From assembly GCF_014138265.1 (NCBI RefSeq), contig NZ_JACGXL010000002.1, forward strand, positions 682,001 through 746,000: DNA of 64,000 nucleotides, in the 5' to 3' direction. The stretch comes from Dokdonella fugitiva. GTDB taxonomy: Bacteria; Pseudomonadota; Gammaproteobacteria; Xanthomonadales; Rhodanobacteraceae. The translations under genes were made by a program, and so were the position numbers. Positions 1 to 64,000 of this stretch are shown piece by piece; positions within the stretch are counted from its first letter, which is position 1; every line of letters starts with the position of its first letter. The notes under the pieces were generated by a model. The model searched no databases. It was not told the origin of the DNA and saw nothing but the letters and a program-made list of their open reading frames with translations.

Positions 1-113
1 GCGACGCGCGCGCGTCGGCCGACCTGCTGCGCGTCGCCGACATGGCGCTCTATCGCGCCAAGCGCGAAGGGCGCAACCGCGTCGTCCGCGCGGCCGATGT
101 CGGGGATGCCTGA
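1..113 (+). CDS. Diguanylate cyclase (GGDEF) C-terminus, partial
   Basis: Only the last 36 codons are present; the gene begins before the window and is read from base 3 to TGA at 111-113. The visible protein contains ADMALYRAKREGRNRV, the usual C-terminal helix of GGDEF domains, where the A-D-x-A-L-Y-x-A-K motif follows the active-site half. Such enzymes make cyclic di-GMP from two GTP molecules. The GGDEF signature, sensor region and any second domain lie outside the window, so activity cannot be judged. It converges on the DUF938 methyltransferase with a gap of only 9 bp. Confidence 0.8.
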   Translation, partial: DARASADLLRVADMALYRAKREGRNRVVRAADVGDA

Positions 114-122
114 GCGGCGCGC

Positions 123-734
123 TCAGGCCCGTTGCCAGAGCAGCAGGCGGTTGTTCGCCGGCATCGCGACGTCGGCGACGAACGCGAAGCCCGCGGCGCG
201 CGCGAGCGCGTCGACGGCGGCGACGTCGCGCAGGCCCATGTGCGGTGCGCGTGACCTCAGCAACGCGTCGAAGTCCGCGTTGCTCTCGCTGGTGTGGTGG
301 CCGTCGACGTCGAACGGGCCGTAGATCGCGAGCTTGGCGTCGCGCGTCGCCAGCGCCGGCAGCGCTTCGAACAGCGCCTCCACCTCCACCCAGGCCATGA
401 TGTGCAGCGTGTTCGCGCTGAACAGCGCGTCGAACGGACCGCTCGGCCACGGCCCGCTCGCGACGTCGAGCAGCAGCGGTGCGGGCGTGTTCTGCAGCGC
501 CGCCGCGGCGAGCCAGGCACCGATCCCGGGCAGGTTCTCGACGCGGTCGGAACATTGCCAGGCGAGCGCGGGCAGTGCCCCGGCGAAATGCACGGCGTGC
601 TGCCCGGTACCGCTGCCGATCTCCAGCACGCGGCGCCGATCGGCGAACCAGTCGCGCAGCACGCCGAGGATCGGCTCGCGGTTGCGCTCGCAGGCGGCCG
701 AGTACGGTTTGTCGTCGCTCGCGTTGTCGTCCAT
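123..734 (-). CDS. DUF938 family SAM-dependent methyltransferase-like protein
   Basis: The 203-residue protein has a class I methyltransferase fold signature: LEIGSGTGQH at residues 37-46 is motif I (the SAM-binding loop), preceded by a family-typical N-terminus with ERNREPIL. A later stretch, SANTLHIM, matches the post-motif region of DUF938 proteins. Length agrees with the family (about 200 aa). The reading frame stays open far upstream, but ATG at 734 gives the normal N-terminus and lies 78 bp from the divergent start at 813. The substrate of DUF938 proteins is unknown to me. Family assignment is firm, function is not. Confidence 0.85.
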   Translation of the reverse strand: MDDNASDDKPYSAACERNREPILGVLRDWFADRRRVLEIGSGTGQHAVHFAGALPALAWQCSDRVENLPGIGAWLAAAALQNTPAPLLLDVASGPWPSGPFDALFSANTLHIMAWVEVEALFEALPALATRDAKLAIYGPFDVDGHHTSESNADFDALLRSRAPHMGLRDVAAVDALARAAGFAFVADVAMPANNRLLLWQRA

Positions 735-812
735 CACGCGAGTGTGCCCGACGCGGCCCGCGCGGGACAGTTCCTGTGCGATGCTTGCCGCGGTCCCGTC
801 GACGGTGCGCGC

Positions 813-2042
813 ATGCTCAACCGGCTCTGGTTCGGCTTCTTCCTCGTCGCGGCGCTCGCCGCGCTCGCGCAATGGCTGCTCGGCGGCAACCCCGGCGTGT
901 TCGCCGCGATGGTGGCGAGCCTGTTCGACATGGCCAAGCTCGCGGTCGAAGTGATGATCCTGCTGTTCGGCACGCTCACGCTCTGGCTCGGCTTCCTGCG
1001 CATCGCCGAACAGGCCGGGCTCATCGAGCGCCTCGCACGGCTGCTCGGCCCGTTGTTCGCGCGCCTCATGCCGGGCGTACCGCGCGGCCACCCGGCGATC
1101 GGCCTGATCACGCTCAACTTCGCCGCCAACGTGCTCGGCCTCGACAACGCGGCGACGCCGATCGGCCTGCGCGCGATGCGCGAATTGCAGACGCTCAATC
1201 CGAGCGAGACGACCGCGAGCGACGCGCAGATCCTGTTCATCGTGCTGAATGCGTCGTCGCTGACCCTGCTGCCGGTGTCGGTCTTCATGTACCGCGCGCA
1301 GGCCGGCGCGCACGATCCGACCCTCGTGTTCGTGCCGATCCTGCTCGCGACGAGTGCGTCGACCCTGGCCGGCCTGCTCGCCGTCGCGTTCATGCAGAAG
1401 ATCAAGCTGCGCGATCCGCTCGTGCTGGTCTGCCTGCTCGCAGTCGCGGTGCTGCTCAGCGCGTTCATCAGCGTGCTGCTCGCGCTGCCGGCGGCGGCGC
1501 TCGCGCCGCTGTCGTCGCTGCTCGGCAACTTCACCCTCTTCGCGATCGTGTTCGCGTTTCTCGCGGTCGGCGCGTGGCGCAAGGTGCCGGTGTACGAGAG
1601 TTTCGTCGAGGGCGCGCGCCAGGGCTTCGAGGTCGCGCGCGACCTGCTGCCGTACCTCGTCGCGATGCTCTGCGCGGTCGGCGTGCTGCGTGCTTCGGGT
1701 GCGCTCGACTTCGCCCTCGACGGCGTGCGCGGGTGCGTGCAGGCGCTCGGCCTCGACGCGCGCTTCGTCGACGCGTTGCCGACCGCGCTGGTCAAGCCGT
1801 TCTCCGGCAGCGCCGCGCGCGCGATGCTGATCGAGACGATGAAGACGCACGGTGCGGACAGCTTCCCCGCGCTACTCGCGGCGACGGTGCAGGGCAGCAC
1901 CGAGACGACGTTCTACGTGCTCGCGGTCTACTTCGGCGCAGTCGGCATCCGCCGTACGCGGCATGCGGTCGGCTGCGCGCTGCTGGCCGACCTCGCCGGG
2001 GTGCTCGCGTCGATCGCGGTGTGCTACTGGTTCTTCGGCTGA
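813..2042 (+). CDS. Fused SpmA/SpmB-like nucleoside recognition (Gate) membrane protein
   Basis: This 409-residue polytopic protein starts with a membrane helix and carries two Gate/nucleoside-recognition halves. The first, around residues 40-150, includes NFAANVLGLDNAATPIG. The second, around residues 270-390, includes PFSGSAARAML and GSTETTFYVLAVYFG. In Bacillus these halves are separate spore maturation proteins SpmA and SpmB; in many Gram-negatives they are one chain, as here. The family is membrane-embedded and probably transports or senses a small solute, but its role outside sporulation is unknown. ATG 813 is chosen because it begins the hydrophobic N-terminus; the frame is open further upstream without homologous sequence. 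Confidence 0.85.
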   Translation: MLNRLWFGFFLVAALAALAQWLLGGNPGVFAAMVASLFDMAKLAVEVMILLFGTLTLWLGFLRIAEQAGLIERLARLLGPLFARLMPGVPRGHPAIGLITLNFAANVLGLDNAATPIGLRAMRELQTLNPSETTASDAQILFIVLNASSLTLLPVSVFMYRAQAGAHDPTLVFVPILLATSASTLAGLLAVAFMQKIKLRDPLVLVCLLAVAVLLSAFISVLLALPAAALAPLSSLLGNFTLFAIVFAFLAVGAWRKVPVYESFVEGARQGFEVARDLLPYLVAMLCAVGVLRASGALDFALDGVRGCVQALGLDARFVDALPTALVKPFSGSAARAMLIETMKTHGADSFPALLAATVQGSTETTFYVLAVYFGAVGIRRTRHAVGCALLADLAGVLASIAVCYWFFG

Positions 2043-2045
2043 ACA

Positions 2046-2074
2046 TTGCATGTGCAACGCCCTACGCGGATAAT
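2046..2074 (+). promoter_or_regulatory. Sigma-70 promoter with overlapping palindrome for the RES/Xre operon
   Basis: TTGCAT (2046-2051) and GATAAT (2069-2074) are separated by exactly 17 bp, giving a good -35/-10 pair with predicted start near 2081, about 30 bp before the antitoxin ATG. The -35 box lies inside the inverted repeat TTGCA-TG-TGCAA (2046-2057), and a third TTGCA follows at 2074-2078. Xre/ParS antitoxins commonly repress their own operon through such sites, so autoregulation is a reasonable inference. The region is strikingly AT-rich for this genome. Confidence 0.6.
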
Positions 2075-2109
2075 TGCAGCTGAACGAGACCGCCACCGGC
2101 GCCACCGCG

Positions 2110-2493
2110 ATGAATCCGTCCGCTGCCCGCAAGTCCGCCGCCGCGCCCGACCCGGGCCGCGTGCTCACCCGGGCCGCCCTGCGCGCGGCGGAAATCCTCG
2201 ACGTGCCTCAGCGCACGCTCGCCGAGATCATCGGCGTGAGTCCCTCGACGATCTCGCGCGCGGCGCGCGCGCCGCTCGACCCGGCGAGCAAGCCCGGCCA
2301 GCTCGCCGCACTGTGGGTGCGCGTGTTCCGTTCGCTCGACGCGATCGTCGGCTCGAACGATGCCGCGGCACGCGCGTGGCTCACCACCGCGAACGCGGCC
2401 TTCGGCGGCACGCGCCCGCTCGAACGCATGCGCGACGCCGAAGGCCTCGTGCACGTGCTGCACTACCTCGACAGCGCGCGCGCGCGCCTGTGA
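2110..2493 (+). CDS. Xre/MbcA/ParS-family antitoxin (DUF2384)
   Basis: The 127-residue protein has a central helix-turn-helix (about residues 35-60, with LAEIIGVSPSTISR). It is followed by a MbcA/ParS toxin-binding domain that includes ALWVRVFRSLDAIVG and a C-terminal LHYLDSAR. The family neutralises RES-domain toxins by blocking the active site with its C-terminus and represses the operon through the HTH. A TTG at 2074 is in frame, but it sits in the predicted -10 box, so ATG 2110 is preferred. The toxin gene begins 61 bp after its stop, the usual antitoxin-first order. Confidence 0.85.
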   Translation: MNPSAARKSAAAPDPGRVLTRAALRAAEILDVPQRTLAEIIGVSPSTISRAARAPLDPASKPGQLAALWVRVFRSLDAIVGSNDAAARAWLTTANAAFGGTRPLERMRDAEGLVHVLHYLDSARARL

Positions 2494-2554
2494 GCGCGTC
2501 GCGGCTCCTGCGACGGGACCTCGCCAGGATGCCGCGTGAGCCGAGGTCCCTCGC

Positions 2555-3310
2555 ATGAACATCCCGACCCTCGACGCGCTGCGCAAGGCGGCGCGCCGCA
2601 TCAGCATGAAGCCGTGGCGCGTGGTCGAAGCGCAGCACCGCGCGTCGACGATGCGCCTGGTCGACACGCTCGCCGAGCAGCGCGTGCTCGAGGACCTGCT
2701 CGAGGCGGGCAAGCCGCCGCTGCCGGCCGAGGCGGCACATCTGCACTACCTGCTGGCCACGCCGTTCCGCTATCCGGCGCCGCCGCCCGCGGGTTCGCGC
2801 TTCCGCGGCATCGGCGATCCCGGCGTCTGGTACGGCGCCGCGGCCGTGCACACCGCGCTCGCCGAGGTCGCCTACTGGCGCCTGCGCTTCCTCGCCGATT
2901 CGCCCGCGACGCCGGACCTGCCGCCGGTGCCGCACACGGTGTTCCGGGCCGCGGTCGCCGGCCAGGCGATCGTGCTCGGCGACGCGCCGTTCGCGCGCCA
3001 GAGCACATTGTGGCAAGACCCGGCCAGCTACGTCGCGACGCAGGCACTCGCGCGCGGCGCGCGCGAGGCGGGCATCGCGCTGATCCGCTACGCGTCGGTG
3101 CGCGATCCGCAGCACCGCGCGTGTGCCGCGGTGCTCACGCCGAAGGCGTTCCGCGCGAGCGAGCCGCTCGAGCAGCACGGTTGGCTCATCAAGGTCACGC
3201 GCGCCCGCGTGCTCGCGCAGACGAGCTTCGGCACCGAGCGTGTCGCGTTCGAGGCGAGCGAGCTCGGCTTCGCCGTCGGCGCGGGGATGAAGGCGGAAGA
3301 GCGGAGCTGA
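2555..3310 (+). CDS. RES-domain toxin
   Basis: The 251-residue protein contains a RES domain: GSRFRGIGDPGVWYGA at about residues 80-95, then ALAEVAYWR with Glu near 104. Arg82/Arg84, Tyr93 and Glu104 are spaced like the conserved R-Y-E set of RES toxins, which arrest growth by degrading NAD+. It is longer than minimal RES toxins (about 150-160 aa), with extra residues at the N-terminus (1-65) and a C-terminal extension. It follows the Xre/ParS antitoxin gene and is probably cotranscribed from the promoter at 2046. Confidence in the family is high; NAD+ degradation is inferred from the family. Confidence 0.85.
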   Translation: MNIPTLDALRKAARRISMKPWRVVEAQHRASTMRLVDTLAEQRVLEDLLEAGKPPLPAEAAHLHYLLATPFRYPAPPPAGSRFRGIGDPGVWYGAAAVHTALAEVAYWRLRFLADSPATPDLPPVPHTVFRAAVAGQAIVLGDAPFARQSTLWQDPASYVATQALARGAREAGIALIRYASVRDPQHRACAAVLTPKAFRASEPLEQHGWLIKVTRARVLAQTSFGTERVAFEASELGFAVGAGMKAEERS

Positions 3311-3343
3311 AAGATTTCAGGCTTTCGCCGTTTCCACTGCCGG

Positions 3344-6292
<2,949 letters not shown>

Positions 6293-6356
6293 CGCGGTTC
6301 CCCCGGAGGCCGCTCCATCGGCCAGCGATAACGCCGTTGCGCCCGCGGCGCGGACA

Positions 6357-6905
6357 TCATTCGAGCGCGGACAGCAGGAATGCGCGCGCGTAGCGCCAGT
6401 CGCGGTCGATCGTGCGCCGCGTCAGGCCGAGCAGCTCGGCGACCTGCTCCGGCGAGAGGCCGGCGAACCAGCGCAGTTCGACCACGCGCGCGGCGCGCGC
6501 GTCGACCTGCTCGAGCTTGGTCAACGCTTCCTCCAGCGCGAGCGCCTGCTCGGCGCTTTCGACCTGCGGATGCAGCGCCTCGCTGCCGGTGAGGCTCATG
6601 CGGATCCAGTCGCCGCCGGCCTTCTGGCGCATGCGGTCGCGCGCGCGGTCGGCGAGCAGATGGCGCATCGCGCGCGCGGCGTAGGAGAAGAACTGCGCCG
6701 GATGCTCGAACGCGAGCTCGCGCCCGGTGTTCACGCGCAGCCAGAGTTCATGCACGAGCGCGGTCGTGTCGAGCGTGCCGCGCGAGCCGCGCGCGAGCTG
6801 CCGACTCGCCATCGCCTTGAGCCGGTCGTAGACGGCGTCGAACAGCGCCCCGACGGGCTGGGCTTGCGCGGCGGTCTCGGCCGGGTTCGGTTCGCTTGCG
6901 GACAT
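6357..6905 (-). CDS. ECF-family sigma factor (Sigma70_ECF type)
   Basis: The 182-residue protein has sigma region 2 (about 20-90, with LVHELWLRV and MRHLLADRARDRMRQK). Region 4 is at about 125-180, where LSPEQVAELLGLTRRTIDRDWRYARAFL forms the -35-binding HTH. The RTxxRDWxxARA ending is typical of the ECF group encoded beside Ser/Thr kinases and lacking a classical anti-sigma factor. It sits just upstream of the TPR kinase gene. A GTG at 6911 is possible, but ATG 6905 is taken. In this group the sigma factor may be controlled by kinase phosphorylation; that is inference here. A close paralogue lies at 44082-44639. Confidence 0.85.
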   Translation of the reverse strand: MSASEPNPAETAAQAQPVGALFDAVYDRLKAMASRQLARGSRGTLDTTALVHELWLRVNTGRELAFEHPAQFFSYAARAMRHLLADRARDRMRQKAGGDWIRMSLTGSEALHPQVESAEQALALEEALTKLEQVDARAARVVELRWFAGLSPEQVAELLGLTRRTIDRDWRYARAFLLSALE

Positions 6906-7008
6906 GACCACCTCGCGCGGACACCGTGCAGTGTAGCGCGCGCGTTCCGCGCAGGCGAAAGGCGCGCGCGTGGGGCCGTAGCGGGCCGCCGCGCGCGCAA
7001 GCGAAGCC

Positions 7009-7296
7009 TCAGTGGCCGCTGTCGGTCGCGTCCTTGACCGCGGCGGCGGCCTTGTCCTTCGCCATGTCGACGGCCTCGTCCTTCACCGCGCCGGTGGCCG
7101 CACCGCCGAGTGCCGAACCGCCGACCGCCGCGCCCGCGACGGCCGCGCCGCTGCCAGTATCGCCACCGACCAGGGTGGCGGCCTTGTCATTGGCGAGATC
7201 GACCGCCTTGTCCTTGGCCGCGTCGGTGGTGGCGTCCTGCGCGGACGCGACGACGGCGGCGCCGAGGGCCAGGCAACACACGAGCACGCGCTTCAT
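7009..7296 (-). CDS. Small secreted Ala/Gly-rich AKDKA-repeat protein
   Basis: The 95-residue product starts with a clear signal peptide (MKRVLVCCLALGAAVVASAQ). The mature part has two amphipathic lysine/aspartate blocks (AAKDKAVDLANDKA near the front, DMAKDKAAAAVKDA near the end) around a glycine/alanine-rich centre. The composition is reminiscent of small hydrophilic stress or envelope proteins, but I do not recognise a named family. ATG 7296 is preceded by AGGGAG at a good distance, which fixes the start although the frame extends to 7359. It is probably monocistronic. Confidence 0.7.
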   Translation of the reverse strand: MKRVLVCCLALGAAVVASAQDATTDAAKDKAVDLANDKAATLVGGDTGSGAAVAGAAVGGSALGGAATGAVKDEAVDMAKDKAAAAVKDATDSGH

Positions 7297-7401
7297 CGCA
7301 ACTCCCTGTCTCCGTTGGGGGGAGACCACGCTACGCCGCGCGCACCGCGCGATCGCCAAGTTTCGTGCGGTGATCGAGCGCGTTGCAGAAGTTCGCCATC
7401 G

Positions 7402-7602
7402 TCACGCGACGGGGCGGCCGCGCAGCACCCGCGCCGGCAGCAGGATGATGCCGCGCAGCAGCTCGAATACGCCCTCGACCGCGAGGCCGAGCAGACGGAA
7501 CGGCAACAGCAGCAGCCACACGAGCGGGTACAGCACCAGCGCGAGCAGCGCGAGCGGCCAGCAGAACACCAGCAGCAGCAACCACAGCACGAAGGTCAAC
7601 AT
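7402..7602 (-). CDS. Small inner-membrane protein, 66 aa
   Basis: The predicted peptide is almost entirely hydrophobic (LTFVLWLLLLVFCWPLALL, then PLVWLLLLPFRLLGL) and ends with a basic tail (ARVLRGRP), implying one or two membrane helices. A GTG at 7614 is in frame, but ATG 7602 has GGAG about 8 bases upstream and is preferred. No family is recognised with certainty. Function is unknown; codon bias matches the neighbours, which supports it being a real gene. Confidence 0.6.
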   Translation of the reverse strand: MLTFVLWLLLLVFCWPLALLALVLYPLVWLLLLPFRLLGLAVEGVFELLRGIILLPARVLRGRPVA

Positions 7603-7725
7603 CGACGTCTCCACGATGCCGGAACCGCTCCGGCGCAGCCATCCTCGCAGAATGGGGGCGCCGCACCAGTGTCGAAAGGGAGCCTTGAAAACCCGCGCGC
7701 CGGACCCGCGGCCCAGCGTGCGCGA

Positions 7726-9051
7726 TCACTCGCGTTGCGGCGCAGGCTGGACGACGAGCTCGTCGGCGTCGGACACGACCGCGGGTTCGATCGTCGCGAC
7801 GGCGGGCGCCGGGTACGTGACCGGCGGGAGGTGCCCGATCGTGCGCCACGCGATGATCCAGCCGAGGCCGACCATCGCCGCCGAGATCGCGAACGTGACG
7901 CCGGCCCAGGCGTCGTGCAGGTGCGCGCCGGTGACTGCGGCGAACGCGCGCGTGAAGATCGTCGGCGCGATGATGCCGGCGATGCTCGACAGGCTCGCGA
8001 CCGCGCCCTGCAGCCGTCCCTGCTCGGTCGGGTCGACGTGGTGGGTCATCATCGCCTGCGCCGCGGGCGTCGCCACGCCCCACAGCGCGGCGACCGGCAT
8101 GGCGGCCCAGAACCAGTAGCCGGTCGGCGCCAGTGCATACAGCATGAACCCGAGCGTGCCGCAGCCGAGGCCGAGCATGAGCGCGCGCCGTTCGCCGAGC
8201 GAGCCGACGATCTTCTTGATCAGCACGCCCTGCACGATCGCCGCGAGCACGCCGACCGCGGCGAGGGTGTAGCCGACCATCTGCGGTCCCCAGCCGAAGC
8301 GGTAGTCGGCGTACAGCACGAACGTGCTCGGATACACCATGTGCGCGAGCGCCATCAGGAACAGCACGCCGACGAGGCCGAGCACCTGCGGGTAGCGCGA
8401 CAACAGGCGCAGCGAGCCGACCGGATTGGCGTGGCGCCAGTCGAAGCGCGGCGAGCGCTTTTCCGGGGGCAGCGATTCGGGCAGCACGAACAGGCCGTAG
8501 ACGAAGTTCGCGAGGCAGAGCACGACCGCGACCCAGAATGGCGCGCGCTGGTTGATCTCGCCGAGGAAACCACCGATCGCCGGGGCGATCACGAAGCCGA
8601 TGCCGAACGCCATGCCGATCATGCCGAACGCCTGCGCGCGCTTGTTCGGCGGCGTGACGTCGGCGACGTAGGCGTTGGCGGTGCTGAAGCTCGCCGCGGT
8701 GATGCCGGAGATGATGCGGCCGATGAACAGCAGCGGCAGCGAATGGACCATCGCCATCATGAGGAAGTCGAGGCCGAGCCCGAGATTCGAGGCGAGGATC
8801 ACCTTGCGTCGGCCGAAGCGGTCCGACAGCGCGCCCTGCACGGGCGTGAACAGGAACTGCATCGCCATGAACACCGTGGCGAACCAGCCGTACCAGACCG
8901 CGGCGCGCGAGACATCGCCGCCGAGGAAGCTCTGGATCAGGTGCGGCAGCACGGGAATGATGAGGCCGAACGACAGGATGTCGATCAGCACCGTCACGAA
9001 GATGAAGATCAGCGCGGCACGACGTGGCGCGGCAGGGGCGATCGGATCCAT
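7726..9051 (-). CDS. MFS transporter of the TCR/Tet (tetracycline efflux-like) family
   Basis: The 441-residue protein shows a 12-helix major facilitator pattern. Motif A, GALSDRFGRRKVILAS, lies in the loop after helix 2 at about residues 70-85. FGLIIPVLPHLIQSFLGG is typical of TetA-like drug:H+ antiporters, and GFVIAPAIGGFLGE is motif C, the antiporter signature. Length agrees with the Tet family (about 400 aa plus a 40-residue polar tail). Substrate is not predictable: chromosomal members often do not confer tetracycline resistance. ATG 9051 starts the family N-terminus (MDPIAPAAPRRAALIFIF). A minus-strand TATCGT near 9082 could be its -10 box. The 270 bp between it and folE contain nothing else recognisable. 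Confidence 0.88.
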   Translation of the reverse strand: MDPIAPAAPRRAALIFIFVTVLIDILSFGLIIPVLPHLIQSFLGGDVSRAAVWYGWFATVFMAMQFLFTPVQGALSDRFGRRKVILASNLGLGLDFLMMAMVHSLPLLFIGRIISGITAASFSTANAYVADVTPPNKRAQAFGMIGMAFGIGFVIAPAIGGFLGEINQRAPFWVAVVLCLANFVYGLFVLPESLPPEKRSPRFDWRHANPVGSLRLLSRYPQVLGLVGVLFLMALAHMVYPSTFVLYADYRFGWGPQMVGYTLAAVGVLAAIVQGVLIKKIVGSLGERRALMLGLGCGTLGFMLYALAPTGYWFWAAMPVAALWGVATPAAQAMMTHHVDPTEQGRLQGAVASLSSIAGIIAPTIFTRAFAAVTGAHLHDAWAGVTFAISAAMVGLGWIIAWRTIGHLPPVTYPAPAVATIEPAVVSDADELVVQPAPQRE

Positions 9052-9321
9052 TGCAGGGGCGGCCGGCGGGCGAAAGCACGCACGATAGCCGATCCGCGTC
9101 GCGCCCGCGCGTCGCGCATTGCTCGTTCGCGCGCGTCGCCTCGTATGGCATGTCGCCGTGGCGCCGGCCGGCGCAGGTCCGGCGCGCTCGGCAGATCGGC
9201 GCGCGTGCGGCTTGGCAGGCGACATCGCGATCGATTGATCGAGGCCGCTGCGGATTGCGCGAGCCAGACGCCGTGCGTTCGCGCGAGCGCTTCCCGCGGC
9301 CGCGATCAGGGGCGATCGCCG

Positions 9322-9939
9322 TCAGCCGTGCCCGTCGATGTCGATGAAGCGCAGGAATTCCGCGCGCGTGCGCGCGTCCTCGCGGAACGTGCCGAGCATC
9401 TGGCTCGTGATCATCGACACGCCGGTCTTGTGCACGCCGCGGGTGGTCATGCACTGGTGCGTCGCGTCGATGACGACGCCGACGCCGCGCGGCTTGAGCA
9501 CCATGCCGATGCAGTGCGCGATCTGCGCGGTGAGCTTCTCCTGCACCTGGAACCGGCGCGCGTACGCGTCGACCACGCGCGCGAGCTTGGAGATGCCGAC
9601 GACCTTGTCGGTCGGCAGGTAGCCGACGTGCGCGCGGCCGATGATCGGCGCCATGTGGTGTTCGCAGAACGACTCGAAATGGATGTCGCGCAGCACGATC
9701 ATCTCGTCGTAGCCGGCGACCTCCTCGAACGTGCGGCCGAGGTACTCGGCCGGATCGATCGCGTAGCCGGAGAACCAGTCGCGATACGCTTCGGCGACGC
9801 GCTTGGGCGTGTCGATCAGTCCTTCGCGGCGCGGATCCTCGCCGGCCCAGCGCAGCAGCACGCGCACCGCGTCTTCGGCCTGCGCCTGCGTCACGGCTGG
9901 CGGCGGTGGGGTCTTCTTCGTGCGCACGGTCTTCTTCAT
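9322..9939 (-). CDS. folE: GTP cyclohydrolase I
   Basis: The 205-residue enzyme catalyses GTP to 7,8-dihydroneopterin triphosphate, the first step of folate and tetrahydropterin synthesis. The zinc and active-site residues are visible: Cys92 with His94/His95 in [11 protein letters not shown], and Cys163 in [19 protein letters not shown] and GISKLAR are further family blocks. This is the canonical zinc form, not the FolE2 type. A pterin supply is relevant to phhA at 17545, which needs a reduced pterin cofactor. ATG 9939 gives the lysine-rich N-terminus; the frame is open upstream without family similarity. Confidence 0.95.
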
Positions 9940-10010
9940 CGGCGTCGGTCGATACAGGCGGACGCGCAGTCTAGCAGCGGTGCGCCGCGCCGGCCGCGCC
10001 GCGCCGCCGT

Positions 10011-10619
10011 TCAGCGTGCGCGCGGCTTGCGCGGCGCGGCCGCGCGCCGCGCGGGCTTCGCCTCGACCGGCGCGAGCACCCACGACAGCGCGACGAGCCG
10101 GCCGCGCGGGCGTTCGGTCGCGGGCTTCTGCACGAGTTCCATCAGGCGCGCGAGCAGGCGGTTGATCTCGGCGAGCTCCGCCGCGTCGACCCAGCCCTTG
10201 CCGCGCGCGGCCCACAATTCGCGCCGCGGTCCCTCGACGACGGTGTCGGGATCGGCGAGCGCGCGCGCGAAGTCGCGGCCCGCCACGCGCAGCACGCTCG
10301 CCGCGACGCGGCCGACCGCGTCGGCATTGGCGGTCGCGCCGGGCCGGTAGCGCAGGCGCAGGCGATCGCCCTTGCGCGTGCGCGAGCGGTAGCGGCGCCC
10401 GTCGGGCGCAGCCACCTCCTCGATCAGGCCGCCTTCGGCGAGCTGGCGCAGGTGGTAGTAGAGGCCGTCGGCGGGGCGGCCGACCGCGGCCGCGAGTTCG
10501 GCCACGCTGGCCGCGTCGCCGAGCGCCTCGAGCGTGTCGACGATCTCGATGCGCGTCGGCGAGGCGAGCAGGGCGATCTCGTCCGCGTCCTCGATCAGCG
10601 CCGTGCGGATCCGTGCCAT
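10011..10619 (-). CDS. ArsR-like winged-helix transcriptional regulator
   Basis: The 202-residue protein begins with a winged HTH (about residues 15-80: [47 protein letters not shown]). It is followed by a C-terminal ligand or dimerisation domain of about 110 residues and a basic AT-hook-like tail ([14 protein letters not shown]). No metal-binding CxC motif is visible. The gene is divergent from the retropepsin-PDZ gene at 10710, and the shared 90-bp gap contains an AT-rich inverted repeat. Regulation of itself and that neighbour is therefore the simplest hypothesis. ATG 10619 is chosen over a TTG at 10652, which lies inside the operator. Confidence 0.8.
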
Positions 10620-10634
10620 CGGTTGGGTTGCCTC

Positions 10635-10666
10635 GTTTGAAATTCGATGCAATTATTCAAACAATG
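10635..10666. promoter_or_regulatory. Divergent promoters overlapping inverted repeat (putative operator)
   Basis: A perfect 7-bp inverted repeat GTTTGAA (10635-10641) / TTCAAAC (10656-10662) with a 14-bp spacer sits between divergent genes. For the plus-strand gene, TTGAAA (10637-10642) and AACAAT (10660-10665) are 17 bp apart. For the minus strand, an AATAAT -10 box lies within the same repeat, 17 bp downstream of a TTGCGC. A regulator bound here could control both directions. The short AT-rich island in GC-rich surroundings is obvious by eye. Confidence 0.55.
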
Positions 10667-10709
10667 ACGGCGCCGCGCAAGGGCGTGCGCCGCGATCGAG
10701 GAGAAGACG

Positions 10710-12581
10710 ATGGGCAGGCATGCGATCGCGCTGGCGTTGCTGGCGCTCGGTTTCACCCAGGTGGTGCGCGCGGACGAGGCGGCCGACCTGCTCGCGCGCT
10801 GGAAGGCGGCGAGCGGCGGCGCGCGCTGGGACGTGGTGAAGAGCGTGCGCACCGACGGCACGCTCGGCGCGGGCGGGCTCAGCGGCGCGTTCGACGCGTT
10901 GCAGGACGTCGCCGGCGGTCGCTCGAACGACCACTACAAGCTCGGCCCGATCGAAGGCGCCGACGGTTACGACGGCACGGTCGCCTGGTCGCGCGATCCG
11001 GGTGGTGAAGTCGCCGCGCTCGACGCACCGGAAGCGAAGCGCCGCGCGCGCAGCCAGGCCTGGCTCGACGCGCGCGGCTACTGGTATCCCGCGCGCTTCG
11101 GCGCGAGCTACGCCAAGCCGGAGACGCGCGAACTCGACGGCCGCCGCTACGACGTGCTCGTCGCGACGCCCGACGGCGGCGACCCGGTCACGCTGTGGTT
11201 CGACGGCGAGACGCACCTGCTCGCGCGCACGGTGCAGAAGCAGGGCGCGGACACCGCGACCACCACCTTCGACGACTGGCGCGACGTCGACGGCGTCAAG
11301 CTGCCGTTCCATTCGACGACCTTCCTCACCGATACCGCCGGCCGTGTCGACGAGCGCAACCGCAGCGAGATCCGCGCGTCGAAGATGGCGCTGAACGTCG
11401 CCGTGGCCGATGCCGATTTCGCGATGCCGGCGATGACCGCGACCGCGCGCATCGACGCACCCGGCGGCGTCGCGCGGGTGCCGTTCGAACTCGTCAACAA
11501 CCACATCTACGCGCGCGGCTCGATCGACGGCAAGCCGGCGCGCTTCCTCGTCGACACCGGCGGCGCGAACCTGCTCACGCCGGATTCGGCGAAGAAGTTC
11601 GGCCTCGCCGGCGAAGGCAAGCTCGCCGGGCGCGGCGTCGGCGACGAACTCGTCGACCTCGCCTTCGCGCACGCGAAGGAAGTGCGCCTCGGCGACGCGG
11701 TGCTGTCGCACCCGGTGTTCTACGTGATGGACCTCGGCAAGCTGCCTGCGGTCGAGGGCTACGACAGCGACGGCTTGGTCGGCTACGAGATGTTCCGCCG
11801 CTTCGGCGTGACGATCGACTACGGCAAGCGCGAACTCGTGCTGACCGAACCGGCGAAGTTCGCGCCGCCGCCCGGCGCGCACGCGGTGCCGTTCGAACTC
11901 GCCGACCGCATCCCGATCGTGCAGGGCACGCTCGACGGCCTGGCGGCGCGGATCAGCATCGACACCGGTTCGCGCGTGTCGCTGACCCTGCATGCGCCGT
12001 TCGTGCGCGAGCACGATCTCGTCGCCAAGTACCACGCGGCGCCGGACAGCGTCGTCGGCTGGGGCGTCGGCGGCCCGTCGCGCGGCCGCCCGGCTCGCTT
12101 GGGCACGTTGCAGCTCGGCGACCTCGCGGTCGCCGGCGTGGCCGGCGACCTCTACACCGGCGACAAGGGTGCGTTCGCGAGCCCGGACCTGTCGGCCAAC
12201 CTCGGCGGCGGATTGCTCAAGCGCTACACGGTCGCGTTCGACTACGCCGCGAAGAAGATGTACCTCGCGCCAATCGCCGGCGCCGGCGGTACCGACGCGT
12301 TCGACCGCAGTGGCCTGTGGCTGCTCGGCGCCGACGACGCACTCGAAGTCGTCGACGTGGCGAAGGACAGCGCCGCCGCGCGCGCGGGCTTGCGCGACGG
12401 CGATCGCGTCACCGCGATCGGCGGCGAGAAGGTCGGTGCGCGTCCGCTGTCCGAGTGGCGCCAGCGCCTGCGCGAGCTGCCGGTCGGAACGAAGCTCGCG
12501 CTCGCCTACCAACGCGCCGGCAAGGCGGCGCGGGTCGACCTCGTGCTCGCCGATCGCATCGCGCCGGAGTGGAAGCCGTAG
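10710..12581 (+). CDS. Secreted retropepsin-like aspartic protease with PDZ domain
   Basis: The 623-residue protein has a signal peptide (residues 1-21) and a 220-residue N-terminal region resembling outer-membrane-associated beta domains. Two aspartyl-protease half-domains follow: FLVDTGGANLL with D-T-G at 282-284 and ISIDTGSRVSL with D-T-G at 418-420. A PDZ domain lies at about 525-615 (DGDRVTAIGGEKV). Two DTG sites in one chain suggest an intramolecular pepsin-like dimer built from retropepsin halves. It is probably periplasmic, with PDZ-mediated substrate recognition. Its stop TAG is part of the GTAG that begins the repeat at 12578. It is divergent from the ArsR-like regulator. Confidence 0.85.
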   Translation: MGRHAIALALLALGFTQVVRADEAADLLARWKAASGGARWDVVKSVRTDGTLGAGGLSGAFDALQDVAGGRSNDHYKLGPIEGADGYDGTVAWSRDPGGEVAALDAPEAKRRARSQAWLDARGYWYPARFGASYAKPETRELDGRRYDVLVATPDGGDPVTLWFDGETHLLARTVQKQGADTATTTFDDWRDVDGVKLPFHSTTFLTDTAGRVDERNRSEIRASKMALNVAVADADFAMPAMTATARIDAPGGVARVPFELVNNHIYARGSIDGKPARFLVDTGGANLLTPDSAKKFGLAGEGKLAGRGVGDELVDLAFAHAKEVRLGDAVLSHPVFYVMDLGKLPAVEGYDSDGLVGYEMFRRFGVTIDYGKRELVLTEPAKFAPPPGAHAVPFELADRIPIVQGTLDGLAARISIDTGSRVSLTLHAPFVREHDLVAKYHAAPDSVVGWGVGGPSRGRPARLGTLQLGDLAVAGVAGDLYTGDKGAFASPDLSANLGGGLLKRYTVAFDYAAKKMYLAPIAGAGGTDAFDRSGLWLLGADDALEVVDVAKDSAAARAGLRDGDRVTAIGGEKVGARPLSEWRQRLRELPVGTKLALAYQRAGKAARVDLVLADRIAPEWKP

Positions 12582-12650
12582 GTGGGCCCTGGCTCACCGG
12601 CATTCTTCCCGAGGGCGTATGCGTCGAGGCGGCGGGCCAGTGCCCGCCCT
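12578..12650. repeat. GTAG-ended double-hairpin repeat (GGTGGGCC family), copy 1
   Basis: The convergent gap holds two hairpins: GGTGGGCC...GGCTCACC (12581-12598) and GGCGGGC...GCCCGCC (12631-12648). The same arrangement recurs at 62252-62308 and, degenerate, at 35821-35930, always between convergent genes. The leading GTAG supplies the stop codon of the protease gene. It probably acts as a bidirectional terminator and resembles REP-type elements. Confidence 0.7.
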
Positions 12651-12663
12651 CCGCGCGTTCGCC

Positions 12664-13839
12664 TCACTCGACGCGGCAGATCGCGGCCTTGAGATAGCGC
12701 GACTCGGGCACGTGCGCCTGCCACGGATGGTCTTCGCCGGCGCCGGTCACCTTCAACACCTGCACGGTGCGACCGGCGTAGAACGCTGCGCGACGCAGCA
12801 TGTCGAGGAACTGCTCCTCGCTGACGAGGCCCGTGCACGAGCAGGTCAGGAAGATGCCGCCCGGCTTGACCGCGCCGAGCGCGAGCTTGTTCATGTCGAG
12901 GTATTTCTTCAGCGCCGGGATCACCTGTTCGCGATCGCGCGTCATCTTCGCCGGGTCGAGGATGACGACGTCGTACGGATCCTTCTTGCCGTCGCGCAGC
13001 CAGTGGAAGATGTCGGCCTGCACGAAGCGCACCTTCGCCTTGTTGAGGCGCGCGTTCTTCTCGGCGATCGCGAGGATCTCCTCGTCGAGGTCGACGCCGG
13101 TCACCTCGGTCGCGCCGCCGATCGTCTTCGCGTAGATGCCGAAGCCGCCCGAATTGCAGCACAGGTCGAGCACGCGCTTGCCGTCGCAGAACGTCGACAG
13201 CAGCTTGCGGTTGTCGCGCTGGTCGGCGAAGAAGCCGGTCTTGTGCTTGGTGCCCGGCGCGGCGTGGAACTGCACGCCGTGCTCGTGGATCACGGTCGGC
13301 GTCGGCGGCGACGGGATGCCGCAGTCGAAGCTCTCCTGCTTCTGCACGTGCTCCTCGGCGAACCAGTACAGGTCGGCGTCGGGGAAGTGTTCGAGCAGGC
13401 AGCGCCGGATCAGGTCGCGCAGGCGGAACATGCCGGCCGAGAAATATTCGATCACGAGCGTGTTGGCGAAGCGGTCGACGACGAGGCCGGACAGGCCGTC
13501 GCCTTCGGAATGGATGAGGCGACAGGCGTTCGTGACCGCGTCGAGCTTCAGCACGTCGCGACGCAGCGACACCGCCTGGGCGATCTTGCGCGCGAAGAAC
13601 GCCTCGTCGACCGCCTCGTCGGGATCGGCGGTGAGCACGCGCAACGCGATGCGCGAGTGGCCGTTGTAGAAGCCGCGTCCGGCGAAGCTGCCTTCGCGGT
13701 CGACGATGTCGACGACGGTGCCGGGCTTGGGCTTGTTCGCCGGCTTCTCGACCATCTTCTGGAAGATCCAGGGATGGTTCGAGCGGCGTTCGGTCTTGAG
13801 CTGGATGACGGGCAGCGCGCCCGTGTCGTGAGGGTTCAT
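12664..13839 (-). CDS. rlmI: Class I rRNA large-subunit (cytosine-C5)-methyltransferase, RlmI-like
   Basis: The 391-residue protein has an N-terminal PUA-like RNA-binding domain (residues 10-90: KTERRSNHPWIFQ, GFYNGHSRIALRVL). A central RlmI linker includes GDGLSGLVVDRFANTLVIEYFS, and a Rossmann SAM domain follows with VLDLCCNSGGFG (motif I), DVVILDPAKM (motif IV) and FLTCSCTG (motif VI). This order matches RlmI/YccW, which methylates C1962 of 23S rRNA, although orthology needs alignment. ATG 13839 is selected; the open frame upstream runs into a tandem heptamer repeat. It is convergent with the protease gene across a hairpin repeat. Confidence 0.85.
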   Translation of the reverse strand: MNPHDTGALPVIQLKTERRSNHPWIFQKMVEKPANKPKPGTVVDIVDREGSFAGRGFYNGHSRIALRVLTADPDEAVDEAFFARKIAQAVSLRRDVLKLDAVTNACRLIHSEGDGLSGLVVDRFANTLVIEYFSAGMFRLRDLIRRCLLEHFPDADLYWFAEEHVQKQESFDCGIPSPPTPTVIHEHGVQFHAAPGTKHKTGFFADQRDNRKLLSTFCDGKRVLDLCCNSGGFGIYAKTIGGATEVTGVDLDEEILAIAEKNARLNKAKVRFVQADIFHWLRDGKKDPYDVVILDPAKMTRDREQVIPALKKYLDMNKLALGAVKPGGIFLTCSCTGLVSEEQFLDMLRRAAFYAGRTVQVLKVTGAGEDHPWQAHVPESRYLKAAICRVE

Positions 13840-13851
13840 CGGCGGATTATA

Positions 13852-13878
13852 GGGCTGAGGGCTGAGGGCTGAGGGCTG
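13852..13878. repeat. GGGCTGA heptamer tandem repeat
   Basis: GGGCTGA is repeated three times head-to-tail with a partial fourth copy, directly upstream of the rlmI-like start (12 bp away) on the complementary strand. It may be a slippage-prone microsatellite in the rlmI leader, so copy number could vary between strains. Confidence 0.75.
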
Positions 13879-14049
13879 GCAAGGCGCGCGAGCCGCGCCG
13901 GTCGGCGCGCGCACCGACGGGCTCGCCCCTGCATGAATCGCGGGTGGCCTCGCGCTTCACTCCAGCCTTCGGCCTCTCTCTCACCATTGTTGACACGCCG
14001 CGCTGCGCCCGACCTTGCAAGCGCGCCGGGCCGGCGCTAAGTTCGGCCC

Positions 14050-14185
14050 AGCAGAAGGGGAGTAGCTCTCCCGTCGCCGCGATCGTCATCACGGGCCGCA
14101 AGGCCCCGGTCCGGCGGGCGGTTCGCCACGGCGAGCCGCGAGCAAGACCTTCGCCGTCGACGGCGAAGGTGTGTCCCGAGCATTC
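14050..14185 (+). promoter_or_regulatory. yybP-ykoY manganese riboswitch upstream of terC
   Basis: The 390-bp leader of the TerC gene contains the hallmark GGGGAGTAGC (14057-14066). About 80 bases later comes GAGCAAGACCTT followed by its pairing partner AAGGT, forming a perfect 24-base palindrome at 14147-14170. These are the conserved 5' and 3' cores of the yybP-ykoY RNA, a Mn2+-sensing riboswitch found in front of alx/terC and mntP genes. The position, orientation and downstream gene all agree. Mn2+ presumably raises terC expression. The first part of the leader (13879-14049) shows nothing I can name. Confidence 0.8.
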
Positions 14186-14229
14186 GTGACCCGGCGCCAT
14201 CGGTCCACCGAACCACTCTGGGGCACGAC

Positions 14230-15189
14230 ATGCACAGCATCGCGACACCGGGCATCTGGGCGGCTTTCGTCGCCATCCTCATCGCCGCACTGGCGGTCGA
14301 CTTCGCGCTGCTGCGCGCCGCCGGGCCGCGCCGCGTCACGTTCCGCGCGGCGGCGCTCTGGAGCCTCGCCTGGGTCGGCCTCGCGTTCGCGTTCAACCTC
14401 GGCCTGTGGGCCTGGCTCGACGCGCACGCGGGTCGCGCGGTCGCCAACGAGATCGGCCTCGAGTTCCTCACCGGCTACCTCATCGAGAAGGCGCTCGCGG
14501 TCGACAACATCTTCGTGTTCCTGCTCGTGTTCAACACGTTCGCGGTGCCGCCGGAACTGCGCCAGCGCGCGCTCATGCTCGGCGTGCTCGGCGCGATCGT
14601 GCTGCGCGCGCTGCTCATCTTCGTCGGCGCCGCGCTGGTCGCCGAGTTCCACTGGATCCTCTACCTGTTCGGCCTGTTCCTGCTGCTCACCGGCCTGAAG
14701 ATGCTGCTCGCGACGAACACCACGCCCGACCTCGAGCAGAACGCGATCCTGCGCTGGATGCGCCGCCACCTGCGCATCACGCGCGACTTCCGCGGCGAGG
14801 CGCTCGCCGTGCGCGAGGACGGCCGGCGCTGGTTCACGCCGATGTTCGTCGTGCTCGTGCTGATCGCGGTCACCGACGTGATCTTCGCGGTCGACTCGAT
14901 CCCTGCGATCTTCGCGGTCACGCTCGATCCGTTCGTCGTGCTCACCTCGAACGTGTTCGCGGTGCTCGGCCTGCGCGCGCTGTTCTTCCTGCTCGCGGGC
15001 ATGGCCGACCGTTTCCACCTGCTCGGCCACGGCCTCGCCGCCGTGCTGCTGTTCATCGGCGCGAAGATGCTGCTCGCGGGCGTGTGGAAGATCCCGATCG
15101 GCATCGCGCTCGGCGTCGTCGCGCTGGTGATCGCGGCGTCGATCGTCGCGAGCCTGCTGATCCCGCCGCGCAAGACGGATGCCGACTGA
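14230..15189 (+). CDS. TerC/Alx family membrane protein (Mn2+ export-like)
   Basis: The 319-residue polytopic protein has the TerC core: ALAVDNIFVFLLVF (about residues 94-107) and IFAVDSIPAIFAVT (about 218-231). Each carries the conserved acidic D-N / D-S pair in a membrane helix, and eight or nine helices are visible. Alx/TerC proteins export manganese and protect against Mn2+ excess or load secreted metalloproteins. The yybP-ykoY riboswitch in its leader strongly supports the manganese role. ATG 14230 follows a weak ribosome-binding sequence, as expected for riboswitch-controlled translation. It is convergent with the GGDEF gene. Confidence 0.9.
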   Translation: MHSIATPGIWAAFVAILIAALAVDFALLRAAGPRRVTFRAAALWSLAWVGLAFAFNLGLWAWLDAHAGRAVANEIGLEFLTGYLIEKALAVDNIFVFLLVFNTFAVPPELRQRALMLGVLGAIVLRALLIFVGAALVAEFHWILYLFGLFLLLTGLKMLLATNTTPDLEQNAILRWMRRHLRITRDFRGEALAVREDGRRWFTPMFVVLVLIAVTDVIFAVDSIPAIFAVTLDPFVVLTSNVFAVLGLRALFFLLAGMADRFHLLGHGLAAVLLFIGAKMLLAGVWKIPIGIALGVVALVIAASIVASLLIPPRKTDAD

Positions 15190-15207
15190 GCGGGCGAGGC
15201 GGCCTTA

Positions 15208-15228
15208 TCCGTGTGCTCCGTGCTTCAA
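15208..15228. repeat. Half-copy of the CTCCGTG repeat family
   Basis: A 21-bp sequence (TCCGTGTGCTCCGTGCTTCA and one more A) matches one arm of the large palindromes at 20218-20381 and 30756-30988 with one mismatch. Like them it lies between convergent genes (terC and GGDEF). The partner arm is missing, so it looks like a decayed copy. Confidence 0.6.
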
Positions 15229-15245
15229 TCTGCCGGATGACGGCT

Positions 15246-16451
15246 TCAGGCGCGGCCGCGCGAAACCTGCGACGCGACGGGTGCCGGCGCGAGCGTCGAA
15301 TACGCGGCGCAACGGTTGCGACCGTTGTGCTTGGCCGCGTAGAGCGCGCGATCGGCATTGCGCAGCAGCGCGCGCAGGTCGCGCGTGCCGGCGTCGAGCG
15401 AGGCGACCCCGACCGACACGGTCAGTCGCTGTGGATGGCCGCCGATCGGCAGCAGCGCGCTGGCGACGTGCTGGCGCAGGTATTCGGCGAGCACGCACGC
15501 CTCGAGTTCGCCGATGTCGGGCAACAACACGGCGAATTCCTCGCCGCCGATGCGGCTGAGCGGCGCGTCGACCGCGAGTGATTCGCGCATGAGCCGCACC
15601 AGCCCAAGCAGCGCCTCGTCGCCGGCGTCGTGGCCGAACGCATCGTTGATGCGCTTGAAGTGGTCGACGTCGATCGCGAGCAGCGACAGCGGCCGGCCGT
15701 CGCGCATCGCGGCGTCGATCGCGTTCGCGGCGACGCGCGCGAGCGTGCGGCGGTTGTGCACGCCGGTCAGCGGGTCGGTCATCGCCAGGCGGCCGAGATC
15801 CTCGTTCATGCGGTCGCCGCACATGAGCATGAAGCCGATCGTGCCGAGCATCGGCAGGATCGAGCTGAAGATCAGCACGACGTTGAGCATGAACGGGCGG
15901 AACGACTCGAGGCCGAGCACGGGCGCGAGGAACTCGGTCAGGCCGCGCGCGAACGCGAGCACGGCGCAGGCGACGAACAGCGAACCGGTGAGGATGTCGG
16001 CCGGGCGCAGGCGGCCGCGGCCGAGCAGCACCGCGCGCGCGACGCCGAGCTGCAGCGCGACGATCGGCAGCGTGTCGAACGTGATGCGCCAGCGCGGCGA
16101 CGGCCACGCCAGCGTGAACACGCACAGGATCGCGAAGGTGAGCGCGACCAGCAGCAGCGGCACGAGGCTGCGCGGGCGTTGCGCGAAATGGCTCATCGCG
16201 CGCCCCATCTCCGCGTACGACAGCGCGTACATGGTGTTGGTGAGGACGATCGGCAGCGCGTCGTCCCACGACGGGCTGCGCAGCGCCGCCGACAGCAGCG
16301 CGAGCGTCTCGATCAACAGGCCGCCGATCCAGATGCGCATGGCCGCGCGCAGGTGCGCCGGGTAGCGCGACGCGGCGAACGAAAGGCTCGCGCCGACGCA
16401 CAGCGTCAGCAGCGAAGCGATCAACATGGCGGATGTGATGTCGAAGCTCAT
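15246..16451 (-). CDS. Membrane-bound diguanylate cyclase
   Basis: The 401-residue protein has six or seven predicted membrane helices in residues 1-215 and a C-terminal GGDEF domain at about 225-385. The A-site is GGEEF (in SRIGGEEFAVLLPD), an active variant. Substrate-positioning residues in LAIDVDHFKRINDAFGHDAGDEAL are intact, so synthesis of cyclic di-GMP is expected. The sensor part has no named domain but is arranged like several MASE-type integral sensors. ATG 16451 is chosen over ATG 16484. The 232-bp divergent gap to the rhomboid gene must hold both promoters, but I see no convincing boxes. Confidence 0.9.
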   Translation of the reverse strand: MSFDITSAMLIASLLTLCVGASLSFAASRYPAHLRAAMRIWIGGLLIETLALLSAALRSPSWDDALPIVLTNTMYALSYAEMGRAMSHFAQRPRSLVPLLLVALTFAILCVFTLAWPSPRWRITFDTLPIVALQLGVARAVLLGRGRLRPADILTGSLFVACAVLAFARGLTEFLAPVLGLESFRPFMLNVVLIFSSILPMLGTIGFMLMCGDRMNEDLGRLAMTDPLTGVHNRRTLARVAANAIDAAMRDGRPLSLLAIDVDHFKRINDAFGHDAGDEALLGLVRLMRESLAVDAPLSRIGGEEFAVLLPDIGELEACVLAEYLRQHVASALLPIGGHPQRLTVSVGVASLDAGTRDLRALLRNADRALYAAKHNGRNRCAAYSTLAPAPVASQVSRGRA

Positions 16452-16683
16452 GATGGGTCGGCACGCAGACGCGAGCGACCACACGTGGCGGCTGCGCGTA
16501 CTGCTGCCGGATGCACGGCGGGCCCCCTCTCCCGGTCGCGCTGCGGAATACCGAACGGCCGCGCGCCCTCACTTCGCGCGGATCTTCGGTTTAGTACGGC
16601 AAGGATTGTACCAATGGGTGTCGGCTACCATTCTGTGACGCAGTCGACTTGCGAAGCTGAATAGGGCGCCCAATCTGGCAGCT

Positions 16684-17475
16684 ATGGACATCGCCCGCCC
16701 CGTCCCCGAACCCACGACTGTCACGGTCGCGCAGGACCGCCTGCGCATCCGCTACGCGCTGTTCGGCGCGGGTGCGCTGCTGGCTGGGATATGGGTCGTC
16801 TGGCTCGCGGCCTGGCTGCTCCGCTGGCCGATCGACGATCTCGGCATCGTGCCGCGCCATGCCGCGGGGCTCGTCGGCATCCTCACCGCGCCGTTCGCGC
16901 ACGCCTCGTTCGAGCACCTCATGTCGAACACGCTGCCGCTCGGCGTGCTGGCGACCCTGACCCTGTACGTCTACCCGCGCGCGACGCGGCTCGCGTTGCC
17001 GGCGATCTGGCTGCTCTCGGGCATCGGCGTGTGGCTGTTCGCGCGCGACTCCGCCCACGTCGGCGCGAGCGGCATCGTGCACGGGCTCATGCTGTTCCTG
17101 TTCGTGATCGGCCTGCTGCGCGGCGATCGCCTCGCGGTGGTCACGTCGCTCGTCGTGTTCTTCCTCTACGGCGGCATGCTGCTCTCGGTGCTGCCGCACG
17201 AGGAGCGGATCAGCTTCGAATACCACCTCGCCGGCGCGGTCGCCGGCCTGCTCGCCGCGATCGTGTTGCGCCGGCGCGACCCGGCACCCGCGCGCAAGCG
17301 CTACAGCTGGGAAACCGAGGCGGCCAACGACGCGGTCGACGACGAACTCGAGCTGCCGCGCGCGGCCGACGTGCCCGTGCTCTGGCAGCGCAGCGCGGGC
17401 GATGGCGGCCACGGCCGCGTGATCGCGTTCCGGCCACGCGCGGTACCGCCCGCGGACGAGCGCGGAAACGACTGA
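16684..17475 (+). CDS. Rhomboid-family intramembrane serine protease
   Basis: The 263-residue protein has about six membrane helices in residues 25-200. The catalytic dyad is visible: Ser129 in the GASG motif and His181 in EYHLAGAVAG. The HxxxN-like HLMSN (78-82), which stabilises the oxyanion, is also present. Rhomboids cut membrane-anchored proteins within or near the bilayer. A polar, charged tail of about 65 residues follows the catalytic core and is not a known domain. The next gene in the same direction (phhA) begins 69 bp later but probably has its own promoter (TAAGCT near 17512). Confidence 0.88.
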   Translation: MDIARPVPEPTTVTVAQDRLRIRYALFGAGALLAGIWVVWLAAWLLRWPIDDLGIVPRHAAGLVGILTAPFAHASFEHLMSNTLPLGVLATLTLYVYPRATRLALPAIWLLSGIGVWLFARDSAHVGASGIVHGLMLFLFVIGLLRGDRLAVVTSLVVFFLYGGMLLSVLPHEERISFEYHLAGAVAGLLAAIVLRRRDPAPARKRYSWETEAANDAVDDELELPRAADVPVLWQRSAGDGGHGRVIAFRPRAVPPADERGND

Positions 17476-17544
17476 GCCCACGGCGCACGCGCGGCCGCTC
17501 GCGCCACGCGCTAAGCTGTCGCGCATGAACTCCGGATCCGCGCC

Positions 17545-18438
17545 ATGAACTCCTCCGAACCGCGCCGCATCGAACACCAGCAGACCGACAAGGGCTACGT
17601 GCCGGTGTACACCACTGCGGTGGTCGAACAGCCGTGGGCGAGCTATTCACGCACCGACCATCGTACCTGGGCGACGCTGTTCGAGCGCCAGCGCGACCTG
17701 CTCAAGGGTCGCGCCTGCCGCGAGTTCATCGAGAACCAGGAGCGCTTCGGCATGTCGCCCGACGCGATCCCGCGCTTCGACGATCTCAACGAGGTGCTCG
17801 CGAAGGCGACCGGCTGGCAGCTCGTCGGCGTCGAGGGCCTGCTGCCCGAACTCGTGTTCTTCGACCACCTCGCGAACCGGCGCTTTCCGGTCACCTGGTG
17901 GATCCGCAAGCCCGAACAGCTCGACTACCTCGCCGAACCGGACCTGTTCCACGACCTGTTCGGTCACGTGCCGCTGCTGCTCGAACCGGTGTTTGCCGAC
18001 TACATGCAGGCGTACGGCCGCGGCGGCGTCAAGGCGCACGGCATCGGCGCCGAGGCGCTCGTGAACCTCACGCGCCTGTACTGGTACACGGTCGAGTTCG
18101 GCCTGATCCGCCAGGACGGCGGCCTGCGCATCTACGGCTCGGGCATCGTCAGCTCGAAGGGCGAGTCGATCTACTGCCTCGAATCGCCGGCGCCGAACCG
18201 CATCGGCTTCGACCTGCGCCGCATCATGCGCACGCGCTACCGCATCGACACGTACCAGAAGACGTACTTCGTCATCGACAGCTTCGAGCAGCTCATGGAC
18301 GCGACGCGGCCGGATTTCCGCCCGCTCTACGCCGAAATCGCCGCGCAGCCGTCGATCCCGGCCGGCGACGTGCAGGGCGGCGACCTCGTGCACCACCGCG
18401 GCAGCGGCGAAGGTTGGGCGACCGACGGCGACGTCTGA
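17545..18438 (+). CDS. phhA: Phenylalanine 4-monooxygenase
   Basis: The 297-residue enzyme hydroxylates phenylalanine to tyrosine using O2, tetrahydropterin and non-haem iron. The iron ligands are visible: His136 and His141 in LFHDLFGHVPLL and Glu184 in YWYTVEFGLI. Length matches the bacterial single-domain form, without the regulatory ACT domain of animals. An ATG at 17525 is out of frame, so ATG 17545 is used. The stop codon overlaps the ATG of the following hydrolase gene by one base, suggesting translational coupling. folE at 9322 could provide the pterin. No phhB is seen in the window. Confidence 0.95.
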   Translation: MNSSEPRRIEHQQTDKGYVPVYTTAVVEQPWASYSRTDHRTWATLFERQRDLLKGRACREFIENQERFGMSPDAIPRFDDLNEVLAKATGWQLVGVEGLLPELVFFDHLANRRFPVTWWIRKPEQLDYLAEPDLFHDLFGHVPLLLEPVFADYMQAYGRGGVKAHGIGAEALVNLTRLYWYTVEFGLIRQDGGLRIYGSGIVSSKGESIYCLESPAPNRIGFDLRRIMRTRYRIDTYQKTYFVIDSFEQLMDATRPDFRPLYAEIAAQPSIPAGDVQGGDLVHHRGSGEGWATDGDV

Positions 18439-19465
18439 TGCGTCGCGCGGCCGTCGCGCTGCTGCTCGCCGCCTGCACCGCGGGCGCGCACGCCGCACGC
18501 AGCAACGCGGTCGTCGACGATCCCGCGTACGCGCACCCGACGCGCCTCGTCGACGTCGGCGGCGGCCGCCGCCTCAACCTGCATTGCAGCGGCGACGGCA
18601 CTCCGACCGTCGTGTTCGACGCCGGCCTCGCCAATTGGAGCCAGATCTGGGGCCTCGTGCAGCCGGTGGTCGCGCGCACGACGCGCGCGTGCTCCTACGA
18701 CCGCGCCGGCCTCGGCTTCAGCGACGCGGCGACGCGCGCGGGCACGAGCGCGACATCGCCGACGACCTGCACCGCCTGCTGCACGCGGCGGGCATCGCGC
18801 CTCCGTACGTGCTGGTCGGGCATTCCTACGGCGGCATGAACGTGCGCATGTTCGCCAACCTGTACCGCGACGAGGTCGCCGGCCTCGTGCTCGACGATCC
18901 GTCGCACGAGGAGCACTTCCTGCGCGTCGCGCGCATCTATCCGGAGGTCCGCGCGATCGCCGCGGCCGAGCGCGCGCAAGGCGACCGCGACGCGCAGGCA
19001 TGCATCGACGCCGCGCGCGCCGGCTTCGTGCCGGGCACGCGCGTGTTCGCGCAATGCGTGTCCGGCGGCAGCAACCCGCGCTATCTCGACGCGATCAGCG
19101 CGGTGTATGCGCGCCTGCAGACGCAACCGTCGTTCCTCGAGGCGCGGTTGTCGGAAGAGCAGGCGTTCGACGGCGACAGCGCGGCACAACTGCGCCTGTC
19201 GCGGCGCGGCTACGGCGACCTGCCGATGATCGTGCTCACGCGCGCACTGTCCGACCTGCCGCCGGGTCTGCCCGTCGACGAACAAGGCCTGCTCGTCTAC
19301 TTCCTGCACGAGGATCTCGCTGGCCTGTCGCGCCGCGGCGTGCACCGGCTCGTGCCCGAGTCGAGCCACGACATCCACTTCGACCAGCCGCAGGCGGTCA
19401 TCGGCGCGATCCTCGAGGTCGTCGCCGCGGCGCGGAACCCGGCGGGCGCACGCGCGGTCGATTGA
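18438..19465 (+). pseudogene. Alpha/beta hydrolase, interrupted by a frameshift
   Basis: From ATG 18438 the frame encodes a signal peptide and the hydrolase front half (VFDAGLANWSQIWGLVQPVV, then YDRAGLGFSDAATRAGTS), then becomes nonsense and ends near 18839. A second frame, one base off, carries the rest: IADDLHRLLHAAG, the nucleophile elbow GHSYGGMN, acidic and histidine regions (SSHDIHF) up to TGA 19465. The shift lies at about 18740-18755; one missing base near 18752 would restore a protein of about 342 aa. Both halves are otherwise well preserved with normal codon use. This is therefore either a very recent mutation or a sequencing error. It is coupled to phhA. Confidence 0.8.
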
Positions 19466-19485
19466 ACATCGCAAGGGAGACGTTC

Positions 19486-20163
19486 ATGCGCCGGATACTC
19501 ATCACCGTCCTCGCCGCCGCGGGCGTGCAGGCCGCGCACGCCGAGGTCAGGCAGGCCGTGCCGGACGGGTTCATGCTCGCGTACGCGGCGCCGGTCAAGG
19601 GCGACGCGAAGCATGCATGGGCGTCGCTCGTCGCCGTGCCGCACTGGTGGAGCCGCGAGCACACCTGGTCCGGCAAGGCCGAGAACCTGAGCCTGAAGGC
19701 CGAGGCGGACGGCTGCTTCTGCGAGCGCTGGAGCGGCGGCAGCGCTGCGCACGGGCGCGTCCTGATGGCGTTGCCGGAGCGCATGCTGCGCCTCGACACC
19801 GCGCTCGGCCCGTTGCAGGAACTCGCGCTCGAGGGCGTGCTCACGTTCTGGATCCGCACGGCCGACGACGGCTCGACCCGGCTCGAACTCGAGTACCTCG
19901 TCAACGGCGCGTCGACGAGCGGCCTCGACGAGATCGCGCCGAAGGTCGACGACGTGCTCGGCGAACAGTTCGCGCGCCTCGTGCGCTGGATCGACAACGC
20001 CGATCCCGAACCACCGCCACCTCCGCCGCCGTCGGCGGCGGATGCCGCCGCCGCCGCGCGAAGCCGCAGCGCGATCCTCGAGGAATGGAAGCAGCACGCG
20101 CTCGAGGAGCAGGCGAAGAAGGATGCCGCAGCGAAACCACCGGCCAAGGAACCCAAGCGCTGA
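19486..20163 (+). CDS. Secreted SRPBCC/START-like protein
   Basis: The 225-residue product has a signal peptide (MRRILITVLAAAGVQAAHA). The body resembles polyketide-cyclase/SRPBCC proteins: HAWASLVAVPHWWSREHTWSG near residues 44-64 and LEGVLTFWIRTADDGSTRLELEY near 120-142 are the typical helix-grip strands. A proline run (eight or nine residues) and a charged C-terminal helix rich in K/E/A follow. SRPBCC folds bind hydrophobic ligands; no specific function is inferred. GGGAGA precedes ATG 19486. It lies 20 bp after the broken hydrolase and may be cotranscribed. Its 3' end faces a large palindrome. Confidence 0.75.
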   Translation: MRRILITVLAAAGVQAAHAEVRQAVPDGFMLAYAAPVKGDAKHAWASLVAVPHWWSREHTWSGKAENLSLKAEADGCFCERWSGGSAAHGRVLMALPERMLRLDTALGPLQELALEGVLTFWIRTADDGSTRLELEYLVNGASTSGLDEIAPKVDDVLGEQFARLVRWIDNADPEPPPPPPPSAADAAAAARSRSAILEEWKQHALEEQAKKDAAAKPPAKEPKR

Positions 20164-20217
20164 CGGACGTCCTCGGACGCGTCGAGGTGCTGCTCGGAAA
20201 GCGAAGCAAAAGACTGA

Positions 20218-20381
20218 ACCACGAAGCACACGAAGCACACGAAGGAAAGCAACAACGATTGAAACACGGAGCACACGGAGGAAAAGCGTTCAAGTCAAAA
20301 AGCTCTTCTCGTCCTTGCTTTCTCCGTGTGCTCCGTGTGCTCCGTGTTTCAAGCTTTTCCCTGCTTCTGCTTTCCTTCGTG
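20218..20381. repeat. Nested palindromic element (ACGGAGCACACGGAG family), copy 1
   Basis: A 22-bp perfect inverted repeat has arms at 20259-20280 and 20331-20352 (core GAAACACGGAGCACACGGAG). It is nested inside a second perfect 14-bp inverted repeat with arms at 20238-20251 and 20368-20381. The left flank adds short direct repeats of ACGAAGCAC. The element fills the gap between convergent genes. A second copy is at 30756-30988. No open reading frame or transposase is present, so it is MITE- or REPIN-like, or a strong bidirectional terminator. Confidence 0.8.
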
Positions 20382-20406
20382 TTTCAAGCTTCCGCTCTTC
20401 GGCCCG

Positions 20407-22146
20407 TCACGACTTCGCCGCAGCCTTGCGCGAGGCGATCCACGCATCGATGCGCTGGTCGAGCAGCGGCAGCGGCACCGAGCCCTCGGAGAGGATCGCG
20501 TCGTGGAACGCGCGCAGGTCGAACTTGTCGCCGAGCGCCTTCTCCGCGCGCGCGCGCAGCTCGACGATGCGGATCTCGCCGAGCTTGTAGCTGAGCGCCT
20601 GGCCCGGCCAGGAGATGTAGCGGTCGACCTCGGTCTCGACCTCGTGCCGGCTCAGCGCCGTGTGCGAGGCGAGGTAGTCGATCGCCTGCGCGCGCGTCCA
20701 GCCCTTGTGGTGGATGCCGGTGTCGATGACGAGGCGCGCGGCGCGCCACATCTCGTAGGTTTCGCGGCCGAATTCCTCGTACGGCGTGTGGTAGATGCCC
20801 ATCTCCTTGCCGAGCTTCTCGCAGTACAGCGCCCAGCCTTCGCCGTAGGCGGAGATGTAGTTCTTGCTGCGGAACTCCGGTTGCTGCTTCTGTTCCTCGG
20901 CGAGCGCGCCTTGCAGCGAATGGCCGGGCGAGGACTCGTGCAGGGTCAGCGCGGGCAGGTTGTAGAGCGGGCGTGACGGCAGGTCGTAGGTATTGACCCA
21001 ATAGGTCTGCGCGCTGCCGCGACCGGCGGTCCAGAACGGCGCGATCGACGCCGGCACCGGTTCGATGCCGAAGCGACCGCGCGGCAGAGTGCCGATGTAG
21101 CGACCGATCTTCGCGTCGACCTGCTTGGCGATCCACGCCGCGCGCATGAGCAGCTCGTCCGGCGTCTTCGCGTAGAACTGCGGATCCTTGCGCAGGAACT
21201 CGAGGAACGCGGCGAAGTCGCCCTTGAAGCCGCTCGCCCTCATCGTCGCCTGCATGTCCGCGTCGATGCGCTCGACTTCCTTGAGGCCGATCGCATGGAT
21301 CGCCTCGGGGTCGAGGTCGAGCGTCGTGTACTCGCGGATCTGCTGCAGGTAATAGGCCTTGCCGTCGGGCAGCGCCTCCGCCGCGAGCGTGTCGCGCGCG
21401 TGCGGCACGTAGTCCTTGCGGAAGAACGCGAGCAGCTTCGCGTACGCGGGGATCACGTGTTCGCGGATCGCGCGCGTCGCGTCCTTGCGCAGCGCGGCCT
21501 GCTGCTCGGCGGGGATCGTCGACGGCAGCGTCTTCAGCGGCGCGTAGAACTCGCTTTCCTCGGGCGACTTCGCCTCGGCATAGCTCGCGATCGACACGTC
21601 GCGGCCGTCGAGCACCGCGCGCGGCACGCTGAAGCCGCGCTCGAGGCCGGCGCGCATGTTCGCGACCTGCTCGTCGAAATAGCGCGGCACGTCGTCGAGC
21701 TTGGCGATGTAGTTGCGCACCGCCTGCGCGTCGCCGAGCGGGCGACGCGTCATGAAGCCGAGATCGGACCAGAATTGCGAGTCGCTGTTGAACGGCATCT
21801 CGTAGCCGTGGAAGCGCACGTCCGCGGCGAGGTTCTCGACCTGTGGCCGGTACACGGCGAGGTTGACCTGGTTCTCCGCCGACAGCTCGCCGCTCGGGAT
21901 CGCGGCGAGCTGCTTGAGCACATCGTCCCAGTAGGCGAGGCGCTTCGCCTGCGTCGCGGCGCCGACCGCAGGCAGGTGGTTGTCCTTCGGATCGGCCTGC
22001 TTGTCCTCGTCGTCGAGCCCGCCGAACTGCTGCTGGCGCCAGGTCCATTCCTTCGTGTAGAGCGCCTTGAAGCGGTCGTCGGCGCTTTCGGCGTGGGCGA
22101 GCGTCGCGAGGCTCGCGCAGAGCAGAAACAGGGCGGTGCGTGACAT
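20407..22146 (-). CDS. DUF885 family secreted metallopeptidase-like protein
   Basis: The 579-residue protein starts with a signal peptide (MSRTALFLLCASLATLAHA) and is helical throughout. Its signature is LHESSPGH at residues 402-409, the HExxxxH-like motif of DUF885, followed by EGWALY at 436-441; together these are the presumed zinc site. Length (about 580-600 aa) is normal. Members are often annotated as dipeptidyl or Gly-X carboxypeptidase-like, but few are characterised. ATG 22146 is selected from the signal peptide. It is probably monocistronic: the upstream gene ends with a strong hairpin at 22217-22243. Confidence 0.88.
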   Translation of the reverse strand: MSRTALFLLCASLATLAHAESADDRFKALYTKEWTWRQQQFGGLDDEDKQADPKDNHLPAVGAATQAKRLAYWDDVLKQLAAIPSGELSAENQVNLAVYRPQVENLAADVRFHGYEMPFNSDSQFWSDLGFMTRRPLGDAQAVRNYIAKLDDVPRYFDEQVANMRAGLERGFSVPRAVLDGRDVSIASYAEAKSPEESEFYAPLKTLPSTIPAEQQAALRKDATRAIREHVIPAYAKLLAFFRKDYVPHARDTLAAEALPDGKAYYLQQIREYTTLDLDPEAIHAIGLKEVERIDADMQATMRASGFKGDFAAFLEFLRKDPQFYAKTPDELLMRAAWIAKQVDAKIGRYIGTLPRGRFGIEPVPASIAPFWTAGRGSAQTYWVNTYDLPSRPLYNLPALTLHESSPGHSLQGALAEEQKQQPEFRSKNYISAYGEGWALYCEKLGKEMGIYHTPYEEFGRETYEMWRAARLVIDTGIHHKGWTRAQAIDYLASHTALSRHEVETEVDRYISWPGQALSYKLGEIRIVELRARAEKALGDKFDLRAFHDAILSEGSVPLPLLDQRIDAWIASRKAAAKS

Positions 22147-22216
22147 GGTGGGTCCCGGTCGGCGAAAAACGCATCTTCGCATCCCGCCGGGCCGATGGAA
22201 GTGCCCGGAAGTCATC

Positions 22217-22243
22217 CGGCAGCGGCCCGTGGGGCCGCTGCCG
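22217..22243 (-). terminator. Strong intrinsic hairpin
   Basis: A perfect 12-bp stem (CGGCAGCGGCCC / GGGCCGCTGCCG, loop GTG) lies 22 bp after the stop of the secreted protein gene at 22266, on the same (minus) strand. There is no clear U-tract, as is common in very GC-rich genomes. Confidence 0.6.
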
Positions 22244-22265
22244 CCGACCGACGCCGGTACCTTAC

Positions 22266-22943
22266 TTACTGCAGGCAGGTATTGCCCTGGTGATAGGTGT
22301 GCGCGACCGCGATGATCGCGGGCGTCGTGCTGCCGGGGCACGTGACCGTGGCGGTGCCGAACGAGTCGCAGGCGGTGCTGCCTTGCGAGGCCGCCGCCGA
22401 GGCGGAAGCCGTCGTCGTGCCGTGGGTCGTCGACGACTGCTGGCTCGTCACGTTGTCGTCGTTGTCGTAGGTGCCGGCGAAGGCATAGTTCGTCGTGTTG
22501 TACGCGCCATTGCTGTTGGTCGCGGTACCGGACGCGTTGACGCCGGAGTGCGACGTCGCGTTCACCGTGAGCGGCGTGCCCGTACCGCCGCATGAGCCAT
22601 AACGGTACTCGTCCTTCGGCACCGGCTTGGCCATGTCCGCGATGAGGCCGTCGAGGAAGCCGATCCGGCCGGTCGGCGCGTGCGAGGTGGCGCCGCCGCG
22701 ACCCGCCAGCTTCGCGCGAAGCGCGACGAGCTTGGCGAGCAATGCCTTGCGTCCGGCGGCGTTGGTCGCGACGTAGGATTCGCCGGCGCCGCCGACGTTC
22801 GCGTACAGGCCGTCGGCGAGCTGCGTCATGCCGTCCTCGACGACGAGCGCGTCCTCGAACGAGCGCTGCGGCGCGTCCTGGGCGGTTGCGGCGGTTGCCG
22901 CGGCGGCGAAGGCGAGAGCGAGCAGGGTTACATGGGATTTCAT
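22266..22943 (-). CDS. Secreted Thr/Ser/Asn-rich protein, unknown family
   Basis: The 225-residue product has a signal peptide of about 22 residues ending ATAQDA. Residues 25-110 look helical and alanine-rich (AGRKALLAKLVALRAKLAG), ending in GRIGFLDGLIADMAKPVPKDE. The second half (about 120-225) is rich in Thr, Ser, Asn and Gly with tyrosines and four cysteines (CGG, ACDS, VTCPG, NTCLQ), suggesting a disulphide-stabilised beta structure outside the cytoplasm. I do not recognise the family. AGGAG precedes ATG 22943. It is followed by a strong hairpin and separated from its neighbours, so it is probably monocistronic. Confidence 0.7.
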   Translation of the reverse strand: MKSHVTLLALAFAAAATAATAQDAPQRSFEDALVVEDGMTQLADGLYANVGGAGESYVATNAAGRKALLAKLVALRAKLAGRGGATSHAPTGRIGFLDGLIADMAKPVPKDEYRYGSCGGTGTPLTVNATSHSGVNASGTATNSNGAYNTTNYAFAGTYDNDDNVTSQQSSTTHGTTTASASAAASQGSTACDSFGTATVTCPGSTTPAIIAVAHTYHQGNTCLQ

Positions 22944-23077
22944 GGCAATCTCCTGGATGAGGGCGGGTGCGGCGCCGTGGCCGGCGTCGAGCACACCGAA
23001 GCTGCGGGCCGTTCACGCCCGCCCAGGGAATACGCGCACTATGTGGAAATGTCGGGCCACGGGTGGCCCGGTCGCGA

Positions 23078-23773
23078 TCAGGAATCGCGATCGGCGTCGC
23101 CGCCGACGACCCGCAGATACGCCGCCAGCCCGCGCGCGTCGGTTTCGACGAAGGTCTCGCCGGTCGGCTCGAACGTGACGATGCGGTCCGGGCGGAACGT
23201 GCGGAAATCCACGCGCAGGCGGCACCAGCTGCCGAGCGTCCACACGCCGCCCCAGAACGCGAGGCAGAGCGGTTCGACTTCGCGCATCGAGATGCGACCC
23301 GCTTCGTCGCGATAGTCCAGGCGCAGCACGTGCTGCGCGGCGATCGCCGCATGCAGGCGGTCGATGAGACCGGTGCGCGCCTCGTTCCAGCCCGCGGGCG
23401 CGAAGATGCGAGAACGCATCGCGCGCTGCTTGAGCTCGGGCGGCAACACCGCCTCGATCTTCAGCAGCGCCGCCTGCGCGCCGCGGTGCAGGCGCGCGCC
23501 CGCGAACGCCTTGACGAAGCGCGTGCCGACGACGAGGGCCTCGAGTTCTTCGGCGCTGAACATCAGCGGCGGAATGTCCGCGCCCTTGCGCAGCACGTAG
23601 CCGACGCCGGCTTCGCCTTCGATCGGCACGCCGGACAGCTGCAGGTCGGCGACGTCGCGGTAGACCGTGCGCAGCGAGACGCCGAGCGTCTCGGCGAGCC
23701 CGCGCGCGGCGAGCGCGGTGCGCCGTCCGCGCAGGGCATGGATGATGAGGAACAGGCGATCGGCGCGGCGCAT
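23078..23773 (-). CDS. YafY-type HTH/WYL-domain transcriptional regulator
   Basis: The 231-residue protein opens with MRRADRLFLIIHALRGRR, the family-typical HTH_11 start. Recognition helix RTVYRDVADLQLSGVPIEGE and the winged part GVGYVLRKG follow. A WYL domain occupies about 130-225, although the W-Y-L triplet itself is modified (VLRLDYRDEAGRISMREVEPLCLAFWGGVWTLGSWC). WYL domains sense nucleotide-like or other small ligands; many such regulators control adjacent GFA or VOC genes. ATG 23773 is preferred by family alignment over ATG 23800. Its target may be the divergent membrane protein gene at 23869. Confidence 0.85.
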   Translation of the reverse strand: MRRADRLFLIIHALRGRRTALAARGLAETLGVSLRTVYRDVADLQLSGVPIEGEAGVGYVLRKGADIPPLMFSAEELEALVVGTRFVKAFAGARLHRGAQAALLKIEAVLPPELKQRAMRSRIFAPAGWNEARTGLIDRLHAAIAAQHVLRLDYRDEAGRISMREVEPLCLAFWGGVWTLGSWCRLRVDFRTFRPDRIVTFEPTGETFVETDARGLAAYLRVVGGDADRDS

Positions 23774-23868
23774 CCGACGATCATGTCGCCGAGGCGGCAT
23801 CCAGGTAAAGCGCGCGTCGCGACAGCCGCGCGTATCATGCGCCGGTCCGCTGCAACGGGAGTCCGAGC

Positions 23869-24465
23869 ATGGCGTCGTCCCTGCCCACGGCCGAACTCGC
23901 GCCGGTCTACCTGCATGTGCGCGTGCTGCTCGGCATGATCGTCGGCCTCGGCCTCACCCACCTGTTGCGCCAGTTCGCGCGCATCGTCGAGCACCCGCGC
24001 GACAAGCGCGTCTACTGGGTGCACCTGCTGTGGGTGCTGTCGGTGTTCCTGTTCCTGCTGCACTTCTGGTGGTGGGAGTTCCGCCTCGCGTCGATCGGCC
24101 AGTGGACGTTCAACCTGTTCCTGTTCGTCTCGCTGTACGCGCTGCTGCTGTACCTGCTGTGCGTGTTCATCCTGCCTGAAAGCCTGCACGACTACGCCGA
24201 CTACCGCGACTACTACTATTCGCGCCGGCGCTGGTTCTTCGGCGCGCTCGCCGCGGTCTACCTGGTCGACTACATCGACACCCTGCTCAAGGGCGCCGAC
24301 TACCTGCACGCGTTCGGCGCCGAGTACCCGGCGCGCAACATCGTGCACGTGCTCGCCTGCGCGGTCGCGATCGTGACGCGCCGCGCGTGGTTCCATGCGA
24401 CGTTCGTGCTGCTCGCCGTGCTCTACCAGCTGTCGTGGATCGCGCGCCAGTTCGAGGTCATCTGA
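23869..24465 (+). CDS. Conserved multi-pass membrane protein, unknown function
   Basis: The 198-residue protein shows five or six hydrophobic segments, for example VYWVHLLWVLSVFLFLLHF and WTFNLFLFVSLYALLLYLLC. It has aromatic-rich interfaces (HFWWWEF) and a cytoplasmic or periplasmic tyrosine/aspartate cluster (HDYADYRDYYYSRRR). No named domain is recognised. The gene is divergent from the WYL regulator with a 95-bp gap. GGGAG upstream of ATG 23869 is a plausible ribosome-binding site. Codon use matches the genome. Confidence 0.7.
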   Translation: MASSLPTAELAPVYLHVRVLLGMIVGLGLTHLLRQFARIVEHPRDKRVYWVHLLWVLSVFLFLLHFWWWEFRLASIGQWTFNLFLFVSLYALLLYLLCVFILPESLHDYADYRDYYYSRRRWFFGALAAVYLVDYIDTLLKGADYLHAFGAEYPARNIVHVLACAVAIVTRRAWFHATFVLLAVLYQLSWIARQFEVI

Positions 24466-24496
24466 ACGTCGGGGCGCGCGAGCCATCGTCGCCGCC

Positions 24497-24901
24497 TCAG
24501 AGGTGCCGCGTCTCGGCCGGCGGGTTCCACCAGTTGTTGGCGCGGCCGTCGAAATAGCGTACCGGCGCCTCGGCGAGTTCGGCCGGGTCGACGTCGTCGA
24601 GGCAGGCGATTTTCACCGAGACGTAGTCGCCGCCGATCTCCTCGATGTGGCCGCGCCCGAACGGGCGCACGCCGCAGTGGCGGCAGAACAGGTGGTGGTT
24701 GCTGTGCGTGCCGAACGTGTAGTCCGCGAGCGCATCCTCGCCCGCGAGCAGGCGGAACGCTTCGGGCTTGATCGTGATGCCCCAGTTGCGCGTCTTCGTG
24801 CAGATCGAGCAGTTGCAGCGGCCGGTGCCTTCGGCGAGATCGAGATCGGCTTCGAAGCGCACCGCGCCGCAATGACAGCTGCCGTGATAGGTCTTCATCA
24901 T
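24497..24901 (-). CDS. GFA (CENP-V/Gfa) domain protein
   Basis: The 134-residue protein has the complete zinc-binding pattern of the GFA fold: CHCGAV (near residue 10), CNCSICTK (near 30) and CRHCG (near 75). GFA proteins are glutathione-dependent formaldehyde-activating enzyme homologues; most have unknown substrates, so a direct role in formaldehyde chemistry is not assured. Two adjacent ATG codons (24901 and 24898) are possible starts; GAGGA is best spaced for the first. It converges on the membrane protein gene, 31 bp away. Confidence 0.88.
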
Positions 24902-24994
24902 GTCGTGGTCCTCAGGGAATGGATGTCGCCGGCGCATCATCGCGCGCCGCGTGGTGCGAGCGAAACCGTTTGAGCGTGCGCGCTGCGCGGCGGC

Positions 24995-25690
24995 TCATCG
25001 CAGCAGCGACCGTGCGGTCGCAGCGAGGCGCAACGTCTGCAGTGGCACCGGCGCGATCGCCGCGAGTGCGTCGCGATGGCGGCGCCAGTGCGCGTCGTCG
25101 TCGAACGCGGCGAAGCAGGCGAGCACATGTTCGTTCTCGCGCACCGGCAGCGCCGGGAACGTATTCGGCGCATGCTCGCTGACGAAGCTCGCGAGCGGCG
25201 CCGCATCGGCGTCGGCGATCCACGCGGCGACGTCGCGCTCGAGCCGCGCGGCGACGTCGGCGTCGCCGCGCGGCACCGACCACAGCAGCGCGACGACGAG
25301 GCGCGCGCGCGTTGCCGGCGCATCCACCGGCGTGCGCGTCGCGCCGTCGAGCGCGAAGCCGCCGTCGGCGCGCAGCGGTCGCAGCAGCAGCACGTTGTCC
25401 GAATCGATCATCGTCGCGTTGGCGGCGTCACGATGCGCCTTCCATACCGGGCCGCCGTAGAACGCGCCGAGCGCGGCCGCGCGCGCGTCCATGCCGGCGA
25501 ATCCGCGCAGCCAGACGAAGCGGTCGGTGTCGTCGAGGTCGCGGAACTGGCCGAACAGGCGCATGCCGCATGCTTCCTGCGTTTCGACGAACTCGCGCTC
25601 GAACAGCTCGACGAGATCGTCGCGCCGGCCCGGGTGCAGGGTGTACTGGCGCAGTTCGACGACCGGCCACGGGGTGCTTGCTGGGGTCAC
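24995..25690 (-). CDS. NIPSNAP-family protein
   Basis: The 231-residue protein contains a NIPSNAP (ferredoxin-like, dimeric alpha/beta barrel) domain at the front: VVELRQYTLHPGRRDDLVELFE, then FGQFRDLDDTDRFVWLRGFAGMDAR. A second, more divergent barrel-like half follows with NTFPALPVRENEHVLACFAAF. The GTG start at 25690 has GAGGAG at good spacing. An alternative ATG at 25810 overlaps the previous stop as ATGA and would add 40 residues of low-complexity sequence. It is the third gene of a VOC-DUF1579-NIPSNAP cluster. Function unknown; the fold often serves monooxygenases or small-molecule binding. Confidence 0.8.
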   Translation of the reverse strand: MTPASTPWPVVELRQYTLHPGRRDDLVELFEREFVETQEACGMRLFGQFRDLDDTDRFVWLRGFAGMDARAAALGAFYGGPVWKAHRDAANATMIDSDNVLLLRPLRADGGFALDGATRTPVDAPATRARLVVALLWSVPRGDADVAARLERDVAAWIADADAAPLASFVSEHAPNTFPALPVRENEHVLACFAAFDDDAHWRRHRDALAAIAPVPLQTLRLAATARSLLR

Positions 25691-25806
25691 GCGCGGGACT
25701 CCTCGAGGGTGGTGTTCACGCCAGCCGCCGGCGAAGGCGGGGCGCGGGCGGTATGCGGCAAGCGCGTGTTCGACGCGGTGGCGTGCGTCGGTGGCAGCGA
25801 GCCCGC

Positions 25807-26298
25807 TCATGTGGCGTTCCGTTCGAACTCCATGATCCAGTTGGTTTCCCAGCGCTCGCCGTCGTCGGTCGAGAACGCCTGCTCCCAGCGCGCGCGGTCG
25901 GCCGAAAGGACCGTCCAGAGGAAGCGCGCGAGCACGGGTATGCCCGCATGCACGTCGCGGCCGTAGAACGTGCCGACGCCACCGTCGAAGCGGCCGCGCA
26001 CCGGCGGTTGCAGCTGCACGCTGCGGTTGTCGACCCAGTAGATGCTCCACTCGCGCGCGCGCGGGTCGAACAGGCGGATCGTCATGCCGATGAAGCGGTT
26101 CGCACCGAAGGCGTCGGTGACGAGCTCGTCCTCGTTGCCGAAGCCGCCGAGGATCGGTCGGCACACCTGCACGCCGTCGAACGATTCCCACTCGGTGCAG
26201 CCGACGAGGCGCTCGCGCAGCCGGCGGTTGTGCACGAGCCAGCGGCCGTGCAGGAAATCGAAGTCGTGCGGGGGTTCGGGCAGTGCCTGCGGCGACAT
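25807..26298 (-). CDS. DUF1579-like protein
   Basis: The 163-residue product begins near the family motif HDFDFLHGRWLVHNRRLRER and contains DNRSVQLQPPVRGRF and RWETNWIMEF, typical of lipocalin-like DUF1579 proteins that follow the pattern DFD-F-x-G-W. ATG 26298 has GGAG eight bases upstream. An ATG at 26427 overlaps the VOC stop as ATGA and would give a 206-residue protein with an unusual N-terminal extension. Members are small beta-barrel proteins of unknown function. Another DUF1579 gene, more distant, is at 35927. Confidence 0.78.
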   Translation of the reverse strand: MSPQALPEPPHDFDFLHGRWLVHNRRLRERLVGCTEWESFDGVQVCRPILGGFGNEDELVTDAFGANRFIGMTIRLFDPRAREWSIYWVDNRSVQLQPPVRGRFDGGVGTFYGRDVHAGIPVLARFLWTVLSADRARWEQAFSTDDGERWETNWIMEFERNAT

Positions 26299-26423
26299 GG
26301 CGGGGCTCCGGTGACCGACCGCGCGCGCTGGCGCGCGCAGGTCGGACAGGGTGTAGAGGGCGGCGATGCCGAGCGCGCCGAGCATCGCGTCGCGCGCGGG
26401 ACCGGCCACGATCGGCGCGGCGT

Positions 26424-26798
26424 TCATTGCGGCGAGAACAGGCCGACGCGGTTGCCTTCGCTGTCGCGGATCTGCGCGAAGAAGCCGATGCCGTCGGGCA
26501 GTTCGGTGCGCGGCACGAACACTTCGCCGCCGAGGTCGGCGACGCGCGCGAGCACGGGGCGGATGTCGTCGAGGCTGAGGTAGACGATGCTGCCCTGGAT
26601 CGACGGTTCGCACTGCTGCATGTGGATCAGCGCGCCGGTCGCGTTCGGCTTGTCGCCGCGCGGGAATACCGCCATCGCCGGGCCGCCGAACTGCTGGCGC
26701 TGCAGGGTCGTGTCGAGCGCGGCCTCGTAGAAGCGCTGGGCGCGGTCGAGGTCGCGGGTCGGGATCTCGAACCAGGCGGGGACGTTCGGGTTAAGCAT
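26424..26798 (-). CDS. VOC-family (glyoxalase/bleomycin resistance-like) protein
   Basis: The 124-residue protein follows the single VOC module pattern: [23 protein letters not shown] at the start, a central strand with GALIHM, and [19 protein letters not shown] at the end with metal-site-type residues (Glu in the final strand region). Such proteins bind divalent metals and act on diverse small substrates. ATG 26798 follows AAGGAGAT. It is first in a minus-strand cluster with DUF1579 and NIPSNAP proteins and divergent from fbp. Substrate cannot be inferred. Confidence 0.85.
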
Positions 26799-26979
26799 GT
26801 CGATCTCCTTGGCGGGGCCGGTCGTCGGCGTGGCGCTACGATGCCGCCCTGCCACTGCCAACGTGGTGTCAGCAGGCGTATCCCCGCCGCCGTGCCTGCG
26901 CGCGTATGGGGGGCCTTTCTCGACGCCCCGGGAGTCCGGACAATGCGCGTCCCGACCCGCCCTCCGGAGCCGCCCCGCC

Positions 26980-28005
26980 ATGAAGTCGATTTCGCTGACC
27001 CAGTTCCTCATCGAGCAGCAACGCGAGGGTCGCATCAACGCCGACCTGCGCCTGCTCATCGAGGTGGTCGCGCGCGCGTGCAAGCGCATCTCGATCGCGG
27101 TCGGCAAGGGCGCGCTCGGCGGCGTGCTCGGCAGCGCGGGCACGGAGAACGTACAGGGCGAGACGCAGAAGAAGCTCGACGTGCTGTCGAACGAGATCCT
27201 GCTCGAGGCGAATGCCTGGGGCGGCCACCTCGCCGCGCTCGCGTCGGAGGAGATGGACGATCCGCACCCGATCCCCGACCGCTACCCGAAGGGCGAATAC
27301 CTGCTGGTGTTCGACCCGCTCGACGGTTCGTCGAACATCGACGTCAACATCTCGGTCGGCACGATCTTCTCGGTGCTGCGTTGCCCCGAGGGCGTGAAGG
27401 AACCCGACGAGAAGGCGTTCCTGCAGCCGGGCACGCAGCAGGTCGCGGCCGGGTACGCGGTGTACGGTTCGAGCACGGTGCTCGTGCTCACGCTCGGCGA
27501 CGGCGTCTACCAGTTCACGCTCGATCGCGAGCAGGGCAACTTCCCGCTCACCCACGCGAAGATGCGCATCCCCGAAGACACTTCGGAATTCGCGATCAAC
27601 ATGTCGAACATGCGCCATTGGGAGCCGCCGATGCGGCGCTACATCGACGAACTGCTCGCCGGCAAGACCGGCCCCCGCGGGCGCGACTTCAACATGCGCT
27701 GGGTCGCCTCGATGGTCGCCGACGTGCACCGCATCCTGACCCGCGGCGGCATCTTCATCTATCCGCGCGACCTCAAGGATCCCGGCAAGCCGGGCAAGCT
27801 GCGCCTCATGTACGAGGCGAACCCGATGGCGTTCATCGTCGAGCAGGCCGGCGGCGCGGCGACGACCGGGCGCGAGCGCATCCTCGCCATCGCGCCCGCG
27901 CAACTGCACCAGCGCGTGCCGGTGTTCCTCGGTTCGAAGAACGAAGTGGAGCGCGTGACCGCCTACCACCTCACGCCGGCGGATCGCGCCGACGCGTATG
28001 CGTGA
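26980..28005 (+). CDS. fbp: Fructose-1,6-bisphosphatase, class I
   Basis: The 341-residue enzyme hydrolyses fructose 1,6-bisphosphate in gluconeogenesis. Class I landmarks are visible: the metal-binding acidic run [27 protein letters not shown] (the main active-site signature) and [21 protein letters not shown] near the C-terminus. ATG 26980 gives the standard N-terminus ([11 protein letters not shown]). The 182-bp divergent gap with the VOC gene should hold the promoter. The last 35 bases overlap a small convergent gene on the other strand. Confidence 0.96.
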
Positions 28006-28147
28006 CCGCGCCGAGGATGCAGGCGCCGAGCAGGATCACCGCGCCGGTGCCGATCCATTGCGATGGCACATGGACGAGCCAGGCCGCGTAGGCGAGGCCG
28101 CCGATGAGCACGATCGCGCCGATGAGATAGAGTCCGAACGATGACAT
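27971..28147 (-). CDS. Small membrane protein, 58 aa
   Basis: The 58-residue product has two hydrophobic stretches ([20 protein letters not shown] and [18 protein letters not shown]) and a basic end ([10 protein letters not shown]), a two-helix hairpin membrane protein. Its 3' end overlaps fbp by 35 bp on the opposite strand. Its ATG (28145-28147) overlaps an ATG of the plus strand. No named family is recalled with confidence, but a codon-consistent, strongly patterned hydrophobic sequence supports a real gene. Confidence 0.6.
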
Positions 28148-28226
28148 GGCCAACTCCCTCGAGCGGATGCTGCGCGCATCGTCCGACGCGCCAGCTGAAC
28201 GCCCCATCACCGTGGCGGCCGCGAGC

Positions 28227-28937
28227 ATGAACGACTTCATCGAGGTGTACGACGGCGCGCTCGACGCGAAGGTCTGCGCCGAACTCATCGCCGCGTTCGA
28301 GGCGAGCGACAAGGTCGTGCGTGGACGCACGACCGGCGGCGTCAACACGCGCCTCAAGGATTCCTGGGACCTGCACCTGAGCAGCCACCCGGAATGGAAG
28401 AACGCCGAGAACATGCTGAACGGCGCGATGCTGCAGGGCCTCGTCGCCTACCTGCGCAAGTACAGCCACCTCGCGCTCGCGCCGACCGCGCTGTATCGCA
28501 AGCCGGCGGGCAGCGAGGAGATGCAGATGCTCGGCGTCGACGACGTGCGCGCGATGCCGGACGCCGAGCTCAAGCAGCTTATCGTCCGCCTGTTCCGCCC
28601 CGGCGGCATCAACATCCAGCGCTACTACGCCGACCAGGGCGGCTATCCGTACTGGCACAGCGAGATCGCGCCGAAGGTCGAGACCGACGACAACCTGCAC
28701 CGCGTGCTGCTCTGGACGATCTACCTCAACGACGGATTCGGCGAGGGCGAGACCGAATTCCTGTTCCAGCAGCGGCGCATCGAACCGAAGACGGGCGCGT
28801 TGCTGATCGCGCCGGCCGGTTTCACCCACACCCACCGCGGCAACATGCCCAAGGGCGGCGACAAGTACATCGCGACGTCGTGGGTGCTGTTCCAGCGCGC
28901 GCAGCAGTTGTACGCGACGCCGGACGCGCCGAAATGA
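28227..28937 (+). CDS. 2OG-Fe(II) oxygenase (prolyl 4-hydroxylase-like)
   Basis: The 236-residue protein has a double-stranded beta-helix dioxygenase core: YWHSEIAPK supplies the first iron ligands (H-x-E/D type), LWTIYLNDGFGEGETEF is the characteristic middle strand, and THTHRGN near the end supplies the distal His with a downstream basic residue for 2-oxoglutarate. ATG 28227 fits family N-termini (MNDFIEVYDGALDAKVC). An in-frame ATG at 28146 would add 27 residues and is less likely. Its stop overlaps the next gene by 4 bp (ATGA), so the two are coupled. Confidence 0.85.
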   Translation: MNDFIEVYDGALDAKVCAELIAAFEASDKVVRGRTTGGVNTRLKDSWDLHLSSHPEWKNAENMLNGAMLQGLVAYLRKYSHLALAPTALYRKPAGSEEMQMLGVDDVRAMPDAELKQLIVRLFRPGGINIQRYYADQGGYPYWHSEIAPKVETDDNLHRVLLWTIYLNDGFGEGETEFLFQQRRIEPKTGALLIAPAGFTHTHRGNMPKGGDKYIATSWVLFQRAQQLYATPDAPK

Positions 28938-30016
28938 GCGCGGACCTGCAACGCATGCTCGTCTATGGCGCGAACGGCTACACCGGCGCGCTGATCGCCG
29001 AGGAAGCCGTGCGGCGCGGCCTCGCGCCCGTGCTCGCCGGCCGCAATCGCGGCGAGGTCGAGGCACTCGCGCAACGGCTCGGGCTGCGCTCGCGCGTGTT
29101 CGGCCTCGACGACGCCGGCGCGGCCGCGCGCGGCCTCGACGACGTCGACGTGCTGCTCAACTGCGCCGGACCGTTCTCGCGCACGGCCGCACCGCTGCTC
29201 GACGCGTGCCTCGAACGGCGCGTGCACTACCTCGACATCACCGGCGAGATCGACGTGTTCGCCCACTGCCATCGCGCCGATGCGCGCGCCCGCGAGCGCG
29301 GCATCGTCGTCGCGCCCGGCGTCGGCTTCGACGTCGTGCCGACCGACGGCGTCGCCGCACTGCTCAAGCGCGCGCTGCCCGACGCGAACGCGCTCGTGCT
29401 CGCGTTCGAGGCGGGCGGCGGCACCAGCCCCGGCACCGCGAAGACGAGCGTCGAAGGGCTCGCGCGCGGCGGTCGCGCGCGCGTCGGCGGCGAACTCGTC
29501 GACGTACCGCTGGCGTGGAAGACGCGCACGTTCGTGCGCGAAGGCGTCGAACGCAGCGCGACGACGATCCCGTGGGGTGACCTCTATACCGCGTACGTGT
29601 CGACCGGCATTCCGGACATCGAGGTCTATCTGGCGATGCCGCCACGCGCGATCCGCTCGCTGCGCCGCCTGCGCCTGCTGCGCCCGCTGCTGCGGTTCGC
29701 GCCGCTGCGCGCCTGGCTCGAAGCGCGCGCAGGGGCGCGGCCGGGCCCCGATGCGGAGCGGCGCGCGACGACGCAGTGCTGGATCTGGGGCGAGGCGCGC
29801 AACGCGGCCGGCGCGGTCGAGCGCATGCAGCTGGTCACGCCGAACGGCTACGCGCTGACCGTGACCTGTGCGCTCGACATCGCCGCGCAGGTGATCGCGC
29901 GCGCGCCCGCGGGCGGCTATCGCACGCCGTCGCAGCTGATGGGCGCAGGCTACGTGCTCGGCGTGCCGGGCGTGCGCGTCGCGGCAAGTTCGTTCGATCT
30001 TTCCGCCACGGGCTGA
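28934..30016 (+). CDS. Saccharopine dehydrogenase-like NAD(P)-binding protein
   Basis: The 360-residue protein starts with a Rossmann motif (VYGANGYTG, residues 10-18). The Sacchrp_dh_NADP block VDVLLNCAGPFSRTAAPLLDACLERRVHYLDITGE and GVGFDVVPTDGVA follow, as in trans-acting enoyl-reductase-like members of the family. Despite the name, such short proteins are not lysine-pathway enzymes and often act on lipids or polyketides. It overlaps the 2OG oxygenase gene by four bases, which suggests the two act on the same pathway. Substrate unknown. Confidence 0.85.
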   Translation: MSADLQRMLVYGANGYTGALIAEEAVRRGLAPVLAGRNRGEVEALAQRLGLRSRVFGLDDAGAAARGLDDVDVLLNCAGPFSRTAAPLLDACLERRVHYLDITGEIDVFAHCHRADARARERGIVVAPGVGFDVVPTDGVAALLKRALPDANALVLAFEAGGGTSPGTAKTSVEGLARGGRARVGGELVDVPLAWKTRTFVREGVERSATTIPWGDLYTAYVSTGIPDIEVYLAMPPRAIRSLRRLRLLRPLLRFAPLRAWLEARAGARPGPDAERRATTQCWIWGEARNAAGAVERMQLVTPNGYALTVTCALDIAAQVIARAPAGGYRTPSQLMGAGYVLGVPGVRVAASSFDLSATG

Positions 30017-30106
30017 TCGGGTCCGCCGCGCTGCGACCCTGCGCGGATGCGCGATGCGGCCGTTTTGCGGTAGCGTGCAACGTCCTCCGATCCCGCCGGA
30101 CCCCGC

Positions 30107-30736
30107 ATGACCCAACCCAAGTCCCCGCTGTCGCCGTTGCCCTCGCTGATCTTCTCCGCGCGCTGGCTGCAGCTGCCGCTCTACCTCGGCCTCATCGTCG
30201 CCCAGGGCGTCTACGTCGTGCTGTTCGTGAAGGAGCTCTGGCACCTCATGCACGACGCGTTCCGCCTCAGCGAGCAAGCGATCATGCTGATCGTGCTCGG
30301 CCTCATCGACGTCGTCATGATCTCGAACTTGCTCATCATGGTCATCGTCGGCGGCTACGAGACGTTCGTCTCGCGCCTGCGCCTGGAAGACCACCCCGAC
30401 CAGCCCGAGTGGCTCAGCCACGTCAACGCGTCGGTGCTGAAGGTCAAGCTCGCGATGGCGATCATCGGCATCAGCTCGATCCACCTGCTGAAGAGCTTCA
30501 TCGAGGCCGGCGCGATCGGCGGCGGCCTGCCGTTCTGCACGCCCGACCTGCTCGCGCAGGCGACGGCGGAGATCGCCACCGGCGCCGGCCGCGGCTGCAC
30601 CATGGTCACCTCGAGCGGCGTGATGTGGCAGACGATCATCCACTGCGTCTTCATCGCCTCGGCGATCGGCATCGCCTGGACCGACCGCCTCATGTCCGCG
30701 ATCAACGGCTCGCGCGAGCGCGCGGAGGCGCACTGA
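30107..30736 (+). CDS. YqhA/UPF0114 family inner membrane protein
   Basis: The 209-residue protein has four membrane helices with family blocks [20 protein letters not shown] near the start, [23 protein letters not shown] (about 70-92), [19 protein letters not shown] (about 115-133) and [14 protein letters not shown] near the end. It is longer than E. coli YqhA (about 164 aa), chiefly because of an extra segment with two cysteines (near 145-170: PFCTPDL and GCTMVTS). Function is unknown. Its 3' end meets the second large palindrome. Confidence 0.88.
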
Positions 30737-30755
30737 AGCAGTGCCTTTCAGAAGC

Positions 30756-30988
30756 TGAAAAAACGGAAACACGAACGACACGAAGGAAGGCAATGCAGGA
30801 CTGAAACACGCCGGCGCGGAATCGAGCGGCAGCCGCGTCGGCTGCGGGGCGCGCGGGAAGCAGGATCAATGGACTGAAACACGGAGCACACGGAGGAAGA
30901 GCCGTTAAATGAAAAGCTCTTCTCGCCTAGCCTTCTCCGTGATCCGTGTTTCAAGCTTTCCCTGATCCTGCTTGTCCTTCGTGTTTCA
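30756..30988. repeat. Nested palindromic element (ACGGAGCACACGGAG family), copy 2
   Basis: This convergent gap repeats the organisation at 20218: GAAACACGAACGACACGAAGG on the left, GAAACACGGAGCACACGGAGG in the middle (from 30876), then CTTCTCCGT and TCCGTGTTTCAAG, and finally TCCTTCGTGTTTCA at the right end. About 90 bp of unrelated GC-rich sequence separates the first two segments. The right-end TTTCA contains the TGA stop (complement of 30986-30988) of the peptidase gene, so the element abuts or replaced that gene's end. Confidence 0.75.
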
Positions 30989-32377
30989 GTCTTTCGCTTC
31001 GCTCCGATCTTTCACCTCGGTCGCACGCATGATCGCGGCTCGGACGGCGGCGTCGGCGGGGGCGTCGAGGGCTGGCACGTCCGGGAATCGCGTGAGCGTG
31101 CGGTACTCGCGCCAGCGGCGTGCGAAGACGTCGGTGGCGAGCAGCGTGTCGAGGCGTTCGACGAACGCCTGCGGCGTCCAGTCGCGCGTCGGTGCGAGGC
31201 AGCAGGCGTCGAAGCGGCGCAGCGCTTCGTCGACGCCGAGGCGGCCGCCGCTCGTGCGGCGCAGTTCGAGGTCGACGGCGAGCCAGTACGCGGTGCCGCT
31301 CCAGTAAACGCGCGTGTAGCCGTGCTCGTTCTCCATGTCGAGCGACGCGTGCTCGAGCGTCGACGCGCCGTCGCGCGGCGTCGCCGCGCGGCCGCGCGCG
31401 AAGCCGTCGGCGAGTTCGGCCCACGCCTGCGCGGGCGTGAGCAGGCCCGCGCGGGCGCGCAGCACGTTCTGCAGGTAGGTCGCGAGGCCTTCGGCGAGCC
31501 AGGCGCCGCGCGCGCCGAGGTGCGGGTGGAACAGGTGCGACAACTCGTGCACGGCGATCCAGTCGCGCTCGAACGCGCGTGCGTCGCGCGAGGGATCGAC
31601 GAACAGGCTGAGGCCGTTGCCCTGGCCGCGCGTCGACTGGCCGAACACGACCGCGTCGCGCTGCGCGCCCACGGGGATCACGAGTACCTGCACGTCGGCG
31701 AGCGGCAGGCGACCGTAGGCGGTCGTCGCCGCGTCGCTGACGCGGCCGAGCCAGGCGAGCAGGCGCGCACGCTGCGCGGCGTCGGGCGTGCCGCCGATCG
31801 CGACGTGCAGGCGCCCGCCCGGGCGTTCGATCGTGGTTTCGGACAGGTGGCCGATCGCGACGCGCGCGAGCCAGTCTTCCGGCGTGTGCACGATGCGGTA
31901 GCGCCGCGTCGCGTCGGGCGACGGCAGCGGCGTCCACGGCGTGGACAGGGCGATCCCCGCCGGCAGGTCGACGCGCGCCTCGGCCGCGGCGACGTCGGGC
32001 GCCGCGAGCAGCCAGCCGCCCGGGTCGGTGATCGTCTCGCTCGCGCGCAGCGGGCTGCGTCGCGCGTTCGCATCGGCGATGCGGCCGAGGTCGGCGCGCC
32101 AGCGCAGGCATTCGCCCGCGCGCCAGTCGCGCGCGCTCCAGCCGTCGCCGTCGCGCTGCAGTGGCAGCCCGCTCGAACGCGCGAGGGCGTCGACGTGCTC
32201 CGGTGCGGAGCCGTCGCCGGCGAAACGCTGCAGCGGTGCGGCGCGGTCGAGGCAGAGCGAGACCTGCATCGTGCGCGCATCGGCGTCGTAGTGCAGCACG
32301 TACTGCGCGGGCTCGGCCGCGGCGGCGAGGCCCGCGACGGCGGGCAGCAGGGCGCACAGGGTCGCGATCCGCTTCAT
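30986..32377 (-). CDS. Secreted gluzincin-like metallopeptidase
   Basis: The 463-residue protein has a signal peptide (residues 1-21) and a beta-rich N-terminal half. The zinc site is HELSH at 277-281 with the third ligand in WLAEGLATY (Glu296), i.e. HExxH-x(14)-E, the gluzincin arrangement of M1/M61-like peptidases. The upstream strand GNGLSLFVDPSRDARAFERDW could form the active-site edge. M61 glycyl aminopeptidase-like activity is plausible but unproven. The final residues (VKDRSEAKD) and the stop codon lie in or next to a palindromic repeat, so the original C-terminus may have been altered. Confidence 0.8.
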   Translation of the reverse strand: MKRIATLCALLPAVAGLAAAAEPAQYVLHYDADARTMQVSLCLDRAAPLQRFAGDGSAPEHVDALARSSGLPLQRDGDGWSARDWRAGECLRWRADLGRIADANARRSPLRASETITDPGGWLLAAPDVAAAEARVDLPAGIALSTPWTPLPSPDATRRYRIVHTPEDWLARVAIGHLSETTIERPGGRLHVAIGGTPDAAQRARLLAWLGRVSDAATTAYGRLPLADVQVLVIPVGAQRDAVVFGQSTRGQGNGLSLFVDPSRDARAFERDWIAVHELSHLFHPHLGARGAWLAEGLATYLQNVLRARAGLLTPAQAWAELADGFARGRAATPRDGASTLEHASLDMENEHGYTRVYWSGTAYWLAVDLELRRTSGGRLGVDEALRRFDACCLAPTRDWTPQAFVERLDTLLATDVFARRWREYRTLTRFPDVPALDAPADAAVRAAIMRATEVKDRSEAKD

Positions 32378-32438
32378 GGTGCAGATGATCGCCGCATCGC
32401 GCGGTTCCTTGCATCGGCCGATCGGCTCGGCTCGACGT

Positions 32439-32444
32439 TACAAT
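32439..32444 (+). promoter_or_regulatory. -10 box TACAAT of uvrD, possible leaderless start
   Basis: TACAAT ends seven bases before the uvrD ATG and no Shine-Dalgarno-like sequence lies between. If it is the -10 element, transcription would begin at or next to the start codon. The -35 region is not convincing. Similar placement is seen before trmL and the hydrolase at 49495. Confidence 0.4.
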
Positions 32445-32451
32445 CGCACGG

Positions 32452-34716
32452 ATGGACGTGTCACACCTGCTCGACGGACTCAACGAGGCGCAACGCGAGG
32501 CGGTCACCGCACCGCCGGGTCACTATCTCGTGCTCGCCGGCGCCGGGTCCGGCAAGACGCGCGTGCTCACGCACCGGATCGGCTGGCTGCTGCAGGTCGA
32601 GCGCGTATCGCCGTGGTCGGTGCTCGCGGTCACGTTCACGAACAAGGCCGCCGGCGAGATGCGCGCGCGCACCGAGAGCCTCATCGAGGGCGACGGCCGC
32701 GGCCTCACGATCGGCACCTTCCACGGCATCGCGCACCGCCTGCTGCGCCGCCATTGGCGCGAGGCGAAGCTGCCCGAGACGTTCCAGATCCTCGACGCCG
32801 ACGACCAGCTGCGCATGGTCAAGCGCACGATGCAGGGCATGGGCCTCGATGAGGCGCGCTTCCCGCCGCGCCAGGCGTGCTGGTTCATCAACGGCGCGAA
32901 GGACGAGGGCAAGCGGCCCGACGCGCTCGATCCCGGCTTCAACCCGGTCAACCGCGTGCTCGTCGACGTCTACCGCGCCTACGAGGACGCGTGCCGGCGC
33001 GCCGGCGTGGTCGACTTCGCCGAGCTGCTGCTGCGCGCGCACGAACTGTGGCTGCAGAACGACGAGCTGCTGCGCCACTACCGCGAGCGCTTCCGCCACC
33101 TGCTCATCGACGAGTTCCAGGACACCAACACGCTGCAGTACGCCTGGGTGCGCGTGCTCGCCGGTTCGACCGCGCAGGTGTTCGTGGTCGGCGACGACGA
33201 CCAGGCGATCTACGGCTGGCGCGGCGCGCGCGTGGAGAACGTGCAGCACTTCCTGCGCGACTTCCCGAGCGCGCGCACGATCCGCCTCGAGCAGAACTAC
33301 CGTTCGACCGGCAACATCCTCGCCGCCGCGAACGCGGTGATCGCGCACAACCCCGACCGCCTCGGCAAGCAGCTGTGGACCGCGGGCGACGACGGCTCGC
33401 CGATCGAACTGTACGCGGCGTACAACGAGCAGGACGAGGCGCGCTACGTGGTCGAGCGCATCCGCGAGGGCCTGCGCGGCGACGCGCGGCCGTCCGACCA
33501 CGCGATCCTGTACCGTTCGAACGCGCAGTCGCGCACGTTCGAAGAACAGCTCATCCAGCACGACATCGCCTACCGCGTGTACGGTGGCCTGCGCTATTTC
33601 GACCGCGCCGAAGTCAAGGACGCGCTCGCCTACCTGCGCCTCGTCGCCAACCGCCACGACGATGCCGCGTTCGAACGCGCGGTCAACACGCCGCCGCGCG
33701 GCATCGGCGACCGCACGCTCGACAGCCTGCGCCAGCGTGCCCGGCGCGACACGCTCTCGCTGTGGGAGTCCGCGCTCGCCGAGCTCGGCAGCGACGCGCT
33801 CGCCGGCCGCGCGAAGAACGCGCTGCGCGGCTTCCTGCAGCTGATCGAGCAGCTCGCGCGCGACTGCCTGGCGCCGGCGCGCGACTTCGCGCTCGCGGGC
33901 GCGCGCCTGCTCGACGCGGGCGCACCGACCGAAGCGATGGTCGGCGACGCCGAACCGGTCGACGCGGACGAACCGCTCGCGCTGTCCGAACAGGTCGAGC
34001 ACGCGCTCGCGCGCTCGGGCCTGCGCGAGTTCTACGAGAAGGACAGCCGCGGCAGCGCCGAATCGCGCACCGAGAACCTCGACGAGCTCGTCAACGTCGC
34101 GGCGCGCTTCCGGCGCACGCCCGAGGACCTCGAGGCAGGCCTGTCCGAACTCGCCGCCTTCCTCTCCCACGCCGCGCTCGAGGCGGGCGAAGGGCAGGGC
34201 GAGGCGTGGCAGGACTGCGTGCAGCTGATGACCCTCCACTCGGCCAAGGGCCTGGAGTTCCCGCAGGTGTTCCTCGTCGGCCTCGAGGACGGCCTGTTCC
34301 CGAGCCAGAAGTCGACCGAGGAGCCGGGGCGCCTCGAAGAGGAACGCCGGCTCGCCTACGTCGGCATCACGCGTGCGCGCGAGCGGCTCGTGCTCACCTA
34401 CGCCGAATCGCGTCGCCTGCACGGCGTCGAGTCGTATGCGCGACCGTCGCGCTTCCTCACCGAGATCCCGGCCGAACTCGTGCACGAGGTGCGACCGAAG
34501 GTGCAGGTCAGCCGACCCGCGTTCTCCGCCCGTGCGGTCGCGCAGGACTCCGCGGTGCCGTTCAAGCTCGGCCAGGGCGTGCGCCATGCGAGTTTCGGCG
34601 AAGGTGTCGTGCTCTCCTACGAAGGTGCCGGCGCGCACACGCTGGTCGAGGTGAACTTCGCGGGCGTCGGGCGCAAGCGGCTCGTGCTCGCCTACGCGAA
34701 CCTGTCCGCGCTGTAG
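32452..34716 (+). CDS. uvrD: DNA helicase II (UvrD/PcrA-type superfamily 1 helicase)
   Basis: The 754-residue protein is a 3'-5' helicase for nucleotide-excision and mismatch repair. Visible motifs: LAGAGSGKTRVLTHRI (Walker A, GAGSGKT 30-36), VTFTNKAAGEM (Ia), IDEFQDTN (II), VGDDDQAIYGWRGA (III), EQNYRST (IV), VQLMTLHSAKGLEFPQVF (V) and EERRLAYVGITRAR (VI). The C-terminal 60 residues (GVRHASFGEGVVLSYEGAG) form the UvrD tudor-like domain that contacts RNA polymerase. Length is normal. No SOS box is evident. TAG 34714-34716 is part of a GTAGGGCG sequence like those bounding repeats elsewhere. Confidence 0.95.
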   Translation: MDVSHLLDGLNEAQREAVTAPPGHYLVLAGAGSGKTRVLTHRIGWLLQVERVSPWSVLAVTFTNKAAGEMRARTESLIEGDGRGLTIGTFHGIAHRLLRRHWREAKLPETFQILDADDQLRMVKRTMQGMGLDEARFPPRQACWFINGAKDEGKRPDALDPGFNPVNRVLVDVYRAYEDACRRAGVVDFAELLLRAHELWLQNDELLRHYRERFRHLLIDEFQDTNTLQYAWVRVLAGSTAQVFVVGDDDQAIYGWRGARVENVQHFLRDFPSARTIRLEQNYRSTGNILAAANAVIAHNPDRLGKQLWTAGDDGSPIELYAAYNEQDEARYVVERIREGLRGDARPSDHAILYRSNAQSRTFEEQLIQHDIAYRVYGGLRYFDRAEVKDALAYLRLVANRHDDAAFERAVNTPPRGIGDRTLDSLRQRARRDTLSLWESALAELGSDALAGRAKNALRGFLQLIEQLARDCLAPARDFALAGARLLDAGAPTEAMVGDAEPVDADEPLALSEQVEHALARSGLREFYEKDSRGSAESRTENLDELVNVAARFRRTPEDLEAGLSELAAFLSHAALEAGEGQGEAWQDCVQLMTLHSAKGLEFPQVFLVGLEDGLFPSQKSTEEPGRLEEERRLAYVGITRARERLVLTYAESRRLHGVESYARPSRFLTEIPAELVHEVRPKVQVSRPAFSARAVAQDSAVPFKLGQGVRHASFGEGVVLSYEGAGAHTLVEVNFAGVGRKRLVLAYANLSAL

Positions 34717-34886
34717 GGCGAATGTCGGATCGCGAAGGGTGGGTCGAGCCGCGCAGCGGGGCGTCCCGCCGTCGCCCGGTCCGACGCCAGCGTACCGTCG
34801 GCGCATTCGGGGCGTACCGCCCTGCGGGATGCGGTCGCAAGCCACCTCGGCGACAATCGCCCGTCCTCCCCTGGAGAGGTTCGTTC

Positions 34887-35816
34887 ATGCAGCGTCAGAC
34901 CGTGCTCGTCGTCGTCGCCGTCGTCGCTGCCGGGGCGACCGCGCTGTGGCTGTGGCCGCTGCGCCCGGCCTCGTCGCCGCCGGCCGCGGCTGCGCCCGCG
35001 CCCGTGATCGCCGCGCCATCCGCACCCGCCGCGGCACCGGCTGCCCCGGCGCGCGCTGTGCCGCCGCGCGCTGCGCCGCCGCCGGCGGTCGAGGCGCCGC
35101 CGGCCGCGGTCGAAGCGGCGAAACCCGCGCCGCCGCCGGTCGCCGCGCCGAAGCCGGAAACGGCGGTCGCGCCGCCGACGCCCGATGACGCCGCGCCGCC
35201 GTCGACCGGTGACGTCGCCGCGCCGATTCCCGCCGAAGGCGACGTAGCGGGCGCCACGGATGGAACACTCGAAACGGACGCTGGCGAAGCCGAACCGACA
35301 CCAGCGATCGACGAGGACCATGCGATCGACCTGTTCGCCGAACGCATGGCCGCGCTCGAACAGGGCGGTGACGACGAAGCGGACCGCAGCGACGCCAGCC
35401 AGCAGAAGGCTTTCGACGGGCGCGGCGATGGCGGCGAGGACGCGGCGACGCGCACGCGCGAACTGCGCGGACACCTGCAGGCGTGGACCGCCGGCTTGTC
35501 GCCGGATCACCCGCACGCCGTGCTGCTCGCAGCCGTCGAGTGCCGCGACGGCGGTTGCCGCGTGCTCGTCGCCGAAGGTGGCGTCGACATGTCCGGGCAG
35601 GCGGAAAGCGCAGGCAACGCTGCCGTCAATTCACTGCAGGAGTCGTTCCTCGCGTTGCGCTCGGCCGACTGGTGGCAGCAGCTCCAGCTCGGCGAAGCGA
35701 GCCTGTCGATGCACGCGGCCGATCCGGCGGTCGCGCCAGGCTATGTGCTGTGGACGATCTACATCGACGTCGTCGGCGCGGACGGTGGCGACGCGGCAGC
35801 CTCGCCGGCTGCTTGA
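34887..35816 (+). CDS. Membrane-anchored Pro/Ala-rich protein with periplasmic domain
   Basis: The 309-residue product has one N-terminal membrane helix (MQRQTVLVVVAVVAAGATAL). About 100 residues of proline/alanine-rich linker (20-125) follow, then a negatively charged stretch. A compact C-terminal domain (about 195-295) contains a short Cys pair (VECRDGGCRVLV), reminiscent of periplasmic domains that cross a layer with a P/A spacer. No family is recognised. GGAGAGG precedes ATG 34887. Function unknown; the design suggests anchoring in the inner membrane with a probe toward the cell wall. Confidence 0.7.
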   Translation: MQRQTVLVVVAVVAAGATALWLWPLRPASSPPAAAAPAPVIAAPSAPAAAPAAPARAVPPRAAPPPAVEAPPAAVEAAKPAPPPVAAPKPETAVAPPTPDDAAPPSTGDVAAPIPAEGDVAGATDGTLETDAGEAEPTPAIDEDHAIDLFAERMAALEQGGDDEADRSDASQQKAFDGRGDGGEDAATRTRELRGHLQAWTAGLSPDHPHAVLLAAVECRDGGCRVLVAEGGVDMSGQAESAGNAAVNSLQESFLALRSADWWQQLQLGEASLSMHAADPAVAPGYVLWTIYIDVVGADGGDAAASPAA

Positions 35817-35820
35817 GCTG

Positions 35821-35930
35821 CGGGCGGGCCTGGGCCCGCCCGCGTTCCGTGCAGTCGTTCGCCGCGCAAGGTGGGTCCCGGCCCGCCGTTTTCCGATCTG
35901 CGGCGATCGGCGGGCCAGGGTCCGCCCTAC
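35821..35930. repeat. GTAG-type hairpin cluster (GGTGGGCC family), copy 2
   Basis: Three hairpin-forming segments fill the convergent gap: CGGGCGGGC/GCCCGCCCG (35821-35842), GGTGGGTCCCGGCCCGCC (from about 35871) and GGCGGGCCAGGGTCCGCC ending with CTAC (35927-35930). The final CTA is, on the minus strand, the TAG stop of the DUF1579 gene. It is related to elements at 12578 and 62252. Confidence 0.65.
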
Positions 35931-36526
35931 TGCTTGCTGTATTCGATCTGCATCGTCTTGCCTTCCTTGCCCTTGTGCGTCTCGTACCACTCGAACGTGT
36001 AGTGCGTCGGGTCGACGATGTGCACGACCGCGCGCACCGCGACCTTCGTCTTCGGCGCCATCGGGTCGTCCATCGAGCCGTGGTAGGTGTAGCTGTTGCT
36101 CGCCTTGTCGTAGCTGCCGTACGACAGCCAGAAGCCGGTCGACATGCTGTCGTACCACGTGCTGAAGAACTTGCCGCCGAGATTGTCGTAGCCCATCACG
36201 CCGCGGCCACTGAACGGCTGTCCCATCATGTCGCCGTCGAACTTCGTCTCGATGTAGCGCCCGCCGAACGTCGCTTCGCTGTGCGACTTGCCCTGGCTCT
36301 CCTGCGGCGGCGCCTTCGGGTCCATCCACATCGTGTTCTTCGTCTTCCAGTCGCCGACGAAATACTCGAGCTGCTTGTGTTCGGCGCGCACCGCGCCCAT
36401 GCGCTCGAACGCATCGGCCATTTCCTGTTGTTCCTTGCTCATCTTCGGCTGCGCGGCGTCTTCCGCGCCGGCCGGCCCCACGACTGCGAACGCGAACGCG
36501 AACATTGCGAAGTGCTTCGTCTTCAT
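35927..36526 (-). CDS. Secreted DUF1579 family protein
   Basis: The 199-residue protein has a signal peptide (MKTKHFAMFAFAFAVVGPAGA) and a DUF1579 domain: LEYFVGDWKTKNTMW near residue 55, then a lipocalin-like series of strands (GGRYIETKFDGDMMGQPFSGRGVMGYDNLGGKFFSTWYDS; STGFWLSYGSYD; YTFEWYE). The W-x-x-x-x-x-W and DSMST features are typical. It is likely periplasmic. Its stop codon falls inside a hairpin repeat. Function unknown. Confidence 0.85.
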   Translation of the reverse strand: MKTKHFAMFAFAFAVVGPAGAEDAAQPKMSKEQQEMADAFERMGAVRAEHKQLEYFVGDWKTKNTMWMDPKAPPQESQGKSHSEATFGGRYIETKFDGDMMGQPFSGRGVMGYDNLGGKFFSTWYDSMSTGFWLSYGSYDKASNSYTYHGSMDDPMAPKTKVAVRAVVHIVDPTHYTFEWYETHKGKEGKTMQIEYSKQ

Positions 36527-36723
36527 GGTCTACCCCAGGTTGTGCCAGCGGATGGCGCGGCCATCCTAGTCCTGCGCGATGACGGGCGCGAGCACCTCGC
36601 ATCCGGGGGCGCGTTGCTGCGCCGCACCCGTCGTTCGGCTTCGCTCTTACCTCCGACGACCTGTCACGCCGCGGTCACCGCGCCGGCCGAGACTGCGCGG
36701 CTTCGCCTCCACGGGTCCCGCTC

Positions 36724-39627
36724 ATGGCCGTCCGTTCCACGCACGTCGCGACGCTGCTCGCCGCGCTGCTGTCCTTCGTCGCCGTCCCGGCCATCGCGCA
36801 GATGCGCATCACCGAATACATGTACTCCGGCGGCAACGGCGAGTTCGTCGAATTCACCAATGTCGGCGCGACGCCGGTCGACATGAGCGGCTGGAGCTTC
36901 GACGACAGCAGCGAAGTCGCCGGCAGCCAGGACCTGTCCGCCTACGGCGTCGTGCAGCCGGGCGAATCGGTGATCCTCGCGGACGCCGGCGTCACCGCCG
37001 CCGCGTTCCGCAGTGCGTGGTCGCTGTGCGACGCGGTCAAGGTGATCGGCGGCAACACCAACAACCTCGGCCGCGATGACGAGATCAACCTCTACGATGC
37101 GAGCCATGCGCTCGTCGACCGCCTCACCTACGGCGACGACACCGCGCTCGGCGGCCCGCGCACGAACGGCGCGAGCGCATGGCCGAATGCGGCCGGCCTC
37201 GGCGCGAACCTCGTCGCCGACTGGACCCTGTCGACCGTCGGCGACGGCGAAGGATCGGTCGCTTCGACCGGCGGTGACATCGGCAGCCCGGGACGCAGCA
37301 CGCGCGCGAGCGTGCCGTTCGTCGCCTGCCCGGTCGGCATCATGCGCATCAGCGAGTACATGTACGGCGGCGCGAACGGCGAGTTCGTCGAGTTCACCAA
37401 CATCGGCAATGGCCCCGTCGACATGGCCGGCTGGAGCTTCGACGACAGCAGCGAAGTCGCCGGCAGCCAAGACCTGTCCGCCTACGGCGTCGTGCAGCCG
37501 GGCGAATCGGTCGTGTTCACCGAAGCGGCCGCCGCGACGTTCCGCGGCGCGTGGGGGCTGTGCGACGCGGCCAAGGTGATCGGCGGCAACACCAACAACC
37601 TCGGCCGCGACGACGAGATCAACCTCTACGACGCGAGCCACGCACTCGTCGACCGCCTCGCCTACGGCGACGACACCGCGCTCGGCGGTCCGCGCGCGAA
37701 CGGCGCGAGCGCGTGGCCGAATGCCGCCGGCCTCGGCGCGAACCTCATCACCGACTGGACGTTGTCGACGCCCGGCGACGCCGAAGGCTCGCTCGCTTCG
37801 ACCGGCGGCGACGTCGGCAGCCCGGGACGCAGCACGCGCACGACGGTCGCGTTCGACAGTTGCGCGAGCGCGCAACTGCCGACCATCGCGATCGACCCCG
37901 GCGCGACGTCGCCGTACCTCGATCTCGCCGATGGCGGCGGCGCGGTCGGCGCGGTCGTCGACGATCCGACCGGCCCGGCCGCGACCGCAGGCATCGGCTT
38001 CACGTTCGCGCTGCCCGGCGGCGGCGATCCGGCGAACCTGTCGATCACGGTCGCGAGCAGCAACCCGGCGGTCGTCGACGCGAGCGGCCTCTTGCTCGAC
38101 GGCAGCGGCGCGACGCGCCACCTGCGTATCGTCCCGCACGGCGTCGGCTACGCGACCGTCACGATCGGCGCGACCGACGCGCAGGACCGCACCGGCACGT
38201 ATGCGATCGCGTACGCCGCATCGGCACCCGCAGCGACGCCCGCCGCGACGCGCTTCCACACCGGCGCGAGCGACGCGTCGGCGACGATCGCGCTCGACGA
38301 CGACACGATGCTCGTCGCCGACGACGAGACGAACGTGCTGCGCGTGTACCACCGCGCGCATTCGGGCCTGCCGTTCGGCGGCTACGACCCGAGCGCGCAG
38401 CTCGCGCTCGGCGATCCGGAGAATCCGGAGCTCGACCTCGAAGGCGCGTTCCGCCTCGGTGCGCGCAGCTACTGGACCGGTTCCTTCAGCAACTCGAAGA
38501 ACTTCCACGTGCGCCCGAACCGCCATCGCGTATTCGCGATCGACCTCGCCGGTGCCGGCGTCGCGACGACGTTCGCCTATGCCGGCCGCTACGACTGGCT
38601 GCTCGAGGACCTCGTCGCCTGGGACGCGGCCGACGGCCACGGCCTCGGCGCGAACGCGCTCGGCTTCGCCGCGAGCAGCGCGGAAGGCGTCGACTCGAAG
38701 ACGCCCGCGGGCTTCAACATCGAAGGCCTCGCGCTCGCGCCGGACGGCAGTACCGCCTACCTCGCGTTCCGCGCGCCGCTGCTGCCGACGACGCAGCGCC
38801 GCGAGGCGCTGCTCGTGCCGGTGCGCGACTTCGACGCGCTCGTCACCGGCGCCGCACCCGGCTCGCACGCGCAGGGCTCGGCCGTGTTCGGCACGCCGAT
38901 CCTGTTCGATCTCGGCGGTCGCGGCATCCGCAGCATCGACCGCAACGCGGCCGGGCAGTACCTCATCATCGCCGGCCCGCCCGGCGACGCGACCGGCATC
39001 GCGCCGGCGGACTTCCGCCTCTACGCGTGGACCGGCCAGCCGCAGGACGCGCCGTTCGATCTCGGCCTGGACATGACCGCGCTCGACATTGCCGGCGGCA
39101 GCTTCGAATCGATCGCCGGCGTGCCCGAGCAGCTCGGCGCAGGCAGCGTCCTGCAGCTCCTGTTCGACAACGGCGACAGCGTGTTCTACGCCGACGGCGT
39201 GCTCGCCAAGGACCTCGCCGAGCCACGCTGGAAGAAGGCGGCGAGCCTGCGCGTCCGCGTCGACGTGGTGTTCCCGGCCGCGGCGCTCGCGGTCACCGGC
39301 GGCACGCCGCAGGCGACGCCGGTCGGCACGCCGTTCGCCGATCCCCTCGCGCTGCGCGTCGTCGACGCGTACGGCCATCCGGTCGCCGGCGTGACCGTCG
39401 TGTTCGTGGCGCCGAGCGATGGCGCGAGCGCGGTGCTGTCGTCGACGAGCGCGCTCACCGACGCCGACGGGCGCGCGAGCGTCGACGCGACCGCCGACGC
39501 GGTGCAGGGCGACTACGCGGTCGACGCCCACGTCGCCGGCGTCGCCGGCAGCGTGTCGTTCGCGCTCCACAACGGCATCGACGAAACCGACGTGATCTTC
39601 CGCGACGGCTTCGACGCGGCGCCGTGA
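36724..39627 (+). CDS. Secreted protein with two lamin-tail domains, DUF3616 region and Ig-like domain
   Basis: The 967-residue product has a signal peptide (1-25) and two tandem lamin-tail-like domains at about 26-200 and 205-380. Both contain (I/V)TEYMYxGxNGEFVEFTNxG and GWSFDDSSEVAGSQDLSAYGVV. A beta-rich region of about 110 residues follows, then a DUF3616/esterase-like beta-propeller (about 510-820: NIEGLALAPDGSTAYLAFR, LFDLGGRGIRSIDRN). An Ig/Big-1-like domain (about 860-950) and the tail DVIFRDGFDAAP close the chain. Lamin-tail domains in bacteria occur on surface or nuclease proteins. The DNA of the two lamin-tail units is nearly identical, indicating recent duplication. Confidence 0.85.
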   Translation: MAVRSTHVATLLAALLSFVAVPAIAQMRITEYMYSGGNGEFVEFTNVGATPVDMSGWSFDDSSEVAGSQDLSAYGVVQPGESVILADAGVTAAAFRSAWSLCDAVKVIGGNTNNLGRDDEINLYDASHALVDRLTYGDDTALGGPRTNGASAWPNAAGLGANLVADWTLSTVGDGEGSVASTGGDIGSPGRSTRASVPFVACPVGIMRISEYMYGGANGEFVEFTNIGNGPVDMAGWSFDDSSEVAGSQDLSAYGVVQPGESVVFTEAAAATFRGAWGLCDAAKVIGGNTNNLGRDDEINLYDASHALVDRLAYGDDTALGGPRANGASAWPNAAGLGANLITDWTLSTPGDAEGSLASTGGDVGSPGRSTRTTVAFDSCASAQLPTIAIDPGATSPYLDLADGGGAVGAVVDDPTGPAATAGIGFTFALPGGGDPANLSITVASSNPAVVDASGLLLDGSGATRHLRIVPHGVGYATVTIGATDAQDRTGTYAIAYAASAPAATPAATRFHTGASDASATIALDDDTMLVADDETNVLRVYHRAHSGLPFGGYDPSAQLALGDPENPELDLEGAFRLGARSYWTGSFSNSKNFHVRPNRHRVFAIDLAGAGVATTFAYAGRYDWLLEDLVAWDAADGHGLGANALGFAASSAEGVDSKTPAGFNIEGLALAPDGSTAYLAFRAPLLPTTQRREALLVPVRDFDALVTGAAPGSHAQGSAVFGTPILFDLGGRGIRSIDRNAAGQYLIIAGPPGDATGIAPADFRLYAWTGQPQDAPFDLGLDMTALDIAGGSFESIAGVPEQLGAGSVLQLLFDNGDSVFYADGVLAKDLAEPRWKKAASLRVRVDVVFPAAALAVTGGTPQATPVGTPFADPLALRVVDAYGHPVAGVTVVFVAPSDGASAVLSSTSALTDADGRASVDATADAVQGDYAVDAHVAGVAGSVSFALHNGIDETDVIFRDGFDAAP
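36802..37860 (+). repeat. Intragenic tandem duplication of about 535 bp
   Basis: The segments beginning at 36802 and 37342 (each starting ATGCGCATCA) encode the two lamin-tail domains and align nearly base for base, including long identical runs. The offset drops from 540 to 534 bp by a six-base indel around the AdaGV/EAA region. Synonymous and a few replacement differences show it is not brand-new. Confidence 0.85.
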
Positions 39628-39637
39628 CGAAGCACGG

Positions 39638-39665
39638 CGTCGCGCCGGCAGCTGCCGGCGCGACG
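39638..39665. terminator. Perfect 28-bp palindrome, bidirectional terminator
   Basis: CGTCGCGCCGGCAG is followed immediately by its reverse complement, giving a 14-bp stem (loop formed by the centre). It sits in the 51-bp gap between two convergent secreted-protein genes, 10-13 bp from each stop, so it can serve both. No repeat copies are seen elsewhere in the window. Confidence 0.7.
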
Positions 39666-39678
39666 TTCGCGCGGACGG

Positions 39679-40959
39679 TCACTCCGCGTCGGGATCGAGG
39701 CCGTCGGCGAAGATGAAGTCCGGCGCGAAGCCGTCGAGTTCCATCACGCGCGGCCCGAAGAACGGGCCTTCGCCGTGCTGGACGAACTGCGCGCGGAACT
39801 CCTGCGCGAGGCGCGGCCGCAGGTTCGCGCAGCGGTGCAGGCGGTAGTCGGCGCCGACCACCGGATACGGCGTGCGTACCGGGCTGTCGTAGACGGCGAC
39901 GAACTGGCCGGTGCCGATGTCGCGCGCGAAGAGCTTGAAGTCGCGGAACGCGCGCACGAATGTCGGCGGCTGGCCGGCGAATGCGGACAGCGCGAAGTGG
40001 TCGAGTTCGAACGGCGCTGCGGTGCGCCACTCGATCGAATGGCTGAAGCCGTCGGGCATGTTGTCCTGGAACAGCAGCGAGTCGACCTCGGGCGTCGCGT
40101 TCGCCGCGCCGAACAGGCCGTCGGGGATGCTCGACAGGATCCCGCTCGTCGCCGTCACCTGCGCGTGCTCGAACGCGTCGTCGTGGTGCTCGCTCGCGCA
40201 GTCGGGCTTGCACTTGCCGGCGCTGCCGGCGGCGAAGATGCCGAGGATCTCGGCGTCGGTCAGCGCGCGGTCGTACAGCGACACCTCGTCGAGGTCGCCG
40301 CGGAAACGGCCGAGGCCGCGGCCGCTGCCGATCGTGTTCCACGACGCGTAGGCGTGCGTGCGCGCGCTCTGCACGCCGGTGCGCACGAGCGTGCCGTTCA
40401 CGTACAGGCGCGGCGTGCGGTCCTCCATCACGACCGCGATGTGGGTCCAGTCGGTGATCGTGGTGTCGTAGCGCAGCAGGCACGGCACGTGGAAACTCGC
40501 GTGTTCGCTCACACAGATCGCATTGGTGCCGATGACGAGGCCGACGCCGGCGTCGTCGTTGAAGTCGCCGTGCAGCGGGAAGATCGCGAAGCGTTGCGCG
40601 GAGCCGGAACAGTTGCCTTCCGCGCCCTCGGGGCAGTCGGGCGTCGCCTCGGTCGGCCGCGCCCACAGTTCCCACGTGAACGTATTCTCGAGCGCCTTCT
40701 GTTCGTCGTCGGTGACGTCGGTCGCGATGAAGTCCTCGTCGCTGTCGAAGCGCACGGCCTCGCCGACCTTGCCGGGTACGAACGGCACGTCGCCGCCGAC
40801 CGTGCCGTTGTAGAAGTGCGCGCGATCGTCGACATCGCCGTCGGCGGCGAGCCAGTACACGCGCCCCGGGGGCGGGGTGACGCAGGTTTGCGCGGGCGCG
40901 ATCGGCGCGAACGCGAGCAGGACGAGGGCGGGCGGCAGCAGCAGGTGCAGGCGGAACAT
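39679..40959 (-). CDS. Secreted LamG/concanavalin-like domain protein
   Basis: The 426-residue product has a signal peptide (MFRLHLLLPPALVLLAFAPIAPA). A LamG-type jelly roll at about 30-245 follows: YWLAADGDVDDRAHFYNGTV, TFTWELWARP, DWTHIAVVMEDRTPRLYVNGTLV and GDLDEVSLYDRALTDAEI. This is the classical pattern with a calcium-type rim. The C-terminal 180 residues are unassigned. It ends FIFADGLDPDAE, similar to the tail of the convergent lamin-tail protein. GGGAGA precedes ATG 40959. Probably secreted or surface-attached; ligand unknown. Confidence 0.85.
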   Translation of the reverse strand: MFRLHLLLPPALVLLAFAPIAPAQTCVTPPPGRVYWLAADGDVDDRAHFYNGTVGGDVPFVPGKVGEAVRFDSDEDFIATDVTDDEQKALENTFTWELWARPTEATPDCPEGAEGNCSGSAQRFAIFPLHGDFNDDAGVGLVIGTNAICVSEHASFHVPCLLRYDTTITDWTHIAVVMEDRTPRLYVNGTLVRTGVQSARTHAYASWNTIGSGRGLGRFRGDLDEVSLYDRALTDAEILGIFAAGSAGKCKPDCASEHHDDAFEHAQVTATSGILSSIPDGLFGAANATPEVDSLLFQDNMPDGFSHSIEWRTAAPFELDHFALSAFAGQPPTFVRAFRDFKLFARDIGTGQFVAVYDSPVRTPYPVVGADYRLHRCANLRPRLAQEFRAQFVQHGEGPFFGPRVMELDGFAPDFIFADGLDPDAE

Positions 40960-41106
40960 GGGGGTCTCCCTGGCGGTCGGCGGGCCGCGGTTCGCAGCCC
41001 CTCGCATCAGGGCACGGCAAAGCGGGCCCGGTTTTGCCATTCACGCGACGATTCCGCCGCGCGGTGCGCGGCGCAGTACACTCGGCGCGGGCCCTGGGGG
41101 ACCGAC

Positions 41107-43503
41107 ATGGCGATCGACGAAGACGCGCTGCGCACCGGCGGCGCGCTGCAGGGAGCCGTCGCGGCGTCGCTGCTGCGCGCGCGCGAGCGCGCGGCCGAAC
41201 TCGCGCCGGGCGAGCAGGTCGGCCTGTATCGCGTCGTGCGCGAGCTCGCGCGCGGCGGCATGGCGATCGTATACCTAGCCGAGCGCGCCGACGGCGAGTA
41301 CGAGCAGCAGGTCGCCCTGAAGTGGATGCTCGACGCGCACCCCGACGCGGCGAGCGCAGGGCAGTTCCGGCGCGAGCGCCAGGCGCTCGCCGACCTGCGC
41401 CATCCGAACATCGCGCGCCTGCTCGACGGCGGCCGCACCGGCGACGGCCGGCCGTGGTTCGCGATGGAACTCATCGACGGCGAGCGCATCGACGTGCACT
41501 GCGTGCGCTCGGCGCTGCCGCTCGCGCGGCGCCTCGACCTGTTCCTGCAGGTGTGCAGCGCGGTCGCGTTCGCGCATGCGCGCGGCGTCATCCATCGCGA
41601 CATCAAGCCGAACAACGTGCTGGTCGACCTCGACCTCAGCGCGAAGCTGCTCGATTTCGGCATCGCGCAACTGCTCGGCGACATCGACGAGAGCGTCGCG
41701 CGCGCGTGCACGCCCGATTTCGCCAGTCCCGAGCAGTTGCGCGGCGAGACGCCGACGATCGCCTCCGACGTGTACCAGCTCGGCCGGCTGCTGGCCGTGC
41801 TCTCGAGCCACGACGAGGCGGAACGCGCGACGCTCGCGACCGCCGCGACCGAGATCCAGGCCGAAGGCGCCGCGGCGCAGGCGGCCTTGCTCGCGGACTT
41901 GCCGGTCGACCTCGCCGCGATCGTGCGCATGGCGATCGCGACCGACCCGCACGCGCGCTACGCGACCGCCGACGCGCTCGCCGAGGACGTGCGCGCGTTC
42001 CTCGAGCGGCGTCCGGTGCGTGCACGGCCGCGTCGCACGCGCTACGTCGCCGCGCGCTACCTGCAGCGCCATCCCCTCGGCGCCGCGCTCGCCGCGTGCG
42101 CGCTCGCGCTGCTCGTCGGCGGCACGGCGTACTTCACCGCGCGCCTGCGCGCCGAACGCGACCTCGCCGAACGGCAGGCGCAGGCCGCGAACGCGGTGCT
42201 CGGCTTCCTCAACGACGACGTGTTCGACGCCGCCAACCCGTCGCACCGCGCACCCGACGCGCCGGACATGACCGTGCGCGAAGCGCTGCGCATCGCCGAG
42301 GGCCACGTCGAGCGCCGCTTCGCCGCGCAGCCAGCGCTCGCCGCGCGCGTGCTGACCACGCTCGCCGACCTGCGCTACCAGTTCGGCGACTTCGACGTCG
42401 CGCTCGCGCTGCTCGACCGTGCGGCCGCATTGCCCGGCGTGGCGAAGGACGGCGCGGAAGACCTGCGCGCGCGTGCCGAGCGCGGCATGATCCTCACCAC
42501 GACCAACCGCTTCGACGAGGCCGAGGCGATCCTCGGCGCGGTCGTCGCCGCGGCGGAGCGCACGCTCGGTCGCAACCATCGCGACACGCTCGAGTACACG
42601 CTGCGCCAGGTCGAGAACGCGGAACGCCGCGATCCGGACCTGTCGACCGCGCCCCGCCTCGCCGCGCTGCGCGAGCGCGCCGATGCCGCGCTCGGCCGGC
42701 CGAACGAGATCAGCGGCATCGCCGACTACCTCGTCGCGGACGACGCGCGCCTGCTCGGCACGCCGCTGCGCGCGGCCGCCGAGGCGCGCCGCGCGGTCGA
42801 CGCGCTGATGGCGACGAAGGGGCCGGACGACACCGCGACGCTCAAGGCGAAGGTCACGCTCGCCTTCGTCGAACGCGCCGAAGGCCATGTCGACGACGCG
42901 CTCGCCACCCTGCGCGCGGCGCACCACGCGCAGGCCGCGCGCTACGGCGCCGACACGCTCGACGCATTGTTCATGCAGAACGAACTCGGCATGCAGCTCG
43001 CCTACGCCGGACGCGACGACGAGGCAGGCGAGCTGTTCGCCGAACTGCTCGGCCGCCGCGAACGCGTGCAGGGCGCGCATTCGCCGCAGCTGATCCCGGC
43101 GCTGGTCAACCTCGGCGCGATCCGCTTGCGCCAGAAGCGCGCGGCCGACGCGCTCGCGCAGTTCGAGCGCAGCGTCGCGATCATCGACGCCTCGCCGGAC
43201 ACGCCGCGCTACATGATGGCGAGCGCGCGCCGCTCGCAGGCCGACGCGCTGCGCGAACTCGGCCGGCTCGACGAGGCGATCCGTGCACTCGACGCCGGCG
43301 ACGAAGCGGCCACCGGACTCGCCGCCGACGACATGCGCAGGCTCGCCCTTCGGGGTGCGCGCGCACGCGTGCTGATCGCGAAGGGCGGCGTCGCCGCCGG
43401 CCGCACGCAGCTCGACGCGGTCATCGCCGCGATGCGCGCGCACGTCGACGAAAAGCATCCGGCGCTCGCGCCGCTGATCGCCGCGCGCGCGGCGTTGCCG
43501 TAG
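41107..43503 (+). CDS. Receptor-like Ser/Thr protein kinase with TPR region (paralogue)
   Basis: The 798-residue kinase has a catalytic domain at about 38-310. ARGGMAIVY is the glycine-rich loop; ALKW has lysine 72, HRDIKPNN is at 163-170, DFG at 183-185 and SPEQ at 207-210. Activation-loop length and APE-variant are like the kinase at 3344. A membrane helix lies near residue 330 (AALAACALALLVGGTAYF). About 440 residues of TPR-like repeats follow with LGRNHRDTLEYTL and VQGAHSPQLIPALVNLGAI motifs. It converges on an ECF sigma gene, whereas the paralogue follows one. Its stop TAG belongs to a GTAG at the edge of the tandem repeat. It is likely a sensor of envelope signals. Confidence 0.9.
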   Translation: MAIDEDALRTGGALQGAVAASLLRARERAAELAPGEQVGLYRVVRELARGGMAIVYLAERADGEYEQQVALKWMLDAHPDAASAGQFRRERQALADLRHPNIARLLDGGRTGDGRPWFAMELIDGERIDVHCVRSALPLARRLDLFLQVCSAVAFAHARGVIHRDIKPNNVLVDLDLSAKLLDFGIAQLLGDIDESVARACTPDFASPEQLRGETPTIASDVYQLGRLLAVLSSHDEAERATLATAATEIQAEGAAAQAALLADLPVDLAAIVRMAIATDPHARYATADALAEDVRAFLERRPVRARPRRTRYVAARYLQRHPLGAALAACALALLVGGTAYFTARLRAERDLAERQAQAANAVLGFLNDDVFDAANPSHRAPDAPDMTVREALRIAEGHVERRFAAQPALAARVLTTLADLRYQFGDFDVALALLDRAAALPGVAKDGAEDLRARAERGMILTTTNRFDEAEAILGAVVAAAERTLGRNHRDTLEYTLRQVENAERRDPDLSTAPRLAALRERADAALGRPNEISGIADYLVADDARLLGTPLRAAAEARRAVDALMATKGPDDTATLKAKVTLAFVERAEGHVDDALATLRAAHHAQAARYGADTLDALFMQNELGMQLAYAGRDDEAGELFAELLGRRERVQGAHSPQLIPALVNLGAIRLRQKRAADALAQFERSVAIIDASPDTPRYMMASARRSQADALRELGRLDEAIRALDAGDEAATGLAADDMRRLALRGARARVLIAKGGVAAGRTQLDAVIAAMRAHVDEKHPALAPLIAARAALP

Positions 43504-43965
43504 GCCGGACGACCGCAGGTCGGTCGGCAGCTCCTCCTCGCCGTCACCGGCTGCATGGGTAGGAGCCCACCCTGTGGGCGACCGAAGACGCGGGAAAGTC
43601 GCGATACCGCGGTCGCGCACAGGGTGCGCTCCTACACGCTCACGCGACGACGCGAGTCCGCAGGCCGCACGACCGCAGGTCGGTCGGCAGCTCCTCCTCG
43701 CCGTCACCGGCTGCATGGGTAGGAGCCCACCCCGTGGGCGACCGAAGACGCGGGAAAGTCGCGATACCGCGGTCGCGCACAGGGTGCGCTCCTACAGGCT
43801 CACGCGACGACGCGAGTCCGCGGGCCGCACGACCGCAGGTCGGTCGGCAGCTCCTCCTCGCCGTCACCGGCTGCATGGGTAGGAGCCCACCCTGTGGGCG
43901 ACCGAAGACGCGGGAAAGTCGCGATACCGCGGTCGCGCACAGGGTGCGCTCCTACAGGTCACGCG
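43504..43965. repeat. 160-bp unit repeated three times in tandem, each with an internal palindrome
   Basis: The marker GACCGCAGGTCGGTCGGCAG occurs at 43511, 43671 and 43831, an exact 160-bp period; the last unit is truncated at about 135 bp. Copies differ by only a few bases. Each contains a GTAGGAGCCCACCCTGTGGG segment that pairs with CACAGGGTGCGCTCCTAC about 40 bases later, bounded by GTAG and CTAC. It fills the gap between a convergent kinase gene and sigma-factor gene. There is no reading frame with proper codon bias. Confidence 0.9.
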
Positions 43966-43996
43966 GCGCATCGAGACGTGCGGAGGGCGGTCCGTC

Positions 43997-44066
43997 GTGG
44001 GAGCGGCGCAAGCCGCGATGCTTTTGCAACCGGAACCAGGAGCATCGCGCCTTCCAGCGCTCCCAC
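43997..44066. repeat. GTGGGAGCG inverted-repeat element
   Basis: GTGGGAGCGGCGCAAGCCGC at 43997 pairs with an imperfect partner ending in CGCTCCCAC (44058-44066). The loop includes a short TTTTGCAACCGGAACC sequence. It is closely related to the arms of the 163-bp element at 50969-51131. It lies just before the convergent end of the ECF sigma gene. Confidence 0.7.
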
Positions 44067-44081
44067 AGGAAGCAGGCGCGC

Positions 44082-44639
44082 TCAGGCCGGGCGCAGCGCC
44101 GCGGCGAGCCAGGCGCGCGCCTCGTCCCAGTCGCGGTGCGCGGTGCGCGGCGAGATGCCGAGCGCGCGCGCGGTCTCGTCGTCGTTGAGGCCGCCGAAGT
44201 AGCGGCACTCGAACACCTGCGCGCGCCGCGGCGCGTTCGCCGCGAGCGTGCGCAGCGCGTCGTCGATCTCGGCGATCAGCTCGAACTCGCGCTCGTCGCG
44301 CGGTTCGACGTCGTCGATCGCGAGCGCGGCCTCGCCGCCGCCGCGCTTGCGCGCGAGGCGTTCGCGCGCATGGTCGACGAGCACCTGGCGCATGATGCGC
44401 ACGGCGAGCGCGAGCAGGTGGTCGTGGTCGCGCGGCAGGCCCGCTGCGCGGGCGAGGCGCAGCCAGCACTCGTGGACGAGGGCGGTGGTGCCGAGCGTCG
44501 CGTCGCGCGGCTGCGCACGCGCGCCGCGCGCGAGGCGCTTGAGGTCGGGGTAGACGAGATCGACGAGGCGGCGCCAGGCGCCGTCGTCTCCGCCTTCGGC
44601 ACGTTCCAGCAATGCGCCGATGTCGTCGGTGGGCGGCAT
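44082..44639 (-). CDS. ECF-family sigma factor (Sigma70_ECF type), paralogue
   Basis: The 185-residue protein has region 2 at about 25-95 (LVHECWLRLARA, RIMRQVLVDHARERLARKRGGG) and region 4 at about 130-180 (YFGGLNDDETARALGISPRTAHRDWDEARAWL). The LGxxxRTxxRDWxxARA(W/F)L ending is shared with the sigma factor at 6357, so the two are paralogues. It is encoded 58 bp after the PknB-like kinase stop in the same direction, and may be cotranscribed. No anti-sigma gene is present. Promoter recognition is unknown. Confidence 0.88.
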   Translation of the reverse strand: MPPTDDIGALLERAEGGDDGAWRRLVDLVYPDLKRLARGARAQPRDATLGTTALVHECWLRLARAAGLPRDHDHLLALAVRIMRQVLVDHARERLARKRGGGEAALAIDDVEPRDEREFELIAEIDDALRTLAANAPRRAQVFECRYFGGLNDDETARALGISPRTAHRDWDEARAWLAAALRPA

Positions 44640-44697
44640 GCGCAGCGGATATCCCGCCGCGGACTGCGCCGGAGCGCAGCCCGCGGCGGTCCCTCCC

Positions 44698-46701
44698 CTA
44701 ACCGCGACGGCCGCGCGAGCGGAACTCGGCGAGCTGCGTGTCGACCGCGTCGAGCAGCGGTTCGATCGCCTCGCGCGCCTTCTCGGCCGCATTCAGGCTC
44801 GTGAAGTTGACCTGCTCGCCGCTGCTGCGCCAGAGCACGCTGCCGTCGGACACGCGGTACGCGCGCACGCCCAGCTGCACCGTGTACAGGGTCGAACTCT
44901 GGCCGTAGTAGTTCATCTGCTGCGTGCCGACTGGACGCGCGTGCACGAACACGACCGCATCGGCCTTGCCCGCGAGCGCGCGCAGGTTCGGCGAATCGCT
45001 GTGGCCGCGACCGCCTTCGATGACGCGGAAGCCACGGCTCTGCAGCATGCCGACGAGCGCGTCCTCGGCCGGCGAGGAGATCACGTCGTCACCGCTCGCC
45101 ACCACCGCGATGGTCGGCACGCGCGGACGCGGCGGCGCGGCCGGCGGTTCGCTCGGCGTCACCTTGGCGACGCGCGGGGCGGGCGCCTGCGCGGCGTCCT
45201 CGGCGGCCTTCGCCGCGGGCAGGTCGTGCAGCGCTTCCATGCCCGCCTGCGAGGCGCGCGCGGCCGGCGCGCCGGAGTCGGTGTTCGCGTCGGTCGTGCC
45301 GGCGACGGCCTCGACCGGCGGCGGCGCGGGCGGCGGCGCGATCGACGGCGTGGTCGCCGTCGTCGACGCATCGGTCGCTGCCGGCGTGCTGGTCGCGTTC
45401 GGTGCGGTCGTCGCCGCGACGCTCGTCGCGCTCGGCGGTGCCGGCGGAGGGTTCGTCGTCGGCGTCGTGGTCGCGCCGATCGTGGCGCTCGCGCTCGGCG
45501 TCGTCGCGGTCGCCGCGACCGTCGGCGCGGGCGTGCCGAACAGGTTCGCGAGCACCGGGATGCGGTCGCGCATCGCGTAGCTGCCGGCGGCGACGCCGAG
45601 CAGCAGGACCGCGGCGATCGCCCACGGCAGCGCGGAGCTGCGCGCCGTCTGGCCGCCGATCGCGGTCGGGCGGTCGAGCACGGCCTGGTGGCCGCCCTGC
45701 ATCGGCGGCGGCAGCGGCTGGCCGCTCGGCGTGATGCGCGTGTTCGCCTGCGCGGCGACGTTGCGCATCGGCGTCTGCGGCGTCTGCGGCAGCGAAGCCT
45801 GGCCCGACACCGGCGTCTTCTGGCCGATCATCGTCGCCGCGGCCGGCGACAGCTTCGTCTGCACGGTGATCGGGCCGCCCTTGGACACGAGCGGATGCGT
45901 GTTGAGGTCGGCGACGAGGTCGTGGCAGTTCTGGTAACGCTCGGCCGGGTCCTTCGCGATCATCTTGGCGAGGATCTGCGCGACCTGCGGATCGACGTCG
46001 TGGTTGAGCTCGCGCACGTCGGGGATCTGCGCCTTCACCACCTCGAGCATCAGGCCGAGCGGCGATTCGTCGTTGAACGGCATCTTGCCGGTCAGCATCT
46101 CGAACAGCACGATGCCGAGCGAGAAGATGTCCGAGCGCTGGTCGACCGGCTTGCCAAGGCAGACCTCGGGCGAGAGGTAACCCGGCGTGCCGACGAACTC
46201 GCCGGTGGTGGTCAGCTTCTTCGACAGGTCCTGGTTCGACAGCGCGATGCCGAAGTCGGCGATCTTGACCGAGCCGCGGCTGGTGATCATGAGGTTGCCG
46301 GGCTTGATGTCGCGGTGTACGACGCCGCGGTCGTGCGCGGTCGCGAGGCCGAGCGCGGTCTGCTGGATCACCTTCGCCGACTGCTCCACGGTGAGGCGGT
46401 GGTCGCGCTTGAGCATCGAGCCGAGCGATTCGCCCTCGACGAACTCCATCACGAAGTAGGTCTGGCCCTCGTCCTCGCCGATGAAGTAGATCTGGATGAT
46501 GTGCGGGTCGTTGAGCGCCGCCATGCTGCGCGCCTCGCGCAGGAAGCGCTCCTTGATCGCTTCGTCGTGGGCGAGCGAATCCGCCAGCACCTTGATCGCG
46601 ACGTAGCGGTGCAACGAGGCCTCGTAGCCCTTGTAGACCACACCCATGCCGCCGCGGCCCAGTTCGGCGACGATGTCGTAATGGCCAAGACGCGTTCTCA
46701 T
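44698..46701 (-). CDS. PknB-like Ser/Thr protein kinase with periplasmic domain
   Basis: The 667-residue protein has a kinase domain (about 8-275) with LGRGGMGVVYKG, Lys37 in AIKVL, HRDIKPGN (129-136), DFG (149-151) and GTPGYLSPE (171-179). All catalytic residues are intact. A linker with a Thr/Gln-rich juxtamembrane region and one helix near 365-385 (ALPWAIAAVLLLGVAAGSYAM) follows. About 150 residues of Thr/Ala/Pro-rich spacer and a folded C-terminal domain (about 540-660: TIAVVASGDD, VVFVHARPVG, VQLGVRAYRVSDGSVLW) end the chain. The last domain resembles FlgO/CsgG-like outer-membrane-associated folds, not PASTA. It precedes an ECF sigma gene. Confidence 0.9.
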   Translation of the reverse strand: MRTRLGHYDIVAELGRGGMGVVYKGYEASLHRYVAIKVLADSLAHDEAIKERFLREARSMAALNDPHIIQIYFIGEDEGQTYFVMEFVEGESLGSMLKRDHRLTVEQSAKVIQQTALGLATAHDRGVVHRDIKPGNLMITSRGSVKIADFGIALSNQDLSKKLTTTGEFVGTPGYLSPEVCLGKPVDQRSDIFSLGIVLFEMLTGKMPFNDESPLGLMLEVVKAQIPDVRELNHDVDPQVAQILAKMIAKDPAERYQNCHDLVADLNTHPLVSKGGPITVQTKLSPAAATMIGQKTPVSGQASLPQTPQTPMRNVAAQANTRITPSGQPLPPPMQGGHQAVLDRPTAIGGQTARSSALPWAIAAVLLLGVAAGSYAMRDRIPVLANLFGTPAPTVAATATTPSASATIGATTTPTTNPPPAPPSATSVAATTAPNATSTPAATDASTTATTPSIAPPPAPPPVEAVAGTTDANTDSGAPAARASQAGMEALHDLPAAKAAEDAAQAPAPRVAKVTPSEPPAAPPRPRVPTIAVVASGDDVISSPAEDALVGMLQSRGFRVIEGGRGHSDSPNLRALAGKADAVVFVHARPVGTQQMNYYGQSSTLYTVQLGVRAYRVSDGSVLWRSSGEQVNFTSLNAAEKAREAIEPLLDAVDTQLAEFRSRGRRG

Positions 46702-46924
46702 GACAGCTCCCTCCGGGGAGGATTCCCCGAGTGGAAGGCATCCTAGCACCGGGTCCCGGGGTCGTTGCCCGGAGCCGCGTCGCGCTCGGCAGGCGACCCG
46801 GTCGACGCCCCGAATGTGAACCGGTCGACGAAACGGGCGCCGGTTTGAGCCCTGTCACGTCCGCCACCTAGACTAGAGCGCTTTCCGGCCCCCGCGCCGG
46901 CGGAATGGCGAGGAGCGACCCGGT

Positions 46925-48349
46925 TTGGCCAGCGAGCGAACGACCCCGCGGACCCTCTGGCTGCTGCTCGCGGCGCTGTGGGCGATCGGCACCCTGCGCG
47001 CGTTCGTGCTGTGGTCGCACGATCCGCTGCACGCGTACGCGAACAGCTACGACCAGACGCGCTACACCAACTGCTTCCATTTCTATCCGGACCGCCCGGC
47101 GACGATCCCGCCGCAGCAGAACAGCCCGCAAGCGCCGTTCTCCGACTACCGCTTCATCGCGACCGGCGACCCGATGTGCTACTGGTCGAGCGAACTCGCG
47201 TTCACCGGCGCCACCGCGGGCATCTGGGCGCTCGCCGAGGCGTTCGGCGGCGGCCCCGTGCACGACGTGCGCTGGGTCGGCGCGTTGCGCTGGCTCGCGC
47301 TGCTCGCGTTGTCGATCGCGCTGTCGCGCGCGTGGCTGCGCCGCGGCGACGCGCGCGCCGCGATCGCCAACGCGGCGCTGCTGCCGCTGCTGTTCGCCGA
47401 TCCCGGCAATACGCTGTACCTGAACACGTTCTACGCCGAGTGGACCGCGCTGCTCGCCGCCTACGCGACGTTCGCGCTCGCGCTGCTCTGGCGCGACGAG
47501 GCGCGCAGCGCGATGCGCTTCGCGCTGCTCGCGCTCGCCGCGTGGCTGCTCGCGGCCTCGAAGATCCAGCATCTCGTGCTGCCGCTCGGCCTCGCTGCCG
47601 TCGTGTTCGTGCTCGATCGCGTGCGTCTCGGCCATGCGAGCTGGCGCGCGCTCGCGCTCGGCGCGGGCGCGCTCGCCGGCTGCTGGCTGCAGGTCGCGCA
47701 GCTGCACCGCGAAGGCGCGATGATGGACGCGATCGACCAGTACAACCGCGCCGACGTCGTCTTCACCGCACTGCTGCCGTTCGCCGACGACCCGCGCGCG
47801 CTGCTCGAGGAACTGCACGTCGACCCCGACTGCGCGATCTATAGCGGCCGCCACGCCTGGGAGTTCCCGGACCTGCCCGAACGCGTCTGCCGCGGCCTCG
47901 TCAACTTCGACCGCGGCACCGAACTGCGCACGCTCGCCGCACACCCGCGCATCGCGCTGCGCCTCGCCGGCCACGCCCCGCTCGCGCTCGACCCGTGGAT
48001 CGCCAAGAACCTCGGCCAGATCGAAGGCGGCGAGTTCGCGACGATCGCCGCGCTGCCGAGCCTCGGTCGCTTGCTGCACGCGTGGCCGTCGCTGCAACTC
48101 GCGCTGCTCGCCGCGCCGCTGCTCGCGCTGCTCGTATTGCTGGTTCGCCCCGGACTGCGTCGCGGCGCGCGTGCGCTCGACTTCACCGCGCTAGTAGTTG
48201 TCACGATGCTCGGCACGCTCACCGTCACCATCCTCGGCGACGGCCTCGCCGATGCGGCGAAGCAAGGGCATCTCGTCGTGAATGCGGCGCTGGCGTGGGT
48301 GTTCGCGATGCTCGTGTCGGGCGCGATGCGCCGCTTTCGGCCGGATTGA
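46925..48349 (+). CDS. Polytopic membrane protein, possible GT-C-like glycosyltransferase
   Basis: The 474-residue product shows about 9-11 membrane helices with a large early extracytoplasmic loop (about 30-95) rich in aromatic and proline residues (CFHFYPDRPATIPPQQNSP) and another near 275-330 with Cys residues. This layout is like GT-C glycosyltransferases or related wall-polymer proteins, but I see no decisive D/E motif, so the assignment is tentative. The start is TTG 46925, with GAGGAG about ten bases upstream. It is divergent from the PknB-like kinase; the 223-bp gap shows no promoter I can name. Confidence 0.65.
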   Translation: MASERTTPRTLWLLLAALWAIGTLRAFVLWSHDPLHAYANSYDQTRYTNCFHFYPDRPATIPPQQNSPQAPFSDYRFIATGDPMCYWSSELAFTGATAGIWALAEAFGGGPVHDVRWVGALRWLALLALSIALSRAWLRRGDARAAIANAALLPLLFADPGNTLYLNTFYAEWTALLAAYATFALALLWRDEARSAMRFALLALAAWLLAASKIQHLVLPLGLAAVVFVLDRVRLGHASWRALALGAGALAGCWLQVAQLHREGAMMDAIDQYNRADVVFTALLPFADDPRALLEELHVDPDCAIYSGRHAWEFPDLPERVCRGLVNFDRGTELRTLAAHPRIALRLAGHAPLALDPWIAKNLGQIEGGEFATIAALPSLGRLLHAWPSLQLALLAAPLLALLVLLVRPGLRRGARALDFTALVVVTMLGTLTVTILGDGLADAAKQGHLVVNAALAWVFAMLVSGAMRRFRPD

Positions 48350-48413
48350 TCGCCCCTACGTGCGGGCGGCGGCACGCGCTTCGCGCGTACCGCCCTATGC
48401 GCCCCACGGCTTT

Positions 48414-48593
48414 CGTAGGGTGGGACGGAGCGGCGCGAGAAGGCCGGTCTTCTCCAAGCGCTCGACCGCGAGTCCCACCGACGGCCGCACGCGCTCGGGA
48501 TTCCGAAGAATTGCTCCGTCCCCTTTGTTGTCGGCAGCGTGGTCGCGAGTTTGAGGTGGGACTCGCCGCTGCGCGCCTGCGTCCCACCCTACG
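48414..48593. repeat. 180-bp element with nested inverted repeats (GTAGGGTGGGAC family)
   Basis: Outer arms CGTAGGGTGGGAC (48414-48426) and GTCCCACCCTACG (48581-48593) are perfect 13-bp inverted repeats. Inner arms CGAGTCCCACC (48469-48479) and GGTGGGACTCG (48555-48565) are perfect 11-bp inverted repeats. The same strands also allow two separate hairpins, the REP-doublet arrangement. The interior has an atypically AT-rich patch. No coding frame. The rest of the gap (48350-48413 and 48594-48833) shows short palindromic GC repeats and nothing I can name as a gene. Confidence 0.75.
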
Positions 48594-48833
48594 CGCTGGT
48601 CCGCTGGTGCACGCTTTGGTGGTGGATTACGCTCGCTGCTGGCTTCACGATGTTATGCCTCATCCGCTTCGTTGCGTGGCTGATTCGCAGATTGGCGGGC
48701 GCGTAGCGCGATCGTCGTCGCCTAGGCGGTCGTTAAAGCCGAGCCCGCCGCGCGCCTCGGCAAGCCGCGTAGGATTGCGATTCCGTCTCGGCCGCTCCGA
48801 TGCCCAGCTCAATGTAGGCGACAGGTCGCAGTC

Positions 48834-49073
48834 GTGAAATATTCCGACGGCAACGAGGCGAAGCTCGGAGATTACGTCGCCATATCGGGCACGTATCGCG
48901 GCGTAGTCGTGGCGTGCATGGACCGCGATGAATACGACGAGGAGCACCCAAGGGAGCAATGGTCCTATTTGGGCAAAGGCATCCTGGTCAACACGGACTT
49001 TGGCGGCCTCGTCCACTACGAGGACGGGAGCGACGATCACTTCGCTCTCGTTTCACGCGCCAACGAGGCCTGA
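48834..49073 (+). CDS. Small acidic protein, 79 aa, lower-GC island gene
   Basis: The 79-residue product (starts MKYSDGNEAKLGDYVAISG, ends DDHFALVSRANEA) has a compact beta-rich look with KLGDYVAISGTYRGVVVACMD and LGKGILVNTDFGGLVHYED. This resembles small SH3-like or immunity-type proteins found next to toxin genes, but no toxin is present. The start is GTG 48834. Its GC content is about 59 % by hand count and its third-position GC about 77 %. Both are clearly below the neighbours, and the gene uses codons such as ATA and AGG. Repeats border it on both sides, so recent acquisition is likely. Confidence 0.6.
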   Translation: MKYSDGNEAKLGDYVAISGTYRGVVVACMDRDEYDEEHPREQWSYLGKGILVNTDFGGLVHYEDGSDDHFALVSRANEA

Positions 49074-49192
49074 CCAGGTGTTCGAGCGAACCGGCGCGGG
49101 GGAGGCTATGGTAGGCCCTGTGCATGCGCCGAATCCCGTAGGTGGGGCCTCAGCGGCGCGAGATAGCTCGCGTTGCACGAGGCGCGTGGCTT

Positions 49193-49434
49193 CCCCTCAC
49201 CCGCGCCTGCGGCGCGACCTCTCCCGCGAGCGGGAGAGGCGATGGAGCGTCGCGGCTTGCGCCGTTCCCACGGAATGAATCGGAGGACCGACACGACGCG
49301 CCGTTCCACGATCGCTGTCCCTTCTCCCGCCTGCGGAGAAGGTGCCGGAGGCGGGTGAGGGGAATCGTGCGACGCGGCCGCGGGGCTCCCCTCACCCGCG
49401 CCTGCGGCGCGACCTCTCCCGCGAGCGGGAGAGG
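49193..49434. repeat. Pair of identical 47-bp repeats with an inverted relative between them
   Basis: A 47-bp sequence beginning CCCCTCACCCGCGCCTGCGG and ending CTCCCGCGAGCGGGAGAGG is identical at 49193-49239 and 49388-49434. Each contains the hairpin CTCTCCCGC/GCGGGAGAG. A related sequence in inverse orientation (CCTTCTCCCGCCTGCGGAGAAGG..GGCGGGTGAGGGG) lies at about 49319-49362. Nearby GAGCATCGCGGCTTCCGCCG (from 49440) is a half-arm of the family seen at 50969-51131. Otherwise the 420-bp gap holds no gene. Confidence 0.75.
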
Positions 49435-49482
49435 TGGAAGAGCATCGCGGCTTCCGCCGCTCCTACAGGGGGACGCCTCCGC

Positions 49483-49488
49483 TAGGAT
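49483..49488 (+). promoter_or_regulatory. -10 box TAGGAT of the 49495 hydrolase, possible leaderless start
   Basis: TAGGAT ends six bases before ATG 49495 and no Shine-Dalgarno-like sequence intervenes. It is the same arrangement as before uvrD and trmL. The upstream CTCCTACAGG is the end of a repeat and offers no -35 box that I would defend. Confidence 0.35.
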
Positions 49489-49494
49489 CGACGC

Positions 49495-50946
49495 ATGATC
49501 CTGCCTTGGCTTCGTCGTCTGCTCCGCCGTGCGGCGTGGGTGATCCTGTTCGCCGTGCTCGCCGGGCTCGGCCTGTTGCTCGCGCGCGCGTTCGAAGCGC
49601 GCGGCAAGCCGGTCCTCATGCCGTGGCATCGCATCGTGCTCGCGCACGAGGTGCATGCCGACGCGCTCGACGCGCGCTTCACATGGGCCGACTATCTCGC
49701 GCGCGAACGGCAAGTGTTCGACGACCTGCACGCACAGCTGGCCACCGCTGCGGTCGCCGGCGAGTTCCGCTACGAGAAGGACAGCCGCCTCGGCGCGCGC
49801 GCGGGCCAGCGCGACTGGAATCGCTCGTTCGAATCGACGCCGGCCGAGCCGCGCGGCGGCGTGCTGTTGCTGCACGGCCTCACCGATTCACCGTACAGCG
49901 TGCGCACGCTCGCCGCGACCTACGAGCGTGCCGGCTTCGCGGTGATCGCGCCGCGCCTGCCGGGCCACGGCACCGTGCCCGCGGGCCTGCTCGACGTGCG
50001 CTGGCAGGACTGGCGCGCGGTCGTGCGCATCGCGATGCGCGAACTGCGCGCGCGCGTCGGCACGGACAAGCCGATCCACATCCTCGGCTACTCGAACGGT
50101 GGCGCGCTCGCGCTCGACTACGCGCTCGATGCGCTCGGTGACGCGCGCCTGCCGGCGCCGCAGCGAATCGTGCTGGTGTCGCCGATGATCGGCCTGCGCC
50201 CGTTCGCGTCGCTGTCGCGCTGGCTGCCGCTGTTCGGAGGCTTCGCCTACTTCGAGAAATCGCGCTGGATCGACATCCTGCCCGAGTTCAATCCCTACAA
50301 GTACAACTCGTTCCCGGCGAATGGCGCGCTGCAGTCGTACCTGCTCACCGCGACCTTGCGCGCGCGCATCGCCGGCCTCGCGGCGAGCGGGAGCCTGGCG
50401 CGCATGCCGCCGGTGCTCGCGTTCCAGTCGGTGCTCGACAGCACGGTCAGCAGCGCGGACGTCGTGCATGCGCTATTCGACCGGTTGCCCGCCAACGGCA
50501 GCGAACTCGTGCTGTACGACGTCAACCGCGCGAACCTGCTCGCGCCGATGCTGCGCTCGGCCGCGGCAGGCCAGGTCGATGCGCTGCAAGGCTCGACGCC
50601 GCGCGCGTACCGGCTCGACGTCGTCGGCAACCTCGGTCCCGACACGCTCGAGGTGGGCGAGAAGCGCTACGAACCGGGTGCGAGCGCAGCGGTCGACCAT
50701 GCGCTCGGGCTCGCGTTCCCGGCGGACGTCTATTCACTGTCGCACGTCGCGCTGCCGTTCCCGTGCGACGACCCGCTGTACGGGTCGGCGCCGCGCACCG
50801 ACGAGGACGTCGGCATCCGCCTCGGCACGCTCGTGCTGCGCGGCGAGCGCGGTGCGCTGCAGGTCAGCGCCGAGCAGTTGCAGCGGTTGACCTGCAATCC
50901 GTTCTTCGCCGATCTCGAGGCGCGGGTCGCCGCCGTGCTGCCGTAG
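49495..50946 (+). CDS. Membrane-anchored alpha/beta hydrolase
   Basis: The 483-residue protein has an N-terminal membrane anchor (about 12-30: AAWVILFAVLAGLGLLLAR). An alpha/beta hydrolase domain at about 120-480 shows the oxyanion strand GGVLLLHGLTDSPYSVRTLA, RLPGHGTVP, and nucleophile elbow GYSNGG with Ser200. Sequence around it resembles serine-aminopeptidase/lysophospholipase-like (Hydrolase_4) proteins. The distal His is probably in YSLSHVALPF and an Asp precedes it, consistent with a complete triad. The stop TAG belongs to a GTAG. It is convergent with the acyltransferase gene. Confidence 0.82.
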   Translation: MILPWLRRLLRRAAWVILFAVLAGLGLLLARAFEARGKPVLMPWHRIVLAHEVHADALDARFTWADYLARERQVFDDLHAQLATAAVAGEFRYEKDSRLGARAGQRDWNRSFESTPAEPRGGVLLLHGLTDSPYSVRTLAATYERAGFAVIAPRLPGHGTVPAGLLDVRWQDWRAVVRIAMRELRARVGTDKPIHILGYSNGGALALDYALDALGDARLPAPQRIVLVSPMIGLRPFASLSRWLPLFGGFAYFEKSRWIDILPEFNPYKYNSFPANGALQSYLLTATLRARIAGLAASGSLARMPPVLAFQSVLDSTVSSADVVHALFDRLPANGSELVLYDVNRANLLAPMLRSAAAGQVDALQGSTPRAYRLDVVGNLGPDTLEVGEKRYEPGASAAVDHALGLAFPADVYSLSHVALPFPCDDPLYGSAPRTDEDVGIRLGTLVLRGERGALQVSAEQLQRLTCNPFFADLEARVAAVLP

Positions 50947-50968
50947 CCGCGTGGGCGCCCCTTCTTCT

Positions 50969-51131
50969 GTGGGAGCGGCGGAAGCCGCGATGCTCTTCAG
51001 CCCACCGCCCTTGGCAGCATCGCAACGGAAGTCGCTCCCGCGAAGACGCAGGCTGTTGTAGCGAAAACCGCGGTGCTCTTCGGCCCTCTGCCCTCAGCCC
51101 CTCAAAGCATCGCGGCTTCCGCCGCTCCCAC
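50969..51131. repeat. 163-bp element with 26-bp perfect terminal inverted repeats
   Basis: A 26-bp arm beginning GTGGGAGCGGCGGAAGCCGC (50969-50994) is exactly matched in reverse complement at 51106-51131. Within it are two more degraded half-arms (AGCATCGCAACGGAAGTCGC from about 51021, and TAGCGAAAACCGCGGTGCTC from 51059), so two hairpins of the same family probably face each other. It fills a convergent gap. No frame codes for protein. Confidence 0.85.
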
Positions 51132-51154
51132 GGGGAGCAGGAACGTTGTGGCGC

Positions 51155-51751
51155 TCAGCCGTCGACGTCGTGGTTGCGGCCGTGGAACGGCCGGTACGAC
51201 GCGCGCAGCGCGGCGATGTCGGCGTCGAGGTCGGCGGTCGGCGTGAACAGCGCGCCGACGACGATCGAACGCGTCGCGTAGTCGAACGCGATCGGCAGCA
51301 CCGGCACGCCGGCGGCGCGCGCGATGTGCCAGAAGCCGCTGCGCCACTGGGCGACGCGCCGGCGCGTGCCTTCGGGTGCGATGCCGAGCCAGAGGCGTGG
51401 CTGCGCGCGGAAGCGCGCGACCATCTGCTCGACCAGGCCGTGCGCGGCGGTGCGTTCGATCGGGATGCCGCCGAGATGGCGCAGCAGCCAGCCGAGCGGT
51501 CCGACGAACAGCTCGCGCTTGCCCATGAACGCGATGTCGATGCCGATCGCGACCTTGAACAGCAGGCCCCAGACGCCGTCCCACCACGAGCTGTGCGGCG
51601 CGGCGATGAGCACGAGCTGCGGCACGTCGGGGAACGCGCCGCGCAGGTTCCAGCCGCACGCGCGCAGCAGCGCCGCGCACAGGCGCCGGCGTGCGTTCTG
51701 CGGCATCTGCGGCACCGACGGCGGCAGCGCCGCCCATGCCGATGCGGTCAT
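51155..51751 (-). CDS. 1-acyl-sn-glycerol-3-phosphate acyltransferase-like protein
   Basis: The 198-residue protein has the PlsC signature: H-x4-D motif HSSWWD at residues 53-58, GKRELF block, and PEGTRR at 126-131 for glycerophosphate binding. Family members esterify lysophosphatidate or related lysolipids in the inner membrane. At 198 aa it is near the short end of the family (similar to Plsc-like ornithine-lipid/acyl transferases). It begins at ATG 51751, overlapping the stop of arfB by four bases (ATGA), so translation is coupled. The substrate is not assigned. Confidence 0.85.
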   Translation of the reverse strand: MTASAWAALPPSVPQMPQNARRRLCAALLRACGWNLRGAFPDVPQLVLIAAPHSSWWDGVWGLLFKVAIGIDIAFMGKRELFVGPLGWLLRHLGGIPIERTAAHGLVEQMVARFRAQPRLWLGIAPEGTRRRVAQWRSGFWHIARAAGVPVLPIAFDYATRSIVVGALFTPTADLDADIAALRASYRPFHGRNHDVDG

Positions 51752-52170
51752 TCGCCGCTCCAGTCGCGGCCGCGCGAACGCTTGATCGTCGAGCGCGTCT
51801 TCTTCGCGTCGATGCGGCGTTGCTTCGCGGCGCGCGACGGCTTGGTCGCGATGCGCTTCTTCGGCACGACCAGTGCGGCGCGGATCACCTCGGCGAGGCG
51901 CTCGCGCGCGTCGTCGCGATTCTTGGCCTGGTCGCGGAACCGGTTGGCCTGGATCACCAGCACGCCGTCGTCGGTGAGGCGGCGGTCGCGGCGCGCGAGC
52001 AGGCGCTCGCGCAACGCGTCGGGCAGGCTCGGCGACGAGCGCACGTCGAAGCGCAGTTCGACCGCACTGGCGACCTTGTTGACGTTCTGCCCGCCCGGTC
52101 CGGCCGAGCGCACGAAGCGTTCGACCAGTTCGTCGTCGGGGATTTCGATCTTGCCGTCGATGTCGAGCAT
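51748..52170 (-). CDS. arfB: Peptidyl-tRNA hydrolase ArfB (alternative ribosome rescue)
   Basis: The 140-residue protein has the class I release-factor catalytic loop RSAGPGGQNVNK (GGQ at 26-28) and a strongly basic C-terminal tail (KKRIATKPSRAAKQRRIDAKKTRSTIKRSRG) that enters the empty mRNA channel of stalled ribosomes. It hydrolyses peptidyl-tRNA on non-stop complexes independently of tmRNA. Length is the same as E. coli ArfB/YaeJ (140 aa). It overlaps the acyltransferase gene by four bases. ATG 52170 gives the normal N-terminus (MLDIDGKIEIPDDEL). Confidence 0.93.
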   Translation of the reverse strand: MLDIDGKIEIPDDELVERFVRSAGPGGQNVNKVASAVELRFDVRSSPSLPDALRERLLARRDRRLTDDGVLVIQANRFRDQAKNRDDARERLAEVIRAALVVPKKRIATKPSRAAKQRRIDAKKTRSTIKRSRGRDWSGE

Positions 52171-52219
52171 CGCCGCATTCTAGCAATGCGGCGACACCCG
52201 ACCGCGCAACGATGCGTCG

Positions 52220-52912
52220 TTACGGCTTGTCCGCGGCGGCGTTCTCGCCGATCTCGCCGAGGCGCTTGGCGTCGGCGGCGAGCTTGTCGAGCTGGTCCTT
52301 GTCGTTGCGGCCGACCGCCTGCTCCATGTTCGCGCGCAGCTGCGCCACGCGGCGCACGCAGAAGTCGGCGAAGCGGCGCGCGCGCTGGTTGGCCGGCTGC
52401 GACGTCGCGAGCTGCTGCACGCGCTGGCACACGCCTTCGGTCTGCTGCAGCGTGGCGCCGGCCGCGCCGAGATCGACCGTGCCCTGCGGCCTCGGCGCAG
52501 GCGGGGTCGTGGTCAGGACTGCCGGCGGCGGCGCGCCGGTGCCACCGGCCGCGCGCGCGAGATAGAGGGCCATCACGCGCGAGACGACGGCCGGCTGGCT
52601 GATCTCCTCGAACGTGAACTTTTGTGGATTGCGCGTCGCGTCGGCGAACCACGGATCGAGCTTCTCGCGACAGGCCTTCTTGGCGGCGTCGGTCTGCACC
52701 TCGGCCGGCAGGTTCTGCGCGAGCTTCGCATCGCCCGCCCAGGTGCGCAGGCAGGTCACCGCGGTCGCTTCGATGCGTGCCTTCGCATCGTTCGCCTGCG
52801 AGCGCTCGCCGCGCAGCAGCGCGGTGAGTTGCGCGTCGTCGGGAACGCGGGGCTGGGAACAGCCGGCGAGGGCGGCGGCGCAGGCGAGGCTGGCAAGGGC
52901 GATCGTTCTCAT
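52220..52912 (-). CDS. Lipoprotein, unknown function
   Basis: The 230-residue protein has a lipoprotein signal with lipobox LAGC at residues 15-18, followed by a helical, charged body. It includes a region with three cysteines in the middle (VTCLRTW, KACREKL, GVCQRV) and a C-terminal helix (FADFCVRRVAQLRANMEQAVG). No named domain is recognised. Glutamine/alanine-rich composition suggests a helical periplasmic protein. It lies 49 bp before arfB on the same strand and 28 bp after the UbiB gene, so it may be cotranscribed with either. Confidence 0.75.
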   Translation of the reverse strand: MRTIALASLACAAALAGCSQPRVPDDAQLTALLRGERSQANDAKARIEATAVTCLRTWAGDAKLAQNLPAEVQTDAAKKACREKLDPWFADATRNPQKFTFEEISQPAVVSRVMALYLARAAGGTGAPPPAVLTTTPPAPRPQGTVDLGAAGATLQQTEGVCQRVQQLATSQPANQRARRFADFCVRRVAQLRANMEQAVGRNDKDQLDKLAADAKRLGEIGENAAADKP

Positions 52913-52940
52913 CGATGTCTCCACGGGAATCGGTACGGGG

Positions 52941-54599
52941 CTAGGACTTGCGCGCGGCGAGGGCGAACGCGCCGACCGCCGCGACGCCGAGCAGCCAAGC
53001 GGCGACGCGCGCGCCGGGTGGGGATGCCGCGGGCGCGAGGAGCGCGACGCAGGCGCTGGCGACGGCCAGCGAAACGCCCGCCGACAGCCAGATCGCGACG
53101 CGCTGGCCATGGCGCAGGCGGCGCTCGATGTTCTTCAGATCGTCGGAGGCGATGCGAAGTTCCATTTCGCCCGCACTCGCGCGCGCGAGGTAGTTGTGCA
53201 CGAGCTGGGGCATGTCCGGCGCGGCGGCGAGCCATTCGGGCACGCGCCGGCGCAGCGACTTGAGCAACGCGCGCGGCCCGCGGCGCCGGTACCAGATGCG
53301 TTCGAGCACGGGCTTGGCGGTCGCCCAGATGTCGATCCGCGGATGCAGCAGGCGGCCGACGCCCTCGATGTTGAGCAGGGTCTTCTGCAGCAGGATCAGC
53401 TGCGGCTGCAGCGTCAGGTCGTGCCGGCGCGCGACCTCGAACAGCTTGACCACGACCTCGGCGAGCGAGATCTCGCTGAGCGGGCGCGTGAAGTACGGCT
53501 CGCACACGGTGCGCACGGCCGCCTCGAGTTCGTCGAGGCGCGCGTTCGCGGGCATCCAGCCCGCGCGCACGTGCAGCTCGGCGATGCGCGCGTAGTCCTG
53601 GTTGAACAGCGCGAGGAAGTTCTCCGCGAGCCAGTACTGGTCGCGTTCGGACAGCGAGCCCATGATGCCGAAGTCGAGCGCGATGAAGCGCGGGTCCGCG
53701 GTGCGCGTCGCGTCGACCCAGATGTTGCCCGCGTGCGCATCGGCGTGGAAGAAGTTGTCGCGGAACACCTGCGTGTAGAACAGGCGCACGCCCTTCTCGG
53801 CGAGCGCGACGCGGTCTATGCCGGCGGCGTCGAGCGCCGCGAGGTCGTCGACCGGGATGCCGCGCACGCGTTCGAGCGTGAGCACGCCCGCGCTCGTGTG
53901 CGACCAGAAGACCTCGGGCACGTAGAGGTCGTCGGAGCCGGCGAAATTGCGCCGCAGCAGCGAGGCGTTGGCGCCTTCGCGCTGCAGGTCGAGCTCGTTG
54001 GTCAGCGTCGTCTCGATCTCGTCGACGATTTCCTGCGGGCGGATCTTGTCCGCGCTCGGGTGCGTGCGTTCGACCACGCCGGCGAGCGCGCGCAGCAGCG
54101 CGACGTCGTCGTCGATGCGCGCGTGGATGTCCGGGCGCAGCACCTTGACCACGACCTCGCGGCCGTCGGCGAACGTCGCCGCGTGCACCTGCGCGATCGA
54201 CGCCGAGGCGAGCGGCACGTCGTCGAAGCTCGCGTAGCGCGCCGCGATCGTGTCGCCGAGCGCGCGTTCGATCGCCGCGCGCGCCTGCGCCGCGGGAAAG
54301 GGCGCGACGCGGTCCTGCAGCTGGGTCAGCGCGTCGGCGACGTCGGCCGGCAGCAGGTCGCGCCGGGTCGAGAGGATCTGCCCGAACTTGACGAAGATCG
54401 GGCCGAGCCCGGTCAGCGCGAGCGCGAGGCGTTCGCCGCGCGGCAGCGCGAGCAGCTCGGCGCGCGGCGCGGGCGTCAGCGCGCGCAGCCAGGCGAGCGC
54501 GCGCGGCCGCCGCGGCGCCGGCAGCAGTTCGTCGAGGCGATGGCGCGCGAACACGCTCGCGATGCGCAGCAGGCGCGGCAACTGGCGCAACGGGATCAT
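52941..54599 (-). CDS. ubiB: Ubiquinone biosynthesis regulatory kinase-like protein UbiB
   Basis: The 552-residue protein is an ABC1/ADCK atypical kinase. Landmarks are [14 protein letters not shown] (the KxGQ motif) near residue 71, [14 protein letters not shown] with the ATP-binding lysine, [16 protein letters not shown] and [12 protein letters not shown] with a DFG region LDFGIMG. Two C-terminal membrane helices are visible ([21 protein letters not shown] and [16 protein letters not shown]). UbiB helps the early ubiquinone hydroxylation complex, probably as an ATPase extracting lipid intermediates. Its ATG (54597-54599) overlaps the ubiJ stop by four bases. Confidence 0.92.
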
Positions 54600-55261
54600 G
54601 CGCGGCCGGTTCCGCCCGCGCGCAGGCGATGCACGCGCGCGTCGAGGCGTTCGGCCCGTTCGCGCAGCGCGTCCACCTCGTCGAGGAAGCCGTCGAGTTC
54701 GGCGCGTGCGACGAGGTCGCGGCCTTCCTCGGTGAGGAACTCGGCGGTGTCGCGTGCGAGCGCGCGCGCGGACGCGCGCGACCAGGTGAACGCGCCGCGC
54801 ACCGCGCGCGCGATCGCCGTGCCGGCGACGTCGCCGAACGCTTGCGCGAACGCGGCGTCGATGTCCGGCGCGTAAGCGCGCGCGAGTTGCTCGAGGCGCC
54901 GCGCGAGGTCGGCGTCGCCGGCGATCTGCACGCGGCCGGGCGGCAGCGCGTCGTCGCGCCCGCGCGCAAGGACGAGGCCGAGCAGGCTGCCCGGCGTCGC
55001 GGCGACGCGCAGCGCACTGTCGCCTTCGAACGCGGGGCCGACCCGCAGGCGCCCGCCGTCGACGACGATGCGCAGCGCCGGCGCGCTGCGCCCGCTCGCA
55101 CCGGCGAGATCGAGCGTGACGGCGCGGCCGTCGAGCGCGGCGAGGCGCGAGCGCGTGTCGGGATCGAGCCGGAGCGCGCGTTCGAGCACGCCTTCGAGCA
55201 CGCGGCCGAGCGCGGCGAGCAGGGGATTGGGCGTGCGTGCACGCGACGGAGCGGCGGACAT
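54596..55261 (-). CDS. ubiJ: Ubiquinone biosynthesis accessory factor UbiJ
   Basis: The 221-residue protein has an SCP2-like fold at about 15-120: [23 protein letters not shown], then [20 protein letters not shown] and the loop [14 protein letters not shown] helical, charged C-terminal half ([16 protein letters not shown]) follows. UbiJ binds ubiquinone intermediates and scaffolds the soluble Ubi complex; it is normally encoded between ubiE and ubiB. Here it is directly upstream of ubiB with an ATGA overlap; ubiE is not in the window. ATG 55261 is chosen by family length (about 200 aa). Confidence 0.88.
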
Positions 55262-55391
55262 GGGCGCGGATTCTACCTGCCTGCACCGTCGCGGCGGTCG
55301 ATCCGCCACCCGGGGCCGCCGCGACGCTGGTAATCCGCCGCTCAGCCAACGCCTCGTAGTGTGGCCTGCGCCGAACCGGAGGGGCGTCATC

Positions 55392-56774
55392 ATGCGGGCC
55401 TGGCTACATCTTGCAATCGCCGTGTTCCTGCTCGTCGGCGCGGCTGCCGTGCAGGCGGCGAGCCATGTCTACAGCGGCGAGGCGCCGTCGGGCGCGTGGT
55501 ACCAGTTCGAGGTGCCCGACGGTTGGCAAGCGGGCGACACGCTCGTGCTCTACCAGCACGGCTTCGACCTCAAGCCGCCGGAGAACGCGCCCGGACTCGG
55601 GCCGCTGAAGTCGGTCATGCTCGCCGAAGGCTATGCGGTCGCCGCGACGAGCTACCGCCAGCGCGGCTGGGCGCTGTTCACCGCGATCGCGGACAACCGC
55701 GAGCTGCTGCAGCTGTTCGCCGAACAGGTCGGCGAACCCGGCGAAGTGATTCCGTACGGCGGCTCGATGGGCGGGCTGGTCACGCTGCGCCTCGCCGAGA
55801 CGCGCGGCCTGCCGCCGATGCGTGGCGCCTATGCGCTGTGCCCGGCCGCCGCGGGTGCGCGCCTGTGGGACAGCGCGATCGACCTGCGCCTCGCCTACGA
55901 CGTCGTCTGCCACGACGCCGGCGACCTGCCGCGCGGCGACGAGCCGCTGCCGTGGGCGGTCAACCTCGACGACATCCCCGACGACATCGGCGACCTCACC
56001 GACGACGAAAGCGTGCTGCGCGCGCTCGTCGCCGTGAACCAATGCACCGGCGTCAACCTGCCGCCGTACCTGCGCAACGACGCGATGCAGCGCCGCCTCG
56101 ACGAGCTGATGGCGTTCACCCACATCACCGACGAGCACTTCTTCGTGACCAATGTCGGTTACGCGACCTACGTGCTCGCCGACATCGTGCGCGCGCCGGA
56201 CAAGCTCGGCGCACGCAACCCGTTCACCACCGCGGGCGTCGACTATTCGAGCGACCCGGCGATCGATGCCGGAATCGAGCGCCTCGTCGCCGATCCCGCG
56301 GCCGCGCTCGCGCTGCGCCAGGCCTCGGATTTCCGCGGCGACACCGGCGACGTCAAGGTGATCTCGATGCACACGAGCCGCGACCAGCTCGTCGTGCCGG
56401 GCAACCAGGACTTCGTGCGCGACCGCATCGCGCCGGACCGGCGCGTGATCGCGATCGTCGACGAGGACACGCCGACCCATTGTGGTTTCAGCGACGCCGA
56501 GGGCGTCGCCGGCTGGGAAGCGCTGCGCGCATGGATCGGCGGAGCGGCGCAGCCCGACGTCGCCGGCCTGCAGCAGCAGTGCGAGGCGCTCGTCGCGGGC
56601 GATCTCGTCGACGGTCCGTGCCGGTTCGATCCCGACGCCGCGATCGTGCCATTCGACGACATCGTGCGGCCGCGCCCGTCGCAGGCTGCGACCGCGCCGC
56701 GCACGCATTCGTCGCACGCGCGCCCGTCATTGCCGACGGCGGTGCCGGCACGCGTGCGCGCCAGCGAGCGCTAG
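55392..56774 (+). CDS. Secreted alpha/beta hydrolase
   Basis: The 460-residue product has a signal peptide ([20 protein letters not shown]). The hydrolase core has [17 protein letters not shown] for the oxyanion hole and a nucleophile elbow GGSMGG with Ser125. A late His lies in DTPTHCGFS with Asp residues before it, consistent with a catalytic triad. An insert of about 130 residues (150-280) precedes the C-terminal part. Substrate unknown; secretion suggests polymer or ester hydrolysis. The last 40 residues are low-complexity. It is divergent from ubiJ, with a TerC-like lack of visible promoter boxes, and ends near the GTCATCCC palindrome. Confidence 0.8.
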
Positions 56775-56788
56775 GAGACCTGAAGAGA

Positions 56789-56816
56789 CGTCATCCCTGC
56801 TTTCGCGGGGATGACG
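56789..56816. repeat. CGTCATCCC palindromic repeat (widespread GTCAT-type element)
   Basis: A stem of CGTCATCCC (56789-56797) pairs with GGGATGACG (56808-56816) around the loop TGCTTTCGCG. This is the short palindromic element seen in very many proteobacterial genomes, where the translated shadow reads VIPAKAG. It lies between convergent genes and can act as a bidirectional terminator. Confidence 0.85.
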
Positions 56817-56841
56817 AACGTCCTGCGGCGAGGGGTCGCGC

Positions 56842-57231
56842 TCAGTTCTTGATCGGGAAGGTCTCGGTCGAACCGTCCGCGTTCTTCTGCTCGATCTTCA
56901 TCGGCGCGCGTTCGTGTCGACCGCAGTGGTAGGCGGCCCACGGCTGCTCGCCGTCGCGCGGGTCGCCCAGCGGCTTGATCGTGTCGGCGCCGAGCGTGGC
57001 CGCTTCGTTGCGCGCGAGCACTTCGAGTTCGTCGCGCACCTTGAGGCCGTTGCGGTCCATCGGGCCGACGTGATCCATCACCGACACGGTGACCTTGCCG
57101 ACGTCGCGGCAGCCTTCGACGTCGCCGTTCCAGGCGGTGCGCACCTTCTCGCCGCCGGAGTCGAGCTTGATGCCCCAGCTGCAGGCGGCGAGCGGCAGGC
57201 ACAGGACGAGCAGCGGTGACCAACGCTTCAT
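56842..57231 (-). CDS. DUF4156 family lipoprotein
   Basis: The 129-residue product has a lipobox (LAAC at residues 14-17) and the DUF4156 pattern: GEKVRTAWNGDVEGCRDVGKVTVSV (a Cys in the first half) with LARNEAATLGADTIKPLGD in the centre. It is close to YjeI-like small lipoproteins. AGGAATT precedes ATG 57231. Function is unknown; lipid anchoring to the outer or inner membrane is expected. It is separated from the M16 gene by 78 bp on the same strand. Confidence 0.85.
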   Translation of the reverse strand: MKRWSPLLVLCLPLAACSWGIKLDSGGEKVRTAWNGDVEGCRDVGKVTVSVMDHVGPMDRNGLKVRDELEVLARNEAATLGADTIKPLGDPRDGEQPWAAYHCGRHERAPMKIEQKNADGSTETFPIKN

Positions 57232-57309
57232 GGAATTCCTCCGATCGGGCGCGCGCATCGTAGCGCGCGCCGCCTGAACGACGCGCGCACGATCCGCTGC
57301 AGCCCGGGC

Positions 57310-60153
57310 TCAGCGCACCTTCTTGCCGTCGGCGTCGATGACTTCGACGTCGCCGAGCTGGAGCTTGCGCAGCGGCTGCTCGATGCGCGCGAGGTCGCCG
57401 ACCACGACCCAGGTCAGCGCGCCGGGCTGCACCACCTCGTGCGCGGCGGCCTGCACCGCGGCGTCGGTCTGCGCCTCGATGCGCGGCTTGAGCGTCTGCA
57501 CGTAGTCGTCCGGGCGGTCGTACAGCTTCATGCTGCTGATCGCCGCGAGCACCGAGCCGGTGGTCTGGTACTCGCCCGGCAGGCTGCGCACGTCGCCGAC
57601 CTTGATCTTGTCGATCTCCTCGTGCGTGAGCGGGCGCGCGCCGACGACCTCCTTCGCTTCGCGCAGGATCTCGGCGACCGACTCGGCGGTCTTGTCGGTC
57701 TGCACCGGCGCGTACATAAGGAACGGGCGCTGGCCGATCGCGTTCGACAGGAAGCTGCCGGCGCCGTAGGCCCAGTGCTTCGCCTCGCGCAGGTTCATGT
57801 TGAGGCGCGAGGTGAAGCTGCCGCCGAACGCGCCGTTCATGGTCTGGATCTCGAGGTTGTTCTTCGCCTTCGTCGACGGCGCGACCACGCCGGCGAGGAT
57901 CAGCGACTGCGGCGCGCCCGGCTTGTCGAGCAGGAACAGGCGCGCGCGCTTGGGTGGCTCGACGTTCGCGATGTTCTTCTTCGGCACCGGCGTCGCGGCC
58001 GGCTTCCAGTCGCCGAACACGGTATCGAGCTTCGCCACGATCGCCTCGAGCGTGGTGTCTCCGGCGACGAGGATGGTCGCGTTGTCGGGACGGATGAAGT
58101 CGCGCACGTAACCGTGCAGGTCCGCCGCGGCGAGCGAGGTGATCGACGCTTCCGTGCCGGAGCCGGTGAACGGGATCGCGTAGGCATGGCCGGCGCCGTA
58201 CAGCAGCGGCGGCAGGCTGCGCAGCGCGAGGCCGGTCGGCTGCGTCTTCTCCTGCGCGATGCGCGCGAGCCACTGGCCGCGGATGCGCGCGATGTCGGCG
58301 TCGCGGAACGCGGCGTTGCGCACGACGTCGGCGAACAGCTTCAGCGACGGCTCGAGCTGCGAGGCGAGCGCGTTGAGGCTCGCGTTCGAGCTGTCGAGGC
58401 CGGAGCCGGCACCGATGATCGCGCCGAGGCGTTCGGCGCGGCGCGCGATCTCGAGCGAGTCGAGTTCGGCGGTGCCTTCGTCGAGCATCGCCATCGTGAA
58501 CGCGGACGTGCCGAGCTTGCGCCCCTGGTCGGACGCGTAGCCGGCGTCGAACAGGAACTGCACCTGCACGACGGGGATCGTGTGGCGCTGCGCGAGCACG
58601 ACCTCGATGCCGTTCTTGAGCTTGCCGCGCTCGAGCTTGGGGAAGGTGAGGTCGGGGAACGTCGCCACCTCCGGCACGCCCTTGCCGCGGTCGACCGGCG
58701 ACGGCGTCGTCGTGAACGCCTGCTCCGGCTTCGCCGGCCGCTTCGCCTCGGGGCGGCCGGCGAGCGCGGCGCGACCCGCCTTCTCCATCTCGTCGGCCGG
58801 CTCGCTCTTGTCGTCCTTCGGCGCGGGCGTGATCGTCAGCGTGTAGTCGCCGCGCGCGATCCACTTCTTCGCCGCGGCGAGCACGCTCGCCGGCGTCGCC
58901 GCATCCATGCGCGCGAGGTCCTGCTTGTAGGCGGCCGGATCGGCGCGATAGACCTGGCCCTCGGCGAGCACGCTCGCCTTCGAGTTGACCTTCTCGAGCG
59001 CGCGGATGAAGTGCGCGCGGTTGTCGACCTTGACGCGCGCGAGTTCGTCGTCGGTCGGCCCGTGTTCGAGGAAGGTCTTCCACTCGTCGGCGATCGCGGC
59101 TTCGACCTTGGCGGGATCGACGCCGCTCTTGACGTCGGCGGTGAGCTGCAGCATCGAGGCGAGCGCGAACGCCTGCACCGACACCGAGACGTCGTCGACG
59201 AGCTTGTCCTTGTAGACGAGGCGCTCGTACAGGCGCGAGGTCTTGCCGCCGCCGAGCACGTCGGCGGCGAGCTCGAGCAGGCCTTCGTCCGCGTCGGCGA
59301 GGCCGGGCACGTTCCACTCGCGCACGATGCGCGTCTGCGCGACGTGGTCGGTCATCGCGTCGCGCGTCGACTCCGTGCGCGGCGCGGTCCACGGCTGCTG
59401 GCGCGGCACCGGCGCGCCGGCCGGGATGTCGCCGAAGTACTTCAGCATCTTTTCCTTCGCGACCTCGGGCGTGATGTCGCCGACGATCGCGACGGTCACG
59501 TTGGCCGCGCCGTACCAGGACTGGAACCACTGCTTGACGTCGGCGAGCGAGGCCGCGTCGAGGTCCTTCATCGAGCCGATCGTGTCGTGGTGGTACGGAT
59601 GGTTCGCCGGGAACGCGTTCGCCGCGACGCGCTCGTCGACGCGGCCGTACGGCTGGTTCTCGCCCTGGCGCTTCTCGTTCTGCACGACGCCGCGCTGCTC
59701 GTCGAGTTCGGGCTGGCCGATCGCGCCGAGCAGATGGCCCATGCGGTCCGATTCCATCCACAGCGCCATGTCGAGCGCGGTGGTCGGCACGGTCTCGTAG
59801 TAGTTGGTGCGGTCGAACCAGGTCGTGCCGTTCTGGTCGGTCGCGCCGGCGAGCTCGAACGGGCGGAAGAACTCGTCCTTGTGGTTCTCCGAGCCCTGGA
59901 ACATGAGGTGCTCGAACAGGTGCGCGAAGCCGGTCTTGCCGGCCGGCTCGTCGGCCGAGCCGACGTGGTACCAGACGCTGACCGCGACCACGGGCGCCTT
60001 GTGGTCCTCGCTGACGACGACGGTGAGCCCGTTCGGCAGCGTGAAGCGCGTGAACGGGATGTCGATCGCGTCGCTGCCGGCCGCGTGCGCCGCGGTGATG
60101 CCGGTGCAGGCGAAAGCCGCGGCGGCGGCGAGGGAAGCTAGGGGCTTGCGCAT
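57310..60153 (-). CDS. M16 family zinc metallopeptidase (pitrilysin/insulinase-like)
   Basis: The 947-residue secreted protein carries a signal peptide (1-25) and two M16 halves. The first has the inverted zinc motif HLFEH at 78-82 and a downstream glutamate in ELDEQRGVVQNEKRQ (about 149-163). The second half, about 495-945, has a non-catalytic fold with FLFDAGYASDQGRKLGTS and GGSFTSRLNMNLREAKHWAYGAGS (substrate-clamp region). The arrangement of one active and one inactive half in one chain is that of pitrilysin-type enzymes. It is likely periplasmic. AGGAGAT precedes ATG 60153. Confidence 0.93.
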   Translation of the reverse strand: MRKPLASLAAAAAFACTGITAAHAAGSDAIDIPFTRFTLPNGLTVVVSEDHKAPVVAVSVWYHVGSADEPAGKTGFAHLFEHLMFQGSENHKDEFFRPFELAGATDQNGTTWFDRTNYYETVPTTALDMALWMESDRMGHLLGAIGQPELDEQRGVVQNEKRQGENQPYGRVDERVAANAFPANHPYHHDTIGSMKDLDAASLADVKQWFQSWYGAANVTVAIVGDITPEVAKEKMLKYFGDIPAGAPVPRQQPWTAPRTESTRDAMTDHVAQTRIVREWNVPGLADADEGLLELAADVLGGGKTSRLYERLVYKDKLVDDVSVSVQAFALASMLQLTADVKSGVDPAKVEAAIADEWKTFLEHGPTDDELARVKVDNRAHFIRALEKVNSKASVLAEGQVYRADPAAYKQDLARMDAATPASVLAAAKKWIARGDYTLTITPAPKDDKSEPADEMEKAGRAALAGRPEAKRPAKPEQAFTTTPSPVDRGKGVPEVATFPDLTFPKLERGKLKNGIEVVLAQRHTIPVVQVQFLFDAGYASDQGRKLGTSAFTMAMLDEGTAELDSLEIARRAERLGAIIGAGSGLDSSNASLNALASQLEPSLKLFADVVRNAAFRDADIARIRGQWLARIAQEKTQPTGLALRSLPPLLYGAGHAYAIPFTGSGTEASITSLAAADLHGYVRDFIRPDNATILVAGDTTLEAIVAKLDTVFGDWKPAATPVPKKNIANVEPPKRARLFLLDKPGAPQSLILAGVVAPSTKAKNNLEIQTMNGAFGGSFTSRLNMNLREAKHWAYGAGSFLSNAIGQRPFLMYAPVQTDKTAESVAEILREAKEVVGARPLTHEEIDKIKVGDVRSLPGEYQTTGSVLAAISSMKLYDRPDDYVQTLKPRIEAQTDAAVQAAAHEVVQPGALTWVVVGDLARIEQPLRKLQLGDVEVIDADGKKVR

Positions 60154-60324
60154 GGGATCTCCTTGCACGGCGCGGATCAGGGGAAACACGCAGGGTACGC
60201 GGGCGCCGACGGCGGCCGCAACGGACGTTGGTCACGGCGGGTGCATTGCCGGGCGCCCGCACGCGGCCCGGGTCCTTTAGACTCCGGACCAGCGGCAGGG
60301 TTCGCCGCGTCGCAGGAGATGCGC

Positions 60325-61017
<693 letters not shown>

Positions 61018-61019
61018 CT

Positions 61020-61059
61020 GTCCGCGGCGTGTCCGCGGGCGTGTCCGCACGCGGCGGAC
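61020..61059. promoter_or_regulatory. Phased GTCCGC repeats with a hairpin; possible upstream activating site
   Basis: GTCCGC occurs at 61020, 61031 and 61043, spacings of 11 and 12 bp (about one helical turn), and GCGGAC at 61054-61059 forms a hairpin with the last copy. The array begins three bases after the SDR stop. It lies about 200 bp upstream of the sigma-54 promoter, a normal enhancer distance, but it could equally be the SDR terminator. Confidence 0.4.
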
Positions 61060-61251
61060 GCGCGCGCCGCGTCGCGCACGTGCGCATCCGTCGCGTTCGC
61101 GACGAATCGGGCGACGACATGCCGACCCATCCGCGATCGCGTGAAAACCACGTGAAATCGCCTTCTGCGCGTGCGCGACATGACTTCCGGCCTAGCAACT
61201 CTTTTCGCCTTCGCTGCATCCATTAGTCCGTGAGCAGGGCAGCTCCCCTGG

Positions 61252-61268
61252 TTGGCACATCGCTTGCT
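61252..61268 (+). promoter_or_regulatory. Sigma-54 (RpoN) promoter
   Basis: TTGGCACATCGCTTGCT matches the -24/-12 consensus (TGGCAC-N5-TTGCW): GG at 61254-61255 and GC at 61266-61267 are 10 bp apart, the invariant spacing. Only the G after TGGCAC is replaced by A. Predicted transcription starts near 61279, 27 bp before the ATG at 61306 with AAAAGGAGAC in between. No other sequence in the window matched this pattern. Confidence 0.75.
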
Positions 61269-61305
61269 CTGCATGAACTGGAAGCTCGTAAAAAGGAGAC
61301 ATGTC

Positions 61306-61653
61306 ATGAACGTCCGCACTCCGCTCATCCGCGCCGCCCTGGCCGCGACGATGGTCGCGGGTTCCTTCGCCATCGAGCGCGTGCCGCTCGCCGCCGCCGC
61401 CGATGCAGGCATGTCGGTCGAGGCGCGCGCGCCGCTGCACGCGACGCTGCTGCCGGCACTGCGCGTGACCGCACGCGCGGCGAACCCGGACGCCGGCGGC
61501 GCCACCGAACTCGCCGCGGGCGAGGCGTTGCCGGTCACCTTGCTGCCGACCGTGCGCGTGACCGCGTCCGCCGCCGACTTCGCGATGCTCGTCGCACCGT
61601 TCGAGCGCGTGTTCGCCGGCGACGCCGACGGCGTGCTGCTCGCCGCCGAGTGA
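61306..61653 (+). CDS. Small secreted protein with duplicated TLLPxxRVTA motif
   Basis: The 115-residue protein has a signal peptide (residues 1-29, ending about LAAAADA). The mature part has two copies of a motif: LHATLLPALRVTARAA and LPVTLLPTVRVTASAA, separated by 30 residues. No cysteine is present. I do not recognise a characterised family. AAAAGGAGAC six bases upstream of ATG 61306 is an excellent ribosome-binding site (an in-frame upstream extension exists but lacks one). It is placed directly behind a sigma-54 promoter, so expression should require an enhancer-binding activator. Confidence 0.7.
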   Translation: MNVRTPLIRAALAATMVAGSFAIERVPLAAAADAGMSVEARAPLHATLLPALRVTARAANPDAGGATELAAGEALPVTLLPTVRVTASAADFAMLVAPFERVFAGDADGVLLAAE

Positions 61654-61737
61654 CGCGACGGCGCGAGCGCGGCGTCGACGCCGCGCTCGCGCCACGGGTG
61701 CGCGCACCGCTCGCACCGATCCGGCGTCGACGTGGGC

Positions 61738-61743
61738 GATAAT
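61738..61743 (+). promoter_or_regulatory. -10 box GATAAT of trmL, possible leaderless start
   Basis: GATAAT ends six bases before the GTG start at 61750, with no Shine-Dalgarno-like sequence. Placement agrees with the boxes before uvrD and the hydrolase at 49495. A -35 element is not clear. Confidence 0.4.
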
Positions 61744-61749
61744 GCGCGC

Positions 61750-62214
61750 GTGCTGCACGTCGTCCTCTACCAGCCCGAGATCCCGCCGAACACCGGCAAC
61801 GTGATTCGCCTGTGCGCGAACAGCGGCGCCGCGCTGCATCTCGTGCGGCCGCTCGGTTTCGACCTCGACCACGCCAAGCTGCGCCGCGCCGGACTCGACT
61901 ACCACGAGTTCGCCGAGGTCGCGGTGCACGACGATCTCGGCTCGTTCCTCGCGGCGGTCGCGCCGCGCCGACTGTTCGCGTCGTCGACGCGCGGGCGCGT
62001 GCGCTACGACGAGATCGCGTACGCCGACGGCGACGCATTCCTGTTCGGACCGGAAACGCGCGGCCTGCCGCAGGACGTGCTCGACGCGATCGAGCCGGAC
62101 CGGTGCCTGCGCCTGCCGATGCGGCCGGGCAACCGCAGCCTCAACCTGTCGAATGCAGTAGCGGTCGTCGTCTACGAGGCATGGCGGCAGCTCGGCTTCG
62201 CCGGCAGCGCATGA
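61750..62214 (+). CDS. trmL: tRNA (cytidine(34)-2'-O)-methyltransferase TrmL
   Basis: The 154-residue SPOUT enzyme methylates the ribose of the wobble nucleotide in tRNA-Leu. The trefoil-knot motifs are visible: [21 protein letters not shown] at the front, [11 protein letters not shown] (motif 2) and [26 protein letters not shown] (motif 3). GTG 61750 is preferred because it gives the family N-terminus; an earlier GTG (61732) adds six residues. It converges on gpsA across a GTAG-ended repeat. The neighbourhood with gpsA and secB is conserved in many gammaproteobacteria. Confidence 0.93.
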
Positions 62215-62251
62215 TCGTGCAGGAGCAATCCCGCATCGCCGGCACGCCAAT

Positions 62252-62308
62252 GTAGGTGGGCCTGGCCCACCGATCGCACCGAAAAACGGCGGGCCGTGCC
62301 CGCCCTAC
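62252..62308. repeat. GTAG-ended double-hairpin repeat (GGTGGGCC family), copy 3
   Basis: The element begins GTAG (62252) and ends CTAC (62305-62308). It contains a perfect GGTGGGCC-T-GGCCCACC hairpin (62255-62271) and GGCGGGC-CGT-GCCCGCC (62288-62304). It is the best-preserved copy. The terminal CTA is the TAG stop of gpsA on the minus strand. Confidence 0.85.
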
Positions 62309-63300
62309 GGATACTCGGGCTTCTGCTCGCGCGCGAGCAGCGCGCGCATGCCTTCCGCCGGCGTGAGTTCCTCGTGCAGCACTTTCTGCACGAGCGCGGT
62401 GATCGGCAGTTCGACGCCGTGTGCGTCGGCGAGCTTCATCACGGTGTCGACCGTCTGCACGCTCTCGACGACCTGGCCGATCTCGGCGATCGCCTGCGCG
62501 AGCGGCGTGCCGCGGCCGAGCGCGAGGCCGAGGCGGCGGTTGCGCGAGAGGTCGCCGGTGCAGGTGAGCACGAGGTCGCCGAGGCCGGCGAGGCCCATGA
62601 GCGTTTCCGCGCGCGTGCCGAGCGCGCCGCCGAGGCGCAGCATCTCGGCGAGGCCGCGCGTGATCAGGCCCGCGCGCGCGTTGAGCCCCATCTGCATGCC
62701 GTCGGCGACGCCGGTCGCGACCGCCAGCACGTTCTTCATCGCGCCGCCGAGCTCGGCGCCGAGCACGTCGTTGCCGGTGTAGGCGCGAAAGCGCGGCGAG
62801 TGCAACGCGCGCGCGACGTCCTGCGCGAACGCGGCATCGGCGGAATGCACGGTGAGCGCGGTCGGCAGGCCGAGCGCGACTTCGCGCGCGAACGACGGGC
62901 CGGTGACGACCGCGGCCGCGTGGCCGGGCAGGCGCTCGGCGACGAGTTCGTGCAGGAAGCGGCCCGAGGCGGGATCGAAGCCCTTCGTCGCCCAGGCGAC
63001 GCCGACGCCGGGTGCGACCCACGGCGCGATCGCGAGCAGCAGGTCGTCGAACGCGTGGCTCGGCACCGCGAGCAGCAAGGTGCGGGCGTCGCGCACGCAC
63101 GGTTCGAGCGCGGCGGACAGCTGCAGCGCGTCGGGCAATTCGAGATCGGGGAGGTAGCGTGCGTTGCGGCGCGTCGTCGCCATGTCGACGACGGCCTGGG
63201 GCGTGCGTCCCCACAACGTGGTCGGCACGCCGTTGCGCGCGAGCTGCACCGCGAGCGCGGTGCCCCACGAGCCCGCGCCGAGCACGGCGAACGTGTTCAT
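62305..63300 (-). CDS. gpsA: Glycerol-3-phosphate dehydrogenase [NAD(P)+]
   Basis: The 331-residue enzyme reduces dihydroxyacetone phosphate to sn-glycerol 3-phosphate for phospholipid synthesis. The Rossmann motif GAGSWGTA is at residues 8-15, and the family block [37 protein letters not shown] and [21 protein letters not shown] are all intact. ATG 63300 is supported by normal length. Translation ends inside the repeat at 62305. Its start lies 81 bp after the secB stop on the same strand, which fits a secB-gpsA operon. Confidence 0.96.
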
Positions 63301-63381
63301 CGCGGCGTGACCGCGGCCCGGCGTCGGCCGGGCGCGGCATGCGGCATGGAACGGACGGCCATCATCCGCGGCCGTGCGGGA

Positions 63382-63870
63382 TCAGGCGTTCGCGCCCTGC
63401 GGGGCGCCGGATTCGGCGCGGCGGCGCATCTGCTCGGCGTACAGCGCGTCGAAGTTGATCGGCTGCAGGAAGAACGGCGGGAAGCCGCCGTTCTGCACGA
63501 GCTCGGAGATCACCTGGCGCGCATACGGGAACAGCACGTTCGGGCAGTACGTCGCGAGCACGGCGTCGCGGCCCTGCGCGTCGAAGCCGCTGAGGCCGAA
63601 GATGCCGGCCTGCTGCACTTCGGCGAGGTAGGCGGTCTTGTCCTCGACGCGGCAGGTCGCAGTGACGCTGAGCACGACTTCGTAGACGTCGGTGCCGATC
63701 GGCGCGACGCGCTGCGCGAGGTTCAGCTCGACGTTCGGCTGGCCCTGCTGCTGGAAGATCTGCGGGGCGCCCGGTGCCTCGAACGAGACGTCCTTGACGT
63801 AGATGCGCTGCAGGTTCAGCTGCGCCTGGTTCTGCTCGGGGGCGGCCGCGCCATTGGTGTTGTCTGCCAT
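63382..63870 (-). CDS. secB: Protein-export chaperone SecB
   Basis: The 162-residue protein has the SecB fold with NLQRIYVKDVSFEAPGAPQIF near the N-terminus, DVYEVVLSVTATC, the helix LAEVQQAGIFGLSGF and PNVLFPYARQVISELVQNGGFPPFFLQPINFDALYAEQM. These form the tetramer interface and the acidic/aromatic peptide-binding grooves that deliver preproteins to SecA. Length is typical (155-165 aa). It is followed by gpsA on the same strand. The preceding gene ends about 90 bp upstream. Confidence 0.96.
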   Translation of the reverse strand: MADNTNGAAAPEQNQAQLNLQRIYVKDVSFEAPGAPQIFQQQGQPNVELNLAQRVAPIGTDVYEVVLSVTATCRVEDKTAYLAEVQQAGIFGLSGFDAQGRDAVLATYCPNVLFPYARQVISELVQNGGFPPFFLQPINFDALYAEQMRRRAESGAPQGANA

Positions 63871-63961
63871 GGGAGTGCTCGATTCGGAGGTAAAGGCTTT
63901 CGATTATCCCACGGACGCGCCGGCCGCGCACCCGGCGCCACGGCCGGGCGCGCGGTGCGGA

Positions 63962-64000
63962 TCACGGCAGCAGCTGCAGGGTCGCGCCGGTCACCGACGA
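63962..64000 (-). CDS. C-terminus of an unknown protein, partial
   Basis: Only the last 12 codons and TGA (complement of 63962-63964) are inside the window; they encode SSVTGATLQLLP. The VTGATL segment is similar to the substrate-end strand of short-chain dehydrogenases (VTGxTLxVDGG), which hints at an SDR, but twelve residues do not allow a firm call. It is upstream of secB in the same direction. Confidence 0.4.
   Translation of the reverse strand, partial: SSVTGATLQLLP

Follow-up and report, generated by a model that had tools for sequence, protein, structure and literature searches.

A gene for a small exported protein that stands behind a sigma-54 promoter raises the question of which other genes it is switched on with and what its product does. 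The gene studied here lies in the window, a stretch of 64,000 nucleotides from Dokdonella fugitiva, whose genome is referred to as the own genome (G000); the genus of the window is labelled g1 and a second genus g5. On the plus strand, an ORF of 115 aa runs from the ATG at 61306 to the stop at 61651-61653 (61306-61653 including the stop) and is preceded by AAAGGAG, which resembles a ribosome-binding site, at 61292-61298, both as described in an earlier note on this sequence. That note had placed a near-consensus sigma-54 promoter at 61252-61268; the promoter is present and its GG-N10-GC spacing is exact, but it starts at 61253 (plus strand, 61253-61268), and its sequence TGGCACATCGCTTGCT is an exact rather than a near match to TGGCACRNNNNTTGCW. 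No sigma-70-like site was detected in 60900-61900. The N-terminus of the protein (61306-61422, plus strand, cleavage site approximate) was judged by eye to resemble a signal peptide, with basic residues, a hydrophobic stretch and an alanine-rich end, which agrees with the proposed secretion. The duplicated TLLPxxRVTA motif was likewise recovered, as TLLPALRVTA (residues 47-56; 61444-61473) and TLLPTVRVTA (residues 78-87; 61537-61566), both on the plus strand. The gene is flanked by an SDR gene and trmL. Directly past its stop and before trmL lies a perfect 34-bp palindrome (61660-61693), a possible terminator stem without T tract, at which the terminator scan made no call. An RNA element was rejected, the sole Rfam match, at the palindrome, scoring far under its gathering score.

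Homologues were collected by protein searches in 61 genomes (the own genome and 60 relatives) and by a profile search in 398 genomes of the order, with 10 candidates scored per genome. The protein searches led to 16 homologues including the window copy, 11 in g1 and five in g5 (G019, G078, G079, G082 and G084), and all 12 strong matches of the profile search fall in the same two genera. Four more g5 homologues, counted separately from these 16, were found through their upstream DNA, three via an element termed element 2 below (G080, G085 and G086) and one via the promoter pattern (G083). The latter (L174; G083:C315:9300-11900) contains three box-like units, LPTVSVIA, MPTVRVSA and LPTVRVTA, and its ATG lies 52 bp from a sigma-54 site that is exact. 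Alignment of 17 family sequences showed two units of the form xPLxVTLLPTVxVxA, to which some members add a third, and conservation of the residues before the box, P(L/V/I)xATL(L/M)P and PLPVTL(L/M)PT, proved to be no weaker than that of the VTA core. Comparison of the window copy with that of G015 gave a dN/dS of 0.48 (NG86) or 0.28 (YN00), with dN 0.091 and dS 0.189 (NG86); G078 and G085 gave 0.09 (dN 0.032, dS 0.368; NG86), and for G019 and G080 a dN of 0.261 and a dS of 0.608 were obtained (NG86), all of these being point estimates and the ratio lying below 1 in the three pairs compared. The statement that the protein has no known domain stands: searches with the window protein found nothing in Pfam up to E 1, in NCBIfam up to E 0.01 or among the sequences of solved structures in the PDB up to E 10. 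A Pfam scan of 17 members gave five stray matches, each in a single member and the best with E=1.4e-5 to an unrelated viral family, which were taken as low-complexity noise, and a phage origin was rejected as the PHROGs matches were weak (E 0.035 and 0.53). Single-sequence AlphaFold yielded a mean pLDDT of 36 and no usable model. The proximity to trmL, which the earlier note had proposed to check in relatives, was read as local synteny and an operon with trmL was rejected: trmL lies 3' of the gene in 8 of the 11 same-genus homologues and was not seen within the 1.0-1.4 kb examined at all eight g5 loci, and in the window the palindrome intervenes.

For the promoter, TGGCACR-N4-TTGCW with GG-N10-GC spacing was scored. 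The 4,770,069 bp of the own genome contain six exact sites and 42 more with one mismatch; as the reversed-pattern control gave 87 places (51 + 36) at up to one mismatch versus 48 for the true pattern, sites with one mismatch mean nothing alone. The ORFs 3' of the six exact sites encode a glutamine synthetase (according to Pfam), an HlyD-type adaptor heading a group of exporter genes, the 115-aa protein, a 163-aa protein with a spore-coat-U domain, a 61-aa protein and a 121-aa product without Pfam family. The sites at G000:C2:563375-563390 and G000:C2:260016-260031 are those 5' of the 163-aa protein, which is secreted, and of the 61-aa protein. Missing conservation of the -24/-12 elements in relatives that keep the gene had been named beforehand as a possible refutation of sigma-54 control. 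At least 10 of the 12 consensus bases were found within 200 bp of the ATG in 14 of the 16 protein-search homologues, with 12 of these sites 51-56 bp from the ATG and two at 83 and 91 bp, and six of the 14 have all 12 bases; G013 and G007 keep the gene, and in them a sigma-54 site is not recognisable. Among Markov sequences built from the upstream regions, 3.9% of 9,500 reach 10 bases, a value to be taken as a guide only because related sequences are not independent. The four homologues found through upstream DNA all have the site as well, which is a biased count and not independent evidence, and rpoN was present in all 12 genomes tested, the own genome included. As far as sequence conservation can tell, sigma-54 control of the gene for the 115-aa protein is therefore well supported.

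The earlier note had also described three GTCCGC repeats spaced at 11-12 bp about 200 bp upstream, where activators of sigma-54 promoters act. These correspond to three TGTCCGC half-sites at 61019, 61030 and 61042 (plus strand, 61019-61048), 11 and 12 bp apart and 211-234 bp upstream of the -24 element, which we propose as the upstream activator site. The triple-array pattern TGTCCG-N3-8-TGTCYG-N3-8-TGTCCG occurs three times in the own genome and not at all in the reversed control, and each of the three arrays precedes a sigma-54 site on the same strand, as would be expected for an activator-type array. Besides the array of the 115-aa gene (C2:743019, exact site), these are the array at C8:66891, followed by an exact site (C8:66968) and HlyD/ABC/MacB-type exporter genes, and the array at C2:221993, followed by a site with one mismatch (C2:222071) and the gene for a small secreted protein ending in RWQSLVPGAIK. 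Among the homologues of the 115-aa gene, the array is clear in G000, G015 and several g5 genomes, in several of the latter near the promoter and with dyads such as TGTCCACGGACA; at other homologues it is weak or absent, several g1 copies retaining just one or two TGTCC half-sites, and G007 and G019 have no TGTCC within 300 bp. A combined TGTCC-plus-sigma-54 pattern was noisy over 26 genomes, the reversed control being of similar size in many of them among the matches listed. It served solely for the choice of loci, and several of the 16 loci inspected were chance matches.

A further conserved sequence, element 2, reads ATGACTTCCGGCCTAGCAAC in the window (plus strand, 61180-61199; conserved as TGACTTCCGGNCTAGCAAC) and has no second copy in the own genome when up to three mismatches are allowed. 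Wherever both are present, it precedes the -24 element by 71-73 bp, a fixed spacing found in two genera, and by eye it contains no dyad. At least 16 of its 18 bases are kept in 9 of the 16 protein-search homologues; it is weaker in G084 and G011, missing in five (G007, G002, G012, G014 and G009) and retained in G013 despite the lack of a recognisable sigma-54 site there. At up to two mismatches, element 2 was detected at 25 places in 24 of 233 genomes, and 12 of these places precede a member of the 115-aa protein family. All eight places with no or one mismatch do so, and the 13 others, all with two mismatches, do not.

Other genes share the upstream arrangement with the 115-aa gene. The exporter locus (G000:C8:66968-76549; L050:8969-18550) encodes, on one strand, an HlyD-type adaptor, an ABC ATPase, two MacB/FtsX-type permeases, a DUF885 protein, an activator and a histidine kinase. 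The activator (G000:C8:73774-75117) is a sigma-54 response regulator with receiver, AAA+ and Fis-type domains, and the adjacent kinase shows a HAMP match slightly below cut-off. In G010, G005, G084, G086 and G083 the distance from the promoter to the start of the activator is 4,967-5,127 bp. The four exporter genes take up about as much (4,644 bp in the own genome), so the activator adjoins them in these genomes; the distance is 6.8-6.9 kb in the own genome, G015 and G007. An IHF-like stretch of the AATCAAT type was seen by eye near the exporter promoter in several relatives. When five proteins of the locus, activator and kinase included, were compared with NCBIfam, no equivalog cut-off was passed among the best 25 matches listed; RND_mfp, a subfamily model, is passed by the adaptor. 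Of the 26 genomes of g1 and g5, the own genome among them, 24 have an orthologue of the activator, 75-97% identical to the own copy. Among the 20 genomes bearing the 115-aa gene it is present in 19, the exception being G003, which is 77% complete. In G006 no activator orthologue was found at E 1e-90, and the RWQSLVPGAIK gene with its TGTCC and sigma-54-like sites is kept, which either counts against a shared activator or reflects an assembly gap; the weak or absent arrays at several homologues of the 115-aa gene also count against a shared activator.

The RWQSLVPGAIK protein itself, 124 aa long and encoded at G000:C2:222172-222543 (L061:6173-6544), was matched in all 16 g1 genomes and in 39 of 233 family genomes overall, many of them weakly. 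At all 12 loci examined, the C-terminus is RWQ(S/T)LVPGAIK, a sigma-54-like site (10 or 11 of 12 bases) lies within 350 bp and at least one TGTCC is found in the 130 bp before this site. This tail has the look of a signal for sorting or export, or else of a mature peptide. The exporter genes, the RWQSLVPGAIK protein and the 115-aa protein thus look like one regulon, and we infer from the upstream sequence common to these loci that the exporter-linked activator probably binds the TGTCC arrays. Such a regulon would share with those of the NtrC type the -24/-12 promoter, repeated upstream sites and an activator of receiver, AAA+ and Fis-type domains, and would differ from them in its TGTCC half-site arrays, the extra element 2 and its targets, an exporter and small secreted proteins. 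Accordingly, the description of the gene as an orphan is not supported: exporter genes with a downstream two-component pair share its upstream arrangement, as does another small secreted protein, and homologues of the gene exist in two genera. The observation on which the earlier note was built, a sigma-54 gene for a secreted protein with a duplicated motif, is confirmed and now stands more strongly than when it was made.

The lead to the nature of the duplicated motif came from the seven profile matches outside the family. Three of these are TonB-dependent receptors, aligned by their N-termini at the TonB box and with confirmed plug domains, three look OsmC-like (L098 confirmed, the one of the three that was checked) and one is unclear, with an internal stop. 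The own genome contains 21 plug-domain matches, from which the TonB boxes were picked by eye and 19 distinct boxes used to build a matrix. These boxes include LETITVTG and LEGVTVTA, and others such as ETLPTVVVNA, LQPTVQVTA and DLPAVVVTA are very like TLLPTVRVTA and TLLPALRVTA of the 115-aa protein. The second unit scored 17.2 bits and the first 11.9 bits, both inside the range of the receptor boxes when each was left out singly (-8.2 to 21.7 bits, median 12.0). Among 276 frames of at least 120 aa in the window (86,587 positions), these two units alone reach at least 11.9 bits, and when residues 38-115 were shuffled 20,000 times, two shuffles reached the top score and none the second-best score. 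At a threshold of at least 9.8 bits, 97 of 2,916 distinct frames of the fetched loci (705,999 positions) have one or more matches, so that a single match means little; two or more were found in 11 of the 2,916 frames, namely nine of this family, one receptor and one apparently antisense frame. Of 19 homologues scored at the same threshold, nine have two or more boxes, seven have one and three have none (G014, G009 and G086). Finally, an hhalign comparison with the N-termini of ten of the 21 own receptors, bearing on the first unit, aligned box to box with a pairwise E of 9.5e-5 and a probability of 58.7%, which is modest, the segments being short.

By these comparisons the duplicated motif resembles native TonB boxes. 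With TonB-dependent receptors the protein shares a signal-like N-terminus that is closely followed by an L-x-x-V-x-V-T-A/G box; it differs from them in having two or three boxes instead of one and in lacking a match to plug (PF07715) or barrel in Pfam, and for the latter reason it is not a TonB-dependent receptor. The suggestion of a signal, adhesion or motility factor is accordingly not supported, as nothing pointing to motility or adhesion was seen in the analyses made and the repeat resembles receptor TonB boxes, although the protein may have a role as a signal or exported peptide.

TonB is in short supply, and many receptors draw on it. Our best explanation of the locus, which we hold tentatively and at somewhat less than an even chance, is an exported protein of a sigma-54 regulon that presents free TonB boxes and is perhaps a TonB decoy; any function assigned to the 115-aa protein is tentative to the same degree. 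The gene would belong to the sigma-54 regulon marked by TGTCC half-sites, which would most likely be bound by the response-regulator activator G000:C8:73774-75117. Upon a cue sensed by the adjoining histidine kinase, RpoN polymerase would transcribe the exporter, the RWQSLVPGAIK protein and the 115-aa protein, and the latter would leave the cytoplasm by the Sec route. Its signal-like N-terminus would bring it into the periplasm, the compartment in which receptor boxes are met by the C-terminal domain of TonB. There, two free P-T-V-x-V-T-A boxes (three in some relatives) on an otherwise presumably little-structured chain could bind this domain by strand addition in the manner of receptor boxes, and the competition with the receptors would dampen or redirect TonB-dependent import for as long as the exporter is active. 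The full form of this idea, a genetically encoded decoy whose periplasmic tandem boxes are deployed together with the exporter and throttle or re-route import during an envelope threat, for instance by bacteriocins or phages that enter via TonB-dependent receptors, is conceivable and rather doubtful. No TonB-system gene was seen beside the 115-aa gene, its neighbours being the SDR gene and trmL.

Two observations on the family speak against a decoy, namely the strong conservation before the box, which TonB binding alone does not explain, and the varying quality of the boxes among the 19 homologues scored. Both would fit a protein with a structural role in the periplasm or at the cell surface, unrelated to TonB, in which the conserved L-P-x-V-x-V-x-A segments form beta strands that pair among themselves or with some other partner, and the alternating V-x-V is indeed typical of strands. 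Still, the window units match the TonB boxes of the own genome better than chance and no known fold or family was found in Pfam or among PDB sequences, which makes a structural role unlikely in our view. If the likeness to receptors is instead taken at face value, the protein could be a decayed or truncated TonB-dependent receptor of which a functionless signal peptide and duplicated box are left, and its architecture is that of a receptor N-terminus minus plug and barrel. With dN/dS below 1 in three pairs, two to three units kept across two genera and the promoter kept in 14 of 16 homologues, such decay is very unlikely.

The main rival starts from the exporter. MacB-type pumps take their cargo from the periplasm, and the 115-aa protein could be a pre-peptide that leaves by the Sec route and whose repeats are then set free, or pumped out by the co-regulated HlyD/MacB-type exporter, as a signal or antagonistic peptide. 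The likeness to TonB boxes would in that case be incidental or would help neighbouring cells to take the peptide up. The upstream arrays common to the 115-aa gene and the exporter genes are in line with this, as are the repeated units themselves, the second small secreted protein with near-invariant C-terminus in the same presumed regulon and a weak similarity of the adaptor to a darobactin-export adaptor, far under the cut-off of that model. However, the gene and the exporter lie on separate contigs, and the SDR gene and trmL beside the gene are not processing or immunity genes. Moreover, an activator orthologue persists in four of the five same-genus genomes without convincing homologue (G001, G004, G005 and G008, not G006), so the exporter does not need the 115-aa protein. 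We thus consider a role as exporter cargo improbable, though worth keeping in mind beside the preferred reading, the exported protein with free TonB boxes.

For that preferred reading, comparable systems can be named. The inhibition of TonB by a free pentapeptide was reportedly described by Tuckman and Osburne in 1992. According to two publications that cite this work, the TonB-box pentapeptide ETVIV inhibits TonB action (PMC11308372; PMC5413942). What this synthetic peptide would have in common with the 115-aa protein is a TonB-box sequence that is free and can compete for TonB; ETVIV is added from outside, whereas the box-like units here are genetically encoded, tandem and regulated. Colicins with a TonB box, of the colicin M type, are likewise soluble exported proteins, the box of colicin M being ETLTV (PMC11658791). 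The 115-aa protein differs from them in its tandem boxes, its Sec-type signal (by eye) and its sigma-54 promoter, and no family match to a colicin-type receptor-binding or toxic domain was found in the window protein with Pfam and NCBIfam. In the open-access literature, as far as its accessible parts go, we found no description of the 115-aa family or of an encoded TonB decoy, nor a dedicated natural inhibitor of the TonB-box interaction.

If the preferred reading is true, a regulated TonB-box protein would open post-translational control of TonB-dependent uptake to direct testing. It would also be a naturally occurring counterpart to the TonB-box peptide that inhibits TonB, and a natural template for TonB inhibitors. 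Apart from the decoy, a conserved sigma-54 regulon has been outlined that would comprise an exporter, a kinase, an activator and two families of small exported proteins.
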